Source: Gammaproteobacteria bacterium
GTDB lineage: Bacteria > Pseudomonadota > Gammaproteobacteria > Ga0077536
Direction of reading: 5' to 3'
Assembly: GCA_016191285.1 (NCBI GenBank)
Contig: JACPPA010000052.1
Span: 1-60,831 of the forward strand
DNA: 60,831 bases
Part shown: piece after piece, positions 1 through 60,831 of the stretch
Layout: every line of letters starts with the position of its first letter
Position numbering within the stretch: the stretch's first letter is position 1
The notes under the pieces: model-generated
The model's database searches: none
What the model saw: only the letters and a program-made list of their open reading frames with translations
What the model was told of the DNA's origin: nothing
Program-made: the position numbers and the translations under genes

Positions 1-112
1 GGCGGCGCTTAGGTGTTTTAGGCATTGGCAAATCATGCCAGATTTATCCTTACCTCAAATATGCAGCGAACCCTATGAAAATAGGCTTTACAACTTGAGC
101 ATCTACTCATTT

Positions 113-1522
113 TTACCCACACTCAAACCGGAAGAGCCACATCTTATTAAAAGCATCCAACGCCGCGATCTTGTACGCCTCGGCCAAGGTCGGATAATTA
201 AAAGTCGCATTCACGAAGAAATCCAACTTGCCGTTCAGTGCGAGCACGGCTTGCCCGATGTGCACGAGTTCGGTCGCGCCTTCGCCGACGATATGCACGC
301 CGAGCAGACGTTGCGTATCGAGTTCGAACAACAGTTTTAGGAGGCCCTCACGCAGGCCCAGAATTTGCCCGCGCGAGGTTTCACGAAAGCGGGCGATGCC
401 ACATTCATAAGGAATCTTCGCCGCGTTTAATTCTTCTTCCGTTTTACCGATGACGCTCATTTCGGGCACGGCATAGATCCCGAACGGAAACACATGGTCA
501 TCTTCCGGCGGGCAGGGCCCGTCGAAGGCGTGACACGCCGCGCGGCGTCCTTGCTCGGCCGAGGTCGAGGCCAGTGCCGGAAATCCAATGACATCGCCCG
601 CCGCATAGATATGCGGGACTTCGGTGCGAAATACCTGGTCAACGGCGAGTTTGCCGCGATCGTCGGTTTGGAGACCGGCCAGTTCGAGTTTGAGTTTGTC
701 GGTATTGGAGATGCGACCCGAAGCAAACAACACCATGTCGGCGCGAATGCGTTTGCCGCTCTTTAAGTTGATCTGGACGTTCTGCGCATCCAATCGCGTC
801 ACCGACTCAACGGTTTCGCCTAAACGAAACGCCACGCCGCGATCGCGCAGATGATGGACGAATTCCCCAACGATTTCGCGATCGAGAAACGACAGAATAT
901 CGGTCCGCCCATCGATCAAGGTCACGTGCATATCAAGCGCGCTTAAGATCGACGCGTATTCCACCCCGATCACGCCCGCACCGACCACCACCACGTTGCG
1001 CGGTAGCGTCTGCATCTGCAAGATCTCATCGCTATCGACGACGTTGACGCCATCGAACGGAATATTGGCCGGGCGCGCCGGCCGCGAGCCAGTCGCGATG
1101 AGAATCTTCTCGGCTTCGACGAGACGCGCCATGTCGTCCGCGGTTTCAATCCGTAGTTGGTGCGGACTGACGAACTCGGCATGGCCCGCCACCACATCGA
1201 CATGGTTGCGATGGAGTTTGTGTTGCAATACTTCGATTTCATGGCGAATCGTGACTTCGAGCCGCTGCATCAGATCCGCGGCGGTGACGCGTTCCTTCAA
1301 GCGATAGCTGCGGCCATAAAACCCGCGTTGCCGCCAGCCCGTGAGATAGAGCACCGCTTCGCGCAGCGTTTTGCTTGGAATGGTGCCGGTATGCAGACAG
1401 GCGCCGCCGATGCGAAAGCTTTGTTCCGCCAGCAACACGCTACGGCCTAACTTGGCGGCCTGGATGGCCCCGCGTTGTCCGGCCGGTCCACTGCCGATCA
1501 CCACTAAATCGTATTTTTCCAC
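113..1522 (-). CDS. sthA: soluble (Si-specific) NAD(P)+ transhydrogenase
   Basis: FAD flavoprotein that transfers hydride between NADPH and NAD+ in the cytoplasm. The N-terminus has a GSGPAG dinucleotide motif, a second Rossmann motif (GAGVIGVEYAS) lies mid-protein, and AAGDVIG marks the second FAD contact before a C-terminal dimerisation domain. At the position where dihydrolipoamide dehydrogenases carry the CxxxxC redox pair the sequence is CLHTGTIPSK. The second cysteine is Thr, which is typical of SthA and argues against a lipoamide or mercuric reductase. GTG at 1522 is preferred because AGGAG sits 5 nt upstream; an in-frame GTG at 1528 lies almost on top of that site. The gene is divergent from the MoxR operon. 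Confidence 0.9.
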   Translation of the reverse strand: MEKYDLVVIGSGPAGQRGAIQAAKLGRSVLLAEQSFRIGGACLHTGTIPSKTLREAVLYLTGWRQRGFYGRSYRLKERVTAADLMQRLEVTIRHEIEVLQHKLHRNHVDVVAGHAEFVSPHQLRIETADDMARLVEAEKILIATGSRPARPANIPFDGVNVVDSDEILQMQTLPRNVVVVGAGVIGVEYASILSALDMHVTLIDGRTDILSFLDREIVGEFVHHLRDRGVAFRLGETVESVTRLDAQNVQINLKSGKRIRADMVLFASGRISNTDKLKLELAGLQTDDRGKLAVDQVFRTEVPHIYAAGDVIGFPALASTSAEQGRRAACHAFDGPCPPEDDHVFPFGIYAVPEMSVIGKTEEELNAAKIPYECGIARFRETSRGQILGLREGLLKLLFELDTQRLLGVHIVGEGATELVHIGQAVLALNGKLDFFVNATFNYPTLAEAYKIAALDAFNKMWLFRFECG

Positions 1523-1675
1523 GTGCACTCCTCGGGGCTATTCAAAGTCAGCGGCGGCTCGCCGCTAAGACATAGGACAGTCGTTGAACGAGCCGTTGAA
1601 TACGGGTTAATTATGGCTAAGGTATCGACCAAGCGTCGTCTGGCTTAAGATTTCCCCGCTTCGCATAGGAATCCT

Positions 1676-2626
1676 ATGGCCATTTCCAGTTTTAAAGCAA
1701 AATCGACAGCCGCCGTGGGCGATCAGATCACGCGTCTGGTGGCGCAGGCCGGACAAATTATTCTGGGCCAGGACGAGAACCTGAAGCTGGCGCTCACCTG
1801 TCTCGTGGCCGGTGGCCATTTATTGCTGGAAGATTTACCTGGGGTCGGCAAGACGACCCTGGCGCACACGCTCGCACGCTTGTCGGGCCTGGAATTTCAG
1901 CGGCTGCAATTCACGAGCGACCTGTTACCCGCGGATATCGTCGGCACCTCGATCTATCACCGCGAACGTCATGCCTTCGAGTTGCATCAAGGTCCGGTGT
2001 TCACCCAGGTGCTACTTGCCGATGAAGTGAATCGGGCGACGCCGCGCGCCCAAAGCGCATTGCTCGAGGCGATGGAGGAACAACAGGTTTCGATCGAGGG
2101 TAAGACTCATCCCTTACCACGGCCGTTCTTTGTCATCGCAACGCAAAATCCGCGCGATCAAATTGGTACCTATCCGTTGCCTGAATCGCAACTCGATCGA
2201 TTCCTGATGCGGTTGTCGCTGGGTTATCCCGCGCCCAGCGCGGAGCGCGAACTACTCCGCGGTCAAGATCGACGAAGCTTGCTGGCAACCTTGGACCCGG
2301 TGCTGGACGCGGCTACGTTATGTCAGCTGCAGGCTCAGGTCGATACCGTGCACGTGGCGGAGCCCCTGCTCGATTACGTGCAAGCACTTCTTAAATACTC
2401 GCGACACGACGTCGAGTTCGTGCAGGGTCTGTCACCGCGCGCGGGCATGGGCCTATTGCGCGCGGCGCGCGCGTGGGCGCTGGTCAATGGCCGCGGCCAT
2501 GTGGTGCCGGAAGACGTGCAAAGGGTGTTGCCCAAAGTCGTCACGCATCGCCTCCAGGCGCTCGACCTGGCCGTGCCGGTTTCACGCTTGGTCACGCGCT
2601 TACTCGAGGCGGTCGCGATTCCGTAA
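1676..2626 (+). CDS. MoxR-family AAA+ ATPase
   Basis: AAA+ ATPase of the MoxR class, thought to act as a chaperone in assembly or activation of envelope or metal-binding complexes. Walker A (GVGKT) is at residues 56-60 and Walker B (LLADEVNR) at 113-120; the C-terminal lid is complete and 316 residues is the normal length. AGGA lies 5 nt before the ATG. It is the first gene of a three-gene operon with a DUF58 protein (6-nt gap) and a membrane transglutaminase, an arrangement found widely in proteobacteria. The substrate is not identifiable from sequence. Confidence 0.9.
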   Translation: MAISSFKAKSTAAVGDQITRLVAQAGQIILGQDENLKLALTCLVAGGHLLLEDLPGVGKTTLAHTLARLSGLEFQRLQFTSDLLPADIVGTSIYHRERHAFELHQGPVFTQVLLADEVNRATPRAQSALLEAMEEQQVSIEGKTHPLPRPFFVIATQNPRDQIGTYPLPESQLDRFLMRLSLGYPAPSAERELLRGQDRRSLLATLDPVLDAATLCQLQAQVDTVHVAEPLLDYVQALLKYSRHDVEFVQGLSPRAGMGLLRAARAWALVNGRGHVVPEDVQRVLPKVVTHRLQALDLAVPVSRLVTRLLEAVAIP

Positions 2627-2632
2627 TCGGCC

Positions 2633-3586
2633 ATGCAAGCTGCCGCTTCGAGCGCCGATTCATCGCTACCCACCTCTATCGCGCTCGGTCTACGGCGCGT
2701 TTATATCGTGCCGACGCGGTACGGCTATCTGCTGGGTGGCTTGCTCCTCATCATTCTGTTGGGCGCGATCAATTACGACAACGCGTTGGCGTATCTACTG
2801 TGCTTCTTGCTCGGCGGTTTGAGCCTGGTCGCGATGCTCCATACCTACCGGAATCTCGCGGGATTAAAGCTCGCGAGCGCGGCGGCGACGCCGGTGTTTG
2901 TCGGCGATCAAGCCCCCTTCAGGCTCCATTTGGAAAGCGCGGTGGGGCGTCCACGTTCGAATGTGTCGGTCCTGTGGGTGGCAACTCCGCCGCGTGGTGT
3001 GGTACGCGCCACCGCCACAACGCTGAACTTAAGTACCACTGACGCGCAGGCAACGTTGCGCATTCCAACTGCCCGCCGCGGTCGATTGCCGCTCAAACGC
3101 GTTCGCGTCGAAAGCGTGTTCCCCCTCGGGATCCTCCGCGCGTGGGCCTACTTCGAAACCTCGGCCAGCGCCGTGGTCTACCCAGCCCCGCGTGGCCGCT
3201 TGACGCTCCCGGTGAGTCCGGCCGACGTGGCCGCGAGCGCGCTAGGCAGCGCGCCCGGCACCGATGACTTCGCGGGGTTGCGGCCTTATCGACCCGGTGA
3301 TCGGCTGGCGGCGATCCATTGGCCGGCGTTGGCCAAAAGCGCGACGCTCCTCGTCAAACGCTTTCAAGGCGGTGGCGAGGGCGAGGTGTGGTTGCGCTGG
3401 CAGGATTTGGGCCTCGTCCCCGAGCGTGAGGCGCGTCTATCGCAGCTAACACGTTGGGTCCTCGATGCCGAGCAACGCGGCTTGCGCTACGGCCTTGAAT
3501 TGCCGAACGCCAGCCTGCCGGTCGCGCGCGGCGCCGCACATGCCGCGGCCGCGTTGCGCCTGCTCGCGCTCTACGACGAACCGTGA
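2633..3586 (+). CDS. DUF58 domain protein
   Basis: Membrane-anchored DUF58 protein. Two hydrophobic segments occupy roughly residues 28-65, followed by a soluble part. The family signature is near residues 218-243 (LRPYRPGDRLAAIHWPALAK, with the conserved RxYxxGD and IxW elements), where a vWA-like domain is expected. Members occur next to MoxR ATPases and are presumed partners. The stop codon is interlaced with the GTG start of the next gene (GTGA, 4-nt overlap), so translation of the two is probably coupled. The molecular function is unknown. Confidence 0.85.
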   Translation: MQAAASSADSSLPTSIALGLRRVYIVPTRYGYLLGGLLLIILLGAINYDNALAYLLCFLLGGLSLVAMLHTYRNLAGLKLASAAATPVFVGDQAPFRLHLESAVGRPRSNVSVLWVATPPRGVVRATATTLNLSTTDAQATLRIPTARRGRLPLKRVRVESVFPLGILRAWAYFETSASAVVYPAPRGRLTLPVSPADVAASALGSAPGTDDFAGLRPYRPGDRLAAIHWPALAKSATLLVKRFQGGGEGEVWLRWQDLGLVPEREARLSQLTRWVLDAEQRGLRYGLELPNASLPVARGAAHAAAALRLLALYDEP

Positions 3587-5559
3587 CCGCGCGCCTGACG
3601 CCAACGACTTTACTGTGGTGCCTGGTCACGCTGACCTTGGCGCTGCTGCCGCACGCCGGTCGCTTTTCCATTGGGTTACTCGCGGTGTTTGCGCTGCTAG
3701 TCACGTGGCGTTGGTTGGGTGCGATCTCACGAGTGCCGTTACCGACCCGCGATCACCTCGTGCTGTGGATCTTTAAACAGGTGCTCGCGCTTGCCGCGTT
3801 TCTCGTCATCTATATCCATTATCGAGGGCAGATTGGGCGTGATGCCGGACTCGCGCTCTTAACGGCGCTGCTTGGCCTCAAGGTGCTCGAGCTCGAAAGC
3901 GAGCGCGACGTCTATGTGCTCAGCTTTCTCGCGTACTTTCTGGTCGTCACCAATTTCTTTTACTCGCAATCGGTGCCTACCGCGCTCTATATGTTGGCGG
4001 TGGTGGTTGCGATTACCGCCAGCCTCGTCCGCTTCAATAGCGCGTTGGAAACGTTTAGTCACTTCGCGTGTTTACGTTTGGCCGGCACCATGGTCGCGCA
4101 AGCGACGCCCTTGATGATCGCGGCCTTCCTGTTGTTTCCGCGGCTGCCCGGTCCGCTGTGGGGACTGCCACAGGACGCGTTTAGCGGCGTGACTGGATTA
4201 AGCGACACGATGACCATTGGCGAAATCACGCGGCTCGGCGCGTCCGACGAAATTGCCTTCCGTGCGCAATTCGACGGTATTCCGCCACGTGCTGCCGATC
4301 TGTATTGGCGCGGTCCCGTGTTATGGGACACCGACGGTCGAACCTGGCGCGCCGGCGCGAGCGGCCACGGCCCGGCCACACCCATCATCAAGCTCGGACC
4401 GGTGTACGCGTATACCGTGCTGCTCGAACCGCACGGCGAGCGCTGGTTGCTTGGCCTCGACGCCGTGACCAATGTCGGCGATACCGCGCGGGCCCATGCG
4501 GATTTGTCATTGGTGGCGCGTAACCCGGTCAAAAAGCGTCTGCGCTATCGCTTGGAATCGGCTCCTGTGTACGCCGCCCGCGCGCTGTCCGCCACCGAAC
4601 GTGCGGCGGCCTTGACCTTGCCCTACGCGCGACATCCCAAAGCGCTGGCGTTAGCGCGTCAATGGCGGGTTGCTAATCCTGCGCCGGCTGCTCTCGTCGC
4701 GCGCGCACTCGACTATTATCGCGAGCAAGGCTTCGTCTATACGTTGTTACCACCGGCCTTGCCACGCGATTCAGTGGATCAGTTTTTATTCGAAACGCAC
4801 GCTGGATTCTGCGAACACTATGCGGCGAGTTTTGTCGTGCTAATGCGCGCAGCGGGCGTACCGGCGCGGGTGGTGACGGGCTATCAGGGCGGTGAATTCA
4901 ACGATGTCAGCGATTATCTGGTCATTCGCCAGCGCGATGCGCATGCGTGGGCCGAAGTGTATTTACCAGAACGCGGTTGGGTGCGCGTCGATCCCACCGC
5001 AGTGGTCGCGCCATCAAGGCTCTCGCTCGGCATCGATTCACTGCGCACCGCGCGCACACCGCTCGCGATACTCGATCGTAATTCAACCGCGGTCGCGGCT
5101 TGGCGGCAAATGACCGCGCTGTGGGACGCCGCGAATTTTCAATGGGCACAATGGGTGCTGGGCTATTCCGCGCAGCGGCAATTCGCGCTCTTCACCAGCC
5201 TTGGCTTTGACGCTATTGACATTGCAAGTTTGATGTTCGCGCTGACCGGCGCACTCGCGATACTGGTCGGCGCGCTGGCGCTCGTCATGTTCCGGGCGCG
5301 CGAAGTCCGCGATCCGTTGGTGCTGGCCTATGCACGATTTTGCGGAAAGCTCGCGCGCGTCGGCCTCACCCGCGCACCGCACGAAGGTCCAGTCGCGTAT
5401 GCCGAACGCGTCGCCGCCACGCGCGCGGACTTGAGCGTCGAAGTCACGCGCATCTCGCAACTCTATACCGCCTTACGCTACGCGGAACTGCCGCTGAATC
5501 GCGCGCTACTCGAACGGTTGATACGGAAGTTCAAGACGACCCGACGATCTGGCGGTTGA
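3583..5559 (+). CDS. TgpA-type membrane transglutaminase-like protein (DUF3488/DUF4129)
   Basis: Starts at GTG, overlapping the DUF58 stop by 4 nt. The first ~190 residues are several membrane spans (DUF3488-like). A periplasmic transglutaminase core follows with a complete catalytic triad: C410 in GFCEHYA, H454 in DAHAWAEV and D470 in VRVDPTA. One more membrane span near residue 560 precedes a C-terminal cytoplasmic DUF4129-like tail. Length (658 aa) and layout match TgpA of Pseudomonas, which is essential there, although its substrate is unknown. With the MoxR and DUF58 proteins it probably forms one envelope-associated complex; this last point is inference. Confidence 0.87.
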   Translation: MTARLTPTTLLWCLVTLTLALLPHAGRFSIGLLAVFALLVTWRWLGAISRVPLPTRDHLVLWIFKQVLALAAFLVIYIHYRGQIGRDAGLALLTALLGLKVLELESERDVYVLSFLAYFLVVTNFFYSQSVPTALYMLAVVVAITASLVRFNSALETFSHFACLRLAGTMVAQATPLMIAAFLLFPRLPGPLWGLPQDAFSGVTGLSDTMTIGEITRLGASDEIAFRAQFDGIPPRAADLYWRGPVLWDTDGRTWRAGASGHGPATPIIKLGPVYAYTVLLEPHGERWLLGLDAVTNVGDTARAHADLSLVARNPVKKRLRYRLESAPVYAARALSATERAAALTLPYARHPKALALARQWRVANPAPAALVARALDYYREQGFVYTLLPPALPRDSVDQFLFETHAGFCEHYAASFVVLMRAAGVPARVVTGYQGGEFNDVSDYLVIRQRDAHAWAEVYLPERGWVRVDPTAVVAPSRLSLGIDSLRTARTPLAILDRNSTAVAAWRQMTALWDAANFQWAQWVLGYSAQRQFALFTSLGFDAIDIASLMFALTGALAILVGALALVMFRAREVRDPLVLAYARFCGKLARVGLTRAPHEGPVAYAERVAATRADLSVEVTRISQLYTALRYAELPLNRALLERLIRKFKTTRRSGG

Positions 5560-5583
5560 GCTGAAAGGTTCGAAGGCTGTTCG

Positions 5584-5608
5584 GTGGGAGCGGATTTATC
5601 CGCGAATC
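5584..5608 (+). repeat. REP-like palindrome GTGGGAGCGG...CCGCGA
   Basis: A short imperfect palindrome between the transglutaminase gene and the convergent glutaredoxin-like gene. CGGAT and ATCCG pair around TTT and the element begins GTGGGAGCGG. A second copy with a different but still paired stem is at 24284-24306. The GTGGGAGC head with a G/C stem resembles REP elements of Pseudomonas-like gammaproteobacteria; only these two copies were noticed in the window. Confidence 0.6.
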
Positions 5609-6011
5609 ATTTAGTGGAAGGCTTCACTGGATGCACCCCATTCGCGGCTAACGCGGCGTCCAGCGCTTCGGCATCAAATCCCAACAGGCGATCGTGTTTG
5701 ATAAAAATTATCGGAATACCGCCCGCGCCAGCCGCACGGTAGCGGCTAGCACCTTCCGCGGACTGCTCGATGTCGTATTCGCAGTATTGAATTTTGCGTG
5801 ACGCGAGATGATCGCGGGTGCGGGCACAGTAGCCACACCAGCTAGCACCGAGCATCACCACGGTGTCCGCCATCGGTTTCAAATCTTTTTCGCAGTAGAC
5901 CGCTTTGGTGTGACGAGTCGTCGAAAATTTCATCACTGCCACGAAGGCCACGAGCACTGCCACCGCGGTGAGAGCGCGACGCGATGAGGAGGACCCGGTT
6001 GAATCAGTCAT
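5607..6011 (-). CDS. membrane-anchored glutaredoxin-like protein
   Basis: Small thioredoxin-fold protein of 134 aa. A hydrophobic segment at about residues 13-27 suggests an N-terminal anchor. The redox motif WCGYC places the cysteines at residues 59 and 62, and a cis-proline loop (GGIPIIF) lies near residue 98, as in glutaredoxins. It therefore probably reduces disulfides or mixed disulfides, with the active domain on the side of the membrane set by the anchor. The start codon overlaps the stop of the upstream alkyltransferase-like gene by 4 nt, so the two are co-transcribed. Confidence 0.75.
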   Translation of the reverse strand: MTDSTGSSSSRRALTAVAVLVAFVAVMKFSTTRHTKAVYCEKDLKPMADTVVMLGASWCGYCARTRDHLASRKIQYCEYDIEQSAEGASRYRAAGAGGIPIIFIKHDRLLGFDAEALDAALAANGVHPVKPSTK

Positions 6012-6337
6012 GTGCGCCTGGGAAGCCGTGGCCGCCAGCGGTAACGCGCGAGATCGATTTGACCGCGGAGTCCAATTTCAATGCCTTCTGCTTCTAATAA
6101 AATGCGTTGATATTCGGGTCGATCGGGATCACCGCGCGGACTTACTTGGCCGTTTGCGTTAAGCACCCGATGCCACGGCACCTTGGTGCCGTCCTTCAAG
6201 GCGGCTAAGGCATAACCCACTTGGCGCGCCGCACTTCGGCCGGGGAGCCCAACCAACTCAGCAATCTGCCCGTAAGTCGCGACGCGACCGCACGGCACGC
6301 GCGCGACCATTTGCCAGACGCGGTCGTTGCGATTCAT
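6008..6337 (-). CDS. alkyltransferase-like (ATL) protein of the MGMT family
   Basis: A 109-aa protein equivalent to the C-terminal DNA-binding domain of O6-alkylguanine-DNA alkyltransferase. The helix-turn-helix and arginine-finger region (GRVATYGQIAELVGLPGRSA) is intact, but the active-site PCHR motif reads PWHR. Trp replaces the alkyl-accepting Cys, which is the hallmark of ATL proteins. These bind O6-alkylguanine without repairing it and hand the lesion to nucleotide excision repair. It lies downstream of the hydrolase gene (5-nt gap) and overlaps the glutaredoxin-like gene. Confidence 0.88.
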   Translation of the reverse strand: MNRNDRVWQMVARVPCGRVATYGQIAELVGLPGRSAARQVGYALAALKDGTKVPWHRVLNANGQVSPRGDPDRPEYQRILLEAEGIEIGLRGQIDLARYRWRPRLPRRT

Positions 6338-6342
6338 AGGGT

Positions 6343-7131
6343 TTAATGTCGACGTAAAAAATCGAGCAACGCGGCGTTGAATTCGCTCGCGCGCTCAACA
6401 TTAAAAAGATGTTGTGAATTCGGAATAATCACGAGTTCGGCGCCGGGGATTCGCCCTTGTAGGAAGCGCGCCGCCTCGACGGTGGTTGCGGGATCTTGTT
6501 CACCCACCAACACCAAGGTGGGAATACCGATGGCGCGAATCGATTCGCGTTGATCCATGTCGCGAATGGCCTGACCGCAGGCGATATAGCCCGCTGGTGG
6601 GGTTGCCAGCACGCCTTGTTTTATGTGCGCGACGGCGGCCAACTGTTGCCGGCTCTCGGCGGTAAACCAGCGTTCGATCGTGGTCTCGGCCACCGCAGCC
6701 ATGCCGCCGCTGGCCACGGCCGCAATTCGACCATCCCATAAATTGGCGGGCCCCATATACGCTGCCGTCGCGCACAACGCGACCGACAGCAGGCGGTCAC
6801 CATGCAAGGTCGCCAGTTTTTGCGCGGTCATCCCGCCCAGCGATAGACCGCAGAAATGTGCCTGTTTGATGTCGAGCTTGTCGAGTATTTGAAGCGCATC
6901 CGTGGCTAGTAATTCGATTGAGTAAGGCCCAGGCGGGACGCTCGATTGCCCATGCCCACGCGTGTCGTAACGCAGCACGCGAAATCCCGCTTCCACCAGC
7001 GCCGGAACCTGGAGATCCCACATCGATAAATTGGACGCTAAGGAATTCGATAGCATAACCAACGGCGCGCGCGAGTTCTCACCGTCGAGGCGGTAATTGA
7101 GGACAGCGTCGTTGATTTCGAGGGTTGGCAT
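6343..7131 (-). CDS. pcaD: alpha/beta hydrolase, 3-oxoadipate enol-lactonase type
   Basis: Alpha/beta-hydrolase of 262 aa. The nucleophile elbow is GLSLGG, a likely catalytic Asp lies in LVGEQDPATT and the His in NSQHLFN near the C-terminus. The whole pattern, including RYDTRGHGQS, matches PcaD-type 3-oxoadipate enol-lactonases of the beta-ketoadipate pathway. No other pca gene is nearby, so the true substrate could be another ester or lactone and the gene symbol is tentative. Confidence 0.7.
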   Translation of the reverse strand: MPTLEINDAVLNYRLDGENSRAPLVMLSNSLASNLSMWDLQVPALVEAGFRVLRYDTRGHGQSSVPPGPYSIELLATDALQILDKLDIKQAHFCGLSLGGMTAQKLATLHGDRLLSVALCATAAYMGPANLWDGRIAAVASGGMAAVAETTIERWFTAESRQQLAAVAHIKQGVLATPPAGYIACGQAIRDMDQRESIRAIGIPTLVLVGEQDPATTVEAARFLQGRIPGAELVIIPNSQHLFNVERASEFNAALLDFLRRH

Positions 7132-7168
7132 GGTGAAATTAGGCCGGCGACGTGCGCTGGCCGGAGGC

Positions 7169-7570
7169 CTAGACGCTACGCTGCTTTAGCAGATCGCGGA
7201 TCTCGCCAAGCAGCACTTCTTGCGCCGGTGGTGGCGGCGGGGGTGCCGCGGCTTCTGCTTTTTTCGCGGAATTCATGGCTTTCACGAGCAGGAAGATCGC
7301 GAACGCGATGATGGTGAAGTCGAAAATGGTTTGGATGAATGAGCCGTAATTCAACGTGACTGCCGGGATGTCGCCGACCCCTTGCTTTAATAGCAGCTTC
7401 AGATCCGTGAAATTGACGCCCCCCGTAAGCAGCCCGATTGGCGGCATGATGACGTCGGCTACCACTGACGAAACGATTTTGCCGAACGCGCCGCCGATGA
7501 CGACACCGACCGCGAGGTCGACGACGTTGCCGCGCATCGCGAAATCTTTGAACTCCTGCATCATTGCCAT
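7169..7570 (-). CDS. mscL: large-conductance mechanosensitive channel MscL
   Basis: Inner-membrane osmotic release valve. The N-terminal amphipathic segment ([20 protein letters not shown]) is followed by TM1 ([11 protein letters not shown]), a periplasmic loop and TM2 ([12 protein letters not shown]). The charged C-terminal bundle ends in a proline stretch and [11 protein letters not shown]. The start is set at 7570, giving 133 aa, because GGGAG lies 7 nt upstream and MscL proteins start at this point. The frame is open for 25 further codons upstream, but those have no family similarity. Confidence 0.92.
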
Positions 7571-7719
7571 TAGGTCTCTCCCTTGATCGCTTTCATTTTT
7601 TACTCGTGCTGTAAGCAACCTCCGTGCTGGACACCTTAACCCCATGTCAGCAGCAGAATTTCATCATACCGGAAGGGTAAATTGAATAGGCCAGCAGCAA
7701 TGAAAAATAGCCGCCGCCC

Positions 7720-8607
7720 TTAATCGCGTAGATGCCGCGTTTGCGCGGGCCAATCGCGATAGTTGAACACCTGGCCTTCGCGCCGGATACGGTCGATGTC
7801 GGCGAGTACAATCTCGGCGTATACCCATTGCGGCTTGTTCAGTTCGCCGCGCGCGAGCAAGCCATTGGCTGGAAATCCATAATCGACCGGCGTATACACG
7901 CCGGCCGCGCCGACGTTCTTATCCATGGCCGCCGACCACGGACAGTCACCCACCGTCGGGGCTTGGATGACGAAGCATTGATTCTCGAGCGCCCGCGCCT
8001 GGCAGCCGATGCGCACGCGGTGATATCCCGCGAGGGTGTCGGTGCAACTCGGGACCAAGATCAGATCCGCGCCTTGCTCCACTTGGCGTCGCGCGAGCAG
8101 CGGGAATTCGGCGTCGTAACAGACGTTTATCGCGACTTTACCGAAGTCGGTCGCGAACACCTTAAGGCCGCTGCCCGCGGTCACTCCCCACTCCTCGGAT
8201 TCGAAACGCGTCATTTGCAATTTTTCCTGGAAATCGCAGTACCCAGTCGGCCAGAAAAAGTACGCGCGGTTGTGATAGCCATCATCCACCTGTACCGGAA
8301 AGCTGCCGGCGCAGATATGCAAACGATGAGTTTGTGCGAGCTCGCGAAACAAGGCGAGAAAATCGGCGAGACAGCGCTGCAGCTTGGCGAGGGAATCGGG
8401 TAGTGAGCGCGCGACTTCGGCGCCAAAGATCGCGCTCAACTCAAGGCTGAAATACTCGGGGAACACGAGCAGCCGCGCTTCTTGGCCCGCGGCTTCGGCG
8501 ACCCAACGCTCGATTTTCAAGCGATACTCATGCCAGCTCGCGGGTGGATCGAGCGGGTATTGCGCGGCCGCGACCTTAAGCGCCGGCGTTACAGACGCTT
8601 CAGCCAA
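7720..8607 (-). CDS. carbon-nitrogen hydrolase (nitrilase superfamily)
   Basis: Nitrilase-superfamily amidohydrolase of 295 aa. The catalytic Glu-Lys-Cys triad is visible: Glu in LVFPEYFS, Lys in FQEKLQMTRFE and Cys in INVCYDAEFP. The substrate is not predictable. It is the last gene of a three-gene operon: its start lies inside the end of the GNAT gene (19-nt overlap), which itself overlaps an NTF2-like gene. That degree of interlacing suggests the three products act on one small molecule. Confidence 0.87.
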   Translation of the reverse strand: MAEASVTPALKVAAAQYPLDPPASWHEYRLKIERWVAEAAGQEARLLVFPEYFSLELSAIFGAEVARSLPDSLAKLQRCLADFLALFRELAQTHRLHICAGSFPVQVDDGYHNRAYFFWPTGYCDFQEKLQMTRFESEEWGVTAGSGLKVFATDFGKVAINVCYDAEFPLLARRQVEQGADLILVPSCTDTLAGYHRVRIGCQARALENQCFVIQAPTVGDCPWSAAMDKNVGAAGVYTPVDYGFPANGLLARGELNKPQWVYAEIVLADIDRIRREGQVFNYRDWPAQTRHLRD

Positions 8608-9191
8608 AACACCATCTGCTTAGCGCTGGGGGATGCTTCATCGAGATCCTGCCATTCAAACGCGGTGACCAGTGTGAGATCTTTTCTATAGCCGAATTTT
8701 TCCCAGATTGCATCGAGCGGCGTGTAAGCCGCGGGCCGCCGCGGATGATCGGCGGGGCGCACCACCCCGCACAAGGCCATCCAGGCAAAGCCCCCGAGTC
8801 GGCGGGCATGAGTCTCGCGGGCGGCGAAGAATTCGCGATAGACGCCGCGGCCGCGATAGCCGACCGACAACACGGATTCACCACAATAGAACACGCAGGC
8901 CGGATCAAAACCGCGCGCGGTGAACACCTGTTTGATGGGGTCGGTTTCGGCGGCGAGCGGCAGGCCGGTCGAAGCGCCGACCACACACGTGTTATCCATC
9001 ACCAAGGCAACGACGCTGTCGGGGCAGGCCGTGTACGTCGCGAGGTATTTTTCTTCGTACGCCAGTGAGCCGGCATAGAGGTACGGAAAGTCGCGAAACA
9101 CTTCGATTCGCAGGCGCGCCAGGTCGGGGATACGCGAAGCCAGTGCGGGATCGCGCCCCGTCCAGATCTCGAATTTGAGCGTCGGATCCAT
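8589..9191 (-). CDS. GNAT-family N-acetyltransferase
   Basis: About 200 aa. The acetyl-CoA binding region appears as VLSVGYRGRGVYREFFAARE, matching the GNAT Q/RxxGxG/A element. The start is placed at 9191 because ATG there shares one base with the upstream stop (TAATG), typical of coupled genes; the longer open frame to 9215 would run into the preceding gene. Middle gene of the NTF2-like/GNAT/nitrilase operon. Acceptor unknown. Confidence 0.8.
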   Translation of the reverse strand: MDPTLKFEIWTGRDPALASRIPDLARLRIEVFRDFPYLYAGSLAYEEKYLATYTACPDSVVALVMDNTCVVGASTGLPLAAETDPIKQVFTARGFDPACVFYCGESVLSVGYRGRGVYREFFAARETHARRLGGFAWMALCGVVRPADHPRRPAAYTPLDAIWEKFGYRKDLTLVTAFEWQDLDEASPSAKQMVFWLKRL

Positions 9192-9613
9192 TAGCCGCCG
9201 ACTTGGGCGACCCAATCCTTCAAATTGTAGTAATTGCTGACCCGCGCGACCTTGCCGCCGCGGATCTCGAAGAAAGCGCCCGCCGGCAGCCGATACGTTT
9301 GACCGACCGCCGGAGGCAGGCCTTCATCGGTGACCAGATATTTGCCCAGCACCGTGAACTCCGCGGCGGCGCGATGACCGTCGTCACTGGCCATGACCAC
9401 CAAGTCGACCAATTCTTCTTGGTAACAGCGACCCATATGCTGCATGAATTGGGTAAACGCGGCCTTGCCAATCTCGCGCTTGCCCTGATTGATGTCATGC
9501 GCGACATCATCAGCCAACAAGCTAGTAAAGGTGGCCATGTCGCCGGCGTTAAACGCCGTGTAGTAGCGCTGGATTAGCGCAATTGCCTGGTCACGCATTG
9601 GGTTCGTTCTCAT
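9191..9613 (-). CDS. ketosteroid isomerase-like (SnoaL/NTF2 fold) protein
   Basis: A 140-aa NTF2-fold protein. It starts with the typical helix AIALIQRYYTAFNAGDMATF and ends with a conserved GGKVARVSNYYNLKDW strand pair. Such proteins form cone-shaped pockets acting as isomerases, cyclases or ligand binders. First gene of the operon with the GNAT and nitrilase genes. Family assignment is reasonably firm; activity is not predictable. Confidence 0.8.
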   Translation of the reverse strand: MRTNPMRDQAIALIQRYYTAFNAGDMATFTSLLADDVAHDINQGKREIGKAAFTQFMQHMGRCYQEELVDLVVMASDDGHRAAAEFTVLGKYLVTDEGLPPAVGQTYRLPAGAFFEIRGGKVARVSNYYNLKDWVAQVGG

Positions 9614-9678
9614 ACAGGAAATCGAGGCGGATCATAACGGGTTGAATCGCGCGTTGAGTAGCGCGTGGTCATTGCTGT

Positions 9679-10284
9679 TCATCCGGCGCTCGGTGAGTGC
9701 TCATGCATCAAGGCGCCGAGGGCGCGTGCACTCGGGTCCGCGCTCGCGCTTAATTCGCGCGCGACGGCAGCCTGATCAGCGGCCGGGCGATTCTGGCTCA
9801 GTTTAAATTTGGCGGTGAGTTCGACTTCGGTGAGTTCGAAGCCCCGAATCGCGTTTAATAAATTGCGATATGCCGCGCTTGCTTCGAACGGGCCTAGCCC
9901 ATCCGGACCTTCATATTCGCGCGTCAATGTCGCGACCAGGGCGGTCGTCGCGGCCGCGTCCAATGCACACAAACAGCCAGTGACGTGGACCGCGGCGTAA
10001 TTCCAGGTGGGAACATTCGGCGCAGCGTACCAACGTGGTGACACATAGGCATGCGGCCCGAGGAACACCAGTTTCGCGGCCGCGGCCGCCCGTAATTGTT
10101 CCACCTGCGGATTCGCCGCCGCCAAATGCCAGCGCACTCGCCGCGCCGTGGCGTCGATTAAAAACGGCACGTGGCTCACCAATGGCTGATCCGCATGACT
10201 GGTGATCACGAGCCCGAACGGCTGCGCGGCCATCAGCCTCCAGGCGGCTGCTTCGTCGGCACGGAAATGGGCTGGAACGTACAT
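9679..10284 (-). CDS. PaiB-like FMN-binding protein
   Basis: A 201-aa member of the PaiB / FMN-binding split-barrel family. The N-terminus (MYVPAHFRADEAAAWRLM) and the block GPHAYVSPRWYAAPNVPTWNY are strong family signatures. Bacillus PaiB was described as a negative regulator of sporulation and protease genes, but most homologues have unknown roles and probably bind flavin or heme. It is divergent from the AI-2E family transporter gene, 43 bp away. Confidence 0.85.
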   Translation of the reverse strand: MYVPAHFRADEAAAWRLMAAQPFGLVITSHADQPLVSHVPFLIDATARRVRWHLAAANPQVEQLRAAAAAKLVFLGPHAYVSPRWYAAPNVPTWNYAAVHVTGCLCALDAAATTALVATLTREYEGPDGLGPFEASAAYRNLLNAIRGFELTEVELTAKFKLSQNRPAADQAAVARELSASADPSARALGALMHEHSPSAG

Positions 10285-10327
10285 TACGGTCCTCCGGTGT
10301 GGAACCCCATCTTAGCAAGCGGCGGTT

Positions 10328-11500
10328 ATGACAGTGCGTCTTCGAATGTCTCGTGCATTCAGCGAGGTTGCGCTTCGACGGTCGATCTCGTGTAATCCGC
10401 GCGTGGCTAATCCGCGCTTAGAAAATTTGGTGACGACCGCAGCGCTAGTGCTGCTGGTGGCGGGCTGTTTCGTGGTGTTGGCGCCGTTTGTCTCCGCCTT
10501 GCTGTGGTCGGTGGTTTTATCTTTCACGACCTGGGGCCTCTACGAACGACTGCTAGATCTTTTCAGGCAACGACGGACCCTCGCCGCGTTGACGATGACC
10601 TTACTGCTCGCCACGATTTTGGTGGCGCCAGTGGTCATTGTTACCGCCCAGCTCCGTGACAACGTCGAGAACCTGATGCACGCCGTTAAACAAGTGGCCG
10701 ATACCGGGATCCCGCCGGCGCCGGCATGGCTCGATCAATTGCCGATGGTGGGCGATTACGCCAAGAAGTACTGGCTGCAGTTGCGCGCCGAAACCACCGC
10801 GCCGACTTCAGCCGGTAGCGAAACCTTGGCGTGGTTACACCAGCAAGCCGCGCCGGTCAGCAAATGGCTGCTCGAACGTGGCCTCGCGTTTGGACAAGCC
10901 TTACTGCAACTCACGTTGAGTGTGTTCGCCGCGTTTTACTTGTATCGGGACGGGATTGTGGTCGTGGCGCGTTTCCGCTCGGCGATGGAACGCGTGGCCG
11001 GCGCGCGCGCGCATGGCTTAATCGACTTGGCCGCGCTTACCGTCAAGGGTGTGGTCTACGGAATTCTCGGCACGGCAATCGCGCAAGGTTTTGTCGCGAC
11101 GCTCGGCTTTGCCATTGCTGGGGTCCCCGGTCCGTTCCTGCTCGGTCTCATCACCAGCGTGGTTTCGCTCGTGCCCGGCGGTCCGCCGCTGGTATGGATT
11201 CCAGCAACCTTGTGGTTGCTCCACGAAGGCGAGACGGGTTGGGGCATGTTTACGCTGGCGTGGGGCTTTTTCGTCATCAGTGGTATCGATAATTTCGTGC
11301 GGCCCTACCTCATTAGCCAAGGCGCTGCGCTGCCATTTTTATTGGTCTTGCTCGGGGTGATTGGCGGCTTGCTAGCCTTCGGGTTTATCGGGATCTTTCT
11401 TGGACCGACACTACTTGCCGTCGGCTTCGCGGTAATTCGGGAATGGACCCGGGGCGCGGTACTAAGCGCGGTACCGCCAACGGAATCCCCGGTCCAATAG
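10328..11500 (+). CDS. AI-2E family transporter (UPF0118/PerM)
   Basis: Integral membrane protein of 390 aa with about eight hydrophobic segments: a pair at roughly residues 35-65, one near 90, and a cluster from about 190 to 370. The conserved PGPFLLGLITSVVSLVPGGP block is typical of the family. Members include TqsA, which exports AI-2, and PerM; others are Na+/H+ antiporters, so the substrate stays open. In-frame ATG codons at 10328 and 10346 are both possible starts. An intergenic repeat begins directly after the stop codon. Confidence 0.85.
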   Translation: MTVRLRMSRAFSEVALRRSISCNPRVANPRLENLVTTAALVLLVAGCFVVLAPFVSALLWSVVLSFTTWGLYERLLDLFRQRRTLAALTMTLLLATILVAPVVIVTAQLRDNVENLMHAVKQVADTGIPPAPAWLDQLPMVGDYAKKYWLQLRAETTAPTSAGSETLAWLHQQAAPVSKWLLERGLAFGQALLQLTLSVFAAFYLYRDGIVVVARFRSAMERVAGARAHGLIDLAALTVKGVVYGILGTAIAQGFVATLGFAIAGVPGPFLLGLITSVVSLVPGGPPLVWIPATLWLLHEGETGWGMFTLAWGFFVISGIDNFVRPYLISQGAALPFLLVLLGVIGGLLAFGFIGIFLGPTLLAVGFAVIREWTRGAVLSAVPPTESPVQ

Positions 11501-11892
11501 CTAAGGAATCTCTGCAAAAGGCAGAGCCTCCTTAAGGCACAGGGAGGTGCCGCCATTTTCAATGGTCGCAGACCGTTGAAAATGAAGGAAAACGAAAATG
11601 ACATTTTTTGTTTTCCTTACTTTGACAAAATCGCCCGGCGCGATTTTGAACGCACCTCGTGCGGCCCGCTAGGGCGAGCCTCAGGATGAGGCGGGTAACA
11701 GTCCAGGAGGGACTTATTCAGAGGTTCCCAAAAGCACCGAACAAAAAAATCTCGAGCTACGTTTCCTTGCTGAGATGCAGAAATCCGCTTTTCGCACAGG
11801 TTGAGCAGTTACATTCTTCGCACGTAATCGATTCTGGGGCGACTTCGGCGACCACCGCAACAGTGTGACGCCTAGCTTGATAACGCATTCGC
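11501..11892. other. intergenic stretch with a structured repeat
   Basis: No convincing gene. The first ~85 bp form three consecutive hairpins shared with 18256-18335 (separate entry). Another hairpin lies at about 11625-11648 (CAAAATCGC and GCGATTTTG around CCGGC). The remainder up to the convergent NTF2-like gene shows nothing recognisable. Confidence 0.6.
11503..11584 (+). repeat. triple-hairpin intergenic repeat, copy 1
   Basis: Three hairpins in tandem just after the AI-2E transporter stop. Hairpin 1 (11503-11533) has AAGGA/TCCTT outer and CTCTGC/GCAGAG inner stems. Hairpin 2 (11536-11551) has GGCAC/GTGCC. Hairpin 3 (11554-11584) is a 14-bp stem around a GCA loop, inner half AATGGTC/GACCGTT. 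The copy at 18257-18328 keeps the layout with paired base changes. No T-run follows, so it is not a simple terminator. Confidence 0.65.
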
Positions 11893-12327
11893 TTATCGGT
11901 CGGCAACCATCCGGAGCGCTACTCGCAAATGTCGATACTTCCATTTACCGTTTACTTTCACATAGTCGTCGTCATACCTCAATGCGAACCACTTTTCCTC
12001 GTTGTTTTCGGAATAGGTCCACGGGCCCATGATGTACCACACGCCGGTGGCGCGATCCCCATCGACTTCGATAATGGGATTCATGATGTTGTGCTGAGAA
12101 AAACTGAACGTTTTTTGGAAGCGGCGGAATAAGTCGCGAATTTCCTCATGTCCTTTCGCCTTCCCAAAATCGCCACTTTCCCAGATGCCATCTTCGGCAA
12201 AGACCGAAGCGACTCGGTCCGGGTTGTGTGCATCGTCGCAGATTTCGCAATAGCGCGCCTTGAGCTGCTTGATAGCCTCGATGTCTTCGAGCCGGGTGAT
12301 TCGCTTTTCGAGTTCCGTGGTGTTCAT
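11893..12327 (-). CDS. SnoaL-like / NTF2-fold protein
   Basis: A 144-aa polyketide-cyclase-like (SnoaL_4 type) protein. A short N-terminal coiled helix (LEKRITRLEDIEAIKQLKARY) is followed by the NTF2 fold (VFAEDGIWESGDFG ... GHEEIRDLFRRF). Homologues include steroid- and aromatic-degradation enzymes and many unknowns. A strong AAGGAGG lies 7 nt upstream of the ATG. It is separated from the other NTF2-like gene at 9191 and only distantly similar to it. Confidence 0.78.
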   Translation of the reverse strand: MNTTELEKRITRLEDIEAIKQLKARYCEICDDAHNPDRVASVFAEDGIWESGDFGKAKGHEEIRDLFRRFQKTFSFSQHNIMNPIIEVDGDRATGVWYIMGPWTYSENNEEKWFALRYDDDYVKVNGKWKYRHLRVALRMVADR

Positions 12328-12365
12328 GGTGGGTCCTCCTTAAGTAAAGGGTTTTCCGATTTCGG

Positions 12366-12566
12366 TTGATCCTTGCGGAAGTACTACAAGGTTTCCGGAG
12401 CGATGCCGACTATGAAGCCGCCAAGGCATTGTTAGCAAGCCCGACTATTTACGACTTGCTCGGAGCCAGTCTCGCTATTAAGACCACCGACAACTATCGC
12501 GCTCTTCGAAAACCGGGCATTGCGGTCCGCAAATTAGCCGACGCCGTATTCCCGCGCGGCGGGTAA
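12366..12566 (+). pseudogene. VapC-like PIN domain fragment
   Basis: The 66-codon open frame begins mid-domain with ILAEVLQGFRSDADYEAAKAL, a central motif of VapC toxins, and continues through IKTTDNYRALRKPGIAVRK. The N-terminal catalytic Asp strand is absent, as is everything after VRKLADA where the last acidic residues should be. No vapB partner is adjacent. It is a remnant of a toxin-antitoxin locus and cannot be active. Confidence 0.7.
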
Positions 12567-12619
12567 TCCGTTAGTGTCAATGGCCAGGAACAGCCACGAC
12601 AACATTAGAGGAATATCTC

Positions 12620-13033
12620 GTGCCCTATACTCACCGCCTCCGCGTACGCTACGGCGAATGCGATCAACAAGGCGTGGTATTCAATCCCAACTATATGGTC
12701 TACATGGATGACGCCGGCGAAGTCTGGGTGAGCAGCCTGTCACCCACCGGCAATTTCCTTGACTTGGGCTGGGACTGGATGGTGGTCAGGTCGACCATCG
12801 AATGGCAGAGTCCGGCCCACCATGGCGATACGCTCAGCATCGAGGTCGGCATCGTGCGTTATGGCAGCACGTCGTTCGAGATCGGTTATGTCGGTACGGT
12901 CGAAGGCCGGCTGGTGTTCAAGGCGCGCAGCACCTGCGTCAGCGTGAAAGCCGGAACCGCCGAGAAATTTGTCACGCCTGATCACATAAAACAATTGCTG
13001 GGGCCAGCGCAGGATTGGGAGTTGCCACCATGA
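12620..13033 (+). CDS. acyl-CoA thioesterase, 4HBT (YbgC-like) family
   Basis: Hot-dog-fold thioesterase of 137 aa starting at GTG with AGAGGAAT about 8 nt upstream. The active-site region RYGECDQQGVVFNPNYMVYMDDA carries the Asp typical of 4-hydroxybenzoyl-CoA thioesterase relatives. It probably cleaves short or aromatic acyl-CoA. Its stop overlaps the ATG of the next gene (ATGA), so the two form an operon. Confidence 0.83.
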   Translation: MPYTHRLRVRYGECDQQGVVFNPNYMVYMDDAGEVWVSSLSPTGNFLDLGWDWMVVRSTIEWQSPAHHGDTLSIEVGIVRYGSTSFEIGYVGTVEGRLVFKARSTCVSVKAGTAEKFVTPDHIKQLLGPAQDWELPP

Positions 13034-14160
13034 TTACCAGCTTTGACGACTATCTCATCCATCAGACTCCTCAGGCGCTAGCCCAGGTCGGCACCACCGA
13101 TTCGAATGCCTACGACCGCTACTTCCTCGAAGGCTTCATCGAGGATGGCTCGCTGATGTTCGGTGCTGCATTCGGGCTTTACCCGAACCGCGACGTGGTC
13201 GACGGCGCCTTCAGTATCAGCTTCGACGGCACGCAGTATTCGCTGTTTGCGAGCGGCCGCGCGCCAATCGAACGAGGGGAGTCGCGAGTCGGGCCGATAC
13301 GCGTAGAAATCCTCGCACCCATGCGCAACCTGCGCCTGCTGATCGACGACCAAGCGCGTGGCTTTTTTGCCGAACTGCGCTTCGATGCCGCCACCGGCGT
13401 GATCGACGAAGGGCGCCAGACCATGACCGATGGCGCTCGCACCTCGGTCGATCTGACCCGCTATTCGCAGCTCGGCACCTGGTCGGGGGTGATCCAAGTC
13501 AAGGGCCGGCGCATCGCGCTCGAAGGTAGGCGCGTGCTTGGCATCCGCGATCATTCCTGGGGTGTGCGCCCACTCGGCGGTGGCGGCAGCACCCGCTGGG
13601 CGCCGCAGATCTGCTGGTTCTGGGGCCCGATCTTTTTCGGTGACGAGTGCCTGCACTGGCACTTGAACGACAACCCCGAAGGCGAGATCCCCGATCGCTT
13701 CGCCGCGCTGGTGCCGCGGGTTACCAGTGCCGGCAGCGGACCGCTGTACATGCGCGATACTGGCGGCGAATATCTCTTCCCCGTCGCCTTCACGCCGCGC
13801 TATCGCAGAGGCACCCGCCGTGTCGAACATTTAGAAGTCGAGATCCACGACAAGCGCGGCCCGCGCATGAAACTCGAATTCATTCCCGACCAACGGCTGC
13901 TGTTTTCATTGATGGGGCTCGGCTACACGAACAAAGCCTGGGAACACGGCGCCTGGCGCGGCGAACTCATGGTCGACGAGACCGCCTGGCCGAGTCGTGA
14001 ACAATCGCCGCTCTTCCCGCGCAACTGGCATATGCACCACGTGTGCAAGGTGGTCCGCGACGATGGCGCCGAGGGCACGGCCATTCTTGAGCAATGTCTC
14101 TTCGGGCCGCACCCTCCGAGTGAGCTGGTGGGCGTGACGGAGGGGTGGCAGGCGGCGTAA
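13030..14160 (+). CDS. uncharacterised protein, possible CrtC/AttH-like lipocalin fold
   Basis: A 376-aa soluble protein with no signal peptide. The pattern GIRDHSWGVRPLGGGG followed by WFWGPIFFGDECLHWHL recalls proteins annotated as DUF7064/DUF7065 or tocopherol-cyclase/hydroxyneurosporene-synthase-like double lipocalins; this is from memory and uncertain. The ATG at 13030 overlaps the thioesterase stop (ATGA), fixing the start; an upstream in-frame start would be buried in the thioesterase gene. The pairing suggests a role in fatty acyl, steroid or aromatic metabolism. Confidence 0.5.
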   Translation: MITSFDDYLIHQTPQALAQVGTTDSNAYDRYFLEGFIEDGSLMFGAAFGLYPNRDVVDGAFSISFDGTQYSLFASGRAPIERGESRVGPIRVEILAPMRNLRLLIDDQARGFFAELRFDAATGVIDEGRQTMTDGARTSVDLTRYSQLGTWSGVIQVKGRRIALEGRRVLGIRDHSWGVRPLGGGGSTRWAPQICWFWGPIFFGDECLHWHLNDNPEGEIPDRFAALVPRVTSAGSGPLYMRDTGGEYLFPVAFTPRYRRGTRRVEHLEVEIHDKRGPRMKLEFIPDQRLLFSLMGLGYTNKAWEHGAWRGELMVDETAWPSREQSPLFPRNWHMHHVCKVVRDDGAEGTAILEQCLFGPHPPSELVGVTEGWQAA

Positions 14161-14182
14161 CTTGCACAAGACGCCGATACCT

Positions 14183-15019
14183 TCAGGGTTTGCTCCGATC
14201 GTAATTCGGTACAAACAACACCGTGTCCGCAACCTTGTAAGCACCGATCAATTGTTGACCCTCGGCCGAAGTTAGAAAATCGACGAATTTTTTAGCGGCT
14301 TCGAACTTGACGTGGGGATGGCGGCGTGGATTTACCAGAATTGCACTGTATTGATTAAAGAGGCGCGGGTCGCCTTCCGCCAATAATTCCAAGTCGCCGC
14401 GATTTTTGAACGTGAGCCAGGTCGCGCGATCGGCCAGCGTGTAGGCATCGAGCGCGGCCGCGGTGTTGAGCGTCGCGCCCATGCCGGCGCCGAGTTCCTT
14501 GTACCAGCTCCCGGATGCAGCGCGTGCATCGACGTGCGCCGCGTCCCACAATCGCATTTCCGCGCGATGTGTGCCGCTGTCATCGGCACGGGATACAAAA
14601 TTTGCTTTGATGGCGCCGATTGCGTGGAGCACGGCGGCGGCATCGTGATTGTCTTTGATGCCGGCCGGATCGGCTTTTGGTCCGACGAACACAAAGTCGT
14701 TGTACATCAATTCACGGCGGTCGACGCCGAATCCGGCGTTGACGAATTTCATTTCGCCGGGCCGGTCATGGATGAGCAGCGCATCGCAGTCACCCTTCTC
14801 GCCAATTTTTAGCGCTTGTCCGGTACCGACGGCGATCACGCGAACCTCGACTCCGGTCTTGGCCTGCGCCAACGGGAGAAAGTAATCGAAAAATCCCGAC
14901 GCTTGGGTCGACGTCGTTGACGCGAGCGTAATAAATTCCGCTTCCGCGTGGGCGCTCGACAAGAAATTGATAGCGAGTAGCAAGACCAGCAGCGGGCGAA
15001 TAAATCTAGACATTGTCAT
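14183..15019 (-). CDS. tupA: tungstate ABC transporter, periplasmic binding protein
   Basis: Signal peptide at residues 1-25 (RFIRPLLVLLLAINFLSSAHA). The oxyanion-binding start LASTTSTQASGFFDYFLP is typical of TupA (TTTS in the pocket), followed by GTGQALKIGEKGDCDALLIHD and SRADDSGTHRAEM. TupA proteins bind tungstate with very high affinity for insertion into W- or Mo-pterin enzymes. It is the last gene of tupB-tupC-tupA, 62 bp after tupC. Molybdate (ModA) or generic sulfate-type binding is less likely given the TTST and DSGTH motifs. Confidence 0.88.
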   Translation of the reverse strand: MTMSRFIRPLLVLLLAINFLSSAHAEAEFITLASTTSTQASGFFDYFLPLAQAKTGVEVRVIAVGTGQALKIGEKGDCDALLIHDRPGEMKFVNAGFGVDRRELMYNDFVFVGPKADPAGIKDNHDAAAVLHAIGAIKANFVSRADDSGTHRAEMRLWDAAHVDARAASGSWYKELGAGMGATLNTAAALDAYTLADRATWLTFKNRGDLELLAEGDPRLFNQYSAILVNPRRHPHVKFEAAKKFVDFLTSAEGQQLIGAYKVADTVLFVPNYDRSKP

Positions 15020-15081
15020 GGCGATTTCCCTACCTTGGTAGTTAAAATTAATTCAGGTCCAATGCGGGGCGACGGCTGGTA

Positions 15082-15834
15082 TCACCACCAGAGCTCGCCG
15101 CGCACGAATGCTCGTCCTGCGTCGGAGGCGGGTTCTGTGAAAAATTTTTGCGCATCACCGCGTTCGACAAGCTGGCCGCGATGCAGAAATAAAACTTCGC
15201 CGGCCAAGCGTTGCGCCTGTGCGAGATCATGGGTCGAGAGCATGATCTTGGTGCCGGCCGCCGCAATATGGCGAATGAGGTTTTCAACGGAACGCGTGGC
15301 GGCAGGGTCGAGATTGGCAGTCGGTTCGTCCATGAATAACACTTCGGGCGTCAGTGCCCAGGCACGCGCCAAGGCCAAGCGTTGCTGCTCGCCACCGGAC
15401 AGCACGCGCGCCGGGCGTTTCGCCAACGGTGTCAAACCCGTTTCATCGAGGACTTGGGCGACCCTCGAGCGCCGCTCTGCCCGCGGCGTTCCACGCGTCG
15501 CGAGCGCATAGTCGATATTGGCCGCGACGCTCCGGCGTAACAACACGGGACGCTGGAACACCATCGCTTGCCGACCTGTCGCGTTGGCCGCATCGACTCC
15601 GGTCCAGCGGATTTCGCCAGTACTGGGCCGCAGCAGACCATGGCAGAGTTTTAACAGTAACGTCTTGCCAGCACCGTTCGCACCCAGCAAGACAGTTGGG
15701 CTTCCGGCCGCGAGCTCGAAGCTGATGTCGGTTAATAAATCAGCGCTATCCAAACGCAGTCCGAGTGAACGCACCGCCAAGGGCAGGATGCCGACGTCGG
15801 TCGGAAAATATTCAGGCCGCATGGCGTTCGGCAT
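15082..15834 (-). CDS. tupC: tungstate ABC transporter, ATP-binding protein
   Basis: ABC ATPase of 250 aa. Walker A is GANGAGKTLLLK, the signature LSGGEQQRLALARA and Walker B VLFMDEPTANLDP, with the switch His in STHDLAQ. It powers tungstate uptake with TupB and TupA. The start at 15834 overlaps tupB by 23 nt; a second in-frame ATG at 15822 is also possible. Confidence 0.87.
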   Translation of the reverse strand: MPNAMRPEYFPTDVGILPLAVRSLGLRLDSADLLTDISFELAAGSPTVLLGANGAGKTLLLKLCHGLLRPSTGEIRWTGVDAANATGRQAMVFQRPVLLRRSVAANIDYALATRGTPRAERRSRVAQVLDETGLTPLAKRPARVLSGGEQQRLALARAWALTPEVLFMDEPTANLDPAATRSVENLIRHIAAAGTKIMLSTHDLAQAQRLAGEVLFLHRGQLVERGDAQKFFTEPASDAGRAFVRGELWW

Positions 15835-16519
15835 AATCGCGAATGAGATAGGCTGCGGCGTTAACCGCGAAGGCGGTCGTAATCAAAATCAAGCCGAGTC
15901 CCAGGGCCAGCGCGAGATCGCCCCGTGCGGTCTCCAAAGCGATGGCGGTCGTCATGACCCTTGTCACATGCGCGATATTGCCGCCGACGATGAGCACCGC
16001 GCCAACCTCCGCGATCGCCCGGCCAAAGCCCGCCAAGAGCGCGGTCAACAGTCGGAAACGACCTTCCCACAACAGGGTCCGCAGCACCTGCCCCACGCCA
16101 AGGTCAAACGACCGAAACTGTTCGGCATACTCTTCTAACAAATCCTCGATGACTTGGCGGCTGAGCGAACAAATGATGGGAAAAACCAGGAGTGATTGCG
16201 CGATGATCATCGCCGTCGGGGTGAATAATAGCCCCAGCCCGCCGAACGGTCCGGAGCGCGACAACAGCAAATAAACGACCAGTCCGATGACCACCGGCGG
16301 CATCCCCATGCCGGCGTTCATCAGCACTACCACGAACTTGCGGCCTGGAAATCTCGCCACCGCCAGTAACGCACCAACGGCGAAACCAACCAGGGCGGAT
16401 AAACCCACCGCGATGACGCTGACCATGAGCGACCGGTACACGATTTCGGCGAGCGTTGGATCCAGGCTCACAACCAATCGCCACGCCGCGTGCCCTGCGT
16501 CAGTAAATTCATTCATCAT
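15812..16519 (-). CDS. tupB: tungstate ABC transporter, permease
   Basis: A 235-aa inner-membrane permease with about five hydrophobic helices. The EAA-type loop contacting the ATPase is visible as EVGAVLIVGGNIAHVTRVMTT preceded by GFGRAIAE. First gene of the tupBCA operon. It is divergent from the OprO/P-like porin; the 124 bp between them must hold both promoters. Confidence 0.87.
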   Translation of the reverse strand: MMNEFTDAGHAAWRLVVSLDPTLAEIVYRSLMVSVIAVGLSALVGFAVGALLAVARFPGRKFVVVLMNAGMGMPPVVIGLVVYLLLSRSGPFGGLGLLFTPTAMIIAQSLLVFPIICSLSRQVIEDLLEEYAEQFRSFDLGVGQVLRTLLWEGRFRLLTALLAGFGRAIAEVGAVLIVGGNIAHVTRVMTTAIALETARGDLALALGLGLILITTAFAVNAAAYLIRDYAERHAA

Positions 16520-16643
16520 GTTCCCAAACTCAAATGTGCAAAGAGTAGCCTATATTTTTAGGTTGAAACCGAAAGGATAGATTATAGAATGCCCGCCTCC
16601 CGGCGGTAACCTCCGGTTAATTTAAGCATAGGAATTCATATCA

Positions 16644-18197
16644 ATGGTCATCGCATCCCGAATGCTAAGCACCGCGCAACGGTGCGTTGCGCGCACAATC
16701 GCGATTATGTCGTTAGTCATGCCCGGTTCGGCGTGGGCGACGGATGCGGCTTTGCTGGAGGTCTTGCGTAACAACAAACTCATCACGGAAGCGCAATATC
16801 GAGCGCTCACGCAAGCCGCCAGCGCACAGCCCGAAATTAATGCGCAAAGACTGGTCCCGCAATCGGATCAAGATGTGCTCGATGTGCTACTCGCGAACGG
16901 CCTTATCACGCAAGCGCAATTCGCCGCGCTGCGCGTGAAAACCGGGCAGGAAAAGATGACTAATCCGGAAGCCAAGATCACTTTGAAAGACGGCTTCAAG
17001 ATCCAAAACCAGGACAAAACTTTTACCGCGCAGCTCGGCGTGTATTTCCAGTTCGACAGCGCCCTTTACGACGATGACCGAACCGATTTCTCGAGCGGTA
17101 CTGAACTACGGCGTGGACGCTTGTCGCTCGGCGGCACGCTGTATTCGGATTGGGATTACAAATTCGAAGCGGATTTTGCGGGCACCACCCAAGGCGGTAC
17201 CACCAATACCGTTAACGTCACGGATGCCTATCTGCGCTGGAACGGCTTCCGTCCATTCGCCGTTACGGCGGGCAGTTTCAAAGTACCGTTTGGCTTGGAG
17301 GCGGTTGGCAGCGCGAAGTACCAAACTTTCATGGAACGCGGCCTGCCCTTCGCGTTCCTCACCTTGCGCCGCCTGGGCGGCATGGTATCGAGCAATGGCG
17401 ATAACTGGAGCGCGGCGGTTGGCGCCTTCGGCGATCCGGTTGCCAGTCAAAGTGGCGATGACGAAGGGCAGCAAGTCGCGGGACGATTCACTTATGCGCC
17501 GTGGTTCGAAGCTGATCGCGCGTTGCACTTTGGCGTATCCGGTAGTTGGGTTCAGCCTGCGCAAAACGGGACCGGTAACCGCCTTGAAACGATTCAATTC
17601 CGCACGAAGCCGGAATCGAACATTATTTCAGATAGTTTGCCCACTAGTTTGACCCCGAGCGCCAACTTAACCGCCGCCGGGAAAACGTTTGGTGCGAGCA
17701 GCGGACGGCTGGTCGATACTGGAAATATTCCAGGCGACGTGAACCACGTGACGTTGTTGGACGCGGAATTCGCAGCGGTCTACGGTCCGTGGTCCGTACA
17801 GGGTGAATACACGCGGGCGACTGTCGATCGGGCTCGTTTCGGGAATCTCGATTTCGACGGCTACTACGTCTACGGCAGCTGGTTCTTGACTGGCGAATCG
17901 CGAAATTACCGCGGCGACAAAGGCGGCTTCGACGCAATTTTGCCCAGTCATCCATTCAACCCGCGCTTGAACAGCTGGGGCGCGTGGGAACTCGCCACGC
18001 GTTATAGTCTATTGAACCTAAATGACGGAACGGTGCGTGGCGGCGAGATCGACGAGGCAACCGTTGGCCTAAATTGGTACCCCAATGCCTATGTGCGAGT
18101 GATGGCGAACTATGTGAACGTCCTCGCGGTTAACGGTGGCTTGCATGCCGGCGATAACCCGAGCCTCTTCCAACTTCGCCTGCAGTTTGCGTACTAG
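16644..18197 (+). CDS. OprO/OprP-family outer-membrane porin
   Basis: A 517-aa porin with a signal peptide (IAIMSLVMPGSAWA) and an N-terminal segment containing repeats of LLxxxLITEAQYxAL. A beta-barrel domain with the family start FKIQNQDKTFTAQLGVYFQ follows, ending with aromatic residue QLRLQFAY. AGGAATT precedes the ATG. OprP/OprO channels select phosphate and polyphosphate. The divergent neighbour is a tungstate transporter, so an oxyanion route across the outer membrane is an attractive but unproven idea. Confidence 0.87.
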   Translation: MVIASRMLSTAQRCVARTIAIMSLVMPGSAWATDAALLEVLRNNKLITEAQYRALTQAASAQPEINAQRLVPQSDQDVLDVLLANGLITQAQFAALRVKTGQEKMTNPEAKITLKDGFKIQNQDKTFTAQLGVYFQFDSALYDDDRTDFSSGTELRRGRLSLGGTLYSDWDYKFEADFAGTTQGGTTNTVNVTDAYLRWNGFRPFAVTAGSFKVPFGLEAVGSAKYQTFMERGLPFAFLTLRRLGGMVSSNGDNWSAAVGAFGDPVASQSGDDEGQQVAGRFTYAPWFEADRALHFGVSGSWVQPAQNGTGNRLETIQFRTKPESNIISDSLPTSLTPSANLTAAGKTFGASSGRLVDTGNIPGDVNHVTLLDAEFAAVYGPWSVQGEYTRATVDRARFGNLDFDGYYVYGSWFLTGESRNYRGDKGGFDAILPSHPFNPRLNSWGAWELATRYSLLNLNDGTVRGGEIDEATVGLNWYPNAYVRVMANYVNVLAVNGGLHAGDNPSLFQLRLQFAY

Positions 18198-18256
18198 CTG
18201 GTAGCGGGACGAGGTGACTCGCCCCGCTACCAGCAAATAGCCCGCACTGTAACTTA

Positions 18257-18328
18257 AGGAAGATCTGAAAAAAGCAGAGCTTCCTGCCGCACCGGGAGGT
18301 GCCGCCATTTTCGATGGTTGCAAACCAT
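18257..18328 (+). repeat. triple-hairpin intergenic repeat, copy 2
   Basis: Second copy of the element at 11503. Hairpin 1 is AGGAAG/CTTCCT (18257-18285), hairpin 2 GCACC/GGTGC (18289-18302), and hairpin 3 ATGGTT/AACCAT around the same GCA loop (18314-18328). Relative to copy 1 the C-G pair next to the GCA loop has become T-A, a compensated change. It also lies just downstream of a plus-strand gene (porin). Confidence 0.65.
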
Positions 18329-18362
18329 TAAATCAGCCCGGAACGTGCGCAGCCCTTATAGA

Positions 18363-18472
18363 CGTCACCCCGGAATTCGCGCAGCGAATATCCGGAGCGG
18401 GATCCCGCCGGTATGTCAGGCGCCCCTGGCTCCCGGATCGGCGCGGCTGACGCCGCTTCGCCCGGGATGACG
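18363..18472. repeat. CGTCA-bounded palindromic intergenic element
   Basis: The left end CGTCACCCCGG is inverted at the right end as CGGGATGACG. The inside holds further complementary G/C-rich arms. It resembles the widespread CGTCATTCCCG-type intergenic palindromes of proteobacteria. Non-coding. Confidence 0.5.
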
Positions 18473-18525
18473 GACCTCACAATTTGGGTCGGGTGCGAAT
18501 GGCACTTATTTAAGTGCGGTTTACG

Positions 18526-18624
18526 CCGTCACCCCGTGCTCCGAGCACTGGGTCCAGTGAAAAATGAATCTCTTGTTTGACTGGATCCCTCCCGGCGAAA
18601 GCCGGGAATCCGCCGGAATGACGA
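18526..18624. repeat. CGTCA-bounded palindromic intergenic element, second unit
   Basis: Begins CCGTCACCCC and ends CCGGAATGACG. Internal arms GGGTCCAGT and ACTGGATCCC pair with one bulge, and CCCGGC/GCCGGG forms a further hairpin near the right end. Same family as the neighbouring element. Confidence 0.5.
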
Positions 18625-18749
18625 AGGGCCACAACTCCAATGTGTTAATCCGACTGACCACCGCACTGACCTTTAGATGCCTAGTACGCGATATCTCGAT
18701 CAACGCCGCGCAGATTGTCTGTGCTACGCGCTGCGCGTTATTGATTCAT

Positions 18750-20498
18750 CTACATGGATTCAGCCGATTCATTTGATTCAACCGGGGCCGCGCGCTCGAC
18801 GCAACATCGATTGCGTCCCTGATTTTTCGCGCTGTATAACGCCCGATCGGCGCGTTCGAACACCTCTTCTATGCTGTCGCCTTGCTGGAATCCAGCCACG
18901 CCGCATGAAATCGTGACCGACACGGGACGGTCTTTGAATCGGAACTGACTAGCGGCGACGCCACCACGCAATTTATCAGCGACTAGTGCAGCATTGTCGA
19001 GGTTCGCCGCCGGCAAAATTAGCGCAAATTCTTCGCCGCCGACGCGGCAGAGCAAATCGCTGTTTCGAATTTGTTTACGCAGGGATGAGGCGACTGAGGT
19101 TAGGACTTTGTCACCCGCTGCATGACCGAATTGGTCGTTGATCGTCTTAAACAAATCAAGATCAATAATCACCAGCGAAAGTTCGCCGCCGTACCGCTGC
19201 CAACGCGAGAATTCGCGCGCTAACCCTTCGCTGTAACCCAATCGATTAAAGACGCCGGTTAGCGGATCGAGTAGGCTCTTGGTGTGCTGTTCGTCCAGAT
19301 CGGAGCGCAGCCTTAGCGTTTCCGATTCCAAATCCCCTAGGCGCTTGATCATCGCTCCGACTTGGTCGCGCGCCGCGGTATGCCGCACCTGCTCGGTACT
19401 AATGTAGCCGTTAACTCCACCCTCCAAACCCTCGAGTTCGCCGGTCACGATTTTCTTCAGGTGACTTATATCGGTTTCATCAACGATGCTGGTGCGCATC
19501 TGCCCGACGTGGGACAGCATGGTGCGCTGAAACACCGCGGCATTTTCGACCGTTTCTAAATGCGTTTGGCCATTGCGCGAGAGGGTGGTCCGAAAATCTT
19601 CGATACGGCGGGTGACGGTGCGGAGAAAGGCGCTCAATTCAGACAGTTCTTGTTCCTGGGCATGGCGAACTTTTAGCAAACCCTCACCGAAAATTCGCAC
19701 CGCTGCCGCAAATTCGACAACCGTCGTCGCCCTGGCCAAGAGTTCGGGGACCCGCGCCAATTCACCGACCGCGGGTTGCGATCCTTTAACCTGTTCCACT
19801 AAACCGAGTAGCAAGGTCTTCGCCTCGCTCAACGAATTGTCGCGGGTCGGCGCACTGTCATTGGGGCTAGCACGTGATAATGCCGCAGCCGCTTCGTCGG
19901 CGGCGTCGAGCCACACGCGTAGGGAGTGCGATTTTTCGATCCGTGCGCGGATTGAGTCAAGAACATCCTTGAGCTCACCGCCGACCCGCATCGAATTGAA
20001 CAGCCGCAGCATCGGTTCGGTTCCGATGTTTTCCTGCGGAGTCTCGGCGCCTATGCGTTTGCGTGGTGCAAACCGTGTATTCATGCAGGTCGCGAGAGCC
20101 TGGATCAGGCGCGCGAGTTCGTTTTTTTCCTTGGTCTCCGCGAAGCGTCGCTGCAGCGACCGAAGTTCACCGGTCCGATCGTCGACATCTGGCATCTGTG
20201 AGAGTAGTTCGCCAATTTGCTGCGCGGCGAACTCAGGCGCGCCGCGGGTTAAACCACCCGCGACGATAAAATCCACTGTTTCATCAATAAGACTAAATAC
20301 GGTGGGGCTTTTGGGCGAGTTTTTCATCAGCGCGCCAAGCCGTTGCAGGCGCTCGTCTAACCCAGCATTCTGGCCATAGAAGGAAAACGTGAGTTTGATT
20401 ACGGCACGTTGCAGACGTGTGACGTTCGATTGAACTGACCGTTCCGCGGCGTCGTCGGGTCGTTCAATTCTGGCTGTTGCCGGTTTGATTGTAGTCAT
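18750..20498 (-). CDS. diguanylate cyclase (GGDEF domain)
   Basis: A 582-aa protein making cyclic di-GMP. The C-terminal GGDEF domain starts near LLDPLTGVFNRLGYSE and has the active-site loop GGEEF at residues 487-491. The inhibitory I-site RNSD (478-481) sits five residues before it, so product feedback inhibition is expected. The N-terminal ~400 residues have no membrane span or recognisable sensor; they look helical with a coiled-coil stretch just before the catalytic domain. The signal sensed is unknown. Confidence 0.88.
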   Translation of the reverse strand: MTTIKPATARIERPDDAAERSVQSNVTRLQRAVIKLTFSFYGQNAGLDERLQRLGALMKNSPKSPTVFSLIDETVDFIVAGGLTRGAPEFAAQQIGELLSQMPDVDDRTGELRSLQRRFAETKEKNELARLIQALATCMNTRFAPRKRIGAETPQENIGTEPMLRLFNSMRVGGELKDVLDSIRARIEKSHSLRVWLDAADEAAAALSRASPNDSAPTRDNSLSEAKTLLLGLVEQVKGSQPAVGELARVPELLARATTVVEFAAAVRIFGEGLLKVRHAQEQELSELSAFLRTVTRRIEDFRTTLSRNGQTHLETVENAAVFQRTMLSHVGQMRTSIVDETDISHLKKIVTGELEGLEGGVNGYISTEQVRHTAARDQVGAMIKRLGDLESETLRLRSDLDEQHTKSLLDPLTGVFNRLGYSEGLAREFSRWQRYGGELSLVIIDLDLFKTINDQFGHAAGDKVLTSVASSLRKQIRNSDLLCRVGGEEFALILPAANLDNAALVADKLRGGVAASQFRFKDRPVSVTISCGVAGFQQGDSIEEVFERADRALYSAKNQGRNRCCVERAAPVESNESAESM

Positions 20499-20617
20499 TT
20501 AGGCGATTAACCATCCATTTGCGTAGATTGCTCATGGCTAACCGGGGGAAACGACCCGAGGCCGGGGCGCTTAGCGCCGACCCCTCCCTGCAGACGTCAG
20601 ATCACTGCGCTGCCCAG

Positions 20618-21241
20618 TTAGCGGGCTCGCTCTTTATCGACTAAGAAGTCGACGACCTTTAGAACCTTGTCTTGTCCGCCGGCGAGTTGTGCGCCGGTGC
20701 GGTATTTGCCATTGACAATCATCGATGGCACGCCGCTAATCCCTGATGCACGGGTGAATTGCATCGCTTGCTTGACCTTGGCATCGACGGCGAAGCCGGT
20801 GAACGCATCCTTAAACGCGGCATGGTCTATAGCGAGGGTATCGGCAAATTTAAGGAGGCTCTCTTCGTCGAAGATTTTTTGTTCTTCTTCGTGGATCGCT
20901 TTGAATAGCGCGTTATGGAACTTGTCTAGGACGCCCAGCGCTTCCGCTGCGAAATACGCCCGCGCGTGAGGGACCCAGCGTGGATCGAATACTGCCGGTA
21001 TGCGCCGAAAATTCACGTCTGCAGGCTTTTTCTTCAGCCAGGCGGCAATTTCAGGTTCAAAATGGTAGCAATGCGGGCAACCGTACCAAAAGAGCTCGAC
21101 CACCTCGATTTTGTCCGCCGCTTGCGTCGCAAGCGGCGTCGCCAACACTTCGTATTGTTGGCCTTCACGGATTTCAGCATCCGCAAAGCTCACTCCAGCC
21201 ACCAGGCTTAGGAACAACGGAAGAAACGTACGACGCAACAT
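20618..21241 (-). CDS. dsbA: thiol:disulfide interchange protein DsbA
   Basis: Periplasmic disulfide oxidase. Signal peptide MLRRTFLPLFLSLVAGVSFA is followed by a thioredoxin fold with CPHC at residues 55-58 (FWYGCPHCYHF) and a cis-Pro loop SGVPSMIVNG. The start is set at 21241 since AAGGGA lies upstream and the signal peptide begins there; the frame is open further but would overlap the cytochrome gene. It follows cytochrome c4 with a 22-bp gap, a pairing seen in many gammaproteobacteria. Confidence 0.92.
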   Translation of the reverse strand: MLRRTFLPLFLSLVAGVSFADAEIREGQQYEVLATPLATQAADKIEVVELFWYGCPHCYHFEPEIAAWLKKKPADVNFRRIPAVFDPRWVPHARAYFAAEALGVLDKFHNALFKAIHEEEQKIFDEESLLKFADTLAIDHAAFKDAFTGFAVDAKVKQAMQFTRASGISGVPSMIVNGKYRTGAQLAGGQDKVLKVVDFLVDKERAR

Positions 21242-21263
21242 GAGGATCCCTTTGAGCGATGAA

Positions 21264-21860
21264 TCAGTGCAATGCTTCGACAAAATGCGAAATATGGTCA
21301 ATTTCCGCATCCGTCATGCGCGCGGCGATGGTGCGCATGATTTCTTTCGGATCGGTGGTGCGCGTGCCAGCCCGGTAGGCTTGGAGCTGGAGCGTGGTGT
21401 ATTTGGCATGTTGGCCACGCAGTGCCGGATAGCCCGCCGCGAGATTACCCACGCCATTCGGGCCGTGACAGGCCATGCAGGCCGGAACGCCGGTTACTTT
21501 ATTGCCGCCTCGATACAGTGTGGCGCCGGCGGCGATCTGTGCGGCATCCAGAGTCGCGATTTTCGGTGCCTGACCCGCAAAGTAGCCAGCGATGTCGGCC
21601 ATGTCCTGGTCGCTTAATGCGGCTGCCATCGCATTCATGTTCGAGTTCTTTCGAGCCCCGCTTTTAAAGGCTTGGAGTTGAGTGGTCACGTAAGACGGAT
21701 GTTGACCGGCGAGGTTCGGCCATTCCGGGTTAATGATACTGTTGCCGTCGACGCCATGGCACGCGGTACACGGCATGGCTTTGGTTTTCGCATCACTTGC
21801 CAACGCGCTTGTGCAGACCAAGAAAAGCCCCATCGTCACGGCGTTCTTGAAGTTATTCAT
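21264..21860 (-). CDS. diheme cytochrome c4
   Basis: Periplasmic electron carrier of 198 aa with a signal peptide ending near ALA-SD. Two CxxCH heme sites are present: C31/C34/H35 (CTACHG) and C128/C131/H132 (CMACHG), one in each half of a duplicated domain. It probably donates electrons to a terminal oxidase. It is divergent from engB, with dsbA downstream. Confidence 0.9.
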   Translation of the reverse strand: MNNFKNAVTMGLFLVCTSALASDAKTKAMPCTACHGVDGNSIINPEWPNLAGQHPSYVTTQLQAFKSGARKNSNMNAMAAALSDQDMADIAGYFAGQAPKIATLDAAQIAAGATLYRGGNKVTGVPACMACHGPNGVGNLAAGYPALRGQHAKYTTLQLQAYRAGTRTTDPKEIMRTIAARMTDAEIDHISHFVEALH

Positions 21861-22036
21861 CGGCTAATCAACTCCCCAAATCCAAAATCTCAAAATCACA
21901 ACGTAGGCGATCCGTCTCTCATTCATTAGATTGCCGAACGACCGCGGTCGAAGGCGGCTACTATACCGCGAATAAGGGGGGCGTCTAAAACCTCTCGCTC
22001 TCGATTTATTATTCGATCCAATCAGATGAACCTGAA

Positions 22037-22660
22037 ATGAATTCAGTCAGTCCGCAATACGGTTATTTCCGCCGCGCTCGATTCGTGATGAGCGCGCCCA
22101 ATTTGACCGACCTTCCCACCGATCGCGGGATCGAAATCGCCGTGGCTGGGCGTTCGAACGCGGGCAAATCAAGTGTATTAAACGCGCTTTGTGATCAACG
22201 TGCGTTGGCGCGCACCAGCCGCACGCCGGGTCGTACGCAACACATCGTCGTATTCGATTTGGACGCGGATCGACGCCTGCTCGACTTGCCGGGATTTGGC
22301 TACGCACAAGTGGGCCGCGCGGTGCGCGAACAATGGGCGCAAACCTTGCCCGATTTACTGCAATTCCGACGCACGCTCGCGGGCCTGGTGATAGTCGCCG
22401 ACGCACGCGCGCCGCTGAAAGCCGAGGAACGAGGTCTTCTAAGCTGGTGTAGCGGCGCCGCGCTACCGGTGCGCCTGGCGCTGAATAAATGCGACAAGCT
22501 GACGCGACAAGAGGGTTTGCAAGCCCTACGGAGCGTACAGCAGAGCTTGGTTACCTTGGGGCTGAAAGCGACTGATGCGATGCTGGTGTCGGCCGCATCC
22601 AAACAGGGGATCGATGAGTTACGAGGCTGGTTGCACGCGGGTTTTACCGCAAGGACCTAA
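22037..22660 (+). CDS. engB: ribosome biogenesis GTPase EngB/YsxC
   Basis: A 207-aa TRAFAC GTPase required for large-subunit assembly. G1 is GRSNAGKS, G2 lies in the SRTPGRTQ region, G3 is DLPGFGYA and G4 NKCDKL. The N-terminus (SVSPQYGYFRRARFVMSA) is typical. Length and motifs are complete. Divergent from cytochrome c4, as in Pseudomonas-type genomes. Confidence 0.92.
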   Translation: MNSVSPQYGYFRRARFVMSAPNLTDLPTDRGIEIAVAGRSNAGKSSVLNALCDQRALARTSRTPGRTQHIVVFDLDADRRLLDLPGFGYAQVGRAVREQWAQTLPDLLQFRRTLAGLVIVADARAPLKAEERGLLSWCSGAALPVRLALNKCDKLTRQEGLQALRSVQQSLVTLGLKATDAMLVSAASKQGIDELRGWLHAGFTART

Positions 22661-22666
22661 AAAAAA

Positions 22667-22710
22667 GGCCCCGGTCTCTATCCGTAGGGGGATATTAAGG
22701 CACCGGGGCC
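22667..22710. terminator. bidirectional terminator-like hairpin
   Basis: A 9-bp perfect stem GGCCCCGGT/ACCGGGGCC with a 26-nt loop directly follows the engB stop. An A-run of eight lies on its left. For transcripts arriving from rpmE on the minus strand the hairpin is therefore followed by U residues. It can serve both converging genes. Confidence 0.6.
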
Positions 22711-22918
22711 ATTTAGGATGCCGCGCTGGGGAAGCACGGACATCGCCCTGCCTGGGAGGGGGGGTGGCAGGGACGTTCTAATGAACGTAATTGAATAGAC
22801 CGCGAGCGATGGGGCGAGTTCCCAGGATTTTGCGAAAAAGTTGAGATCTTCCGCAATTCAACAAGGGTTGCCACGACGAGGAGGAGGCGTCCGACTTAGG
22901 CCAACGCTTCTAGACGCC

Positions 22919-23122
22919 TTAGACGCCGTATTTACGGCGGAATTTATCGACGCGACCGGCGGTATCCACGATTTTCTGCTGGCCGGTGTAGAACGGATGG
23001 CACGCCGAGCACACATCGACATTGAGCGTTTCCGCCTTCAGCGTCGAGCGGGTCGTAAACGAGCTACCGCAACTGCACGACACGGTAACGTCGTGATAAG
23101 CAGGATGGATATCGGCTTTCAT
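22919..23122 (-). CDS. rpmE: 50S ribosomal protein L31 (zinc-binding form)
   Basis: A 67-aa ribosomal protein. The zinc ligands are present: C16 and C18 (CSC), C38 and C41 (CSAC), so this is the Zn-type L31 rather than the Cys-less paralogue induced on zinc starvation. Ends KFRRKYGV as expected. Confidence 0.95.
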
Positions 23123-23453
23123 AGGCGTGCGGACTCACGGAATTAGCGGGCCAAGGGCCGGCGATTCTAGAGTCGAGTGGGCCTGATTTCAAGCCGCAGT
23201 GTCTTCGCTAGCGCGCACGATGTGGCTGGAGCACTTCCACGTGCCTCTGGGCCGCGTGGATCGTTCCGACTTAAAGGCATTCAAGCCTGCTATCCAGCAT
23301 CATCTTCCGCGCTGCTTCGAACGCTGTCGGATCGGCGGCGGCCAATTTGTCCCAGGAATCGAATGGAAATTCGGCTTTTTGGTCGCTCATCCCGGTAACC
23401 TTTTGGTCAGCCGCGGTTGCTTCCGGTTACGTCGCGCCACCATCGGCGCAGCG
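23123..23453. other. intergenic stretch holding one very short ORF
   Basis: Between rpmE and the SH3 protein gene. Apart from the 39-codon minus-strand ORF at 23271-23390 nothing is recognised; plus-strand frames here have no homologue pattern. Confidence 0.4.
23271..23390 (-). CDS. small DUF3135-like protein, probably truncated
   Basis: A 39-codon frame (MSDQKAEFPFDSWDKLAAAD..., ending RLECL). The FDSWDKLAAADPTAFEAARK stretch resembles the N-terminal half of DUF3135 proteins, which are usually about twice this length. A TAA ends it after the first helix pair, and no convincing continuation is seen in other frames. It may be a remnant or a genuine microprotein. Confidence 0.4.
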   Translation of the reverse strand: MSDQKAEFPFDSWDKLAAADPTAFEAARKMMLDSRLECL

Positions 23454-24185
23454 CTAGACGCGGAAACCGCCATGCCGGCGGCGATTTAAATGATCCGCGA
23501 ACAACAGTCCGCCGCCAAAACACGCGAGCAGACCCACCAGCAGCACAATCAACCGCGGCAGCGACATCAGGCTAAAGACACTCCTCATCTTGCCCGTCGC
23601 GCCGGTCGTGTCCGACGAGCGAAGTTCGCTATTTTGCTCGCGCATGCGGTCGAGTTCCTGTTTTAGCTTGAGGTTCGCCGCTTGCAGCTCGCCGGCGACC
23701 GAGCCGCTGCCGGGTGCGCCGGTAGCGCGCTTTTGTGCTTCCGCGAGCGCGCTTTCGAGTTCGCCGTTCTTCAGTTTCTGCGCCGACAACTGACTTTTTA
23801 GTTCGGTATTTTCATTGGTTAAGGCGTCGATCGGGCCCGCGCGCCCGCCGCTCGAACCGCGCGCTTCTAGGGCTTTGACCCGCTCGGCCAAGGCCTGCTT
23901 ATCTTGCCTGAGTTGTTCGACCAAGCTCGATGCTGGCGGATCCTTCATCAGGTACGCGCTATCCACCCACCCGACAATGCCCTCGGGATCTCTAATCTTT
24001 GCCAATTCCCCCTTACGCGCCAACACGTCAATTTTCGTTCCAGTGGGGAGGACTTTCGCGATCGCGCTATTTAGGTCATCGTCGCGGTGCACCCCGACCA
24101 GTAACTTATCGATTACGTAAGAAACTTCAGTCGCGCGCGCGACTGGGAGTGCGAACACGCACAGCACTAGGCAGAAAGTTCTCAT
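23454..24185 (-). CDS. SH3-domain membrane protein (TIGR04211 / YgiM type)
   Basis: A 243-aa protein with a signal peptide (residues 1-18, ending ARA) and a bacterial SH3 domain at about 20-80 (GTKIDVLARKGELAKIRDPEGIVGWVDSAYL). A long coiled coil rich in Leu/Lys/Glu follows, then a C-terminal membrane span (LPRLIVLLVGLLACFGGGLL) and an RRR anchor. This layout is that of E. coli YgiM, whose role is unclear. Probably periplasmic and inner-membrane anchored. Confidence 0.8.
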   Translation of the reverse strand: MRTFCLVLCVFALPVARATEVSYVIDKLLVGVHRDDDLNSAIAKVLPTGTKIDVLARKGELAKIRDPEGIVGWVDSAYLMKDPPASSLVEQLRQDKQALAERVKALEARGSSGGRAGPIDALTNENTELKSQLSAQKLKNGELESALAEAQKRATGAPGSGSVAGELQAANLKLKQELDRMREQNSELRSSDTTGATGKMRSVFSLMSLPRLIVLLVGLLACFGGGLLFADHLNRRRHGGFRV

Positions 24186-24283
24186 GGCCCGATTTGTAAT
24201 CTGAAATGGACACCGAGTCTAGCGCGCGGCCGGCGCCGGCAATGAAACGTCGTTAAACTTTCGGCACTTGATGCTTTGTTTTT

Positions 24284-24306
24284 GTGGGAGCGGCTTTAGC
24301 CGCGAA
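24284..24306 (+). repeat. REP-like palindrome, second copy
   Basis: Begins GTGGGAGCGGCTTTAGCCGCGA, with CGGCT/AGCCG pairing around TT. Same head as the copy at 5584, with the stem changed on both sides. It lies in the 192-bp gap between the SH3 protein gene and the GIDE protein gene. Confidence 0.6.
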
Positions 24307-24377
24307 GCGGAGTATGCCGCGGGATTCGCCGCGAAAGGGCTCTCAACATGCGCAGCCAGCAACCTGCGAGATAGGCT

Positions 24378-25349
24378 CTAACTATAAATCCGTTGCAGCA
24401 GCGCCCAGCCGAGGGTCATCGCGCCCGTGCTCGTCAGTAATCCCAAGGCTGCGACTCGCCGCGCGTAATGCGCGACTAAATCGTTTTCGCGCAAAGCGGC
24501 GATGACGAACGGTTGATCGTCTTGGGTGGTTGCGCCTAACACATCAACGGCTGGCGCCATCGGCCGCGCGAGGTGCCGCCGCGCGACCTCATCAACCGCG
24601 TCGCGGCGCGCTTGCTCCCATTCTTGCGGGTCGATGTCGCCATCGCGATTGGTGTCATAGCGCTTAAGGAGGTTACTCCGATCAGCTTTCCATTCACGCA
24701 ATAGGTCGGCGGTGGCGCGCGTGGCATCGGCGGTTGGCGCAGCACCCCCATGGGTGCGAAACAGGCCTAGCGCGCACAGCGGTGCGCCAATATCGATGCG
24801 CTCTTCCAGATACCGATACTCGCAGCCGAAGGCCGCCAAGCGCTCGACCACCGAGCAGCTAGCGGGATCTTTAATACGCGGCGGGGTCATGGTCATGCCA
24901 TACCATTGATGCTTGATTGAAGGCGTCACGGTGGCGCCGTCTGGGTCGATCACACAGCGGCCGGTTTCGTCTTCGACATAGAACAATGCGTCGCTGCGAC
25001 CTTGCTCAAGCGTGCGCCAGCGGGTTTCCGTTTGGCCGCGCGCGTTGGTCGTGCGTTCCTTGCGCTCCACGGTGTACCGATACCAGACGCAGGCCATTCG
25101 CGAGAGGTCGGCGAGAATCGGTTCGCCATCGATTAACTTGGCGTAACCCTGTAATTCAACGTAACCCTGGGTTGCGGATCGAATCTTCGAAGTGGCGGTG
25201 TTCTCGATTAATCGTTTGCGGACGAAATTACGATAGGTGTAGTACGCGCTGACCAGCGTGCCGCACGCGACGATCGACACCGCGACCCAAAACTGGGGCG
25301 CGGAGGCCGCCAGTATTACGCCGCGCAAGTCCGCGTGAGAAACCACCAT
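24378..25349 (-). CDS. GIDE-domain membrane protein with an EF-hand
   Basis: A 323-aa protein. A membrane span at about residues 18-37 is followed by a GIDE-type domain (GYVELQGYAKLIDGEPILAD ... CVWYRYTVERKE), as in the E3 ligase MUL1/GIDE but without a RING. A single EF-hand loop (DTNRDGDIDPQEW) suggests Ca2+ binding, and a second membrane span lies at the C-terminus. It follows lemA by 18 bp; LemA/GIDE pairs are common in proteobacteria. Function unknown, probably envelope-associated. Confidence 0.75.
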   Translation of the reverse strand: MVVSHADLRGVILAASAPQFWVAVSIVACGTLVSAYYTYRNFVRKRLIENTATSKIRSATQGYVELQGYAKLIDGEPILADLSRMACVWYRYTVERKERTTNARGQTETRWRTLEQGRSDALFYVEDETGRCVIDPDGATVTPSIKHQWYGMTMTPPRIKDPASCSVVERLAAFGCEYRYLEERIDIGAPLCALGLFRTHGGAAPTADATRATADLLREWKADRSNLLKRYDTNRDGDIDPQEWEQARRDAVDEVARRHLARPMAPAVDVLGATTQDDQPFVIAALRENDLVAHYARRVAALGLLTSTGAMTLGWALLQRIYS

Positions 25350-25367
25350 CGATGAGGTAAAGCAGCG

Positions 25368-25940
25368 CTAAGAAAATAGCGACTTTAGATCGACATCGCG
25401 CTTTTCCTCTTGCAAGAACTCGAGCATCGCGCGTGGTTGAAATCCGCACAGCCGCGCGATGACGAGATCCGGGAATTGCTCGATTCGCACATTATTCAAA
25501 TTGACCGACTCATTATAAAACTCGCGGCGATCGGCAATCGCGTTTTCGAGTTCCGAGATGCGATCGCGCAGGTGTTGGAAGTTGGCGTCGGCTTTTAGCT
25601 CGGGGTAGTTTTCGGCGAGCGCGAACAAATTGCCGAGGCCCTGGCGCAATTGAGAATCGGCGGACGCCACTTTCGTCACATCGCCATTCTCGCAAGCGCT
25701 AAAGACCGCGGAACGGGCTTTGATCACCCGTTCGAGAGTGTCCTTTTCAAACCCCATATATTGCTTGCAGACTTCGACCAGCTTTGGCAGTTCGTCGTGC
25801 CGTTGCTTCAGCAAAACGTCGATATTGGACCATGCCTTGCTGGCATTATGTTTGAGCGCCACCAATCCGTTGTAGAGCGCGACACCGTAAAAGGCGCTGG
25901 CCGCGACGGCGACCAAACCGATCAAGCTCCCGATTTCCAT
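25368..25940 (-). CDS. lemA: LemA family protein
   Basis: A 190-aa helical membrane-anchored protein. An N-terminal hydrophobic segment is followed by the family hallmark NGLVALKHNASKAWSNIDVLLKQR and the conserved NLNNVRIEQFPD...ARLCGF region. Function unknown. It lies 27 bp after moeB and is followed by the GIDE protein gene. Confidence 0.88.
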   Translation of the reverse strand: MEIGSLIGLVAVAASAFYGVALYNGLVALKHNASKAWSNIDVLLKQRHDELPKLVEVCKQYMGFEKDTLERVIKARSAVFSACENGDVTKVASADSQLRQGLGNLFALAENYPELKADANFQHLRDRISELENAIADRREFYNESVNLNNVRIEQFPDLVIARLCGFQPRAMLEFLQEEKRDVDLKSLFS

Positions 25941-25967
25941 CGCAACTCTCCTACTCCGAGCCGACTG

Positions 25968-26738
25968 TTAAGCGCTATCGACCGCGCGCCTCCAATCCTC
26001 AGCCGGTCCACACACGGGACAGTTGGGATCGCGTTGAAAGCGCATCGTGTGCCATTCCATGCCGAGCGCGTCGAGCAATAACAACCGCCCCTTCAAGACC
26101 TGGCCGACATTCATTAAGACTTTTAGGGTCTCCAGCGCCTGGATACTGCCCACAATTCCGAGCAACGGTGCGATGACCCCGGTCTGCGCGCAGGTCTCAT
26201 CGGTGCCGCCATCGTCATATAAACAGCGGTAGCATGGGCCGTCTTGCCCCGGAAAGTACACGCTGACTTGGCCTTCGAAGCGAATTGCGGCGCCGGAGAC
26301 CAAGGGTTTACGAAGGCGAAAGCAGGCGGCGTTGAGTCCAAACCGAGTCGGAAAGTTATCCGTGCCATCGACCACCACATCCACGGTCGCGATCAGTGCA
26401 TCAAGCGCGGCGCCTTCCAGTACGCGTGGCACGATTTCCACCGCGACGCCAGCGTTTAAGGCCTGCAATTTGTCGCGGGCGGAATCCACCTTGAGTCGTC
26501 CCAGATCGCGCGTGAGATGGATGATCTGGCGCTGCAAATTCGACAGTTCGACCTGATCGAAATCCACTAGTACCAAGCGACCGACCCCAGCCGCCGCCAG
26601 ATATAAGGCCACCGGTGAGCCCAACCCGCCGAGACCAAACACGGCAGCGCTCGAGTCGAGCAAGCGTTGTTGACCCGCGATATCGACCTCGGGCAAAAGA
26701 ATTTGCCGGCTATAACGCAGCAGTGTCGTATCGTCCAT
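25968..26738 (-). CDS. moeB: MoeB/ThiF family adenylyltransferase
   Basis: E1-like enzyme that adenylates the C-terminal glycine of a ubiquitin-like sulfur carrier (MoaD or ThiS). The nucleotide motif is GLGGLGSPVALYLAAAGVG. The thiolate region is DETCAQTGVIAP, and two CxxC zinc pairs are present (CYRC and CPVC). Position downstream of hemA-prfA-prmC is typical of gammaproteobacterial moeB, although ThiF cannot be excluded from sequence alone. Confidence 0.85.
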   Translation of the reverse strand: MDDTTLLRYSRQILLPEVDIAGQQRLLDSSAAVFGLGGLGSPVALYLAAAGVGRLVLVDFDQVELSNLQRQIIHLTRDLGRLKVDSARDKLQALNAGVAVEIVPRVLEGAALDALIATVDVVVDGTDNFPTRFGLNAACFRLRKPLVSGAAIRFEGQVSVYFPGQDGPCYRCLYDDGGTDETCAQTGVIAPLLGIVGSIQALETLKVLMNVGQVLKGRLLLLDALGMEWHTMRFQRDPNCPVCGPAEDWRRAVDSA

Positions 26739-26739
26739 C

Positions 26740-27600
26740 TCAAGTCTCCGCGCGGCGCCCGACGGTTACCCGTTCGTGGCCCGCCAAATCAGGCAGCGTT
26801 GCGATCTCGGTTAAGTTTACGGCCGCGTAGAGCGCACGGACCGCGGCGCCTTGCGCGGCGCCGTGCTCCATGAGTAACCAGCCGCCGGGTAGCAAGGCCG
26901 TCGGCGCCGCGTGGGCGAGAGCGGTCAACGCGGCCAGACCGTCGTTACCAGCAGCCAGTGCTGTGCGCGGTTCAAATCGTAAACTCGAATTCGCCAGCAA
27001 CGGATCGTCGCTCGCGACATACGGTGGATTGGCGACGATAACGGCATAGGTCCGCGGTTTAAGCGCCGCTACCCAATCCGCTTGCACCCACCGCGCATTA
27101 GTGACGCGATGGCGGACGGCGTTACGCCGCGCCACCCGAAGCGCGGCTGCCGAGCGATCGACAGCGAGCACGGTCGAATCCGCGCGTTCCTTGGCAATCG
27201 CAATGGCGAGTGCGCCACTGCCAGTGCCGAGATCGGCCGCGTGCGGCGCCTCTTTCTGCGTCATTTTGCGCAGCGCGAGATGCACCAGGAGCTCGCTGTC
27301 TCCGCGCGGGATCAGAACGTCCGGCGTGACTTCGAAATCGAGCGACCAGAATTCCTGAACGCCGCGCAAGTATGCAAGTGGACGACCTTGCGCCCGCGCT
27401 TCAAGTAGGGTGTGAAAGCGCGCCGCACTGGCCGCCTCGACTGGCGCGTCATGTTCGCGGATCAGGGTGGTCCGGTCGCAGGCCAGCGCGACACCGAGCA
27501 ATAATTCAGCGTCCAACCGCCCGCCGTCAGCGCGTATGAGGGCGCGCGTTCCGGCGCGCAATAACTCGCGAATGGTGGGCGTCTGCTCCACGTTAGTCAT
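26740..27600 (-). CDS. prmC: release factor glutamine methyltransferase
   Basis: Methylates the GGQ glutamine of RF1 and RF2. The SAM motif is [15 protein letters not shown] and the catalytic NPPY is in [11 protein letters not shown]; the N-terminal helical RF-binding domain is complete. It overlaps prfA, its substrate gene, by 8 nt, and moeB begins 1 bp after its stop. Confidence 0.94.
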
Positions 27601-28678
27601 CGGCCATCTGAGCCATCAAGTCCGCTTGATGCTCGCTGACCAACGGTCGAATGATCAAATCCAGTTCGCCGGCTAACACGCTATCCAATTTATAGACCGT
27701 CAAGTTAATCCGGTGGTCGGTGACCCGTCCTTGCGGAAAATTGTACGTGCGGATGCGTTCCGATCGATCGCCGGAACCGACCAGATTGCGTCGATTCAGC
27801 GCCTGTTCGCTGGTCTGACGATCGCGTTCGGATTGCAGCAGTTTGGCTTTCAATAAGCTCATCGCGCGCGCGCGGTTTTTGTGTTGCGACCGTTCATCCT
27901 GGCATTCGACGACCACGCCGGTGGGTAGATGCGTAATGCGGATCGCCGAGTCCGTTTTGTTGACGTGCTGGCCGCCGGCGCCCGACGCGCGGTAGGTGTC
28001 GACTTTCAAATCCGACGGATTGATGTCGATGGCGGTCACTTCATCGAGCTCCGGCAGGATCGCGACCGTGCACGCTGACGTGTGAATGCGGCCTTGGGAC
28101 TCCGTGGCGGGAACGCGTTGCACCCGGTGCGCGCCGGATTCGAATTTCAACAGCGAATACGCCCCGTTCCCAATGATCCGGCCGATAACTTCCTTATAGC
28201 CGCCTAATTCGCTTTTACTCTCGTTCAGAATCTCAACTTGCCAACCTTGGCGTTCGGCATACTTGAGATACATGCGAAATAAATCCGCCGCGAATAACGC
28301 CGCTTCGTCCCCGCCGGTGCCGGCGCGCACTTCCAAAAAAATATTCGAATCATCCGCTGGATCTTTGGGGATCAACAATTGATTGATGACCTGGGCCAAG
28401 ACCTCAAGTTGGTCCTTGGCGCTGGCGACTTCATCGTTTGCCAACGCGCGCAGTTCGGGGTCGTCCTCGCTCTGCAGCGCTTCCGCATTAGTTAATTCAT
28501 TGCCGATCCGGCAATATTCGATGTACTGCTCGACCACCGGATCGATCTCCGCGCGCTCGCGCGACAACGCACGAAAGCGATCGGCGCTGCTGGATATTTC
28601 CGGTGTGGCGAGTAAAGCATCCAATTCCTCGCGTCGTTCGCGCAGGATTTCGAGCTTATTATTTAAAGAAGCTTTCAT
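27593..28678 (-). CDS. prfA: peptide chain release factor 1
   Basis: Terminates translation at UAA and UAG. The stop-codon recognition tripeptide PAT is in [14 protein letters not shown] and the catalytic GGQ in [17 protein letters not shown]. 361 aa is the normal length. ATG overlaps the hemA stop by 4 nt (ATGA). Confidence 0.96.
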
Positions 28679-29943
28679 GCGGGTGGCAGGTCGCGGGTAA
28701 TGGCGAGTAGCTCGCGTGCATGGTCGATGAATTCCAAACGTCCCTCGCTGGCCGCCTCGCGGATTTTCGCGGTCGGATGATGAATAAGTTTATTGGTTAA
28801 AGCGCGCGCCAACCCGGCCAATACCTGGTGCGGATCCTCGCCACCCGCCAGCCGACGTTCGGCTTTGCCGACCAGATCCTGCGCAATGGCATCAATCTGC
28901 CGGCGATAGGCAACAATGGTTTCATTACCATCCAGGGATTGCACCCACTCCATGAATTCTCGCGCGTGGACATCGACGATCGTTTCCGCTTGGCGGGCGG
29001 CGACTTGGCGTAAGTCGAGATTCTCGGCGATGACTTGGTCGAGATCGTCCACGGTATACAGATAAACGTCAGCAAGCTCACTTGCGCTGGCTTCGACATC
29101 GCGCGGGACCGCGAGATCGACCACGAACATCGGATTAAAGCGTCGCGCCTTGATCGCCGCTTCGAGCATGGCGCGGGTGACCACGGGCAACCGCGCCGCG
29201 GTGGCGGTTATCACGATGTCGGCGGCGGCGAGCGCCGCGGGCATCTGCGTCAGCGGTATTGCCCGCCCGCCCAGCGTGACGGCCAGCTTTTGCGCTCGCT
29301 CGAGGGTGCGGTTGGCGAACACGAGTTCGGCGATGTGCTGTCCGCGCAGATGTTGCGCTACTAATTCGATGGTATCGCCAGCGCCGATGAGCAGCGCGCG
29401 CCGGGTATTCAATTCGCCATGGACCTGGCGCGCCAGGCGGACGGCGGCGTACGCCACCGAGACCGGGGTCGCGCCGATGGCGGTCCCGGTGCGCACTTTC
29501 TTCGCCACCGCGAAGGTGTATTGCATCAACTTATTGAGTTGCTTACCGGTGGTGCCGCTCGCGACCGCGGTGTGATAAGCGTCCTTGATTTGCCCAAGAA
29601 TCTGCGGCTCGCCCACCACCCGCGAGTCGAGACCACAGGCCACGCGCAACGTGTGGCGCACCGCTTGTTGTTCCCCATAGTGATAAAAGTGGCGGTCGAT
29701 CAATGCGCGCTCGAAGGTTTTGTGCTGAACTAACCAATCCACCAAGGGTCTCTCGCTATGCGGGAGGCCGGCGGTGTAGAACTCGGTGCGATTGCAGGTC
29801 GACAACACCACGGCTTCCTCGACGCCGGGGGTGGCGGCCACGGTGTGTAGGATCGCCGGCAACTGCTCCGCGGCAAACGCAACTTGCTCGCGCACGGCCA
29901 ATGGCGCGGTCTGATGGTTAATCCCGAAGACAAAAATGGACAT
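28675..29943 (-). CDS. hemA: glutamyl-tRNA reductase
   Basis: First committed step of C5 tetrapyrrole synthesis: reduces glutamyl-tRNA(Glu) to glutamate-1-semialdehyde with NADPH. The catalytic cysteine is C50 in [11 protein letters not shown]; the NADPH domain starts with [14 protein letters not shown] and a C-terminal dimerisation helix follows. First gene of hemA-prfA-prmC-moeB-lemA-GIDE, divergent from the TPR lipoprotein. Confidence 0.95.
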
Positions 29944-30185
29944 GGCGCGATCGGAGGTTTTCGGATTACGGAGATTGTCGCGTTACGGTTGGCATTCGCC
30001 TAACTTATCGCCGGTCGCAGACGACTCTGCGCCACCTAAGCGGTAAAGCGTGGCGCTTTAAACTTTGCGCAGCGCATGCCACGCGGCCGGCTAGAGTACG
30101 CTGGTCTAGACGCCGGCATGGGTTATAGTTTACTGCATGATGGTCGATGTACGCTGACTGCGGCAACCGCTCACTGCGCGCGTGT

Positions 30186-31997
30186 ATGAACCGAATAGGA
30201 ACGATGATATTTCCCACTCTCGATTTTCCGTGGCGCCGCGCGCGCCTGACGAGCCTCGTGATGGCGGGTCTACTTGCCGCCTGCGCGAACCTGCCGCCGG
30301 GCGCGCCGTCTGGACCTGGGGCCGCGACGCCTGCCACCGACGACACCGGCGCGGTCAGCCCGTGGCTGGGTGGCGACGAGTTACTAGCATACGCGAGCCC
30401 CCCGGCAACGCGGTCTGAGCTAGAGAACGAACCCCTGTATCGAATCTTGGCCGCGGAATTTGCCGGCCAACGTGACCAGCTACCGTTCGCGGTCGAGCAA
30501 TACGGCAAATTGGCCGCCACCTCCCAAGATCCGAATATCGCCGAGCGCGCCGCGAAGATTGCGGTGTACGCGCATGATTATCGCGCGGCGGCGCTTGCCG
30601 CCGAACGCTGGGTGGCGACCGCGCCGACCAATCTCGAGGCGCGGCAGCTCGCCGCCGCCATGCATATTCGTCTAGGCGAGGCCGAGCCCGCGATTGTGCA
30701 TCTAAACTATGTGCTCGCGCGCGACCACAGCGGCCATGGCGACAAGCTGAAGATGATCGCCAATCTGCTCGGGCGCGAAGAAGACAAGACCACCGCGCTT
30801 AGCGTGATGGAACGCTTGATCGACAAACGTGACAGCGATCCAGACGCGCTCCTCGTCTACGCGGTACTCGCGCTCCGCGCCGAACAGATCGATAAATCCC
30901 GCGCCGCGATGGATCGCTTGGTGGCGCACGCCGACATCAATCCCAATATCGCGATCGCCTACGTCGCGGCGCTCCAAAAACAAAAAATGGTGCCGGTGGC
31001 CTTGGAATTTCTCGAGCGCGCGCTCAAACGCACCCCGCGCGAATACGGGCTGCGCCTGCTCTATGCGCGGATGTTGGCGGCGGCGGAGCGCTACGATGAT
31101 GCGCGCACGCAGTTTCTGCGGTTACGCCACCAGGTCCCGGATAGCACTGACGCGCTGTTCGCGTTAGGCCTTTTGAACCTGCAAACCAATCGAGTCGACG
31201 AAGCGGAGCGGAATTTTGTCGATTTAGCAAAGGTGGCCGAGCGTCGCGACGACGCTAATTTTTACTTAGGGCAAGTGGCTGAGTCGCGGCACCAACCCGC
31301 CGCGGCGTTGAAGCACTATGCCGAGGTCGCGACCGGCGCGAGTTATTTCCAAGCGCGAGTGCGCACCGCGGTGTTGCTCGCCGGCGAGAAAAAACTCGCC
31401 GCCGCACGCGAGATCCTGGCTGGGTTAAGGCCCGAGAACGACGAACAACGCAAGCAATTAGTCTTAATCGAGGTCGACCTGTTGGCGGGCCAAAAAGCCT
31501 ACAGCGACGCGATGGCGGTGTTCGATAAGGCCTTGAACGGCAACTATGACACTACTTTGCTCTACAGCCGCGCGATGCTCGCCGAGCGTATGGATCGTCT
31601 GGATGTGTTGGAAGCCGATCTCCGCGAGATCCTGCACCGCGAACCGGAAAACGGCGACGCGCTAAACGCACTCGGGTTTACGCTCGCCGATCGCACCAAC
31701 CGTTTTGAAGAAGCGCATGATTTAATTCAACGCGCGCTAACGCTCGCGCCGGATAATTTTTATGTGCTCGATAGCATGGGATGGGTGCTCTATCGCCTAG
31801 GCCGGCTCGACGAGGCCGTGCCCTATCTCGAAAAGGCGCGCGCGCAGCGCAACGATCCCGAAGTCGCGGCACACCTCGGCGAAGTATTGTGGAAGCTTGG
31901 GCGCAAGGACGACGCGCGCAAAGTTTTAAATAGCGCGCTCAAAACCCATCCCGAGGATGAAAAGCTGCTCGGCGCCATCAAACGCTTCGCGCCGTGA
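30186..31997 (+). CDS. tetratricopeptide-repeat lipoprotein
   Basis: About 600 aa. A lipobox (MAGLLAAC) follows an Arg-rich n-region, so it is likely a membrane lipoprotein facing the periplasm. The rest is an array of helical TPR units, including near-consensus copies close to the C-terminus (GDALNALGFTLADRTNRFEE and VLDSMGWVLYRLGRLDEAV). Starts at 30147, 30186 and 30204 are all in frame; 30204 has AGGA close upstream and gives the shortest signal. Its place between hemA and lolB is conserved in gammaproteobacteria; it is presumed to be a scaffold. Confidence 0.82.
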   Translation: MNRIGTMIFPTLDFPWRRARLTSLVMAGLLAACANLPPGAPSGPGAATPATDDTGAVSPWLGGDELLAYASPPATRSELENEPLYRILAAEFAGQRDQLPFAVEQYGKLAATSQDPNIAERAAKIAVYAHDYRAAALAAERWVATAPTNLEARQLAAAMHIRLGEAEPAIVHLNYVLARDHSGHGDKLKMIANLLGREEDKTTALSVMERLIDKRDSDPDALLVYAVLALRAEQIDKSRAAMDRLVAHADINPNIAIAYVAALQKQKMVPVALEFLERALKRTPREYGLRLLYARMLAAAERYDDARTQFLRLRHQVPDSTDALFALGLLNLQTNRVDEAERNFVDLAKVAERRDDANFYLGQVAESRHQPAAALKHYAEVATGASYFQARVRTAVLLAGEKKLAAAREILAGLRPENDEQRKQLVLIEVDLLAGQKAYSDAMAVFDKALNGNYDTTLLYSRAMLAERMDRLDVLEADLREILHREPENGDALNALGFTLADRTNRFEEAHDLIQRALTLAPDNFYVLDSMGWVLYRLGRLDEAVPYLEKARAQRNDPEVAAHLGEVLWKLGRKDDARKVLNSALKTHPEDEKLLGAIKRFAP

Positions 31998-32599
31998 TCC
32001 GCGGCCTGGTGCTGGTCTGCGGCATACTGCTGACGGGCTGCGCGACGGCGCCGCCGCCGGCTCCAGCACCCGACACCAACGGTATCGCGTGGCACACGCG
32101 ACAAACGACACTCGCTGCGCTAAGTCACTGGACGTTGGATGGACGTCTCGCGATTCAGCGTGGCCAAGAAGGCGGTCAAGCACGACTACGCTGGACGCAA
32201 TCCGGTCAGGATTTCGAACTTCGGATCATGGCGCCGTTAAGTCAGGGCACTTACGTGATACGCAGCGCCCCGGCCGGCGTGGAGTTGGTGGCGCCGGATA
32301 ACACGGTGTACCACGCACGTGATCTCGATGCTCTGATGACCACGCACTTGCACTGGGCCTTACCCGTTGCCGGCGCGCAGTACTGGGTGCGTGGGATCCC
32401 GGATCCGGCCCAGCCGGTCGCCAACCTTCAATTGGACGCGACCGGTCGCCTGCAAGATCTCGCGCAAGCGGGATGGCGCGTGAGTGTATTGGAGTATCAA
32501 GCGCGCCAGGACGTCGATCTACCGGCGAAATTGTTCATCCTTGGGAATGATCTGCAATTACGCTTGGCGATCACGCAATGGACCTTGAACCCGCCGTGA
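31994..32599 (+). CDS. lolB: outer-membrane lipoprotein receptor LolB
   Basis: Inserts lipoproteins, received from LolA, into the outer membrane. GTG start overlapping the upstream stop by 4 nt; lipobox LLTGC gives lipidated C16. The body begins WTLDGRLAIQRGQEGGQARLRW, and HWALPVAGAQYWVRGIPDP is a conserved LolB strand region. Length 201 aa is normal. Confidence 0.9.
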   Translation: MIRGLVLVCGILLTGCATAPPPAPAPDTNGIAWHTRQTTLAALSHWTLDGRLAIQRGQEGGQARLRWTQSGQDFELRIMAPLSQGTYVIRSAPAGVELVAPDNTVYHARDLDALMTTHLHWALPVAGAQYWVRGIPDPAQPVANLQLDATGRLQDLAQAGWRVSVLEYQARQDVDLPAKLFILGNDLQLRLAITQWTLNPP

Positions 32600-33447
32600 G
32601 TGAGGTCGCGTGGCCGGCGCCGGCCAAACTCAATTTGTTCTTGCATGTGGTGGGACGTCGCGCCGACGGCTACCACCTCTTACAAACCGTGTTCCAGTTT
32701 CTGGATTACGGGGACCATCTTAATTTCAAGCTACGGCCGGATCGTGTCATTCGGCGGGCTTCGGGGCTGCAGGGCGTGCCTCCCGAAGCTGACTTGGTAG
32801 TGCGCGCCGCGCGGGCTTTGCAGGCCGTCTCGGGCACGGCACAGGGCGTTGAGATTGCCGTCGCGAAGCGGTTGCCAATGGGCGGCGGATTGGGTGGGGG
32901 TAGCTCCAATGCCGCGACGGTGTTGGTCGCGCTGAACCATTTATGGGGTACTGGTTTGTCAGCGGCTGACTTGGCCAGGCTTGGCCTTGAGCTCGGCGCC
33001 GATGTGCCCGTATTCGTCCACGGGCAAGCGGCCTGGGCCGAGGGGGTGGGCGAGCGTTTGAGTCCGATTTCCCCGCCCGAACCCACCATGCTAGTGATTG
33101 ATCCGGGGGTTTCGGTCCCCACCGGGGCGATTTTCGGTCATGCTGAATTGACACGTAATACGCCTGTCCGCACAATCCACGGCCTTTCGTTGGCCGATTG
33201 CCATAATGACTGCGAGCCGGTCACGCGCGCATTGTTTCCGGCGGTCGGCGCGGCGCTCGATTGGTTAAGGCGATTCGCGCCGGCCCGCATGACTGGCACC
33301 GGGGCCTGTGTGTTCGCGCCCTTTGCCGATCGGACAAGCGCGAATGCAGCCGGCAAGGCCGTGCCGCGCGAGTGGTCGTGGTTTATCGCCAGTGCGTGCA
33401 ATCGATCGCCCTTGATAACGCGGCTCGCTCAGGCGCGCGGCGCCTAA
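32578..33447 (+). CDS. ispE: 4-diphosphocytidyl-2-C-methyl-D-erythritol kinase
   Basis: GHMP kinase of the MEP isoprenoid pathway. It shows the N-terminal WPAPAKLNLFLHVVGRRADGYH block and the ATP-binding glycine-rich loop PMGGGLGGGSSNAA. ATG at 32578 overlaps lolB by 22 nt; a GTG at 32596 interlaced with the lolB stop (GTGA) is an equally likely start. It is followed by tRNA-Gln. Confidence 0.93.
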   Translation: MDLEPAVSEVAWPAPAKLNLFLHVVGRRADGYHLLQTVFQFLDYGDHLNFKLRPDRVIRRASGLQGVPPEADLVVRAARALQAVSGTAQGVEIAVAKRLPMGGGLGGGSSNAATVLVALNHLWGTGLSAADLARLGLELGADVPVFVHGQAAWAEGVGERLSPISPPEPTMLVIDPGVSVPTGAIFGHAELTRNTPVRTIHGLSLADCHNDCEPVTRALFPAVGAALDWLRRFAPARMTGTGACVFAPFADRTSANAAGKAVPREWSWFIASACNRSPLITRLAQARGA

Positions 33448-33465
33448 AGCCAAGAATTAACATTT

Positions 33466-33540
33466 TGGGGAGTCGCCAAGTGGTAAGGCACCGGGTTTTG
33501 ATCCCGGCATTCCCAGGTTCGAATCCTGGCTCCCCAGCCA
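33466..33540 (+). tRNA. tRNA-Gln (anticodon TTG)
   Basis: 75 nt including an encoded CCA. Acceptor TGGGGAG pairs with CTCCCCA (33530-33536), the discriminator is G, and the anticodon arm CCGGG-TTTTGAT-CCCGG places TTG at 33498-33500. The T arm has GTTCGAATC. In Pseudomonas-like genomes this tRNA lies between ispE and prs. Here an integrated element uses its 3' end as attachment site. Confidence 0.96.
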
Positions 33541-33541
33541 T
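33526..33541 (+). other. attL, left attachment site of the integrated element
   Basis: The 16 bp CTGGCTCCCCAGCCAT cover the 3' end of tRNA-Gln plus one base. They recur exactly at 42979-42994 just before prs. The tRNA remains complete on this side, next to the integrase. Confidence 0.9.
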
Positions 33542-33667
33542 TTCCCATTTCATACCGTCTCATCCTGTATCGTATATCTTCGTAACTAGCGATTTAACCG
33601 AAGTATTCTGTATCAGACCGCCTCATCGCGCACCTTGAAAGCTCAGCCCTAGTAGGGGTAGCATTTT

Positions 33668-33701
33668 GGGGTACTCGAATTTCTGGTCGCAGAAATACCC
33701 C
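33668..33701 (+). repeat. GGGGTA inverted repeat before the integrase start
   Basis: GGGGTA and its complement TACCCC are separated by 22 nt immediately before the integrase ATG at 33703, and another GGGGTA is at 33656. Such iterated motifs upstream of P4-type integrases may be arm or operator sites. That function is inferred. Confidence 0.35.
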
Positions 33702-33702
33702 G

Positions 33703-34935
33703 ATGCTGACGGACACCAAAATCAAGAACACGAAGGCCGAAGGTAAGTCTCGGAAGCTCTTTGATGCAGGCGGCTTGTTCTTGATGTTGATGCCCGGCAA
33801 AGATGGTGAGACACATAAGCGATGGCGCTTCAAATTCACGTACGACGGTAAGGAGAAACTGCTCGCGCTCGGCACCTATCCGGCCGTGAGTCTGGTTGAA
33901 GCACGCAAACGGCGAAACGCGGCGCGCGCCCTCCTCGACGACAAAATTGATCCGACGGCCGAACGCAAAGCCGAGAAGGAGCAGACGAAGCTGCGGCTCG
34001 CCAACACGTTCAGCGCGCTGGCAGACGATTGGTTTGAAACGAAACAAGGCGGCTGGTCGGGACGGTATGCGGTCGATACCCGCAAGCTCCTTGAGCGCGA
34101 ACTGGTCCCCGAGCTGGGAAATCGAGCCCTCGCCGACATCACCCCTCGCGAACTGCTTGCGCTGCTCCGAAAAATCGAGCGGCGCGATGCGCCAGCGATT
34201 GCCGAGAAGGTGCTCAACATCGCGGGTCAAATTCTACGGCATGGCGTCCTGACCGGTCCGTTGGAAAGTGATCCCTCTCGCGATCTGCGTGGCGCTTTGA
34301 AAAGCCGCGAAGTAAAACATCACGCGCGGCTCACCGAGGCCGAGATGCCGGAGTTTCTCGCGAAGCTCGAAGACTACACGGGGGCGCCAGTGACCTCGAT
34401 CGCGATGCGTCTGTTGTTGCTCACCGCCGTGCGTACGCAGGAATTGCGTTTCGCGCAGTGGCCGGAGATCGACACTGAGGCGCGAGTCTGGCGAATTCCG
34501 AAGGAGCGTATGAAGTCTCGACACGAGCATATCGTCCCGTTGAGTCATCAGGCGGTGGCGGCGTTCGAGGACCTCCACCAACGTACGGAGAATCGGCCGT
34601 ACGCGTTCCCCAATGAGCATCACCCCAGCAGCAAGCCCATGAGCGAGAATGCTGTCCTCTTCGGCTTGTATCGTCTCGGCTATCACAGCCGGCTGACCGG
34701 GCATGGGTTTCGTTCGATGTTTTCAACCATTGCTCACGAAAGCGGGTTATTCGACAGCCGGGCGATTGAACTTCAGCTAGCCCACAGCGACAAGGACAAG
34801 ATCCGTGCGATTTACAACGCCGCGCTGTACCTGAAGGAGCGTACCAAACTCATGCAATGGTGGGCCGACCGACTGGACGAGTTGTTGGCGAAGAAGCACC
34901 AGAAAGTGATCTCGATAGAAGCCCGGCGGCGTTAG
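33703..34935 (+). CDS. P4-type tyrosine integrase
   Basis: A 410-aa site-specific recombinase. The N-terminal DUF4102 DNA-binding region (MLTDTKIKNTKAEGKSRKLFDAGG) is followed by a core-binding domain from about residue 100. The catalytic domain has R244 (AVRTQEL), H334-x-x-R337 (HGFR), H361 (AHSD) and a Tyr nucleophile at 371 (AIYNAALY). All catalytic residues are present, so the enzyme may still be active. Its 5' end lies 162 bp from the tRNA used as attachment site. Confidence 0.93.
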   Translation: MLTDTKIKNTKAEGKSRKLFDAGGLFLMLMPGKDGETHKRWRFKFTYDGKEKLLALGTYPAVSLVEARKRRNAARALLDDKIDPTAERKAEKEQTKLRLANTFSALADDWFETKQGGWSGRYAVDTRKLLERELVPELGNRALADITPRELLALLRKIERRDAPAIAEKVLNIAGQILRHGVLTGPLESDPSRDLRGALKSREVKHHARLTEAEMPEFLAKLEDYTGAPVTSIAMRLLLLTAVRTQELRFAQWPEIDTEARVWRIPKERMKSRHEHIVPLSHQAVAAFEDLHQRTENRPYAFPNEHHPSSKPMSENAVLFGLYRLGYHSRLTGHGFRSMFSTIAHESGLFDSRAIELQLAHSDKDKIRAIYNAALYLKERTKLMQWWADRLDELLAKKHQKVISIEARRR

Positions 34936-35089
34936 GCCGCGGGGAAAAGCGGCGCGCGTGTCGGATCCTGCGGGGCTTTCAGCGGCAGTAATTGCGGAGT
35001 CCTAATTTTCTGGCGTTCCACAGCCGTTATTGCCGGCACAGAATACAACCGCGTCACGGACGGCGCGTCTATCAATGGAGGGGTTTGAA

Positions 35090-35251
35090 ATGACGCTCCT
35101 GACCGCCGCTGAATTTGCTGCACAGTGGCGCTGCTCAACCTGCACCGTCCATCGGCTTGAGAATGCGGGCCGCCCTGCGCCAGCGCGGTGGCGGCCCCAA
35201 CATCTGGCGACAACGACTTTTGAGATCTATTTCCGTGAATTCCCTCCTTGA
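35090..35251 (+). CDS. AlpA/excisionase-like HTH protein, possibly damaged
   Basis: A 53-aa frame preceded by GGAGGGG. The start TLLTAAEFAAQWRCSTCTVHRLENAGR fits the MerR-like helix-turn-helix of AlpA/Xis proteins. The next part reads oddly (APARWRPQHLATTT), whereas a second frame over the same bases gives GGGPNIWR, the usual wing motif. The first frame recovers at FEIYFREF. Two compensating indels are therefore possible. If functional it would control excision. Confidence 0.45.
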   Translation: MTLLTAAEFAAQWRCSTCTVHRLENAGRPAPARWRPQHLATTTFEIYFREFPP

Positions 35252-35313
35252 TCGGTCGATATTGAACTATCATATTGATAGACGCAGCATGCACCCACCA
35301 TTGGGCGCTCAAG

Positions 35314-35625
35314 GTGGCTGAACTCCCTTTATCTGCGGCTAATGCCGAACGTCTCGTTAAACGGCGAGCGCAGGTTTCCGAGAACGTTATCGTCGGGGAC
35401 CATACGCGCAAACGCATGTCTGAGCGAGATATCGACATCGACGACGTTTTGCGAGTGCTCAGAACCGGGAGCGTTGACGCCAGCCCAACGCGCACGGATC
35501 AAGGCGAATGGCAATGCAAAATGGTCAAGCGAATCAAAGGCACGCGCTCAGTAGGCGTCGTCACGATCATCCTTCACAAAGAAAAGCTATTTCTTAAAAC
35601 CGTTGAATGGGAAGACTTGCGATGA
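35314..35625 (+). CDS. DUF4258 toxin-like protein
   Basis: About 103 aa from GTG 35314; the frame is open back to a TTG at 35275. The core NVIVGDHTRKRMSERDIDIDDVLRVLRTGSV ... VTIILHKEKLFLKTVEWED matches DUF4258, a RelE-like fold used by type II toxins. The next gene, an HTH protein, starts within its stop codon (ATGA), the usual toxin-first arrangement with an MqsA-like antitoxin. Confidence 0.7.
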   Translation: MAELPLSAANAERLVKRRAQVSENVIVGDHTRKRMSERDIDIDDVLRVLRTGSVDASPTRTDQGEWQCKMVKRIKGTRSVGVVTIILHKEKLFLKTVEWEDLR

Positions 35626-36110
35626 AAGCGAATCACTGGCAACACAGCGACGAAAAACTAAAGAAGCCTTTGCACTATCCAGAGTGCGGACTGGACGACG
35701 TGTATCTGGTGAGCGGGTACGACGCCGTGAAGACCCCGTACGGTAAAGGCATCGTCGTGAAGAACGTCGATGCACTGCTCCGCGCCATCGGGTGCAGTCT
35801 CGCGACTGAAAAGAAGGCGCTCACCGGCAAGGAGCTGCGTTTCCTGCGTAAGCAAATGTCGCTGACGCAATCAGAGTTAGGACAGATCGTGGGATTGAGT
35901 TCCCAACAAGTCGCGCGCTGGGAGAAAGGCGAATATGAGATCCCCGGTCCGGCTGAGCGATTAGTCCGATTACTGTTTATTCAGCATGACGGCGGCAATG
36001 TGGACCTGCGACAACTTCTGCGAAAGCTGGAGGAACGTGACGCGCCGGCAAAAGAAACACTTATCTTCGAGAAGACAGCCAAGGGCTGGCACACCACAAA
36101 GGCCGCGTAG
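35622..36110 (+). CDS. MqsA-like HTH antitoxin
   Basis: A 162-aa protein. The N-terminal part (HYPECGLDDVYLVSGYD) lacks the full zinc cysteines of MqsA. A Cro/C1-type helix-turn-helix at about residues 66-120 (LRFLRKQMSLTQSELGQIVGLSSQQVARWEKG) ends in a C-terminal tail. It probably neutralises the DUF4258 protein and represses the operon. Start overlaps the toxin stop by 4 nt. Confidence 0.75.
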   Translation: MKANHWQHSDEKLKKPLHYPECGLDDVYLVSGYDAVKTPYGKGIVVKNVDALLRAIGCSLATEKKALTGKELRFLRKQMSLTQSELGQIVGLSSQQVARWEKGEYEIPGPAERLVRLLFIQHDGGNVDLRQLLRKLEERDAPAKETLIFEKTAKGWHTTKAA

Positions 36111-36208
36111 AAACTGAATTCCGCGCCTAGGCTGATCACCGAAAACCGACACACCCTCGCCGGCTGGCGTGGCGATTCCTTTGAGGGAAGCGTGAAGAGG
36201 GAGCGTAC

Positions 36209-36691
36209 ATGGGATGTCCCACATTTACCGATCGCAACGATCACCCAGAGCTCGATTACGGTCCTCAGTTACGAGCGTTCAAGGGGAAAACGGTCAAAGA
36301 ATTACGACAACTATTGGCGCGCGCCATGCTCAGCTCCCAACAGAAGGATTTGAAAATTCGCTTGCTAAAAGTCGAAGTGCAGCGGTTGGATCTCGCTTAT
36401 CGCGCACTTGGTGGCCAGAACGTCGGCGACACATTGCGAGAATCGCTAACCGAACGCATCCGACCATTATTCAAGCGGAGACGTGGAGCACCGGTACGTA
36501 ACGATTCACCTTCAGGAATTATGAAGTCTTTGCGCGAACGCTTTGGAATCGACATTATCGACTCATTCGAGTTATTACGTTGCGAAGCGGCAGCGAGCCT
36601 CGGAATCGAAAAAGCGTCGGACAAGGAAGCGCTACGATTTTTCGTGCGACGCCATTACTTCGACGGGGTTATGAATCTTTCCAGCACCTAG
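36209..36691 (+). CDS. hypothetical protein of the integrated element
   Basis: A 160-aa frame not recognised as any family. It has a charged helical middle (KTVKELRQLLARAMLSSQQKDLKIRLLKVEVQRLDLAYRAL) that may be a coiled coil, a basic patch (LFKRRRGAP), and no signal peptide or membrane span. It lies between the toxin-antitoxin pair and the replication-type genes. Possibly a DNA-associated accessory protein. Confidence 0.5.
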   Translation: MGCPTFTDRNDHPELDYGPQLRAFKGKTVKELRQLLARAMLSSQQKDLKIRLLKVEVQRLDLAYRALGGQNVGDTLRESLTERIRPLFKRRRGAPVRNDSPSGIMKSLRERFGIDIIDSFELLRCEAAASLGIEKASDKEALRFFVRRHYFDGVMNLSST

Positions 36692-36941
36692 CCCCACGCA
36701 ACGACACAACACAAAGCCGACCGCTGCCGCGCTCAACAAGCCCCAATTAGTCCTTGGACTGAATGCCGCAGTCGCGGCACTCAAGCGCGCAATCATTCGC
36801 GATGACGAAACTGCCCTGGCCGAGCTAGCCACGCTGCGCGAAGCTTTCGATGGACTATATGGCCCGCAAACCAAAGACCCGGTCGCGGCCTTTCGCGACC
36901 TGGTCGAGATCGTCGCACTCTTACTGGAGCGACAGCTATGA
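36673..36941 (+). CDS. small Ala/Leu-rich protein without a standard start codon
   Basis: An open frame of about 88 codons ends TGA at 36939-36941, interlaced with the ATG of the DUF1376 gene (ATGA). It reads ...LVLGLNAAVAALKRAIIRDD, then ETALAELATLREAFDGLYG, and ends in LLLERQL, a plausible helical protein. No ATG, GTG or TTG lies in a suitable position; CTG at 36759 or an ATC near 36673 would be needed, or the 5' end has suffered a frameshift. The coupling supports translation. Confidence 0.4.
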
Positions 36942-37444
36942 GCCGCTCGACGCTACCTTGGTACAAGCATTGTCCCATTGACCACCTGGTCGACACTGCC
37001 GATTTAACGGCGGAAGAAGACGGCGCTCTGCTGCGTATGCGCGGTTGGTCGTGGATCAACGGTCCTCTACCGGAAGCGCCAACCGAAGTCGCGAAACTCA
37101 TTAGGACCCCGCGGAAAGTCGCTCTGGTGTCCGGCTTGCTCCAGAGATTCTTCACGCAAACGAACGCTGGGTACATCGACGAAAAATTGGAAGCTCAACG
37201 TCAACACGCGGAGACCAAGCGCGCGAAACTCGTCACTGCTGGGACAGCCGGCGCGGCTTCCAGGTGGTCAGATGGCAACATGGCAAATGCCACAGCAGAT
37301 GCTATGCCAAATGCTATAGCCACGCCAAAGCAAAAGCTTCTATACGCGCGATCTGATCTCTCCATAGGGGGAATTAGTACTGATCTAATAGATAGCACTG
37401 AGGAAGAGATCAGGAAGCTTAGACCAGTAGGGGGTGCGGCATGA
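36938..37444 (+). CDS. DUF1376 (YdaU-like) phage-type protein
   Basis: A 168-aa protein whose N-terminus (LPWYKHCPIDHLVDTADLTAEEDGALLRMRGWSW) is the DUF1376 signature of proteins near phage replication genes such as YdaU. A winged-helix fold is likely, with a disordered C-terminal tail. It is coupled to both neighbours (ATGA at each end), indicating one operon with the small upstream frame and the primase. Confidence 0.7.
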   Translation: MSRSTLPWYKHCPIDHLVDTADLTAEEDGALLRMRGWSWINGPLPEAPTEVAKLIRTPRKVALVSGLLQRFFTQTNAGYIDEKLEAQRQHAETKRAKLVTAGTAGAASRWSDGNMANATADAMPNAIATPKQKLLYARSDLSIGGISTDLIDSTEEEIRKLRPVGGAA

Positions 37445-38180
37445 ACTGGCTGCACGAACTCCTTGGCGAAATGGCGGCCCACGGCTTGGCACCGGCGGAT
37501 GGTCTCAGCACGGACGGCCGCATTCACAGGCTCCGGGTAGAGGGCGATAAGCCTGGAAAGAAAAGCGGATGGTATCGAATCTTTGCCGATGATCATCCGG
37601 CCTGCGTGTTCGGCAACTGGAAGACCGGCGAGCGTTTCACCTGGCGAGCAACAGGGCGCAGCCAACAGCGCGACGATTGGCAACGACAGCGCGAGCACAT
37701 CGCAGTCGAGCAACAGCGACGCCACGCCGAAGAAACTAAAACACACGCAGGCGGCGCGGGGCGTGCCCGCCGAATTTGGGATCAGGCACTCGATCCAGAT
37801 CCGCGCCACCGCTATCTACGCGGCAAGGCGGTCGGCGCTTACGGCATTCGTCAGCATCAGGATGCGCTCGTTGTTCCCCTGAAGGACATCACCGGCAAGC
37901 TGCAGAGTCTGCAATTCATCGCCGCTGATGGACAAAAACGGTTTCTACGTGGTGGCCGAGTTAAGGGCCTGTTTCACGTCATCGGTAGGCGCACGCCGCG
38001 CGTGTGGCTGGCTGAAGGGTATGCCACGGCAGTGAGCCTAGCCTGCACGAAGACCGGTGCGAGTGCGTCGTCGTCGCTCTCACCTGGACTAACCTGCTCG
38101 CCGTCGCCGAAAGCATTCTGACGACCTGGCGGCCACAAGCGGTAACGCTCATGGCTGACGACGATTGGCAACATGATTGA
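37441..38180 (+). pseudogene. Toprim-type primase, frameshifted and truncated
   Basis: The first frame (37441 to a stop at 38121) encodes a phage/plasmid primase: GWYRIFADDHPACVFGNWKTGE, RYLRGKAVGAYGIRQHQDAL and the start of the Toprim domain, WLAEGYATAVSL. The Toprim sequence then continues in another frame as CVVVALTWTNLLAVAESIL and ends in LMADDDWQHD, stopping at 38180. Losing about one base near 38062-38064 explains this. The protein also ends at the Toprim DxD, so the C-terminal part is missing. Unlikely to be active. Confidence 0.75.
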
Positions 38181-39735
38181 ACTGCGTCCCCATCAAGACC
38201 ATGGCGTTGAGTTGCTGCGCGACAGCTTCCGAGCGGGACACCGTCGGCAAATTCTTGTGATGCCGACGGGCGCGGGGAAGACGATCACGGCGGCCAGTGT
38301 CGCATCATCCGCGAAGGCTAAAGGGAACCTGACGCTCTTCATCGTCGACCGGATCGAACTCGCGGCGCAGGCTGCGGAGACGATGGAAAGCCTCGGCCTT
38401 ACCGTTTCAATCCTGCAGGACGAAAACACCAAGATTGTGGCGGGTCACGACGTAGTGGTCGCGTCGATTCAAACGCTCGTTCGGCGCCGACTACCGGACG
38501 CGCGATTAATCATTATCGACGAAGCCCACGTCCTACATCAGGCGCACATCAAGCTTCTGGAGCGGTGGGACGCGCTGCCGGTTATTGGATTAAGCGCAAC
38601 ACCATTCTCGCGCGGCCTCGGGAAGTGGTTTACCAACCTCGTGATCCCCACCACGATTCGCGATCTCACCCGTGATGGACTGTTAGCGCCGGTCGTGGCG
38701 TACGGCCCGAACAAACCGGACTTAGACGGCATCGAGACTCGTGCGGGCGACTTCGCCGTCGGACAATTGTCTGCACGCATGCAGTCGACCATCCATGCTG
38801 ATCTTGTGTCGACGTGGCAACGCCTGGGCAAAAACCGGCAGACGCTGGCTTTTGCTTGTGACATTCCACACGCCAAACACATCGCTGCGAGTTTCAACGA
38901 CGCTGGGATCTCGGCGAGTAGCGTCGACGCCTATTCGGACAGCGAAGAGCGTCGCGATACGATCAAACGATTCAAAGCCGGCGAGCTCAAAGTGCTGGCG
39001 TCGGTGGCTTGTCTTTCTCTCGGTTTCGATGCGCCAATCGCGGGGTGCGCGATCTTGGCAAGGCCAACGAAAAGCCTAACGTTTCACCTTCAAACCATTG
39101 GCCGGGTGCTGCGGCCTTACTCTGGTAAGGCCGACGCGATCATTCTCGATCACAGCGGCAACATTGAGCGGCACGGACTTCCCGAAGACATCGCCATTGG
39201 TACCTTGGACACCGGCACGAAAACGTGGGGCACCAACGCACATCAAACACCACTCCCGAAGCCGTGTCCGAAGTGCGCGTTTATGAAGCCGCCGAGTACG
39301 CACAAGTGTCCGTCATGCGGTTTCGCACCGGAACGGCAAAGCACGGTTCAACACAGCGACGGTGAGCTGGTCGCGCTGACATTCGACGCCCTGGCGAAAA
39401 GTAACCGGCGTTTGTATCAAGAGTTGCTCGGCGCCGCGCTGCACTTTGGCAAGAAACCCGGGTGGGCATTTTTCCTGTATCAGGCTAAAACCAAAGAAAA
39501 ACCCGCATGGGGCTGGAATCATGAAACTACTCGTCGCTCTGCTGATAGCTTGCCTTTCCCTCACCGTAGAAGCGCGCAGCCTATCCGGCAGCCACGTCCG
39601 CATGCATCATTTGAGGCCTTCAAGCTGTTACGCCTGCAACCATCGCAGCGCGGAGGCGAAGGAAGCGTTCAAGCGATCAAATCCCTGCTCCTCGACCGCC
39701 AAGGGTTCAGGCGCTTGTCCGGGATACGTAATTGA
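38173..39735 (+). CDS. DEAD/DEAH-box helicase of the integrated element
   Basis: Superfamily 2 helicase, 520 codons. Walker A is PTGAGKT (residues 31-37), the box II motif IIIDEAHVL, motif III SATPFSRG and motif VI QTIGRVLRP. A zinc ribbon follows (CPKC and CPSC, ~360-380). The last ~70 codons (from about 39521) overlap an HNH nuclease gene in another frame and become rich in Arg, Ser and Pro. The native end was probably near KPAWGWN and the tail is likely spurious read-through. Probably unwinds element DNA for replication. Confidence 0.8.
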   Translation: MIELRPHQDHGVELLRDSFRAGHRRQILVMPTGAGKTITAASVASSAKAKGNLTLFIVDRIELAAQAAETMESLGLTVSILQDENTKIVAGHDVVVASIQTLVRRRLPDARLIIIDEAHVLHQAHIKLLERWDALPVIGLSATPFSRGLGKWFTNLVIPTTIRDLTRDGLLAPVVAYGPNKPDLDGIETRAGDFAVGQLSARMQSTIHADLVSTWQRLGKNRQTLAFACDIPHAKHIAASFNDAGISASSVDAYSDSEERRDTIKRFKAGELKVLASVACLSLGFDAPIAGCAILARPTKSLTFHLQTIGRVLRPYSGKADAIILDHSGNIERHGLPEDIAIGTLDTGTKTWGTNAHQTPLPKPCPKCAFMKPPSTHKCPSCGFAPERQSTVQHSDGELVALTFDALAKSNRRLYQELLGAALHFGKKPGWAFFLYQAKTKEKPAWGWNHETTRRSADSLPFPHRRSAQPIRQPRPHASFEAFKLLRLQPSQRGGEGSVQAIKSLLLDRQGFRRLSGIRN

Positions 39736-39832
39736 TCACGTACAAGCGTTGAAACACGGCGGCGCTGATCGCCCGGGCAACATGCAGTGGCAAACTACCA
39801 CCGCGGCGAGGGTGAAAGATAAAGTTGAATGA
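39521..39832 (+). CDS. secreted-type HNH endonuclease
   Basis: A 103-aa protein with a signal-like N-terminus (MKLLVALLIACLSLTVEA). An HNH domain follows: FKRSNPCSSTAKGSGACPGYVIDHVQALKHGGADRPGNMQW, given here as its span, with the IDH and GNMQW elements forming the metal site. Homologous small HNH proteins are common on phages and islands. The gene overlaps the helicase frame by 215 nt; the HNH reading has family similarity and the helicase reading there does not. Confidence 0.7.
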   Translation: MKLLVALLIACLSLTVEARSLSGSHVRMHHLRPSSCYACNHRSAEAKEAFKRSNPCSSTAKGSGACPGYVIDHVQALKHGGADRPGNMQWQTTTAARVKDKVE

Positions 39833-39940
39833 TTACGATGCCACCGCCAAACACGCCGCATCATCATTCTCGGGATTATTGATCCGTGTCGACACCGGGT
39901 AGGCGTGGAAGCCGTCCAGGACGGCTCTAATGGGGTGTGT
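39833..39940 (-). pseudogene. C-terminal fragment of an SRAP (HMCES/YedK) gene
   Basis: Read leftwards, the sequence encodes AVLDGFHAYPVSTRINNPEN followed by DDAACLAVAS and a stop. This is the conserved C-terminal DNA-binding segment of SRAP proteins. The N-terminal catalytic part is absent. The segment 39851-39925 is 69/75 identical to 41962-42036, the same part of the second, also broken, SRAP gene. Confidence 0.7.
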
Positions 39941-40138
39941 TAGTGTCCCTATTGCAAGAGTCGCCATGTAGCTGTCATCGCCGCATCCTTTGCAAGGAAC
40001 TGCTGACGCGTCTGGTGGTTTGCTGGACCCTGTTTAGTGGGGTAGCCGTTAGGAAGCGCCGGGGACCCCGCCACGCACGCTCTGCTTATAAGCGGGGAGC
40101 TTAGTGACAGTGACTGATTAAAGCGGAGCAAGTAATCC
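39941..40138. other. leader region of the DUF262 gene
   Basis: About 200 bp between the SRAP scrap and the DUF262 start codon. It contains short palindromic GC runs (for example near 40058-40070) but no recognised promoter or gene. Confidence 0.3.
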
Positions 40139-41935
40139 ATGTCCACACAACGCTATTCCGTCACGCCGCACCCCATCGAAACGCTCCTAACATGGGTCAA
40201 GTCGGGTGAGATCGCTATTCCGGAGATTCAGCGACCGTTCGTGTGGGAAGCCATTAAGGTCCGAAATCTGCTCGACTCGCTCTATCAGGGTTATCCAGTC
40301 GGCTATTTGATCGCCTGGCGTAATCCGACAGTGAAATTGAAGGACGGATCTTCGTCCGCGGGCAAGCGGATCCTCATCGACGGACAGCAGAGGGTCACGG
40401 CCCTAATGGCCGCGCTACTCGGGCGTGAAGTCCTCACGAAGGATTACGAGACGTTGCGCATTCGGATTGCATTTCATCCGCAGGAAGAGCGCTTCGAGGT
40501 ATCCAATCCCGCCATTCGGAAGGACGTGGCGTGGATCGAGGATGTCGCTGAGGTTTTCGCCCCCGACGCGAGCGTGACAGAACTGACGGACGCCTACTGC
40601 GAAAAGAATCCCGCTTCAGAACGCAGAGTCGTCTCCCGCGTGCTTGAGAGGCTGCGCAAGATCATCAACAACCACGTGGGAATCATTGAACTAGCGGACG
40701 ACCTCGATATGGGGACGGTTACTGAGATTTTTATCCGTGTGAACTCAGCGGGGACGGAACTCTCGCAGGCGGACTTTGCGATGTCGAAGATCTCGGTTAA
40801 CGAGACTTACGGCGGCAACTTACTGCGCAAGACCATCGACTACTTCTGCCACCTCTCTGTCGCGCCGGAGTTTCTATCCAAGATCGAGAAGACCGACAAA
40901 GCGTTTGCTGCCTCCGAGTTCCTACCAGCGATGCGATGGCTCAAGGATGTCAATGACGACATCTACGATCCCACTTACACAGACATGTTGCGCGTGGCGT
41001 TCACTTCGGAGTTCCGGCGCGGAAAGTTGCAGGATTTAGTCGCATTGGTCTCGGGTCGTAACTTTGAGACGAAGCAGTATGAAGAAGCCGTTGCCGAAGA
41101 GTCCTTCGCTCGTCTGAAGAAGGGCGTGCTGGCCTTCATCAATAAGACCCATTTTGAGCGTATCACGATGATCCTGCGGTCCGCGGGTTTCGTGACGAGT
41201 GGACTAATTGGCGGTCGAAATGCGGTTAACTTCGCATACATTTTATACCTCCGCGGTCGAGCAGAGAGCATGCCGCCAGCCGATCTGGAGCGACTTGTGC
41301 GGCGGTGGTATGCAATGTCTATCCTGCGTGGGCGATATACTGGGAGTCCCGAAACCGCCTTCGACTTCGATATCCGCCAAGTTGAAACGCGTGGGCTCGC
41401 GGCCTACGCTGAGTCGGTGCTTGAGAACGAATTGCCTGAAAGTTTCTGGATCGGGATGTTGCCGCAACTCATGGACACGTCATCTGGCCAAAGCCCGTAC
41501 TTCCTCGCTTACCAAGCGGCACAGGTGAAACTCGGCGATAAGGGGTTTCTTTCGCGTGACATTACTGCACAGGACCTACTGTTGAACCGCAGCGATCTGC
41601 ATCACGTATACCCGAAGAAGCACCTGAAGATGCAAGGACTCTCACGCGGCCGCTACAACCAGGTCGCCAACTTCGTGCTGGCGCAGAGCGAGATCAATAT
41701 CGCGATCGGCGATAAGGCCCCCGAGAAGTACTTTGGCGAGCTGGCTGAACAGTGTGCAGGCGGCAAAAAAAGGTACGGTGGCATCACAGATCTCGCCGAC
41801 CTGAAGGCAAATTTGTGCATACACTGCCTGCCGGTGTCGCTACTCGAAGGCAATATCCCAGGCTACGACGACTTCCTCGAAGAGCGCCGACGTCTGATGG
41901 CGCTCAAGATCAAGCACTGGTTCGACCAGCTGTGA
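40139..41935 (+). CDS. DUF262 / HNH protein, GmrSD-like restriction factor
   Basis: A 598-aa protein. The N-terminal DUF262 domain has [11 protein letters not shown] and the ParB/sulfiredoxin-type loop DGQQR at residues 81-85; [18 protein letters not shown] follows. The C-terminus carries a His-Asn-type nuclease motif ([12 protein letters not shown]488/H489, with [26 protein letters not shown] downstream), reminiscent of DUF1524. DUF262-DUF1524 fusions include the type IV enzyme GmrSD, which uses NTP and cuts glucosylated DNA. Likely anti-phage cargo; the specific target is unknown. Confidence 0.8.
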
Positions 41936-41939
41936 TGAT

Positions 41940-42642
41940 CGCGGACCTCAAAAGGAGTCAGACACGCCGCATCATCGTTCTTGGGATTCTTGATCCGCGT
42001 CGACACCGGGCAAGCGTGGAAGCCGTCCAGGACGGCCGTGGTTAGGACTTCGTTCGCGGCTGCGTATCCGCGTCACCCTACGATCAAGCCAAGCACTGTA
42101 CGCGCCCTGCGGCAATATCACGGGCATGCGGTCATGGACCTCGGCCAGCGCAGGCGATGCGTCTCGCGTCAGGATCGTGAACGTCTCTAACGGCTCCGCA
42201 TCGGGCGTTCCCTTGTCGTACCACGATGCCCACAGGCCCGCGAAGAAAAACAGCGCGATTTCACCGTCAGCCGTTATCCGGTGTATGAACGTCGGCACCT
42301 TGGCCGCTGGGGTTACTTTCCATTCGTACCAGCCGTCGGCCGCTACCAGACAGCGTCGGTACTTGTACGAGTCCCGGAAGGCTGGCTTGCTGATAACGGT
42401 TTCGCTACGCGCGTTGATCATCTTCGCGCCGCCTTTCGCATCCTTCGACTAGTGCGGGACGAGGCCCACTTAAGCGGGATGAGTTCGCGCACGCGCGTAT
42501 TGGGATGTTCGCGGGCGATGAGTGCCTGCTGAGACGGTGCGATGTTGAATCGCGCCGGCAGCTTTATGTCGGAGAAGGTCAGCCCTTCGACTAAGTCGGT
42601 GAACTCTCGCGTTTCGGTTGCCCTGGTGAATCGGCCGCACAT
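41940..42642 (-). pseudogene. SRAP-domain (YedK/HMCES-like) gene with multiple lesions
   Basis: Begins MCGRFTR with the catalytic Cys2 that crosslinks abasic sites, and continues through FNIAPSQQALIA. After IPLKW the frame breaks. Restoring one G to the run near 42457 gives GLVPH, then TAG exactly where Trp is expected, then SKDAKGGAKMINARSETV. A third break near 42090 precedes VLTTAVLDGFHACPVSTR. The gene is therefore inactive. Its 3' end abuts the DUF262 gene. Confidence 0.8.
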
Positions 42643-42978
42643 CGGACGGAGTTTACGTCAGGGCTACCGAATATCCGTTACGGTGGCCACCGTAACGGAT
42701 AATGGAGCCTTTAGACAGACTATCAGGGCGAAGCTCGTAATGGCTATAATCGCGACCGAAAACTTCCGCCGCAAGCCAGCCGGTCCGCCTGCGGCAGCGT
42801 TTTCCTCGGCGGTTCAGGATCGGCCTTCCCAATGTGACTTTGCACCGGTCGACTACGACGGGTCACCCTGATGGGCGGCCTAAGGCGTCGATTCGATTGG
42901 GGTATCTTGCGGGGTATAGTACAAAATGCGGCAGCATATTTATCTTAACTATTAGATAGATAGGTTTATTTTGTGAAT
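42643..42978. other. right-end intergenic region of the integrated element
   Basis: 336 bp from the SRAP start to attR. It contains the 30-bp palindrome at 42672-42701 and an AT-rich stretch near 42935-42972 unlike its surroundings. No gene is supported. Confidence 0.5.
42672..42701. promoter_or_regulatory. 30-bp perfect palindrome upstream of the SRAP gene
   Basis: TATCCGTTACGGTGG is followed directly by its reverse complement, with no spacer. It lies 29 bp from the SRAP start codon, where an operator for a dimeric repressor would sit. No known repressor site is recognised. Confidence 0.55.
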
Positions 42979-42994
42979 CTGGCTCCCCAGCCAT
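42979..42994 (+). other. attR, right attachment site of the integrated element
   Basis: An exact copy of the last 15 bases of tRNA-Gln plus one base, CTGGCTCCCCAGCCAT, without the rest of the tRNA. The bases just before it (GAAT) also resemble the tRNA T arm with one base missing. prs begins 51 bp to the right. Confidence 0.9.
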
Positions 42995-43045
42995 AACCTT
43001 TTGAACAATGGTCGCCAGTGTGACAGGCGACCGGGATGACCCCGC

Positions 43046-44005
43046 ATGATCAGCAATCGCTCGGCGATGATGTTGTTCGCTGGCAACTCCAACCCGGCGC
43101 TGTCGCGCGCCATCGCGGCCCATTTACAGATCCCCTTGGGCAAGGCGACGGTGGGGCGCTTTAGCGATGGCGAGGTCATGGTCGAGATCGCGGAAAACGT
43201 CCGCGCGCGGGATGTGTTCGTGCTGCAATCGATCTGCCGGCCGACCAATGACATGTTGATGGAGCTGATGGTGTTGATCGACGCGCTTAGGCGCGCGTCC
43301 GCTGCCAGCATTACAGCGGTGATCCCCTATCTCGGGTACGCACGGCAAGACCGTCGTCCGCGCTCGGCGCGGGTGCCGATCACGGCCAAGGTCATTGCCA
43401 ACATGATTGCGAGCGTAGGCACCCATCGCGTGCTGACGGTGGATTTGCATGCCGACCAGATCCAAGGGTTCTTCGACATGCCGATGGATAACGTGTACGC
43501 CTCGCCGGTGCTGCTCGGCGATATTTGGAAACACGAATATCCGAATTTAATGGTGGTGTCGCCGGATGTCGGCGGCGTGGTGCGCGCCCGCGCGGTGGCG
43601 CGCCGCTTGGATAATGCGGGCTTGGCGATTATCGATAAACGCCGGCCACGCGCCAACGAAGCCGAAGTCATGAATATTATCGGCGATGTCGCCGACCGCA
43701 CCTGCGTGCTGGTCGATGACATGGTCGATACCGCCGGCACGCTGTGTCAGGCGGCGAAGGCGTTGAAGACGCACGGCGCCCGCGCGGTGGTCGCCTACTG
43801 CACGCACCCCGTGCTGTCCGACAACGCGCTCGCCAATATCGACGGCTCAGTGCTCGATGAACTGGTCGTCACGGACACGATACCGTTATCGGACGAAGCC
43901 GCGGTCAATCCGCGCATTCGTCAGCTCTCGGTCGCCGACCTGTTGGGCGAAAGTATCAATCGCATGAGTTCCGGGCAGTCGCTCAGTTCCATGTTCATCG
44001 ATTGA
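43046..44005 (+). CDS. prs: ribose-phosphate pyrophosphokinase
   Basis: Makes PRPP from ribose-5-phosphate and ATP. The family opening [18 protein letters not shown] is followed by [13 protein letters not shown], the catalytic loop region [18 protein letters not shown], and the PRPP-binding motif [12 protein letters not shown]. Starts at 43046, 43067 and 43070 are possible; homologues usually begin only a few residues before LFAGN. It normally follows tRNA-Gln directly. Confidence 0.94.
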
Positions 44006-44079
44006 AGCAGTCGTTCTCACAACTCTGGTCGCGGGGTTGGCGAGCTGGCTGTTCTTGGGAAAAAGAGAGGAGAACTTAA

Positions 44080-44772
44080 ATGTTGAACAAATTTGAAATT
44101 AACGCCGAGCCGCGGTCGGTTAAGGGCAAAGGTGCGAGCCGCCGCCTCCGTCTTGCGGGCAAGATCCCGGCGATTCTATACGGCGCTGAAAAGACGCCAA
44201 CAAGCATTCAGCTGAATCACACCGAAATGCTGTTGCGCACCGAGAATGAAGCGTTTTACTCGCACATTCTGACGTTGAAGTTGGCCGGCACCGAGGAGAA
44301 GGTGGTGGTTAAAGACATGCAACGCCATCCGTTCCGACAACTCATCATGCACATGGATTTCTTGCGCATTAATGAGGCGGAAGAACTGACCTTGCGCGTG
44401 CCGCTGCATTTCATCAACGCCGAGAGCTGTGTGGGCGTGAAAGTGGGTGGTGGGGTCATTAGCCACCATATCAGCGATCTCGAAATCATGTGTCTGCCAA
44501 AAGATCTACCGGAATTCATCGCGGTGGACCTCGCGGAATTGGCCTTGGGCCACACGCTCCATCTGGCGGATCTCAAATTGCCGACTGGTGTGCGTATCGC
44601 GAGCCTGGTGCATGGTGGCGATCCCTCGTTGCCGGTGGTCTCGGTGCACGCCCCGCGTGCCGCCGACGAAACACCGACCGCTGAAGTGGGTGGCGCGCCA
44701 ACCGCCGCCGCGCCTGCCGCGCCGGTGGCCGCCGCCAAACCGGCTGCGGCCAAGCCAGCCGCCAAGAAGTAG
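44080..44772 (+). CDS. rplY: 50S ribosomal protein L25 / general stress protein Ctc
   Basis: A 230-aa long-form L25: an N-terminal 5S-rRNA-binding domain (residues ~5-92, with KGASRRLRLAGKIPAILYG) and a C-terminal TL5/CTC domain. An Ala/Pro/Lys tail follows. GAGGAG lies 8 nt before the ATG. A terminator hairpin follows the stop. Confidence 0.94.
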   Translation: MLNKFEINAEPRSVKGKGASRRLRLAGKIPAILYGAEKTPTSIQLNHTEMLLRTENEAFYSHILTLKLAGTEEKVVVKDMQRHPFRQLIMHMDFLRINEAEELTLRVPLHFINAESCVGVKVGGGVISHHISDLEIMCLPKDLPEFIAVDLAELALGHTLHLADLKLPTGVRIASLVHGGDPSLPVVSVHAPRAADETPTAEVGGAPTAAAPAAPVAAAKPAAAKPAAKK

Positions 44773-44782
44773 TCACAGAGAG

Positions 44783-44819
44783 CGCCCGGGCCGCGTTGCG
44801 GCGTCGGGCGTTGCTTTTT
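44783..44819 (+). terminator. Rho-independent terminator between rplY and pth
   Basis: CGCCCG and CGGGCG enclose an inner CCGC/GCGG stem with a GTT loop. TTGCTTTTT follows, ending one base before the pth ATG. It would attenuate or separate pth transcription. Confidence 0.75.
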
Positions 44820-44820
44820 A

Positions 44821-45417
44821 ATGCAGCTCATCGTTGGCCTCGGCAACCCCGGCGCGGAGTACGCGCGTACGCGGCATAACGCGGGCTTTTTGCTGGTCGA
44901 CGCCGTGGCCGCAGCACAGCGCCGCGCCTTCAAGGCCGATCGCCGCTTTCAATGCGAAGTCGCCACCATCGAGCTAGACGGCCGGCCGCTAACGTTGTTG
45001 AAACCACTTACCTTCATGAATCTGAGCGGCGCCAGCGTTGCGGGCTTTGCCAACTACTTTAAGGTGCCGGTCGTGTCGATCCTGGTGGTGCACGATGAAC
45101 TCGATCTACCGCCAGGCGCGGTGCGGATGAAACACGGCGGCGGGCATGGTGGACATAATGGTTTGCGCGACATCACGGCGCAGATCGGAACCGAGTTTTG
45201 GCGCTTGCGGATCGGCATTGGGCACCCAGGTGTCGGCCATGACGTGGTGAATTACGTGCTCGGGATCCCGAGCGCCGCCGACCGCGAGTTGATCTCGGAA
45301 GCGGTGGCGCGGGGGATCGAAGTCCTGCCCGAAATCGTCGCTGGTAAAGCGCCACTGGTGATGAATCGTCTCAATCGGCGCGCGCGCGAACCGCGACCCA
45401 CGTCGCCCGAAAAATAG
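44821..45417 (+). CDS. pth: peptidyl-tRNA hydrolase
   Basis: Recycles peptidyl-tRNA dropped from ribosomes. [18 protein letters not shown] contains the catalytic His, [11 protein letters not shown] and [25 protein letters not shown] are the substrate-binding blocks. 198 aa is normal length. The only sequence between rplY and its ATG is the terminator, so it has essentially no ribosome-binding site of its own outside the hairpin region. Confidence 0.95.
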
Positions 45418-45425
45418 AGGTCAGC

Positions 45426-46517
45426 ATGGGATTTAAGTGCGGGATCGTCGGTTTGCCCAACGTCGGTAAATCCTCGTTGTTTAACGCGTTGACCAAAGCG
45501 GCGATCGCGGCGGAGAACTATCCGTTTTGTACCATCGAGCCGAATGTGGGTGTGGTGCCAATGCCCGATCTACGACTCACCGCGATCGCTACTCTGGTGA
45601 ATCCGAAACAAACCGTGCCGACGACAATGGAGTTCGTGGATATCGCCGGTCTCGTCGCCGGCGCCGCCGAAGGCGAAGGTCTTGGCAATCAATTTCTGGC
45701 GCACATCCGCGAAACGCAGGCCATAGCCCATGTGGTGCGCTGTTTCGAGGATGACAACATCGTGCATGTAGTGGGTCGCGTCGATCCGCTGGCGGATATC
45801 GAGATCGTTGAAACCGAACTCGCACTGGCAGATCTTGAAAGCGTGACGCGCGCGCTCGATCGCGCCGCCAAACAAGCGAAATCCGGCGACAAGGAGTCGA
45901 AGCTCCGCGTGACAGCGCTCGAGCAAGTCCGTGCGAATCTCGATCAAGTCATTCCCGTGCGCAGCCAAATGCTCGATGAAGCCGCGCTGGCGGCGATCAA
46001 GCCGCTGACCCTGCTAACCGCAAAGCCGGTGCTCTATATCGCGAACGTCAACGAAGACTCGCTCGCCGGCAACGAATTGTCCGCGCGCGTGGCGCAACTG
46101 GCCGCGTCGCAGGGCGCGCGGTGCGTGGTGATCTGCGCGGCACTCGAAGCCGAAATCGCGGCGCTGGCCGAGGCCGAACAAGCCGAGTTTCTAGCTTCAC
46201 TTGGCGTGGAAGAACCAGGCTTAAATCGCGTGATCCGCGCCGGCTATGAATTGCTCGGCTTGCAAACCTACTTCACCGCCGGCCCCAAAGAATGCCGCGC
46301 ATGGACGTTTCCGGCCGGCGCCACGGCGCCGCAAGCCGCCGCCGTCATTCACACCGATTTCGAACGCGGCTTCATCCGCGCCGAAGTGATCGCCTATGAC
46401 GACTTCATCGCGAACAAAGGCGAAGCCGGCGCGCAAAGCGCCGGCAAGTTACGTCTGGAAGGAAAGGAGTACATCGTGCAGGACGGTGACGTGATGCATT
46501 TTAGGTTTAACGTCTAA
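45426..46517 (+). CDS. ychF: redox-regulated ATPase YchF
   Basis: Obg-family P-loop NTPase of 363 aa that uses ATP and associates with ribosomes. G1 is [15 protein letters not shown]3 [20 protein letters not shown], and the C-terminal TGS domain includes [14 protein letters not shown]. It starts 8 bp after pth and completes the core block; accessory DNA begins after it. Confidence 0.94.
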
Positions 46518-46889
46518 CAAAAATCCCAGATTTCACGGGTATCGTCTGGAAGCTATTGGAATTCTAACTAAAACTCGTTGATGATTGGGGCAATCTGCGC
46601 ATCGTCACTACCGGCTCCCGCCGCGTAGTGACGATGCGACTGGCGGAGACGAAGTTCTCTACGTAACGAGGAAACACCGGCGCGGCTATCCAAGCGGATA
46701 GTTGCCCGGATGGCGCATCGCTACTGACGGATATCTCCGGCCTTGTGGCCACCGGCTTGCGGGAGATCGCGCCGGTTTCGGGTGTTCTTGCGAGCGGGCG
46801 ATGCACTGACGGGCATCGGTCGGGCTGAAGGCGCCACCTGTACAATCACAACGCTGGCCGGCACGCCGTGGGAGAGTTCCCGAAAACCA
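46518..46889. other. junction between ychF and the restriction island
   Basis: No gene supported. It contains a 14-bp inverted repeat at 46598-46638. A plus-strand frame ending RRVVTMRLAETKFST and stop across that repeat could be the tail of a lost gene, but it is too short to identify. Confidence 0.45.
46598..46638. repeat. 14-bp inverted repeat at the island boundary
   Basis: CGCATCGTCACTAC (46598-46611) and its perfect complement GTAGTGACGATGCG (46625-46638) flank a 13-nt G/C-rich spacer. No T-run follows on either strand. It stands between the last core gene and hsdR. Confidence 0.6.
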
Positions 46890-49414
46890 ATGAAGGAAGC
46901 CACGGCCCGAATCAAGATCAATAAGCTGCTCGAAGCGGCTGGCTGGCGTTTCTTTCGGGAAGGAAACGCGCCTGCCAACATTCGACTGGAGCCGAGCGTT
47001 ACGATCAAGTCGGCGGATCTGGACGCACTCGGCGAGAACTTTGAGAAGACCACAAAAGGGTTCATCGACTTCCTTCTGCTCGACGCCAAGGGCTTCCCGT
47101 TTATCGTCCTGGAAGCAAAAGCCGAGGACAAGAACCCGCTCGTCGGCAAGGAACAGGCCCGCAAGTACGCGCGCTCTCAGAACTGCCGCTTTGTCATTCT
47201 TTCCAGCGGCAACCTGAATTATTTCTGGGATCTCGAACGCGGCAACCCGTACATCATTACTACATTTCCGACTCCGGATTCGGTCATCGGCTACCAGAAG
47301 GTCACGCCCAAGCCGGAACGCCTGATCGCGGAGCAGGTCGATGACGATTACATCGTTCTCACCCAGCGGCCGAGTTACCAGGCCGAGGTCGGATGGAAGA
47401 ACGAAGGGGAGCGCTCGAGCTACATTCAGGCCAACAAGCTCCGTTTTCTCCGGCCCTATCAACTGAAAGCCATTCACAGTCTTCAGGCTGCTGTCGATGC
47501 GGGCGACCGTTTCCTGTTTGAAATGGCCACGGGCACCGGCAAGACGCTTACCGCCGCGGCCGTCATCAAGCTCTTCCTTCGTTCCGGCAATGCCAGCCGG
47601 GTGCTGTTCCTTGTCGATCGATTGGAGCTGGAGGATCAGGCCAAGAAGGCTCTTGTCGCGTTGCTATCCGCCAACTTTCAGACGGTGATCTACAAGGAGA
47701 ACCGGGACGACTGGCGCCGCGCAGAGATCGTCGTCACTACGGTGCAGTCGCTGCTTTCAACAACAAGTACCAGAAGCTCTTTTCCCCGACCGATTTCGAC
47801 CTCGTCATTTCCGACGAAGCGCACCGCTCTATTGGCGGCAACGCCCGCGCGGTTTTCGACTACTTCATCGGCTACAAGCTTGGCCTGACCGCAACGCCGC
47901 GCGACTACCTTGGCCGGTTCGACAGCTCGAAGCCTGGCACTCGCGATCCGCGCGAAGTCGAGCGCCGCCTGCTTCTCGACACCTACCGCACTTTCGGCTG
48001 CGAAAACAGTCAACCGACCTTCCGCTACTCGCTTCTGGACGGCGTGAAGGATGGCTATCTGATCAACCCGACCGTGGTGGACGCCCGCACCGAGATCACC
48101 ACCGAGCTACTATCCGAAGAGGGCTTCGTCGTCTCGTTCACCGACGACACCGGCGAGGACCAGCAGCAGGCGTTCAAACAGCGCGAGTTCGAGAAGCGCT
48201 TTTTCGCGGAGGCCACCAACCAGCTTCTGTGCAAGACGTTCCTCGAAAACGCACTACGCGATCCGGTCAGCGGCGAAATCGGCAAGTCGATCATTTTCGC
48301 GGTCAGCCAGAACCACGCCGCCAAGCTGGCGCAGATTCTCAACCAGATGGCAGACCGCATGTTCCCTGGCAAATACCAGTCGGATTTTGCCGTCCAGATC
48401 ACGTCGCAGATTCCCGATGTCCAGCAGTTCACCATCAACTTCAGCAACAACAACCTGCTCGGTTCGGGCAACTTCATCGCCGCCTACAAGACCAGCAAGA
48501 CACGGGTATGCGTCACGGTCGGCATGATGACCACCGGCTACGACTGCACGGACATCCTCAACCTTGGCCTCTTCCGTCCGATCTTCTCGCCAACGGATTT
48601 CATCCAGATCAAGGGCCGTGGTACCCGCAGGCACAACTTCCTGGAGCAGGTCTTCGACGAGAGCGTCAAGGCGGGCGTTCAGAAGCCATCGAAGATCGCG
48701 TACAAGCTTTTCGATTTCTTCGCCAACTGCGAATACTTCGAGAAAGAGTTCAACTACGACGAAGTGCTGAAATTGCCCCGACCTACCGGGAAGGGCAGCG
48801 AGGGAGGCGATGGTCCGGTGGTCATTGGCAGTGCCTACGAACACCTCGGCGCCGACATTCTTGCATCGATGCGTGTCGAGCAGATCACCGCCGCGGGCAT
48901 GAAGATCGATCGCATGTTCTTCGAGCGCTTCGAGGATACCGTGCGTGAAAACGAGATTGTCGCGAAGGCAGTCGAGGCCGGGCAGTGGGACCGCGTGATC
49001 GACTACGTGAACCGCGAGATCTTCGACAAGCCAGAGGAGTACTACACCCTCGACAAGCTGCGCAAAGCCGCGGCTGTGGACCGCCGCATCACGCTGCGCG
49101 AGATCCTGGAAAAAGTCTTTGGCCTGATTCCGCGTTTCAAGTCCAAGGATGAACTGCTGGAAGAAGAGTTCGCGAAATTTGTTGCCGACACCAAGCCGGA
49201 AGAGGCCGCCGCCATTCCGGCCATCAAGACTTTTTTCAAGGCTTACATCACCAGCGATCGAGTGCGTCAGATCATTGAATCCCGGCACTTCACCGATCTA
49301 GCCACCAACCCTGCCTTTTCCATTCCTGATTTCCGCGCAGTACCGAAGAGGTACCGCTCGCTTGTCCCCGAATACGTTAAGGATTACGTTACTCTGAACC
49401 AGTTCATTAGCTGA
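46890..49414 (+). pseudogene. hsdR: type I restriction enzyme R subunit, single frameshift
   Basis: N-terminal nuclease domain begins MKEATARIKINKLLEAAGW, with the FIDFLLLDAKGFPFIVLEAKAE core (D...ExK). Walker A is FEMATGTGKTLTAAA. After VVTTVQSLLS near 47759 the frame changes and resumes as NNKYQKLFSPTDFDLVISDE, including the DEAH box, TATPRDYLG and the C-terminal domain to YVTLNQFIS. Loss of one base explains this; the restored protein is about 841 aa. Restriction should be lost unless slippage or a sequencing error is involved. The downstream translated part can begin at ATG 48044. Confidence 0.85.
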
Positions 49415-49430
49415 GACTCAAGGAGGAGTC

Positions 49431-50255
49431 ATGAAGATCAGAAAAACCACCATCGCTGTCCAGGGAACCGCCATCACGGTGCTATCGGAGAAGGACTTTA
49501 TCTGCCTGACGGACATCGCGCGCGTGAAGAACGCCGACCGCTCCGATGATCTTGTGCGCAACTGGCTCAGAAACCGTAACACAGTAGAGTTCCTGGGCAT
49601 TTGGGAGCAGCTCAACAACCCTGATTTTAATTCCGTCGAATTCGACGGAATTAAAATGCAGGCCGGGTTGAACAGCTTCGCGCTCACCCCGAAACAATGG
49701 ATCGAGAAGACAAAAGCCATCGGCGTCGCTTCCCACGCTGGCCGTTACGGCGGCACCTACGCACACAAGGACATCGCCTTTGAATTCGCCTCCTGGATAT
49801 CGGTCGAGTTCAAGCTCTACCTCATCAAGGAATTCCAACGTCTCAAGGAAGATGAAAATAGCCGCCTGTCGCTGGCCTGGAACCTGAATCGTACCCTTTC
49901 CAAGCTCAACTACCGCATCCACACCGACGCCATCAAAGCGCGCCTGATTCCGGCCGCGGTTACACCCGGGCAGGCCGCCATCACCTACGCCAACGAGGCG
50001 GACGTCCTTAATGTCGCCCTCTTCGGCCAGACCGCCAAGCAATGGCGCGACGCCAATCCCAAGCTGGAGGGCAACATGCGCGAGTACGCCACCGTGGAGC
50101 AACTGCTGGTGCTTGCCAATATCGAGGGCATGAACGCCGAACTCATACACATGCGGCTGTCACAGGGTGAACGCCTTAAACGCCTGAACGAGATCGCCAT
50201 CCGTCAGATGCGCGTGCTCACCTCCGCGCCGGCGAGCAAGCAGCTCAGGAAATAG
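49431..50255 (+). CDS. KilA-N domain protein
   Basis: A 274-aa protein with an N-terminal KilA-N/APSES-like DNA-binding domain (DLVRNWLRNRNTVEFLGIWEQ ... IEKTKAIGVASHAGRYGGTYAHKDIAFEFASW). A helical C-terminal half is present, including EANVL-like and YATVEQLLVLANIEGMN segments. AAGGAGG lies 5 nt before the ATG. It sits between hsdR and hsdM, common in type I loci, where a regulatory or helper role is suspected. The codons for FNSVEFDGIK lie in a perfect 34-bp palindrome. Confidence 0.85.
   Translation: MKIRKTTIAVQGTAITVLSEKDFICLTDIARVKNADRSDDLVRNWLRNRNTVEFLGIWEQLNNPDFNSVEFDGIKMQAGLNSFALTPKQWIEKTKAIGVASHAGRYGGTYAHKDIAFEFASWISVEFKLYLIKEFQRLKEDENSRLSLAWNLNRTLSKLNYRIHTDAIKARLIPAAVTPGQAAITYANEADVLNVALFGQTAKQWRDANPKLEGNMREYATVEQLLVLANIEGMNAELIHMRLSQGERLKRLNEIAIRQMRVLTSAPASKQLRK
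49624..49657. repeat. 34-bp perfect palindrome inside the KilA-N gene
   Basis: ATTTTAATTCCGTCGAA is followed immediately by its exact reverse complement. It lies in codons for DFNSVEFDGIKM. The centre GTCGAATTCGAC is an inherent palindrome of VEFD codons, but the flanking 11 bp on each side are not forced by the protein. Candidate autoregulatory site or target. Confidence 0.8.
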
Positions 50256-50258
50256 CCG

Positions 50259-52784
50259 GTGCTCGACACCGACACCAAACGCCGCATCGACACCGCCCGC
50301 GACATTCTCGTGGGCAAGGTGCCCGACCCCAAATCCCAGGTCGAGCAGATCACCATCGCGCTGATCTACAAGTTCATGGATGACATGGACGCCGAAGCCG
50401 AGGAACTGGGCGGCAAGCGCAAATTCTTCGCCGGCGGCTTCGCCCGCTACGGCTGGGCGAAGCTGATGCGCTCGGGGCTCGGCGGCCACGAGACCCTGAA
50501 TCTCTACGCCGAGGCCATCGCCAAGATGCCGGAGAACCCCGGCATCCCGCCGCTGTTCCGCGACATCTTCAAGAACGCCTACCTGCCGTATCGCGACCCG
50601 GAGACCCAGCGCGCCTTCCTCAAGATCATCGACGAGTTCACCTACGACCACTCCGAGCGCCTGCTCTCCGTGCTGGGCTCGGAGGGTGATGCCGGACAGT
50701 TCCGCACCCCGCGCCACATCATCGACTTCATCGTCGCGAGCGTAGACCCGAAGAAGACCGAGACCGTGCTCGACCCCGCCTGCGGCACGGCCGGGTTCCT
50801 GATCTCCTCCTACAAGCACATCCTCAAGGCCAACACCGACGCCAAGGGCCACAGCAAGCTGACGCCCGACGACAAGGGCCGGCTCGCGCAGAACTTCAAG
50901 GGCTACGACATCTCGCCCGACATGGTGCGCCTGTCGCTGGTGAACCTCTACCTGCACGGCTTCACCGACCCGCACATCGCCGAGTACGACACGCTCACCT
51001 CGCAGGACAAGTGGAACGAATACGCCGACGTCATCCTTGCGAACCCGCCCTTCATGTCGCCGAAGGGCGGCATCAAACCGCACAACCGCTTTTCGGTGCA
51101 GTCCAAGCGCAGCGAAGTGCTGTTCGTGGACTACATGGCCGAACATCTCACACCCCAGGGTCGAGCCGGCATCATCGTGCCAGAAGGCATCATCTTCCAG
51201 AGCCAGACCGCCTACACTCAACTGCGCAAGATGCTGGTGGAGGAGTATCTCGTCGCGGTCGTCTCACTGCCGGCCGGTGTCTTCAATCCCTATTCCGGGG
51301 TGAAGACCTCCATTCTCATCCTCGACAAGACCCTTGCGCGGCAGGCACAGACCATCGGGTTTTTCAAGATCGAGAATGATGGCTTCGGCCTTGGCGCCCA
51401 GCGCCGCGAGATTGAGAAGAACGACCTGCCACAGACTCGTGGCGAGATTGCCGAGTACCTGCGCCGCTTGCGCGCCCGCGAATCCGTCGAGGACTTCCAG
51501 CCTTCACTCGGCCGGATCGTGGCGAAAGAGAAGATAGCCGTGAATGGTGACTACAACCTGAGCGCCGAGAGGTATCGGGAGGGGGCCGCGAGTAATCATG
51601 GTTTCCCGATTGTGTCCCTCGGTGAAAGTGGTCTGTTTCGCGTCGAAAGCGGAGGTACGCCGAAATCCGAAGTCGAGGAGTATTGGGGCGGCGGTATTCC
51701 TTGGGCGACTCTGGTCGACCTTCCCGCATCGAACTTCATCTCTCAAATCACTTCGACCAAGCGGACCATTTCGGAGAAGGGTCTGCGCGAGTCGTCCGCG
51801 AAGATGGTCCCGGCAAACTCGGTGATCGTATCGACGCGGGCGACCATCGGACGCATCGCAATCAACCGGATTCCAATAGCAACGAATCAGGGTTTCAAGA
51901 ATGTCGTGATGGAAGATCCGGAGCGGGCGGTGCCGGAGTACGTCGCGTTGGCGCTCACTAGGCTCGTGCCAACGATGCAAGCATGGGCGACGGGCGGGAC
52001 GTTTGCCGAAATCTCAAAGTCGAAGTTCTGCGAACTGCAAATTCCCCTGCCGTCGCTGGAGGTGCAGAAGGAGATCGTGGCGGAGATCGAGAGCTACCAG
52101 AAAGTCATCGACGGCGCCCGCGCCGTCCTCGATAACTACCGCCCCCACATCCCCATCCACCCCGAATGGCCGATGGTGGAGCTGGCGGAGGTCATCGAGG
52201 GCAAGCCGAAGAACGGATACTCGGGCAAGCCGGTGGATCGCGTCACTGACACAAAGGTACTTACGCTAACTGCGACCACCTCTGGAAAACTCGATTTGAC
52301 GGAGTTTAAGTACCTGGATGAAGAAATTCCGCTGGACGCTGCATGCCGTTGCCGGAAAGGAGACATTTATCTCCAACGCGGAAACACGGCGGAGTTGGTC
52401 GGTACCGCAGCCCTATTCGACGTAGATGAGTCGAACTTTATCTACCCCGACCTCATGATCCGCGTGCGTGCCGACGAGTCGAAGGTCACGAGTCACTATC
52501 TACTCATTGCGCTGCAAAGCCAGCCAGTGCGGGATTTCCTGATGAGGAATGCCGTAGGGGCTGCCGGCAGCATGCCCAAGATCAATCAAGCCATCGTCGA
52601 GCGAGTTCCAATCCAGCTCCCACCCCTCGCCGTTCAGCATGCCATGGTCGCCGAGATCGACGCCGAGCAGGCGCTCGTCACCGCCAACCGCGAACTGATC
52701 ACCCGCTTCGAAACGAAGATTCAGGGAACTCTCGCCCGCGTGTGGGGCGAGGATGAACTGCCGCCGGCGGAGGCCGCCGCATGA
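50259..52784 (+). CDS. fused type I methyltransferase-specificity protein (HsdM-HsdS)
   Basis: 841 aa from GTG, 3 bp after the KilA-N stop. Residues ~1-420 are HsdM: N-terminal helical domain, SAM motif DPACGTAGF from D172 and the catalytic NPPF at N262. Residues ~445-841 are HsdS: two target-recognition domains (starting around HGFPIVSLGESGLFRVESGG and WPMVELAEVIEGKPKNGYSG). Helical spacers follow each (SLEVQKEIVAEIESYQK and LAVQHAMVAEIDAEQ). No separate hsdS exists. It should modify DNA N6-adenine in a bipartite site. Its stop overlaps the next start (ATGA). Confidence 0.87.
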   Translation: MLDTDTKRRIDTARDILVGKVPDPKSQVEQITIALIYKFMDDMDAEAEELGGKRKFFAGGFARYGWAKLMRSGLGGHETLNLYAEAIAKMPENPGIPPLFRDIFKNAYLPYRDPETQRAFLKIIDEFTYDHSERLLSVLGSEGDAGQFRTPRHIIDFIVASVDPKKTETVLDPACGTAGFLISSYKHILKANTDAKGHSKLTPDDKGRLAQNFKGYDISPDMVRLSLVNLYLHGFTDPHIAEYDTLTSQDKWNEYADVILANPPFMSPKGGIKPHNRFSVQSKRSEVLFVDYMAEHLTPQGRAGIIVPEGIIFQSQTAYTQLRKMLVEEYLVAVVSLPAGVFNPYSGVKTSILILDKTLARQAQTIGFFKIENDGFGLGAQRREIEKNDLPQTRGEIAEYLRRLRARESVEDFQPSLGRIVAKEKIAVNGDYNLSAERYREGAASNHGFPIVSLGESGLFRVESGGTPKSEVEEYWGGGIPWATLVDLPASNFISQITSTKRTISEKGLRESSAKMVPANSVIVSTRATIGRIAINRIPIATNQGFKNVVMEDPERAVPEYVALALTRLVPTMQAWATGGTFAEISKSKFCELQIPLPSLEVQKEIVAEIESYQKVIDGARAVLDNYRPHIPIHPEWPMVELAEVIEGKPKNGYSGKPVDRVTDTKVLTLTATTSGKLDLTEFKYLDEEIPLDAACRCRKGDIYLQRGNTAELVGTAALFDVDESNFIYPDLMIRVRADESKVTSHYLLIALQSQPVRDFLMRNAVGAAGSMPKINQAIVERVPIQLPPLAVQHAMVAEIDAEQALVTANRELITRFETKIQGTLARVWGEDELPPAEAAA

Positions 52785-53683
52785 ACTTGCAGGACGCCTT
52801 CTACGAGCAGAAGTTCGAAAATGAATTTCTGCGGGCGAAAGGAGACGCCTTTCAGACGCTCTTCGAGCGGCTGATGGGGCTGGCGTACAAAGCCGATTTC
52901 ATGGCCTGTCGCCCGTGGGGAAATCAGGGTGATCGCAAGAATGACGGCTTTCTAAAGTCCAAGCGGCGCCTGTTCCAGGTCTATGCGCCCAACGAGATGG
53001 ACGCAGCCAAGGCGAAGGCCAAGATCAAGGAGGACTTTGCGGGCGCCAAAGAGCACTGGAGTATTCACTTCGACAAGTGGGTGTTCGTCCACAACGCGAC
53101 GGATGGCCTGCCGCCGCATGTTCAACAACTCCTGCTTGACTTTGAATCGGCCAACTCTGGCGTTTGCATCGAGCCGTGGTCCCTAGAGGAACTCCGGCTG
53201 ATCTTTCGAAAGCTCTCTCTTGACGACAAAACATCGTGGTTTGGCCTCGCACCGTCGGATGCGGCCAGGATGAGTCTGGGCTTCGCTGATTTGAAAGTTG
53301 TTATCGAGCGCATTGCCGCGCTTTCTGCGCCACCGATGGCAGAGGTGAAGGAAGTGCCGACCGGGAAGATCGAGGCGAACGCCCTATCCGAGGCCGTCGC
53401 GCGGCTGCTCAAGGAAGGAATGATCAAGTCGCCTCTAGTCGCGGACTTTCTGTCGCAATGGCATGACGAGACCTTGGGCGAACGGTTAGCCGAGGCCTTC
53501 AAGGCCGAATATCTGCGGCTGCGCGGCGACTTTGGCCCGAACCAGCTATTTGCTGAGCTTCAGTCATGGGCCGGTGGCAATCAACGTGGGACACCGGAAC
53601 ACGAGTTGGCAGTTCTCACAGTTATCGCCTACTACTTCGAGCGCTGCGACATTTTCGAAGAACCTCGAGGTGTCTCACGATGA
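52781..53683 (+). CDS. ABC-3C system nuclease-like component
   Basis: A 300-aa protein directly coupled to the hsdMS gene and to a middle component 6-like gene. The N-terminal ~110 residues resemble a restriction-endonuclease-like fold: E29, then GDRKNDGF (D51, D55) and the strand LFQVYAP (Q66-V-Y68), similar to Mrr-type QxK/Y active sites. The C-terminal half is helical. In ABC three-component systems this position is taken by the effector. Fold assignment is inferred from motif spacing. Confidence 0.65.
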   Translation: MNLQDAFYEQKFENEFLRAKGDAFQTLFERLMGLAYKADFMACRPWGNQGDRKNDGFLKSKRRLFQVYAPNEMDAAKAKAKIKEDFAGAKEHWSIHFDKWVFVHNATDGLPPHVQQLLLDFESANSGVCIEPWSLEELRLIFRKLSLDDKTSWFGLAPSDAARMSLGFADLKVVIERIAALSAPPMAEVKEVPTGKIEANALSEAVARLLKEGMIKSPLVADFLSQWHDETLGERLAEAFKAEYLRLRGDFGPNQLFAELQSWAGGNQRGTPEHELAVLTVIAYYFERCDIFEEPRGVSR

Positions 53684-53925
53684 TCCTCCCCTCCAAGCAC
53701 CTGCCCCACGACCGCGCCCTGCTGACCGTGGGAGCATCCATTCTGCGGCACTTGTCTCACCCCGTCACGGTGTCGGCCTTGTGGGAGGAGATTCCGCGCG
53801 CGCCCTCTGTCCATAAGACGCAATCACCGCTGCGCTACGACGGGTTCGTGCTTGCGCTCGACTTGTTGTTTCTCATAGGTGCTATCGAATTGCGTGACGG
53901 CCTCCTCGTTCGGAGTGCATCGTGA
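53680..53925 (+). CDS. ABC-three component system middle component 6-like protein
   Basis: 81 aa: MILPSKHLPHDRALLTVGAS, a winged-helix-like core (LWEEIPRAP) and LDLLFLIGAIELRDGLLVR. This pattern fits the middle component 6 family that links effector and ATPase in ABC-3C systems. Start ATG overlaps the upstream stop and its stop overlaps the ATPase GTG, so the three are translationally coupled. A longer open frame extends upstream to 53566 but runs inside the nuclease-like gene. Confidence 0.75.
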   Translation: MILPSKHLPHDRALLTVGASILRHLSHPVTVSALWEEIPRAPSVHKTQSPLRYDGFVLALDLLFLIGAIELRDGLLVRSAS

Positions 53926-55643
53926 TTCACCGCATCTACAGCAGCCTGGCGTCATTCAAATCGCTCGACTTGAAGCCCGGACTGAATGTTCTGATTGCCA
54001 AGAAGGAAGCGGGAGCCACCGACAAGCAGACACGCAACCGGGCGGGCAAGACCAGCCTGATTGAAATCGTGCATTTCCTGACAGGCTCGGATGTCGGTAG
54101 GGATTCGCTGTTCCGTTCAGAAGCGCTCGCCGCCGCATCGTTTGGCATGGCCTTCGACCTCAGCGGCGAGCAGCTTCGAGTCGAACGATCGGGGCACCAG
54201 AAAGCCAAGATTCACGTAGAAGGCGCCAGCTTCCTGAATGGGAAGACCAGTCTCTCGAATTCGGAGTGGGTGGAACTCCTTGGCGAGAAAATGTTCGGGT
54301 TGCGCCAAGTCCCGGATGCTGATGGACGGGTGCCGACATTCCGTTCGCTGTTTGCCTATTTCGTGCGCCGGCAACTCAGCGGAGCATTCACGACGCCTGA
54401 GAAGCAGGCAACGATGCAGCAGGCCGGGGACTATCAGGTCGCCTTGCTGTTTATGCTCGGTTTGGATTGGAAGATTGCCAGCGACTGGCAGAAAGTCCGA
54501 GATCGCGAGAAAACCCTGGCTGAGCTGAAAAAGGCGGCAGCTGTCGGCGCGTTCGGCAGCATCGTGGGAAAGGCGTCGGATCTTCGCACTCAATTGACGG
54601 TGGCGGAGGCCCGACTGACAGATATCAAGACCCAAGTTGCTGCGTTTCGTGTGCTGCCACAGTATGCGGAACTGGAAGCGGAGGCCAATCAGCTTACGCG
54701 CGCGATCAATGACCTTTCGAACGCCAACGTGATTGATGCGGCCACGATCGGCGATCTGGACCGCGCACTAAAAGCGGAAGCGCCCCCGTCACCGGCAGAT
54801 CTTCAGAATGTCTATGCGGAGGCCGGGATCGCACTTCCGGACTTAGCCATCAAGCGCTACGAGGATGTGCGGCGCTTCCACGAATCAGTGATCCGAAATC
54901 GGCGAGACTACCTTGCCGGGGAACTGGACGCGGCAAAGCAGCGCGTGACAGCGCGAGATCAGGAGAAGCTCCGTCTCGACGGGAGGCGCGCTACAGTGAT
55001 GGCAGTGTTGCAGAGTCACGGTGCGCTGGAGCAGTTTTCCCAGCTACAAGGGGAAGCCGGGCGCATCGAAGCGATGGTTGAGTCCTTGCGACAACGCTTC
55101 GAAGCTGCCGAACAGCTTGAGGGCACCAAGAACGAGCTGGAGATCGAGAGAAATCACCTGACATTGCGTCTCCGGCGTGATTTCTCCGAACAGAGAGCGC
55201 GATTGTCGGAGGCGATTCTTGCATTTGAGGAAACGTCTCGGAGTCTCTATGAGTCCGCCGGCAGTATGACCGTGGAGGAGACATCCAACGGGCCCACATT
55301 CCAGTTCCCGATGCAGGGTTCGCGAAGCAAGGGAATCAAGAATATGCAGATCTTCTGTTTCGACATGATGCTCATGCGCCTATGCGCCAGACGAGGCGTC
55401 GGGCCGGGCTTCCTGATCCACGATAGCCATCTCTTTGACGGTGTCGATGGCCGGCAGCTGATCAGTGCACTGAAGGTCGGAGCCGAAACAGCGAAGGAGC
55501 TGGGCTTTCAGTACCTCGTGACGATGAATGAAGACGACGCTTTCAAGGAGACTGTTTCCGGTTTTGATCTGCGCGACCGCGTGCTCCCAACTGTGTTAAC
55601 TGATGCCGAGGAAAGCGGTGGATTGTTCGGTTTCCGCTTCTGA
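53922..55643 (+). CDS. DUF2326 SMC/Rad50-like ABC ATPase of an ABC-3C system
   Basis: A 573-aa ABC ATPase from GTG. The P-loop is NRAGKTSLIEIVHFLTG with Lys43; the second conserved Gly is Arg, a deviation from the usual NGxGKT. A coiled coil fills ~190-440 (many LxxxExxR runs). The DUF2326 C-terminus has LIHDSHLFDGVDGRQ (Walker B region) and ends LFGFRF. Such ATPases are the sensors of ABC-3C conflict systems. Third gene of the coupled cassette after hsdMS. Confidence 0.85.
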   Translation: MIHRIYSSLASFKSLDLKPGLNVLIAKKEAGATDKQTRNRAGKTSLIEIVHFLTGSDVGRDSLFRSEALAAASFGMAFDLSGEQLRVERSGHQKAKIHVEGASFLNGKTSLSNSEWVELLGEKMFGLRQVPDADGRVPTFRSLFAYFVRRQLSGAFTTPEKQATMQQAGDYQVALLFMLGLDWKIASDWQKVRDREKTLAELKKAAAVGAFGSIVGKASDLRTQLTVAEARLTDIKTQVAAFRVLPQYAELEAEANQLTRAINDLSNANVIDAATIGDLDRALKAEAPPSPADLQNVYAEAGIALPDLAIKRYEDVRRFHESVIRNRRDYLAGELDAAKQRVTARDQEKLRLDGRRATVMAVLQSHGALEQFSQLQGEAGRIEAMVESLRQRFEAAEQLEGTKNELEIERNHLTLRLRRDFSEQRARLSEAILAFEETSRSLYESAGSMTVEETSNGPTFQFPMQGSRSKGIKNMQIFCFDMMLMRLCARRGVGPGFLIHDSHLFDGVDGRQLISALKVGAETAKELGFQYLVTMNEDDAFKETVSGFDLRDRVLPTVLTDAEESGGLFGFRF

Positions 55644-56061
55644 GGAATGCTCATAGACGACACCGCCGAACGGGAAAACTGCACGCCGCTGTCGTTCAAG
55701 AGCCCGAAGGAATAGTTGGCGTTACAGCGAAGCGGCCGGCAAGCGGATCGTGTCCTGTGCTACCGCTGCTTTCCCATGGTTATGGATGCTTATGTTCACA
55801 TCGCAGCCGAGCCGCGTCAGCAGACGCTTTGATCGATGTGCTCGAACTTGGACTCGCGAAACGCACGTCCACCACTGACGAAACGGGTCGGAATCATTCC
55901 GTCAGTGCCGAGAAATCGCGCAAATTCGAAATCGAACGTGGCGAAGGGCAACTGCCGCGAGCTAAGATGGCCCCAAGTGTCGGGCCGCGGATTGGCAACC
56001 GGTTCGCCGATGCCGGCGCGGAAATCAGCCTAACGATGCAGCAATAGATCTCGGGAACGAT
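55644..56061. other. degenerate stretch with a fragment of a DUF4209 gene
   Basis: No intact gene. 55829-55885 reads LIDVLELGLAKRTSTTDET and matches 58809-58865 inside the DUF4209 gene downstream (46 of 57 bases, no gaps). The rest shows no clear reading frame. Probably debris from a duplication or earlier copy. Confidence 0.6.
55829..55885 (+). pseudogene. duplicated scrap of the DUF4209 gene
   Basis: 57 bp colinear with 58809-58865. The encoded 19 residues are LIDVLELGLAKRTSTTDET here and LIDVLERGLAKRAATADKT there. It shares strand and phase with the downstream gene and nothing else of that gene remains here. Confidence 0.65.
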
Positions 56062-56808
56062 GTGGACAAACCAATACCGATCAGATTAGCCGCGCCGCCC
56101 ATCGTCGAAGCCGTCTGGGAGTTGCGCTTTGAAAGTGAGTCAGACTCACCTGTGGATTTGCTCCCCGGCATCTTGTTTGAACGCGTCGGCGAACGCTATA
56201 ACCAAATCCAACGGCTTCCGGCCGCGGATCTTCCGGTTCAGGCCCTTCAGCTGGACCCGAACCTGCGTCACGCTCCGACCGCGCGCCTCGCGTCGGGTAG
56301 CTATTCGATTCAAGTCGGCCGCAATGTACTGGCGCTCAGTTGCTATGCGCCTTATCCAGGATGGAAGGCATTCAAATCGGAAATTCGATCGATAGCCGAG
56401 ATCGTCCGTACTACGAGCGTCGTTGGGCGCGCCGAACGTTTCTCGCTCAAGTACGTGAACATTCTACCAACCGAGAAATTACCGACTATGTCGCCGCTGG
56501 ATATCGAGTTGAGGATCAACGGTCATGATCTGACACAAGCACCCACTCACGTGCGCACCGAATTGCGCGAGCAGGATTGCCTGGTTGTGGTCCAGGTAGG
56601 ATCACCGGCACAGGTCCAGTATCCGGGAGAACGCGCCAGCGTCGACGGCATATTGATCGATATCGACGCGATTTGGAACGCGCAGGGAGACAGCTTCTGG
56701 GAGACCTTCGAAGATCGACTAGAGTCGGTGAGAGACATCGGTCGCAAGCTATTCTTCAGAGTGCTGACGGCAGCTACAATTGAATCGCTGGGTCCGGAAT
56801 ATTCCTAG
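56062..56808 (+). CDS. TIGR04255 family protein
   Basis: A 248-aa protein from GTG. The family opening PPIVEAVWELRFES and the mid-region VVGRAERFSLKYVNILP identify TIGR04255, a sporadically distributed family of unknown function. No membrane or catalytic motif is evident. It is followed 9 bp later by an antitoxin-like gene and then a PIN-domain gene on the same strand, which makes a three-gene unit. Confidence 0.8.
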   Translation: MDKPIPIRLAAPPIVEAVWELRFESESDSPVDLLPGILFERVGERYNQIQRLPAADLPVQALQLDPNLRHAPTARLASGSYSIQVGRNVLALSCYAPYPGWKAFKSEIRSIAEIVRTTSVVGRAERFSLKYVNILPTEKLPTMSPLDIELRINGHDLTQAPTHVRTELREQDCLVVVQVGSPAQVQYPGERASVDGILIDIDAIWNAQGDSFWETFEDRLESVRDIGRKLFFRVLTAATIESLGPEYS

Positions 56809-56817
56809 GTACATCCA

Positions 56818-57168
56818 ATGACAGAAAGCGCGATAGCTCGGTCGTCCTGCTACGCTGCGCCCACGCTGAGCGCCGCGTTAGTAGTATCCATGGGCTTCGC
56901 CGCAAATGCCGAAGTATTAGCCGATCCGCCGTCGAAAGCACTGGATCCGTGCCTTGGTTGGGCCATTCTGATGGTCGACCGCACCCACTCGCAAGGAACG
57001 ACCGTTACCTCGCCGATTTCGCCCTTCGAAAGCGGGCCGGTGTTCCGCACAGAGCTGGCAAAGCGTCTATGGGAGCTGCGCGTGCAGGTGCTTTGTGAAG
57101 GGGCGCCCATGCTGAATGCGTCGCAAATTTCGGACGAAATCGCGCGCCGGCGCGGTGAGATGGTATGA
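56818..57168 (+). CDS. antitoxin-like protein linked to the PIN gene
   Basis: 116 aa. The N-terminal ~80 residues are low in charge and unstructured-looking. The last ~40 (FRTELAKRLWELRVQVLCEG followed by ISDEIARRRGE) match the toxin-wrapping C-terminus of antitoxins paired with PIN toxins. It starts 9 bp after the TIGR04255 stop and ends 9 bp before the PIN gene. Lacks a recognisable DNA-binding domain. Confidence 0.6.
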   Translation: MTESAIARSSCYAAPTLSAALVVSMGFAANAEVLADPPSKALDPCLGWAILMVDRTHSQGTTVTSPISPFESGPVFRTELAKRLWELRVQVLCEGAPMLNASQISDEIARRRGEMV

Positions 57169-57177
57169 GTCGACAGG

Positions 57178-57597
57178 ATGTTGGGTAAACGGACCTACCT
57201 CGACGCCTCCGTGCTGATTGCCGCTTGTCAGGGGCGGGCCGATGTTGCCCCTCATGCATTCGCAATCTTGGACGACCCAGACCGTGAATTCGTGAGTAGC
57301 GGCTACCTGGAGTTAGAGATCCTGCCCAAGCCGATTTATCGAAACAGAAGCGCCGAAGTCGAGTTCATGCGGACGTACTTGGCTGGCGTCGTACAGCGGG
57401 TTGGCGCATCGGATGCAGTCGTGACTAAAGCGCTGGAAGTAGCAACAGCGCACGATCTGGCATCTATGGACGCGTTGCACATAGCCTGTTGCTACGCGGC
57501 GAACGTCGCAGAATTCGTGACGGTCGAGAAGCGCACCAAACCATTTTTCCGAATCAGCGACTTCGCGATCACGTCTATCACGTCCTCATCGACTTGA
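57178..57597 (+). CDS. PIN-domain ribonuclease (VapC-like toxin)
   Basis: A 139-aa PIN protein. Acidic residues are at the expected places: Asp in TYLDASVLIAA, Glu in SSGYLELEILPK, Asp in ASMDALHIACC; a further acidic residue near TVEKRT may complete the metal site. It is predicted to cut RNA unless bound by the product of the preceding gene. Third gene of the TIGR04255 unit. Confidence 0.8.
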   Translation: MLGKRTYLDASVLIAACQGRADVAPHAFAILDDPDREFVSSGYLELEILPKPIYRNRSAEVEFMRTYLAGVVQRVGASDAVVTKALEVATAHDLASMDALHIACCYAANVAEFVTVEKRTKPFFRISDFAITSITSSST

Positions 57598-58079
57598 GAC
57601 GGCGTTGTATTTGCTGAAATGAGCAGCAAACCGGAGCCGAGCTCATTCACAATATCGACGACAGGAGATTTTCCAGGTCGAGAAGGAGACCGCGGAGAAA
57701 CGAGATTAGCTCGTCGACTCGACCAACCGTGGTGCCGACACTGCACTGATTGCCGGTCTGCAGTGCATCGCTTCGTGGGTGACGAGCGTGCACCGCAGGA
57801 ATTTGACTCGGAAGCGGTCAGCTTCCGAGTGCTGTGCCGACGTCCGGGAGCTCATCATCGACTTCATCGATGCCGGCCATCCCGCTCTGCTGCGAATGTG
57901 GGACCGGAGCCAGCGTGGATACCGGACCATGAGGTATCGGACTTCGGCGATCACGGTGAGCGACGATCTGGACTTCGACTGGTGCAACAATCAAATGCAA
58001 CGCAACGTTCGCCGCCGTGTTAGCGCGGACCTTTGGTTGAAGTTCGCCGTTTCGAATTCCACAATCTGAATTCGCACAC
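57598..58079. other. degenerate stretch before the DUF4209 gene
   Basis: No intact gene recognised. One plus-strand frame (LVDSTNRGADTALIAGLQCI ... RELIIDFIDAGHPALLRMW, about 57710-58069) looks protein-like. It is preceded in frame by a TAG at about 57707 and cannot be assigned to a family. It may be a decayed gene. Confidence 0.4.
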
Positions 58080-59955
58080 ATGCCTCTCGTGATCCCGGCA
58101 GCACTCTTGCCAATTCTCGCCCAAGCCGACGCCAGCACAGCGCCGATTGAAAAAATGCGCCTCGCGGGCACGCTAGTCTCGGCACTCAGCGAGACCCCTG
58201 AACTATCACCGGAAGAAAAGAAGGGGGCTTTCGCGGAGATAGAGGGTCTTCGATTCCAGCGGCCTCACGGTAGCGAGCGTCGAACGTGGGGCATCTATTG
58301 GAGCGAGCTTGCGAGCGGAACCACTCAGGACGGGCGAACATTCTACTCGCCCGACATCACATTCGTCGATGAGGATGTTCTGGCGCACTGGATCAGCCGT
58401 TCCGAAAACGCACGGCACCCCACGCTACGCGCGAGATTCTCGGACCTCGCCTGGGAGATCGGAAGATTTCTGAGTAGGAAGCCAAAGGCTGGTGAAACCT
58501 CGACGCGACCACCGATATCAATAAGTATTGGCCATGAATTGGCACGGCGCGCGATTGACGGATACCTGGAAACACTGAGTCGGGCGCTGTTCGAGGACGA
58601 ATACCACGCATGGCAGTTTCTTGACCGAGCAATCGAGCTGGCGAGTTCCATCAACGACCAGGAACGATGTACCAAAGCCAAATCCGCGCTTTTCGCGTAC
58701 CAGCAAACCATCGAGTCTTCCAATCCCACCTACATGCTATGGCGCTTCGACGAAATTGCATGGAACCGCTCGGCCACTCTATCCCTCGGCGACGGCGAGA
58801 AGCAGATGTTGATCGACGTGCTCGAACGTGGGCTCGCGAAACGTGCTGCCACTGCCGACAAAACGCATTTCGACCCGCATGCGGCGATGGACATTGCTGA
58901 TCGACTGCACCGGCGCCGTATACAGCGCGGCGAACAGGATGAGGCTAGGCGTGCCATTAAGACCGCTGGCGCAGCCTTCGAGGAGGTAGCGAAAGGCGCA
59001 CAAGCCCTTTTGGCGTCAGCATGGCTTGAAGACTTGATTCCGCGCTATCGAAATGAGGGCATGAGCGAGGACGTAGCGCGCGTCGAAGCCGCAATCCGGA
59101 ACCGGGCCGGTGAAGCCTCGGGAGAAATGAAGCGAATTGAAGTGCCCGTCTCCATACCCAAGGCCGAGTTGGACAGTTGGGCGGATCAAGTCGCCGGCAC
59201 AACGAGCGAAGAGGCATTCCGATGAATCGCAGCAGCTGGCCTGATACGTGAGGAGTCAGCAAAGGAGAGCATCCAAGGCATGCTCGCGAATGCTCCCCTT
59301 ATGGCCCATATGCCATCGTCGCTAATGGGCCGACGGCTTTACCACCGCGAAGGTCGGCTCCATCTACGACGATCTTGACGGCCGGACAATACAGCATGCC
59401 GCCGATCTTTTCGGATGGTATGCACCTTGGCTGTATGTCGCGCTGAACCGGGCGAAGGAAAAGCACGGCCTCGAAGTCGACGCCCTAATTGCATGGCTAG
59501 CACAGTGCCCATACTTCGTAGCATCGCGGGAGCCCCTGCTTCGAGCCGGATTGGAGGCTTGGAGTCGGGAACAGCCAGTCGAAGCCATACACATCCTTGT
59601 CCCGCAGATTGAGGCTGCGCTGAGAGACATCCTCGGTGGCCTAGGGGCTGCTACTCACTATCCCGATCCTAAGACCGGCGGATTCAGGGTTGTTGGTATG
59701 GGGGAGATCCTCAATCACGATGCGTTCAAAGCTCGCGCGCCGAACGACATACGTTTCCATTTCAGAGTTCTGTTTTCCGACCCTCGAGGAATTAATCTTC
59801 GCAATCACGTCGCGCACGGCCTGGCGCATCCCGCCCTCTTCAACATGGGGCTCGCCAATTGGGTGATCCATTCGCTATTGCTCATAGGCGTGCTCAGGCC
59901 CACTGCACCGCGCGACGCGCGCGAGAATGCGCCACACGATCAGCCGCCACCATAG
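58080..59955 (+). pseudogene. DUF4209 (RNxxxHG, HEPN-like) gene with a stop and a frameshift
   Basis: The first part (58080-59225) is a long helical N-terminus. An in-frame TGA at 59223 interrupts it, after which the same frame continues IAAAGLIREESAKESIQGML to 59327. There one extra G (GGG instead of GG) shifts the frame to ADGFTTAKVGSIYDDLDG. The rest includes ALRDILGGLGAATHYPDPKT and LRNHVAHGLA at about 59797-59826. That RNxxxHG is the DUF4209 hallmark and fits a HEPN RX4H nuclease motif. Restored length about 624 aa. Confidence 0.75.
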
Positions 59956-59963
59956 CCAATCGA

Positions 59964-60731
59964 ATGCGGCTGGATGAACTCACAGATATAATTAGCGCTG
60001 CGGGAGGCGGCGAGAATGCTCTCGCATACGCGGAGTCGCTGCTCGACAAGATCAACCGCATCGAGCCCGAAAAGCAGTCTGCAGCGCTGCTCGTGCAGCT
60101 TCGCGCAGCGAAAGAGCAAGGCGACTTCCGAGGTCGCGTCTTTGAAGTGAACTTCGCCGACTGTTTCCTGCGCAAGGGTATTGCCCTCGATTACGGCGCG
60201 AAGCAAGGTATGCCGGGTGACATTGACTTTGCTTGGAACATCGAGGGCCACAAGATCCATGTCGAATTGAAGCTCCTTGGGCAAGACAAAGCGACCAGGG
60301 ATTCCATCAACGCGCAGCTTGAGGACAAAGAGGTGAGCGCAACGTTTCTGGACGACGACACGAAAGACGTTGCCCGATTGCAAACCGATCTGATCCAGAA
60401 AGCGTCCACCCGGAAGTTCAACCCACAGCCAAGCGCGGATTCGATCAATCTCGTCGGCGTTGACGTGACGGAGCTTCAACTCGGAGCCGTTAACATCTGC
60501 GATTGCTTGCTCGCTGTCGGAGGAAATTCGGTGGCCGTCCGGCACTGCGACCCCGCGTGCTTGCGTGATTCCATCGTTGGCGTGTTCGAGGCCATTGCGC
60601 CGGAGAAGCTCAGCGCTTCCCAAAGGGACTGGATTTCGGTAGTCCAAAAAGTTCTTGCGGGAGCGCCTCATCCACGGGACTACATACATGGTGTTAACGG
60701 CGATGTGAAAGCGCCGGATTGTGGGGGTTAG
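59964..60731 (+). CDS. putative PD-(D/E)xK nuclease-like protein
   Basis: 255 aa from ATG 59964, 8 bp after the DUF4209 stop; longer frames to 59859 would overlap that gene. After a helical N-terminus come FRGRVFEVNFADCFL (E61), MPGDIDFAW (D86, D88) and HKIHVELKLLG with E101-x-K103. This spacing of Glu, Asp and ExK fits the restriction-endonuclease-like fold. No family name recognised. It may be an effector of, or independent from, the DUF4209 gene. Confidence 0.55.
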   Translation: MRLDELTDIISAAGGGENALAYAESLLDKINRIEPEKQSAALLVQLRAAKEQGDFRGRVFEVNFADCFLRKGIALDYGAKQGMPGDIDFAWNIEGHKIHVELKLLGQDKATRDSINAQLEDKEVSATFLDDDTKDVARLQTDLIQKASTRKFNPQPSADSINLVGVDVTELQLGAVNICDCLLAVGGNSVAVRHCDPACLRDSIVGVFEAIAPEKLSASQRDWISVVQKVLAGAPHPRDYIHGVNGDVKAPDCGG

Positions 60732-60831
60732 CGAAAGGCGTCCCCAAAATAGTTCGCCGCGTGGTTCGTATGAACGACGTGTTTTTCTAAGCTTAATCCT
60801 GCCGCTGAGATTGACGCCGAGCGGATGGTAC

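Follow-up and report, generated by a model that had tools for sequence, protein, structure and literature searches.

Background

Toxin–antitoxin–chaperone (TAC) systems with SecB-like chaperones (HigBAC, MqsRA-C, HicAB-C, CmdTAC) are three-gene cassettes in which one constant third protein is attached to several toxin–antitoxin families. The chaperone protects the antitoxin through a portable C-terminal extension, which lies beside the helper gene and can be grafted to other antitoxins (HigBA, HicAB and MqsRA families; PMC5105189, PMC6377645). Phage proteins displace the chaperone, namely the T4 capsid for CmdTAC (PMC11618068) and a lambda tail protein for HigBAC (PMC11980606), and in CmdTAC the chaperone is both helper and sensor (PMC11618068). 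Other toxins, such as PIN (VapBC and others), YhaV (PrlF-YhaV) and MazF (MazE-MazF), occur in two-gene pairs with their antitoxins.

Here, we analysed a 60,831-nucleotide stretch of DNA (the window) from a Gammaproteobacteria bacterium (contig JACPPA010000052.1), for which the original prediction described a TIGR04255 gene, an antitoxin-like gene and a PIN nuclease gene as a possible undescribed tripartite toxin system. The analysis below suggests that these three genes are one example of an apparently undescribed family of toxin–antitoxin cassettes of bacteria and phages, in which the first gene stays the same while the toxin-like third gene is swapped. The cassette shares with TAC systems a three-gene arrangement with one constant component and different toxin–antitoxin families, but its helper is a TIGR04255 protein with no detectable SecB similarity, the order is helper–antitoxin–toxin, and the third genes include PIN, MazF-like, HEPN and YhaV toxins. 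The C-terminus of the antitoxin-like protein is a tail shared with two-gene antitoxins rather than a chaperone-addiction extension, and the extra part is N-terminal.

Three adjacent genes at the locus

To verify the gene arrangement, open reading frames were called and searched against Pfam, NCBIfam, PADLOC and PHROGs. Three ORFs lie on the + strand at 56062-56808 (T, GTG start, 248 aa), 56818-57168 (M, 116 aa) and 57178-57597 (X, 139 aa) with 9 bp between each, so the observation was confirmed. T matched NCBIfam TIGR04255 with 136.8 bits against a cut-off of 30 (E 1.1e-39) over positions 1-252 of 252 of the profile, and it also matched PHROG 5464, function unknown (2.9e-42), but had no Pfam match at all. 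X, a predicted RNase toxin, matched the PIN family PF01850 with 35.8 bits against 23.6 (E 1.4e-8), while no NCBIfam VapC model was listed for it at E up to 1. M matched nothing in the four databases, and no N-terminal DNA-binding or dimerisation domain was found by Pfam, although Pfam can miss short domains. No sigma-70-like promoter was found in 55600-58200.

The AlphaFold model of T (17 sequences, pLDDT 84.5, pTM 0.83) showed two similar runs of strands and helices, which we read as a duplicated, TBP-like beta-saddle/alpha fold; no function follows from it. Structural matches in the PDB were weak: AdoMet decarboxylase (6e-4) and TATA-binding proteins (TM 0.24-0.38), both with TM under 0.4, and guanido kinases with Z 8.3 at 4.3-4.7 A, near the range that the program calls common arrangements. 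A search of viral models listed mainly unnamed or uncharacterised proteins. SecB was tested as a relative of T, but profile–profile comparison gave a probability of only 0.1, and SecB was not among the listed fold matches either, which proves nothing; a relation visible only in the fold is not excluded. T is acidic, with a pI of 5.25 in the window and a median pI of 5.55 in 78 proteins, of which 2 were above 8.

TIGR04255 genes are followed by a variable third gene

We next surveyed TIGR04255 genes. In the class sample, T was present in 34 of 369 genomes (44 match rows, which we count as 42 genes, three of them in the window's own genome) and in 0 of 14 control genomes. Loci (numbered with L) were added from a phylum sample (19 of 398 genomes), phages, a plasmid (the one record found in a plasmid search with T), viral contigs and one genome contig. 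Searches for T relatives in viral contigs with the window T, A8 and A9 found none, and searches of small orders or classes gave nothing beyond the loci already collected. After removal of nine duplicate viral/phage loci (L123, L127, L135, L139, L140, L141, L144, L146 and L147; L127 is a near-duplicate of L126), 82 loci remained.

A third gene could be assigned in 78 of the 82 loci, and in 40 of 42 in the class sample alone, which means that the set is not a chance neighbourhood. The third genes were an unnamed family "QGD" (38 loci), beta (28), delta (5), PIN (3), HEPN (2), MazF (1) and YhaV (1). No third gene was assigned in four loci (L087, L094 with a broken T, L116, L145). In L087, a split TIGR04255 gene is followed by a gene that looks, by eye, like an HNH nuclease rather than a usual third gene, and in L145, from a viral contig, there is no recognisable middle or third gene. 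A script delimited M in 67 of the 78 assigned loci; for several of the other 11 an M is visible, but M statistics rest on the 67, and some loci show no clear M (e.g. L061, L063, L093, L112, L114; L061, L063 and L112 are delta loci). T-M gaps lay within 30 bp in 66 of 67 (53 overlap), partly because M starts were chosen as the start codon nearest the end of T, and M-X gaps lay within 30 bp in 59 of 66.

Pfam gave PemK for L099 (1.1e-18), YhaV for L074 (6.8e-46) and PIN for L081 (4.8e-9) and L024 (3.3e-6); the L077 PIN was placed by hand, from the Pfam match for the same gene as L024. L082 X is 38% identical to a gene annotated as HEPN, while L122 X is called HEPN by eye only. Two members of the 38-locus family were scanned, and neither matched Pfam, NCBIfam or PADLOC; both matched only PHROGs of unknown function. 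A model of one member (L124:5066-5659, pLDDT 79.8) was searched with two programs, and by their titles the 50 rows listed by each were MazF-, Kid- or CcdB-type toxins. The best by Z was S. aureus MazF 4mzp_A (Z 11.3, 2.9 A over 111 of 114 residues, 13% identity). The rest of the family is tied to this member by iterated profiles and by profile comparisons between its subsets (gamma to g72 93.5%, alpha to g72 96.6%, gamma to alpha 69.8%). A MazF profile gave nothing against the alpha and g72 subsets and only a weak collinear match against gamma (probability 28%). If the whole family shares this fold, 45 of 82 loci carry a third gene of a known toxin fold and 33 carry families of unknown fold. 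Among the latter, the beta family (e.g. L106:764-1174 and L128:1938-2429; 17 loci grouped by profile and 11 by eye) is mostly 130-165 aa, with a middle protein of mostly 165-230 aa and no known fold. The delta family (L061:3912-4580, L063, L095, L111, L112) is 214-233 aa with "HVGIVY...HLAWH"-like motifs, and the one member scanned matched only PHROG 11836, function unknown.

To test whether third genes are swapped, a quick maximum-likelihood tree of T was built from 78 rows (75 different sequences), leaving out four short T rows (L087, L093, L094, L110). The third-gene class needed 13 changes by parsimony (15 with "none" as a class), but starred branches alone forced far fewer (2-3 per class), and several long branches make other placements unsure. 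The window's T grouped with PIN cassettes L077 and L081 and MazF cassette L099 (SH-aLRT 91), and L081 and L099 were sisters at SH-aLRT 99.

The middle protein is a mosaic

PIN relatives at 31-40% identity were found in cyanobacterial plasmids and in genome G233 (C91), a genome of the class, as two-gene pairs with no TIGR04255 in the flanks examined. Of five plasmid PIN records, four were examined and three were used as comparison antitoxins; the fourth (L167) has only a short annotated upstream gene. The original prediction gave M an antitoxin-type C-terminus, and this was checked by local alignment: about residues 60-113 of M (56995-57156) aligned with the antitoxins of the four two-gene PIN pairs (L163, L164, L165, L166), each with 0 of 1000 shuffles as good. 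L081 M likewise matched 4 of 4, but L024 M (PIN) matched 0 of 4. The N-terminal halves of these four antitoxins differ: DUF2281 in L164 (E 2.5e-7), a match below cut-off in L166, and no assigned family in L163 and L165. In L074, M residues 86-129 matched PrlF antitoxins of YhaV pairs, including E. coli PrlF (2 of 2 comparisons; 0 and 2 of 1000 shuffles; Pfam PrlF 85-129, E 0.0058, below cut-off), while the N-terminal part of PrlF, a DNA-binding half, is replaced. For HEPN (L082) the two comparisons gave p 0.011 and 0.34, and for L099 neither of two comparisons with MazE-like antitoxins was significant. None of 42 comparisons with antitoxins of another toxin class reached 10 of 1000.

Conversely, where T is most alike but X differs, the N-terminal halves of M matched and the C-terminal halves did not. 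L082 (HEPN) against L083 (MazF-fold), with T identity of 55%, gave 0 of 20000 shuffles (p<5e-5) for the N-terminal half and p 0.09 for the C-terminal half, and L081 (PIN) against L099 (MazF), with T identity of 54%, gave p 0.011 and 0.26. A third pair, L082 against L100 (T identity 46%), gave 3 of 1000 over residues 1-60. Window M and L081 M, both PIN, showed the opposite (N-terminal p 0.38, C-terminal 0 of 20000), and the window's N-terminal half matched L099 only weakly (p 0.034). But this evidence is thin: among 58 pairs with T identity of at least 33% and different X, one reached p<=0.01 for the N-terminal half and one more 0.012, while the rest did not, as expected if the segment diverges fast. 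When 300 pairs of M were aligned, 20 of different class scored 35 or more and 8 of these had 20 or fewer of 1000 shuffles as good, but not all of the 8 lie in the N-terminal half (window-L079 is C-terminal, and L004-L142 and L121-L128 are mid-protein on one side).

A hydrophobic, signal-peptide-like stretch was found in the N-terminal half of window M (residues 17-31, 56866-56910; maximum 15-residue hydropathy 1.61). Such a stretch was present in 18 of 21 small-M MazF-fold cassettes against 1 of 10 ordinary antitoxins, but in only 3 of 7 PIN/HEPN/MazF/YhaV, 4 of 12 large-M MazF-fold and 1 of 23 beta cassettes, and it was absent in L099 and L122 (M was scored over its first 75 residues, ordinary antitoxins over their first 60). 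So a hydrophobic N-terminus as a universal rule for M was rejected.

Interpretation of the cassette

The best reading, which we hold as somewhat more likely than not, is that the three genes form one operon-like cassette of a modular tripartite toxin–antitoxin family. The analysis itself showed that T is the constant unit, that X is swapped between unrelated toxin folds, and that in PIN and YhaV cassettes the C-terminal tail of M belongs with the toxin; the N-terminal half of M appears to travel with T, but from few pairs. What is inferred, without experiment or direct sign of T-M binding, is the RNase activity and toxicity of PIN and the role of T, probably as a dedicated chaperone-like partner. 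In this view, T would bind the N-terminal half of nascent M, with the hydrophobic stretch as a proposed contact, and keep the otherwise unstable antitoxin soluble, and M would then hold PIN inactive. If T were titrated away, for example by a phage protein, M would be lost and PIN freed to cut RNA and stop growth, protecting kin from phage or keeping the cassette in place. The genetic logic would mirror that of TAC systems, with the proposed addiction segment again next to the helper gene.

The interpretation in the original prediction was partly supported. It was right that this looks like a three-component toxin system, that the antitoxin lacks a recognised DNA-binding half and that TIGR04255 is an integral part. 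Two conditions had been named that would count against it. PIN was recognised at only 3 of 82 TIGR04255 loci, so PIN is indeed not the general partner of TIGR04255, but this does not refute the system, because the third gene is swapped while the architecture stays. The second, a standard two-gene pair being sufficient, holds for the PIN relatives in that they form two-gene pairs without TIGR04255 in the flanks examined, but with antitoxins that have a different N-terminal half. Of the two roles proposed for TIGR04255, the regulator is less likely than a chaperone or stabiliser, while a trigger remains possible.

In the first alternative, which is unlikely but the likeliest of the three, T is mainly a sensor or trigger of phage or stress that touches the toxin–antitoxin complex, not a folding helper, and M-PIN is stable without it. 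The occurrence of cassettes in phage genomes, the defence-type neighbours of the window cassette and its apparent mobility agree with this. However, related PIN pairs exist without T but with a different antitoxin N-terminus, which points to a need placed in M, and as CmdTAC shows, sensing may be half of the same mechanism. The second alternative, slightly less likely, is that T is the DNA-binding autorepressor of the operon, replacing the DNA-binding half that M has lost, with M and PIN otherwise an ordinary VapBC-like pair. M does lack the N-terminal part found in two-gene relatives, and TATA-binding proteins are among the best fold matches of T. But these matches are weak, T is acidic, and in cassettes L060 and L064 M shows a helix-turn-helix (Pfam E about 1e-3 to 4e-4, below cut-off) and T is still there; this reading also does not explain why N-terminal halves of M match when T is similar. 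An ordinary VapBC pair next to an unrelated TIGR04255 gene is very unlikely, despite the two-gene PIN relatives and the few PIN loci, because 75 further TIGR04255 loci are followed by another assignable third gene, most with a middle gene, and M N-terminal halves match when T is similar and the toxin is not.

A bolder reading, tentative and slightly less likely than not, is that these cassettes are an undescribed, widespread class of tripartite toxin–antitoxin and probably anti-phage systems, in which a TIGR04255 protein with a predicted duplicated beta-saddle fold has independently taken the role that SecB plays in TAC systems. It would addict many unrelated toxins (PIN, MazF-fold, HEPN, YhaV and others) through an N-terminal addiction segment of the antitoxin, and may double as the phage sensor. 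Tripartite toxin–antitoxin systems with a dedicated helper are already known. In a library without subscription papers and preprints, no paper names TIGR04255, and searches on tripartite, TBP-like and three-gene toxin systems listed nothing that, by title and abstract start, describes such a cassette. If correct, this would give a function to a protein family known only by a number, show that chaperone-like addiction of toxin–antitoxin pairs evolved outside the SecB family, and add a large set of candidate anti-phage cassettes; it also points to a MazF-fold family of third genes.

Genomic context

Upstream of the window cassette are a fused type I methylase-specificity protein (50259-52784), a CTD10 (ABC-3C) protein (52781-53683) and a DUF2326/CTD10 protein (53922-55643), with PADLOC candidates PDC-M68A/B, which together form a probable defence unit (50259-55643). 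Downstream is a DUF7380 protein (58080-59225; PADLOC PDC-S39). The region looks like a defence island. With an alignment model of the T subclade at E 1e-15, T was found in none of the 35 other genomes of the order, and the PIN gene was found in 2 of 144 relatives (the window genome and genome G105) and in 3 of 369 genomes of the class (also G233). The cassette therefore looks recently acquired. A fragment at 55829-55945 resembles part of the downstream DUF7380 gene (81% over 57 nt with 58809-58865; tblastn 48% over 42 aa), and the cassette lies between a possible remnant and the intact gene.

Cassettes were also found in Pseudomonas phages VW-6S (between CI repressor and integrase) and Dobby, and in Sulfurimonas phage SNW-1 (L120, L121, L122). 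T, M and X of VW-6S matched PHROGs of unknown function, and the annotator of SNW-1 noted only the TIGR04255 name. The TIGR04255 starts in VW-6S and Dobby look annotated too short.
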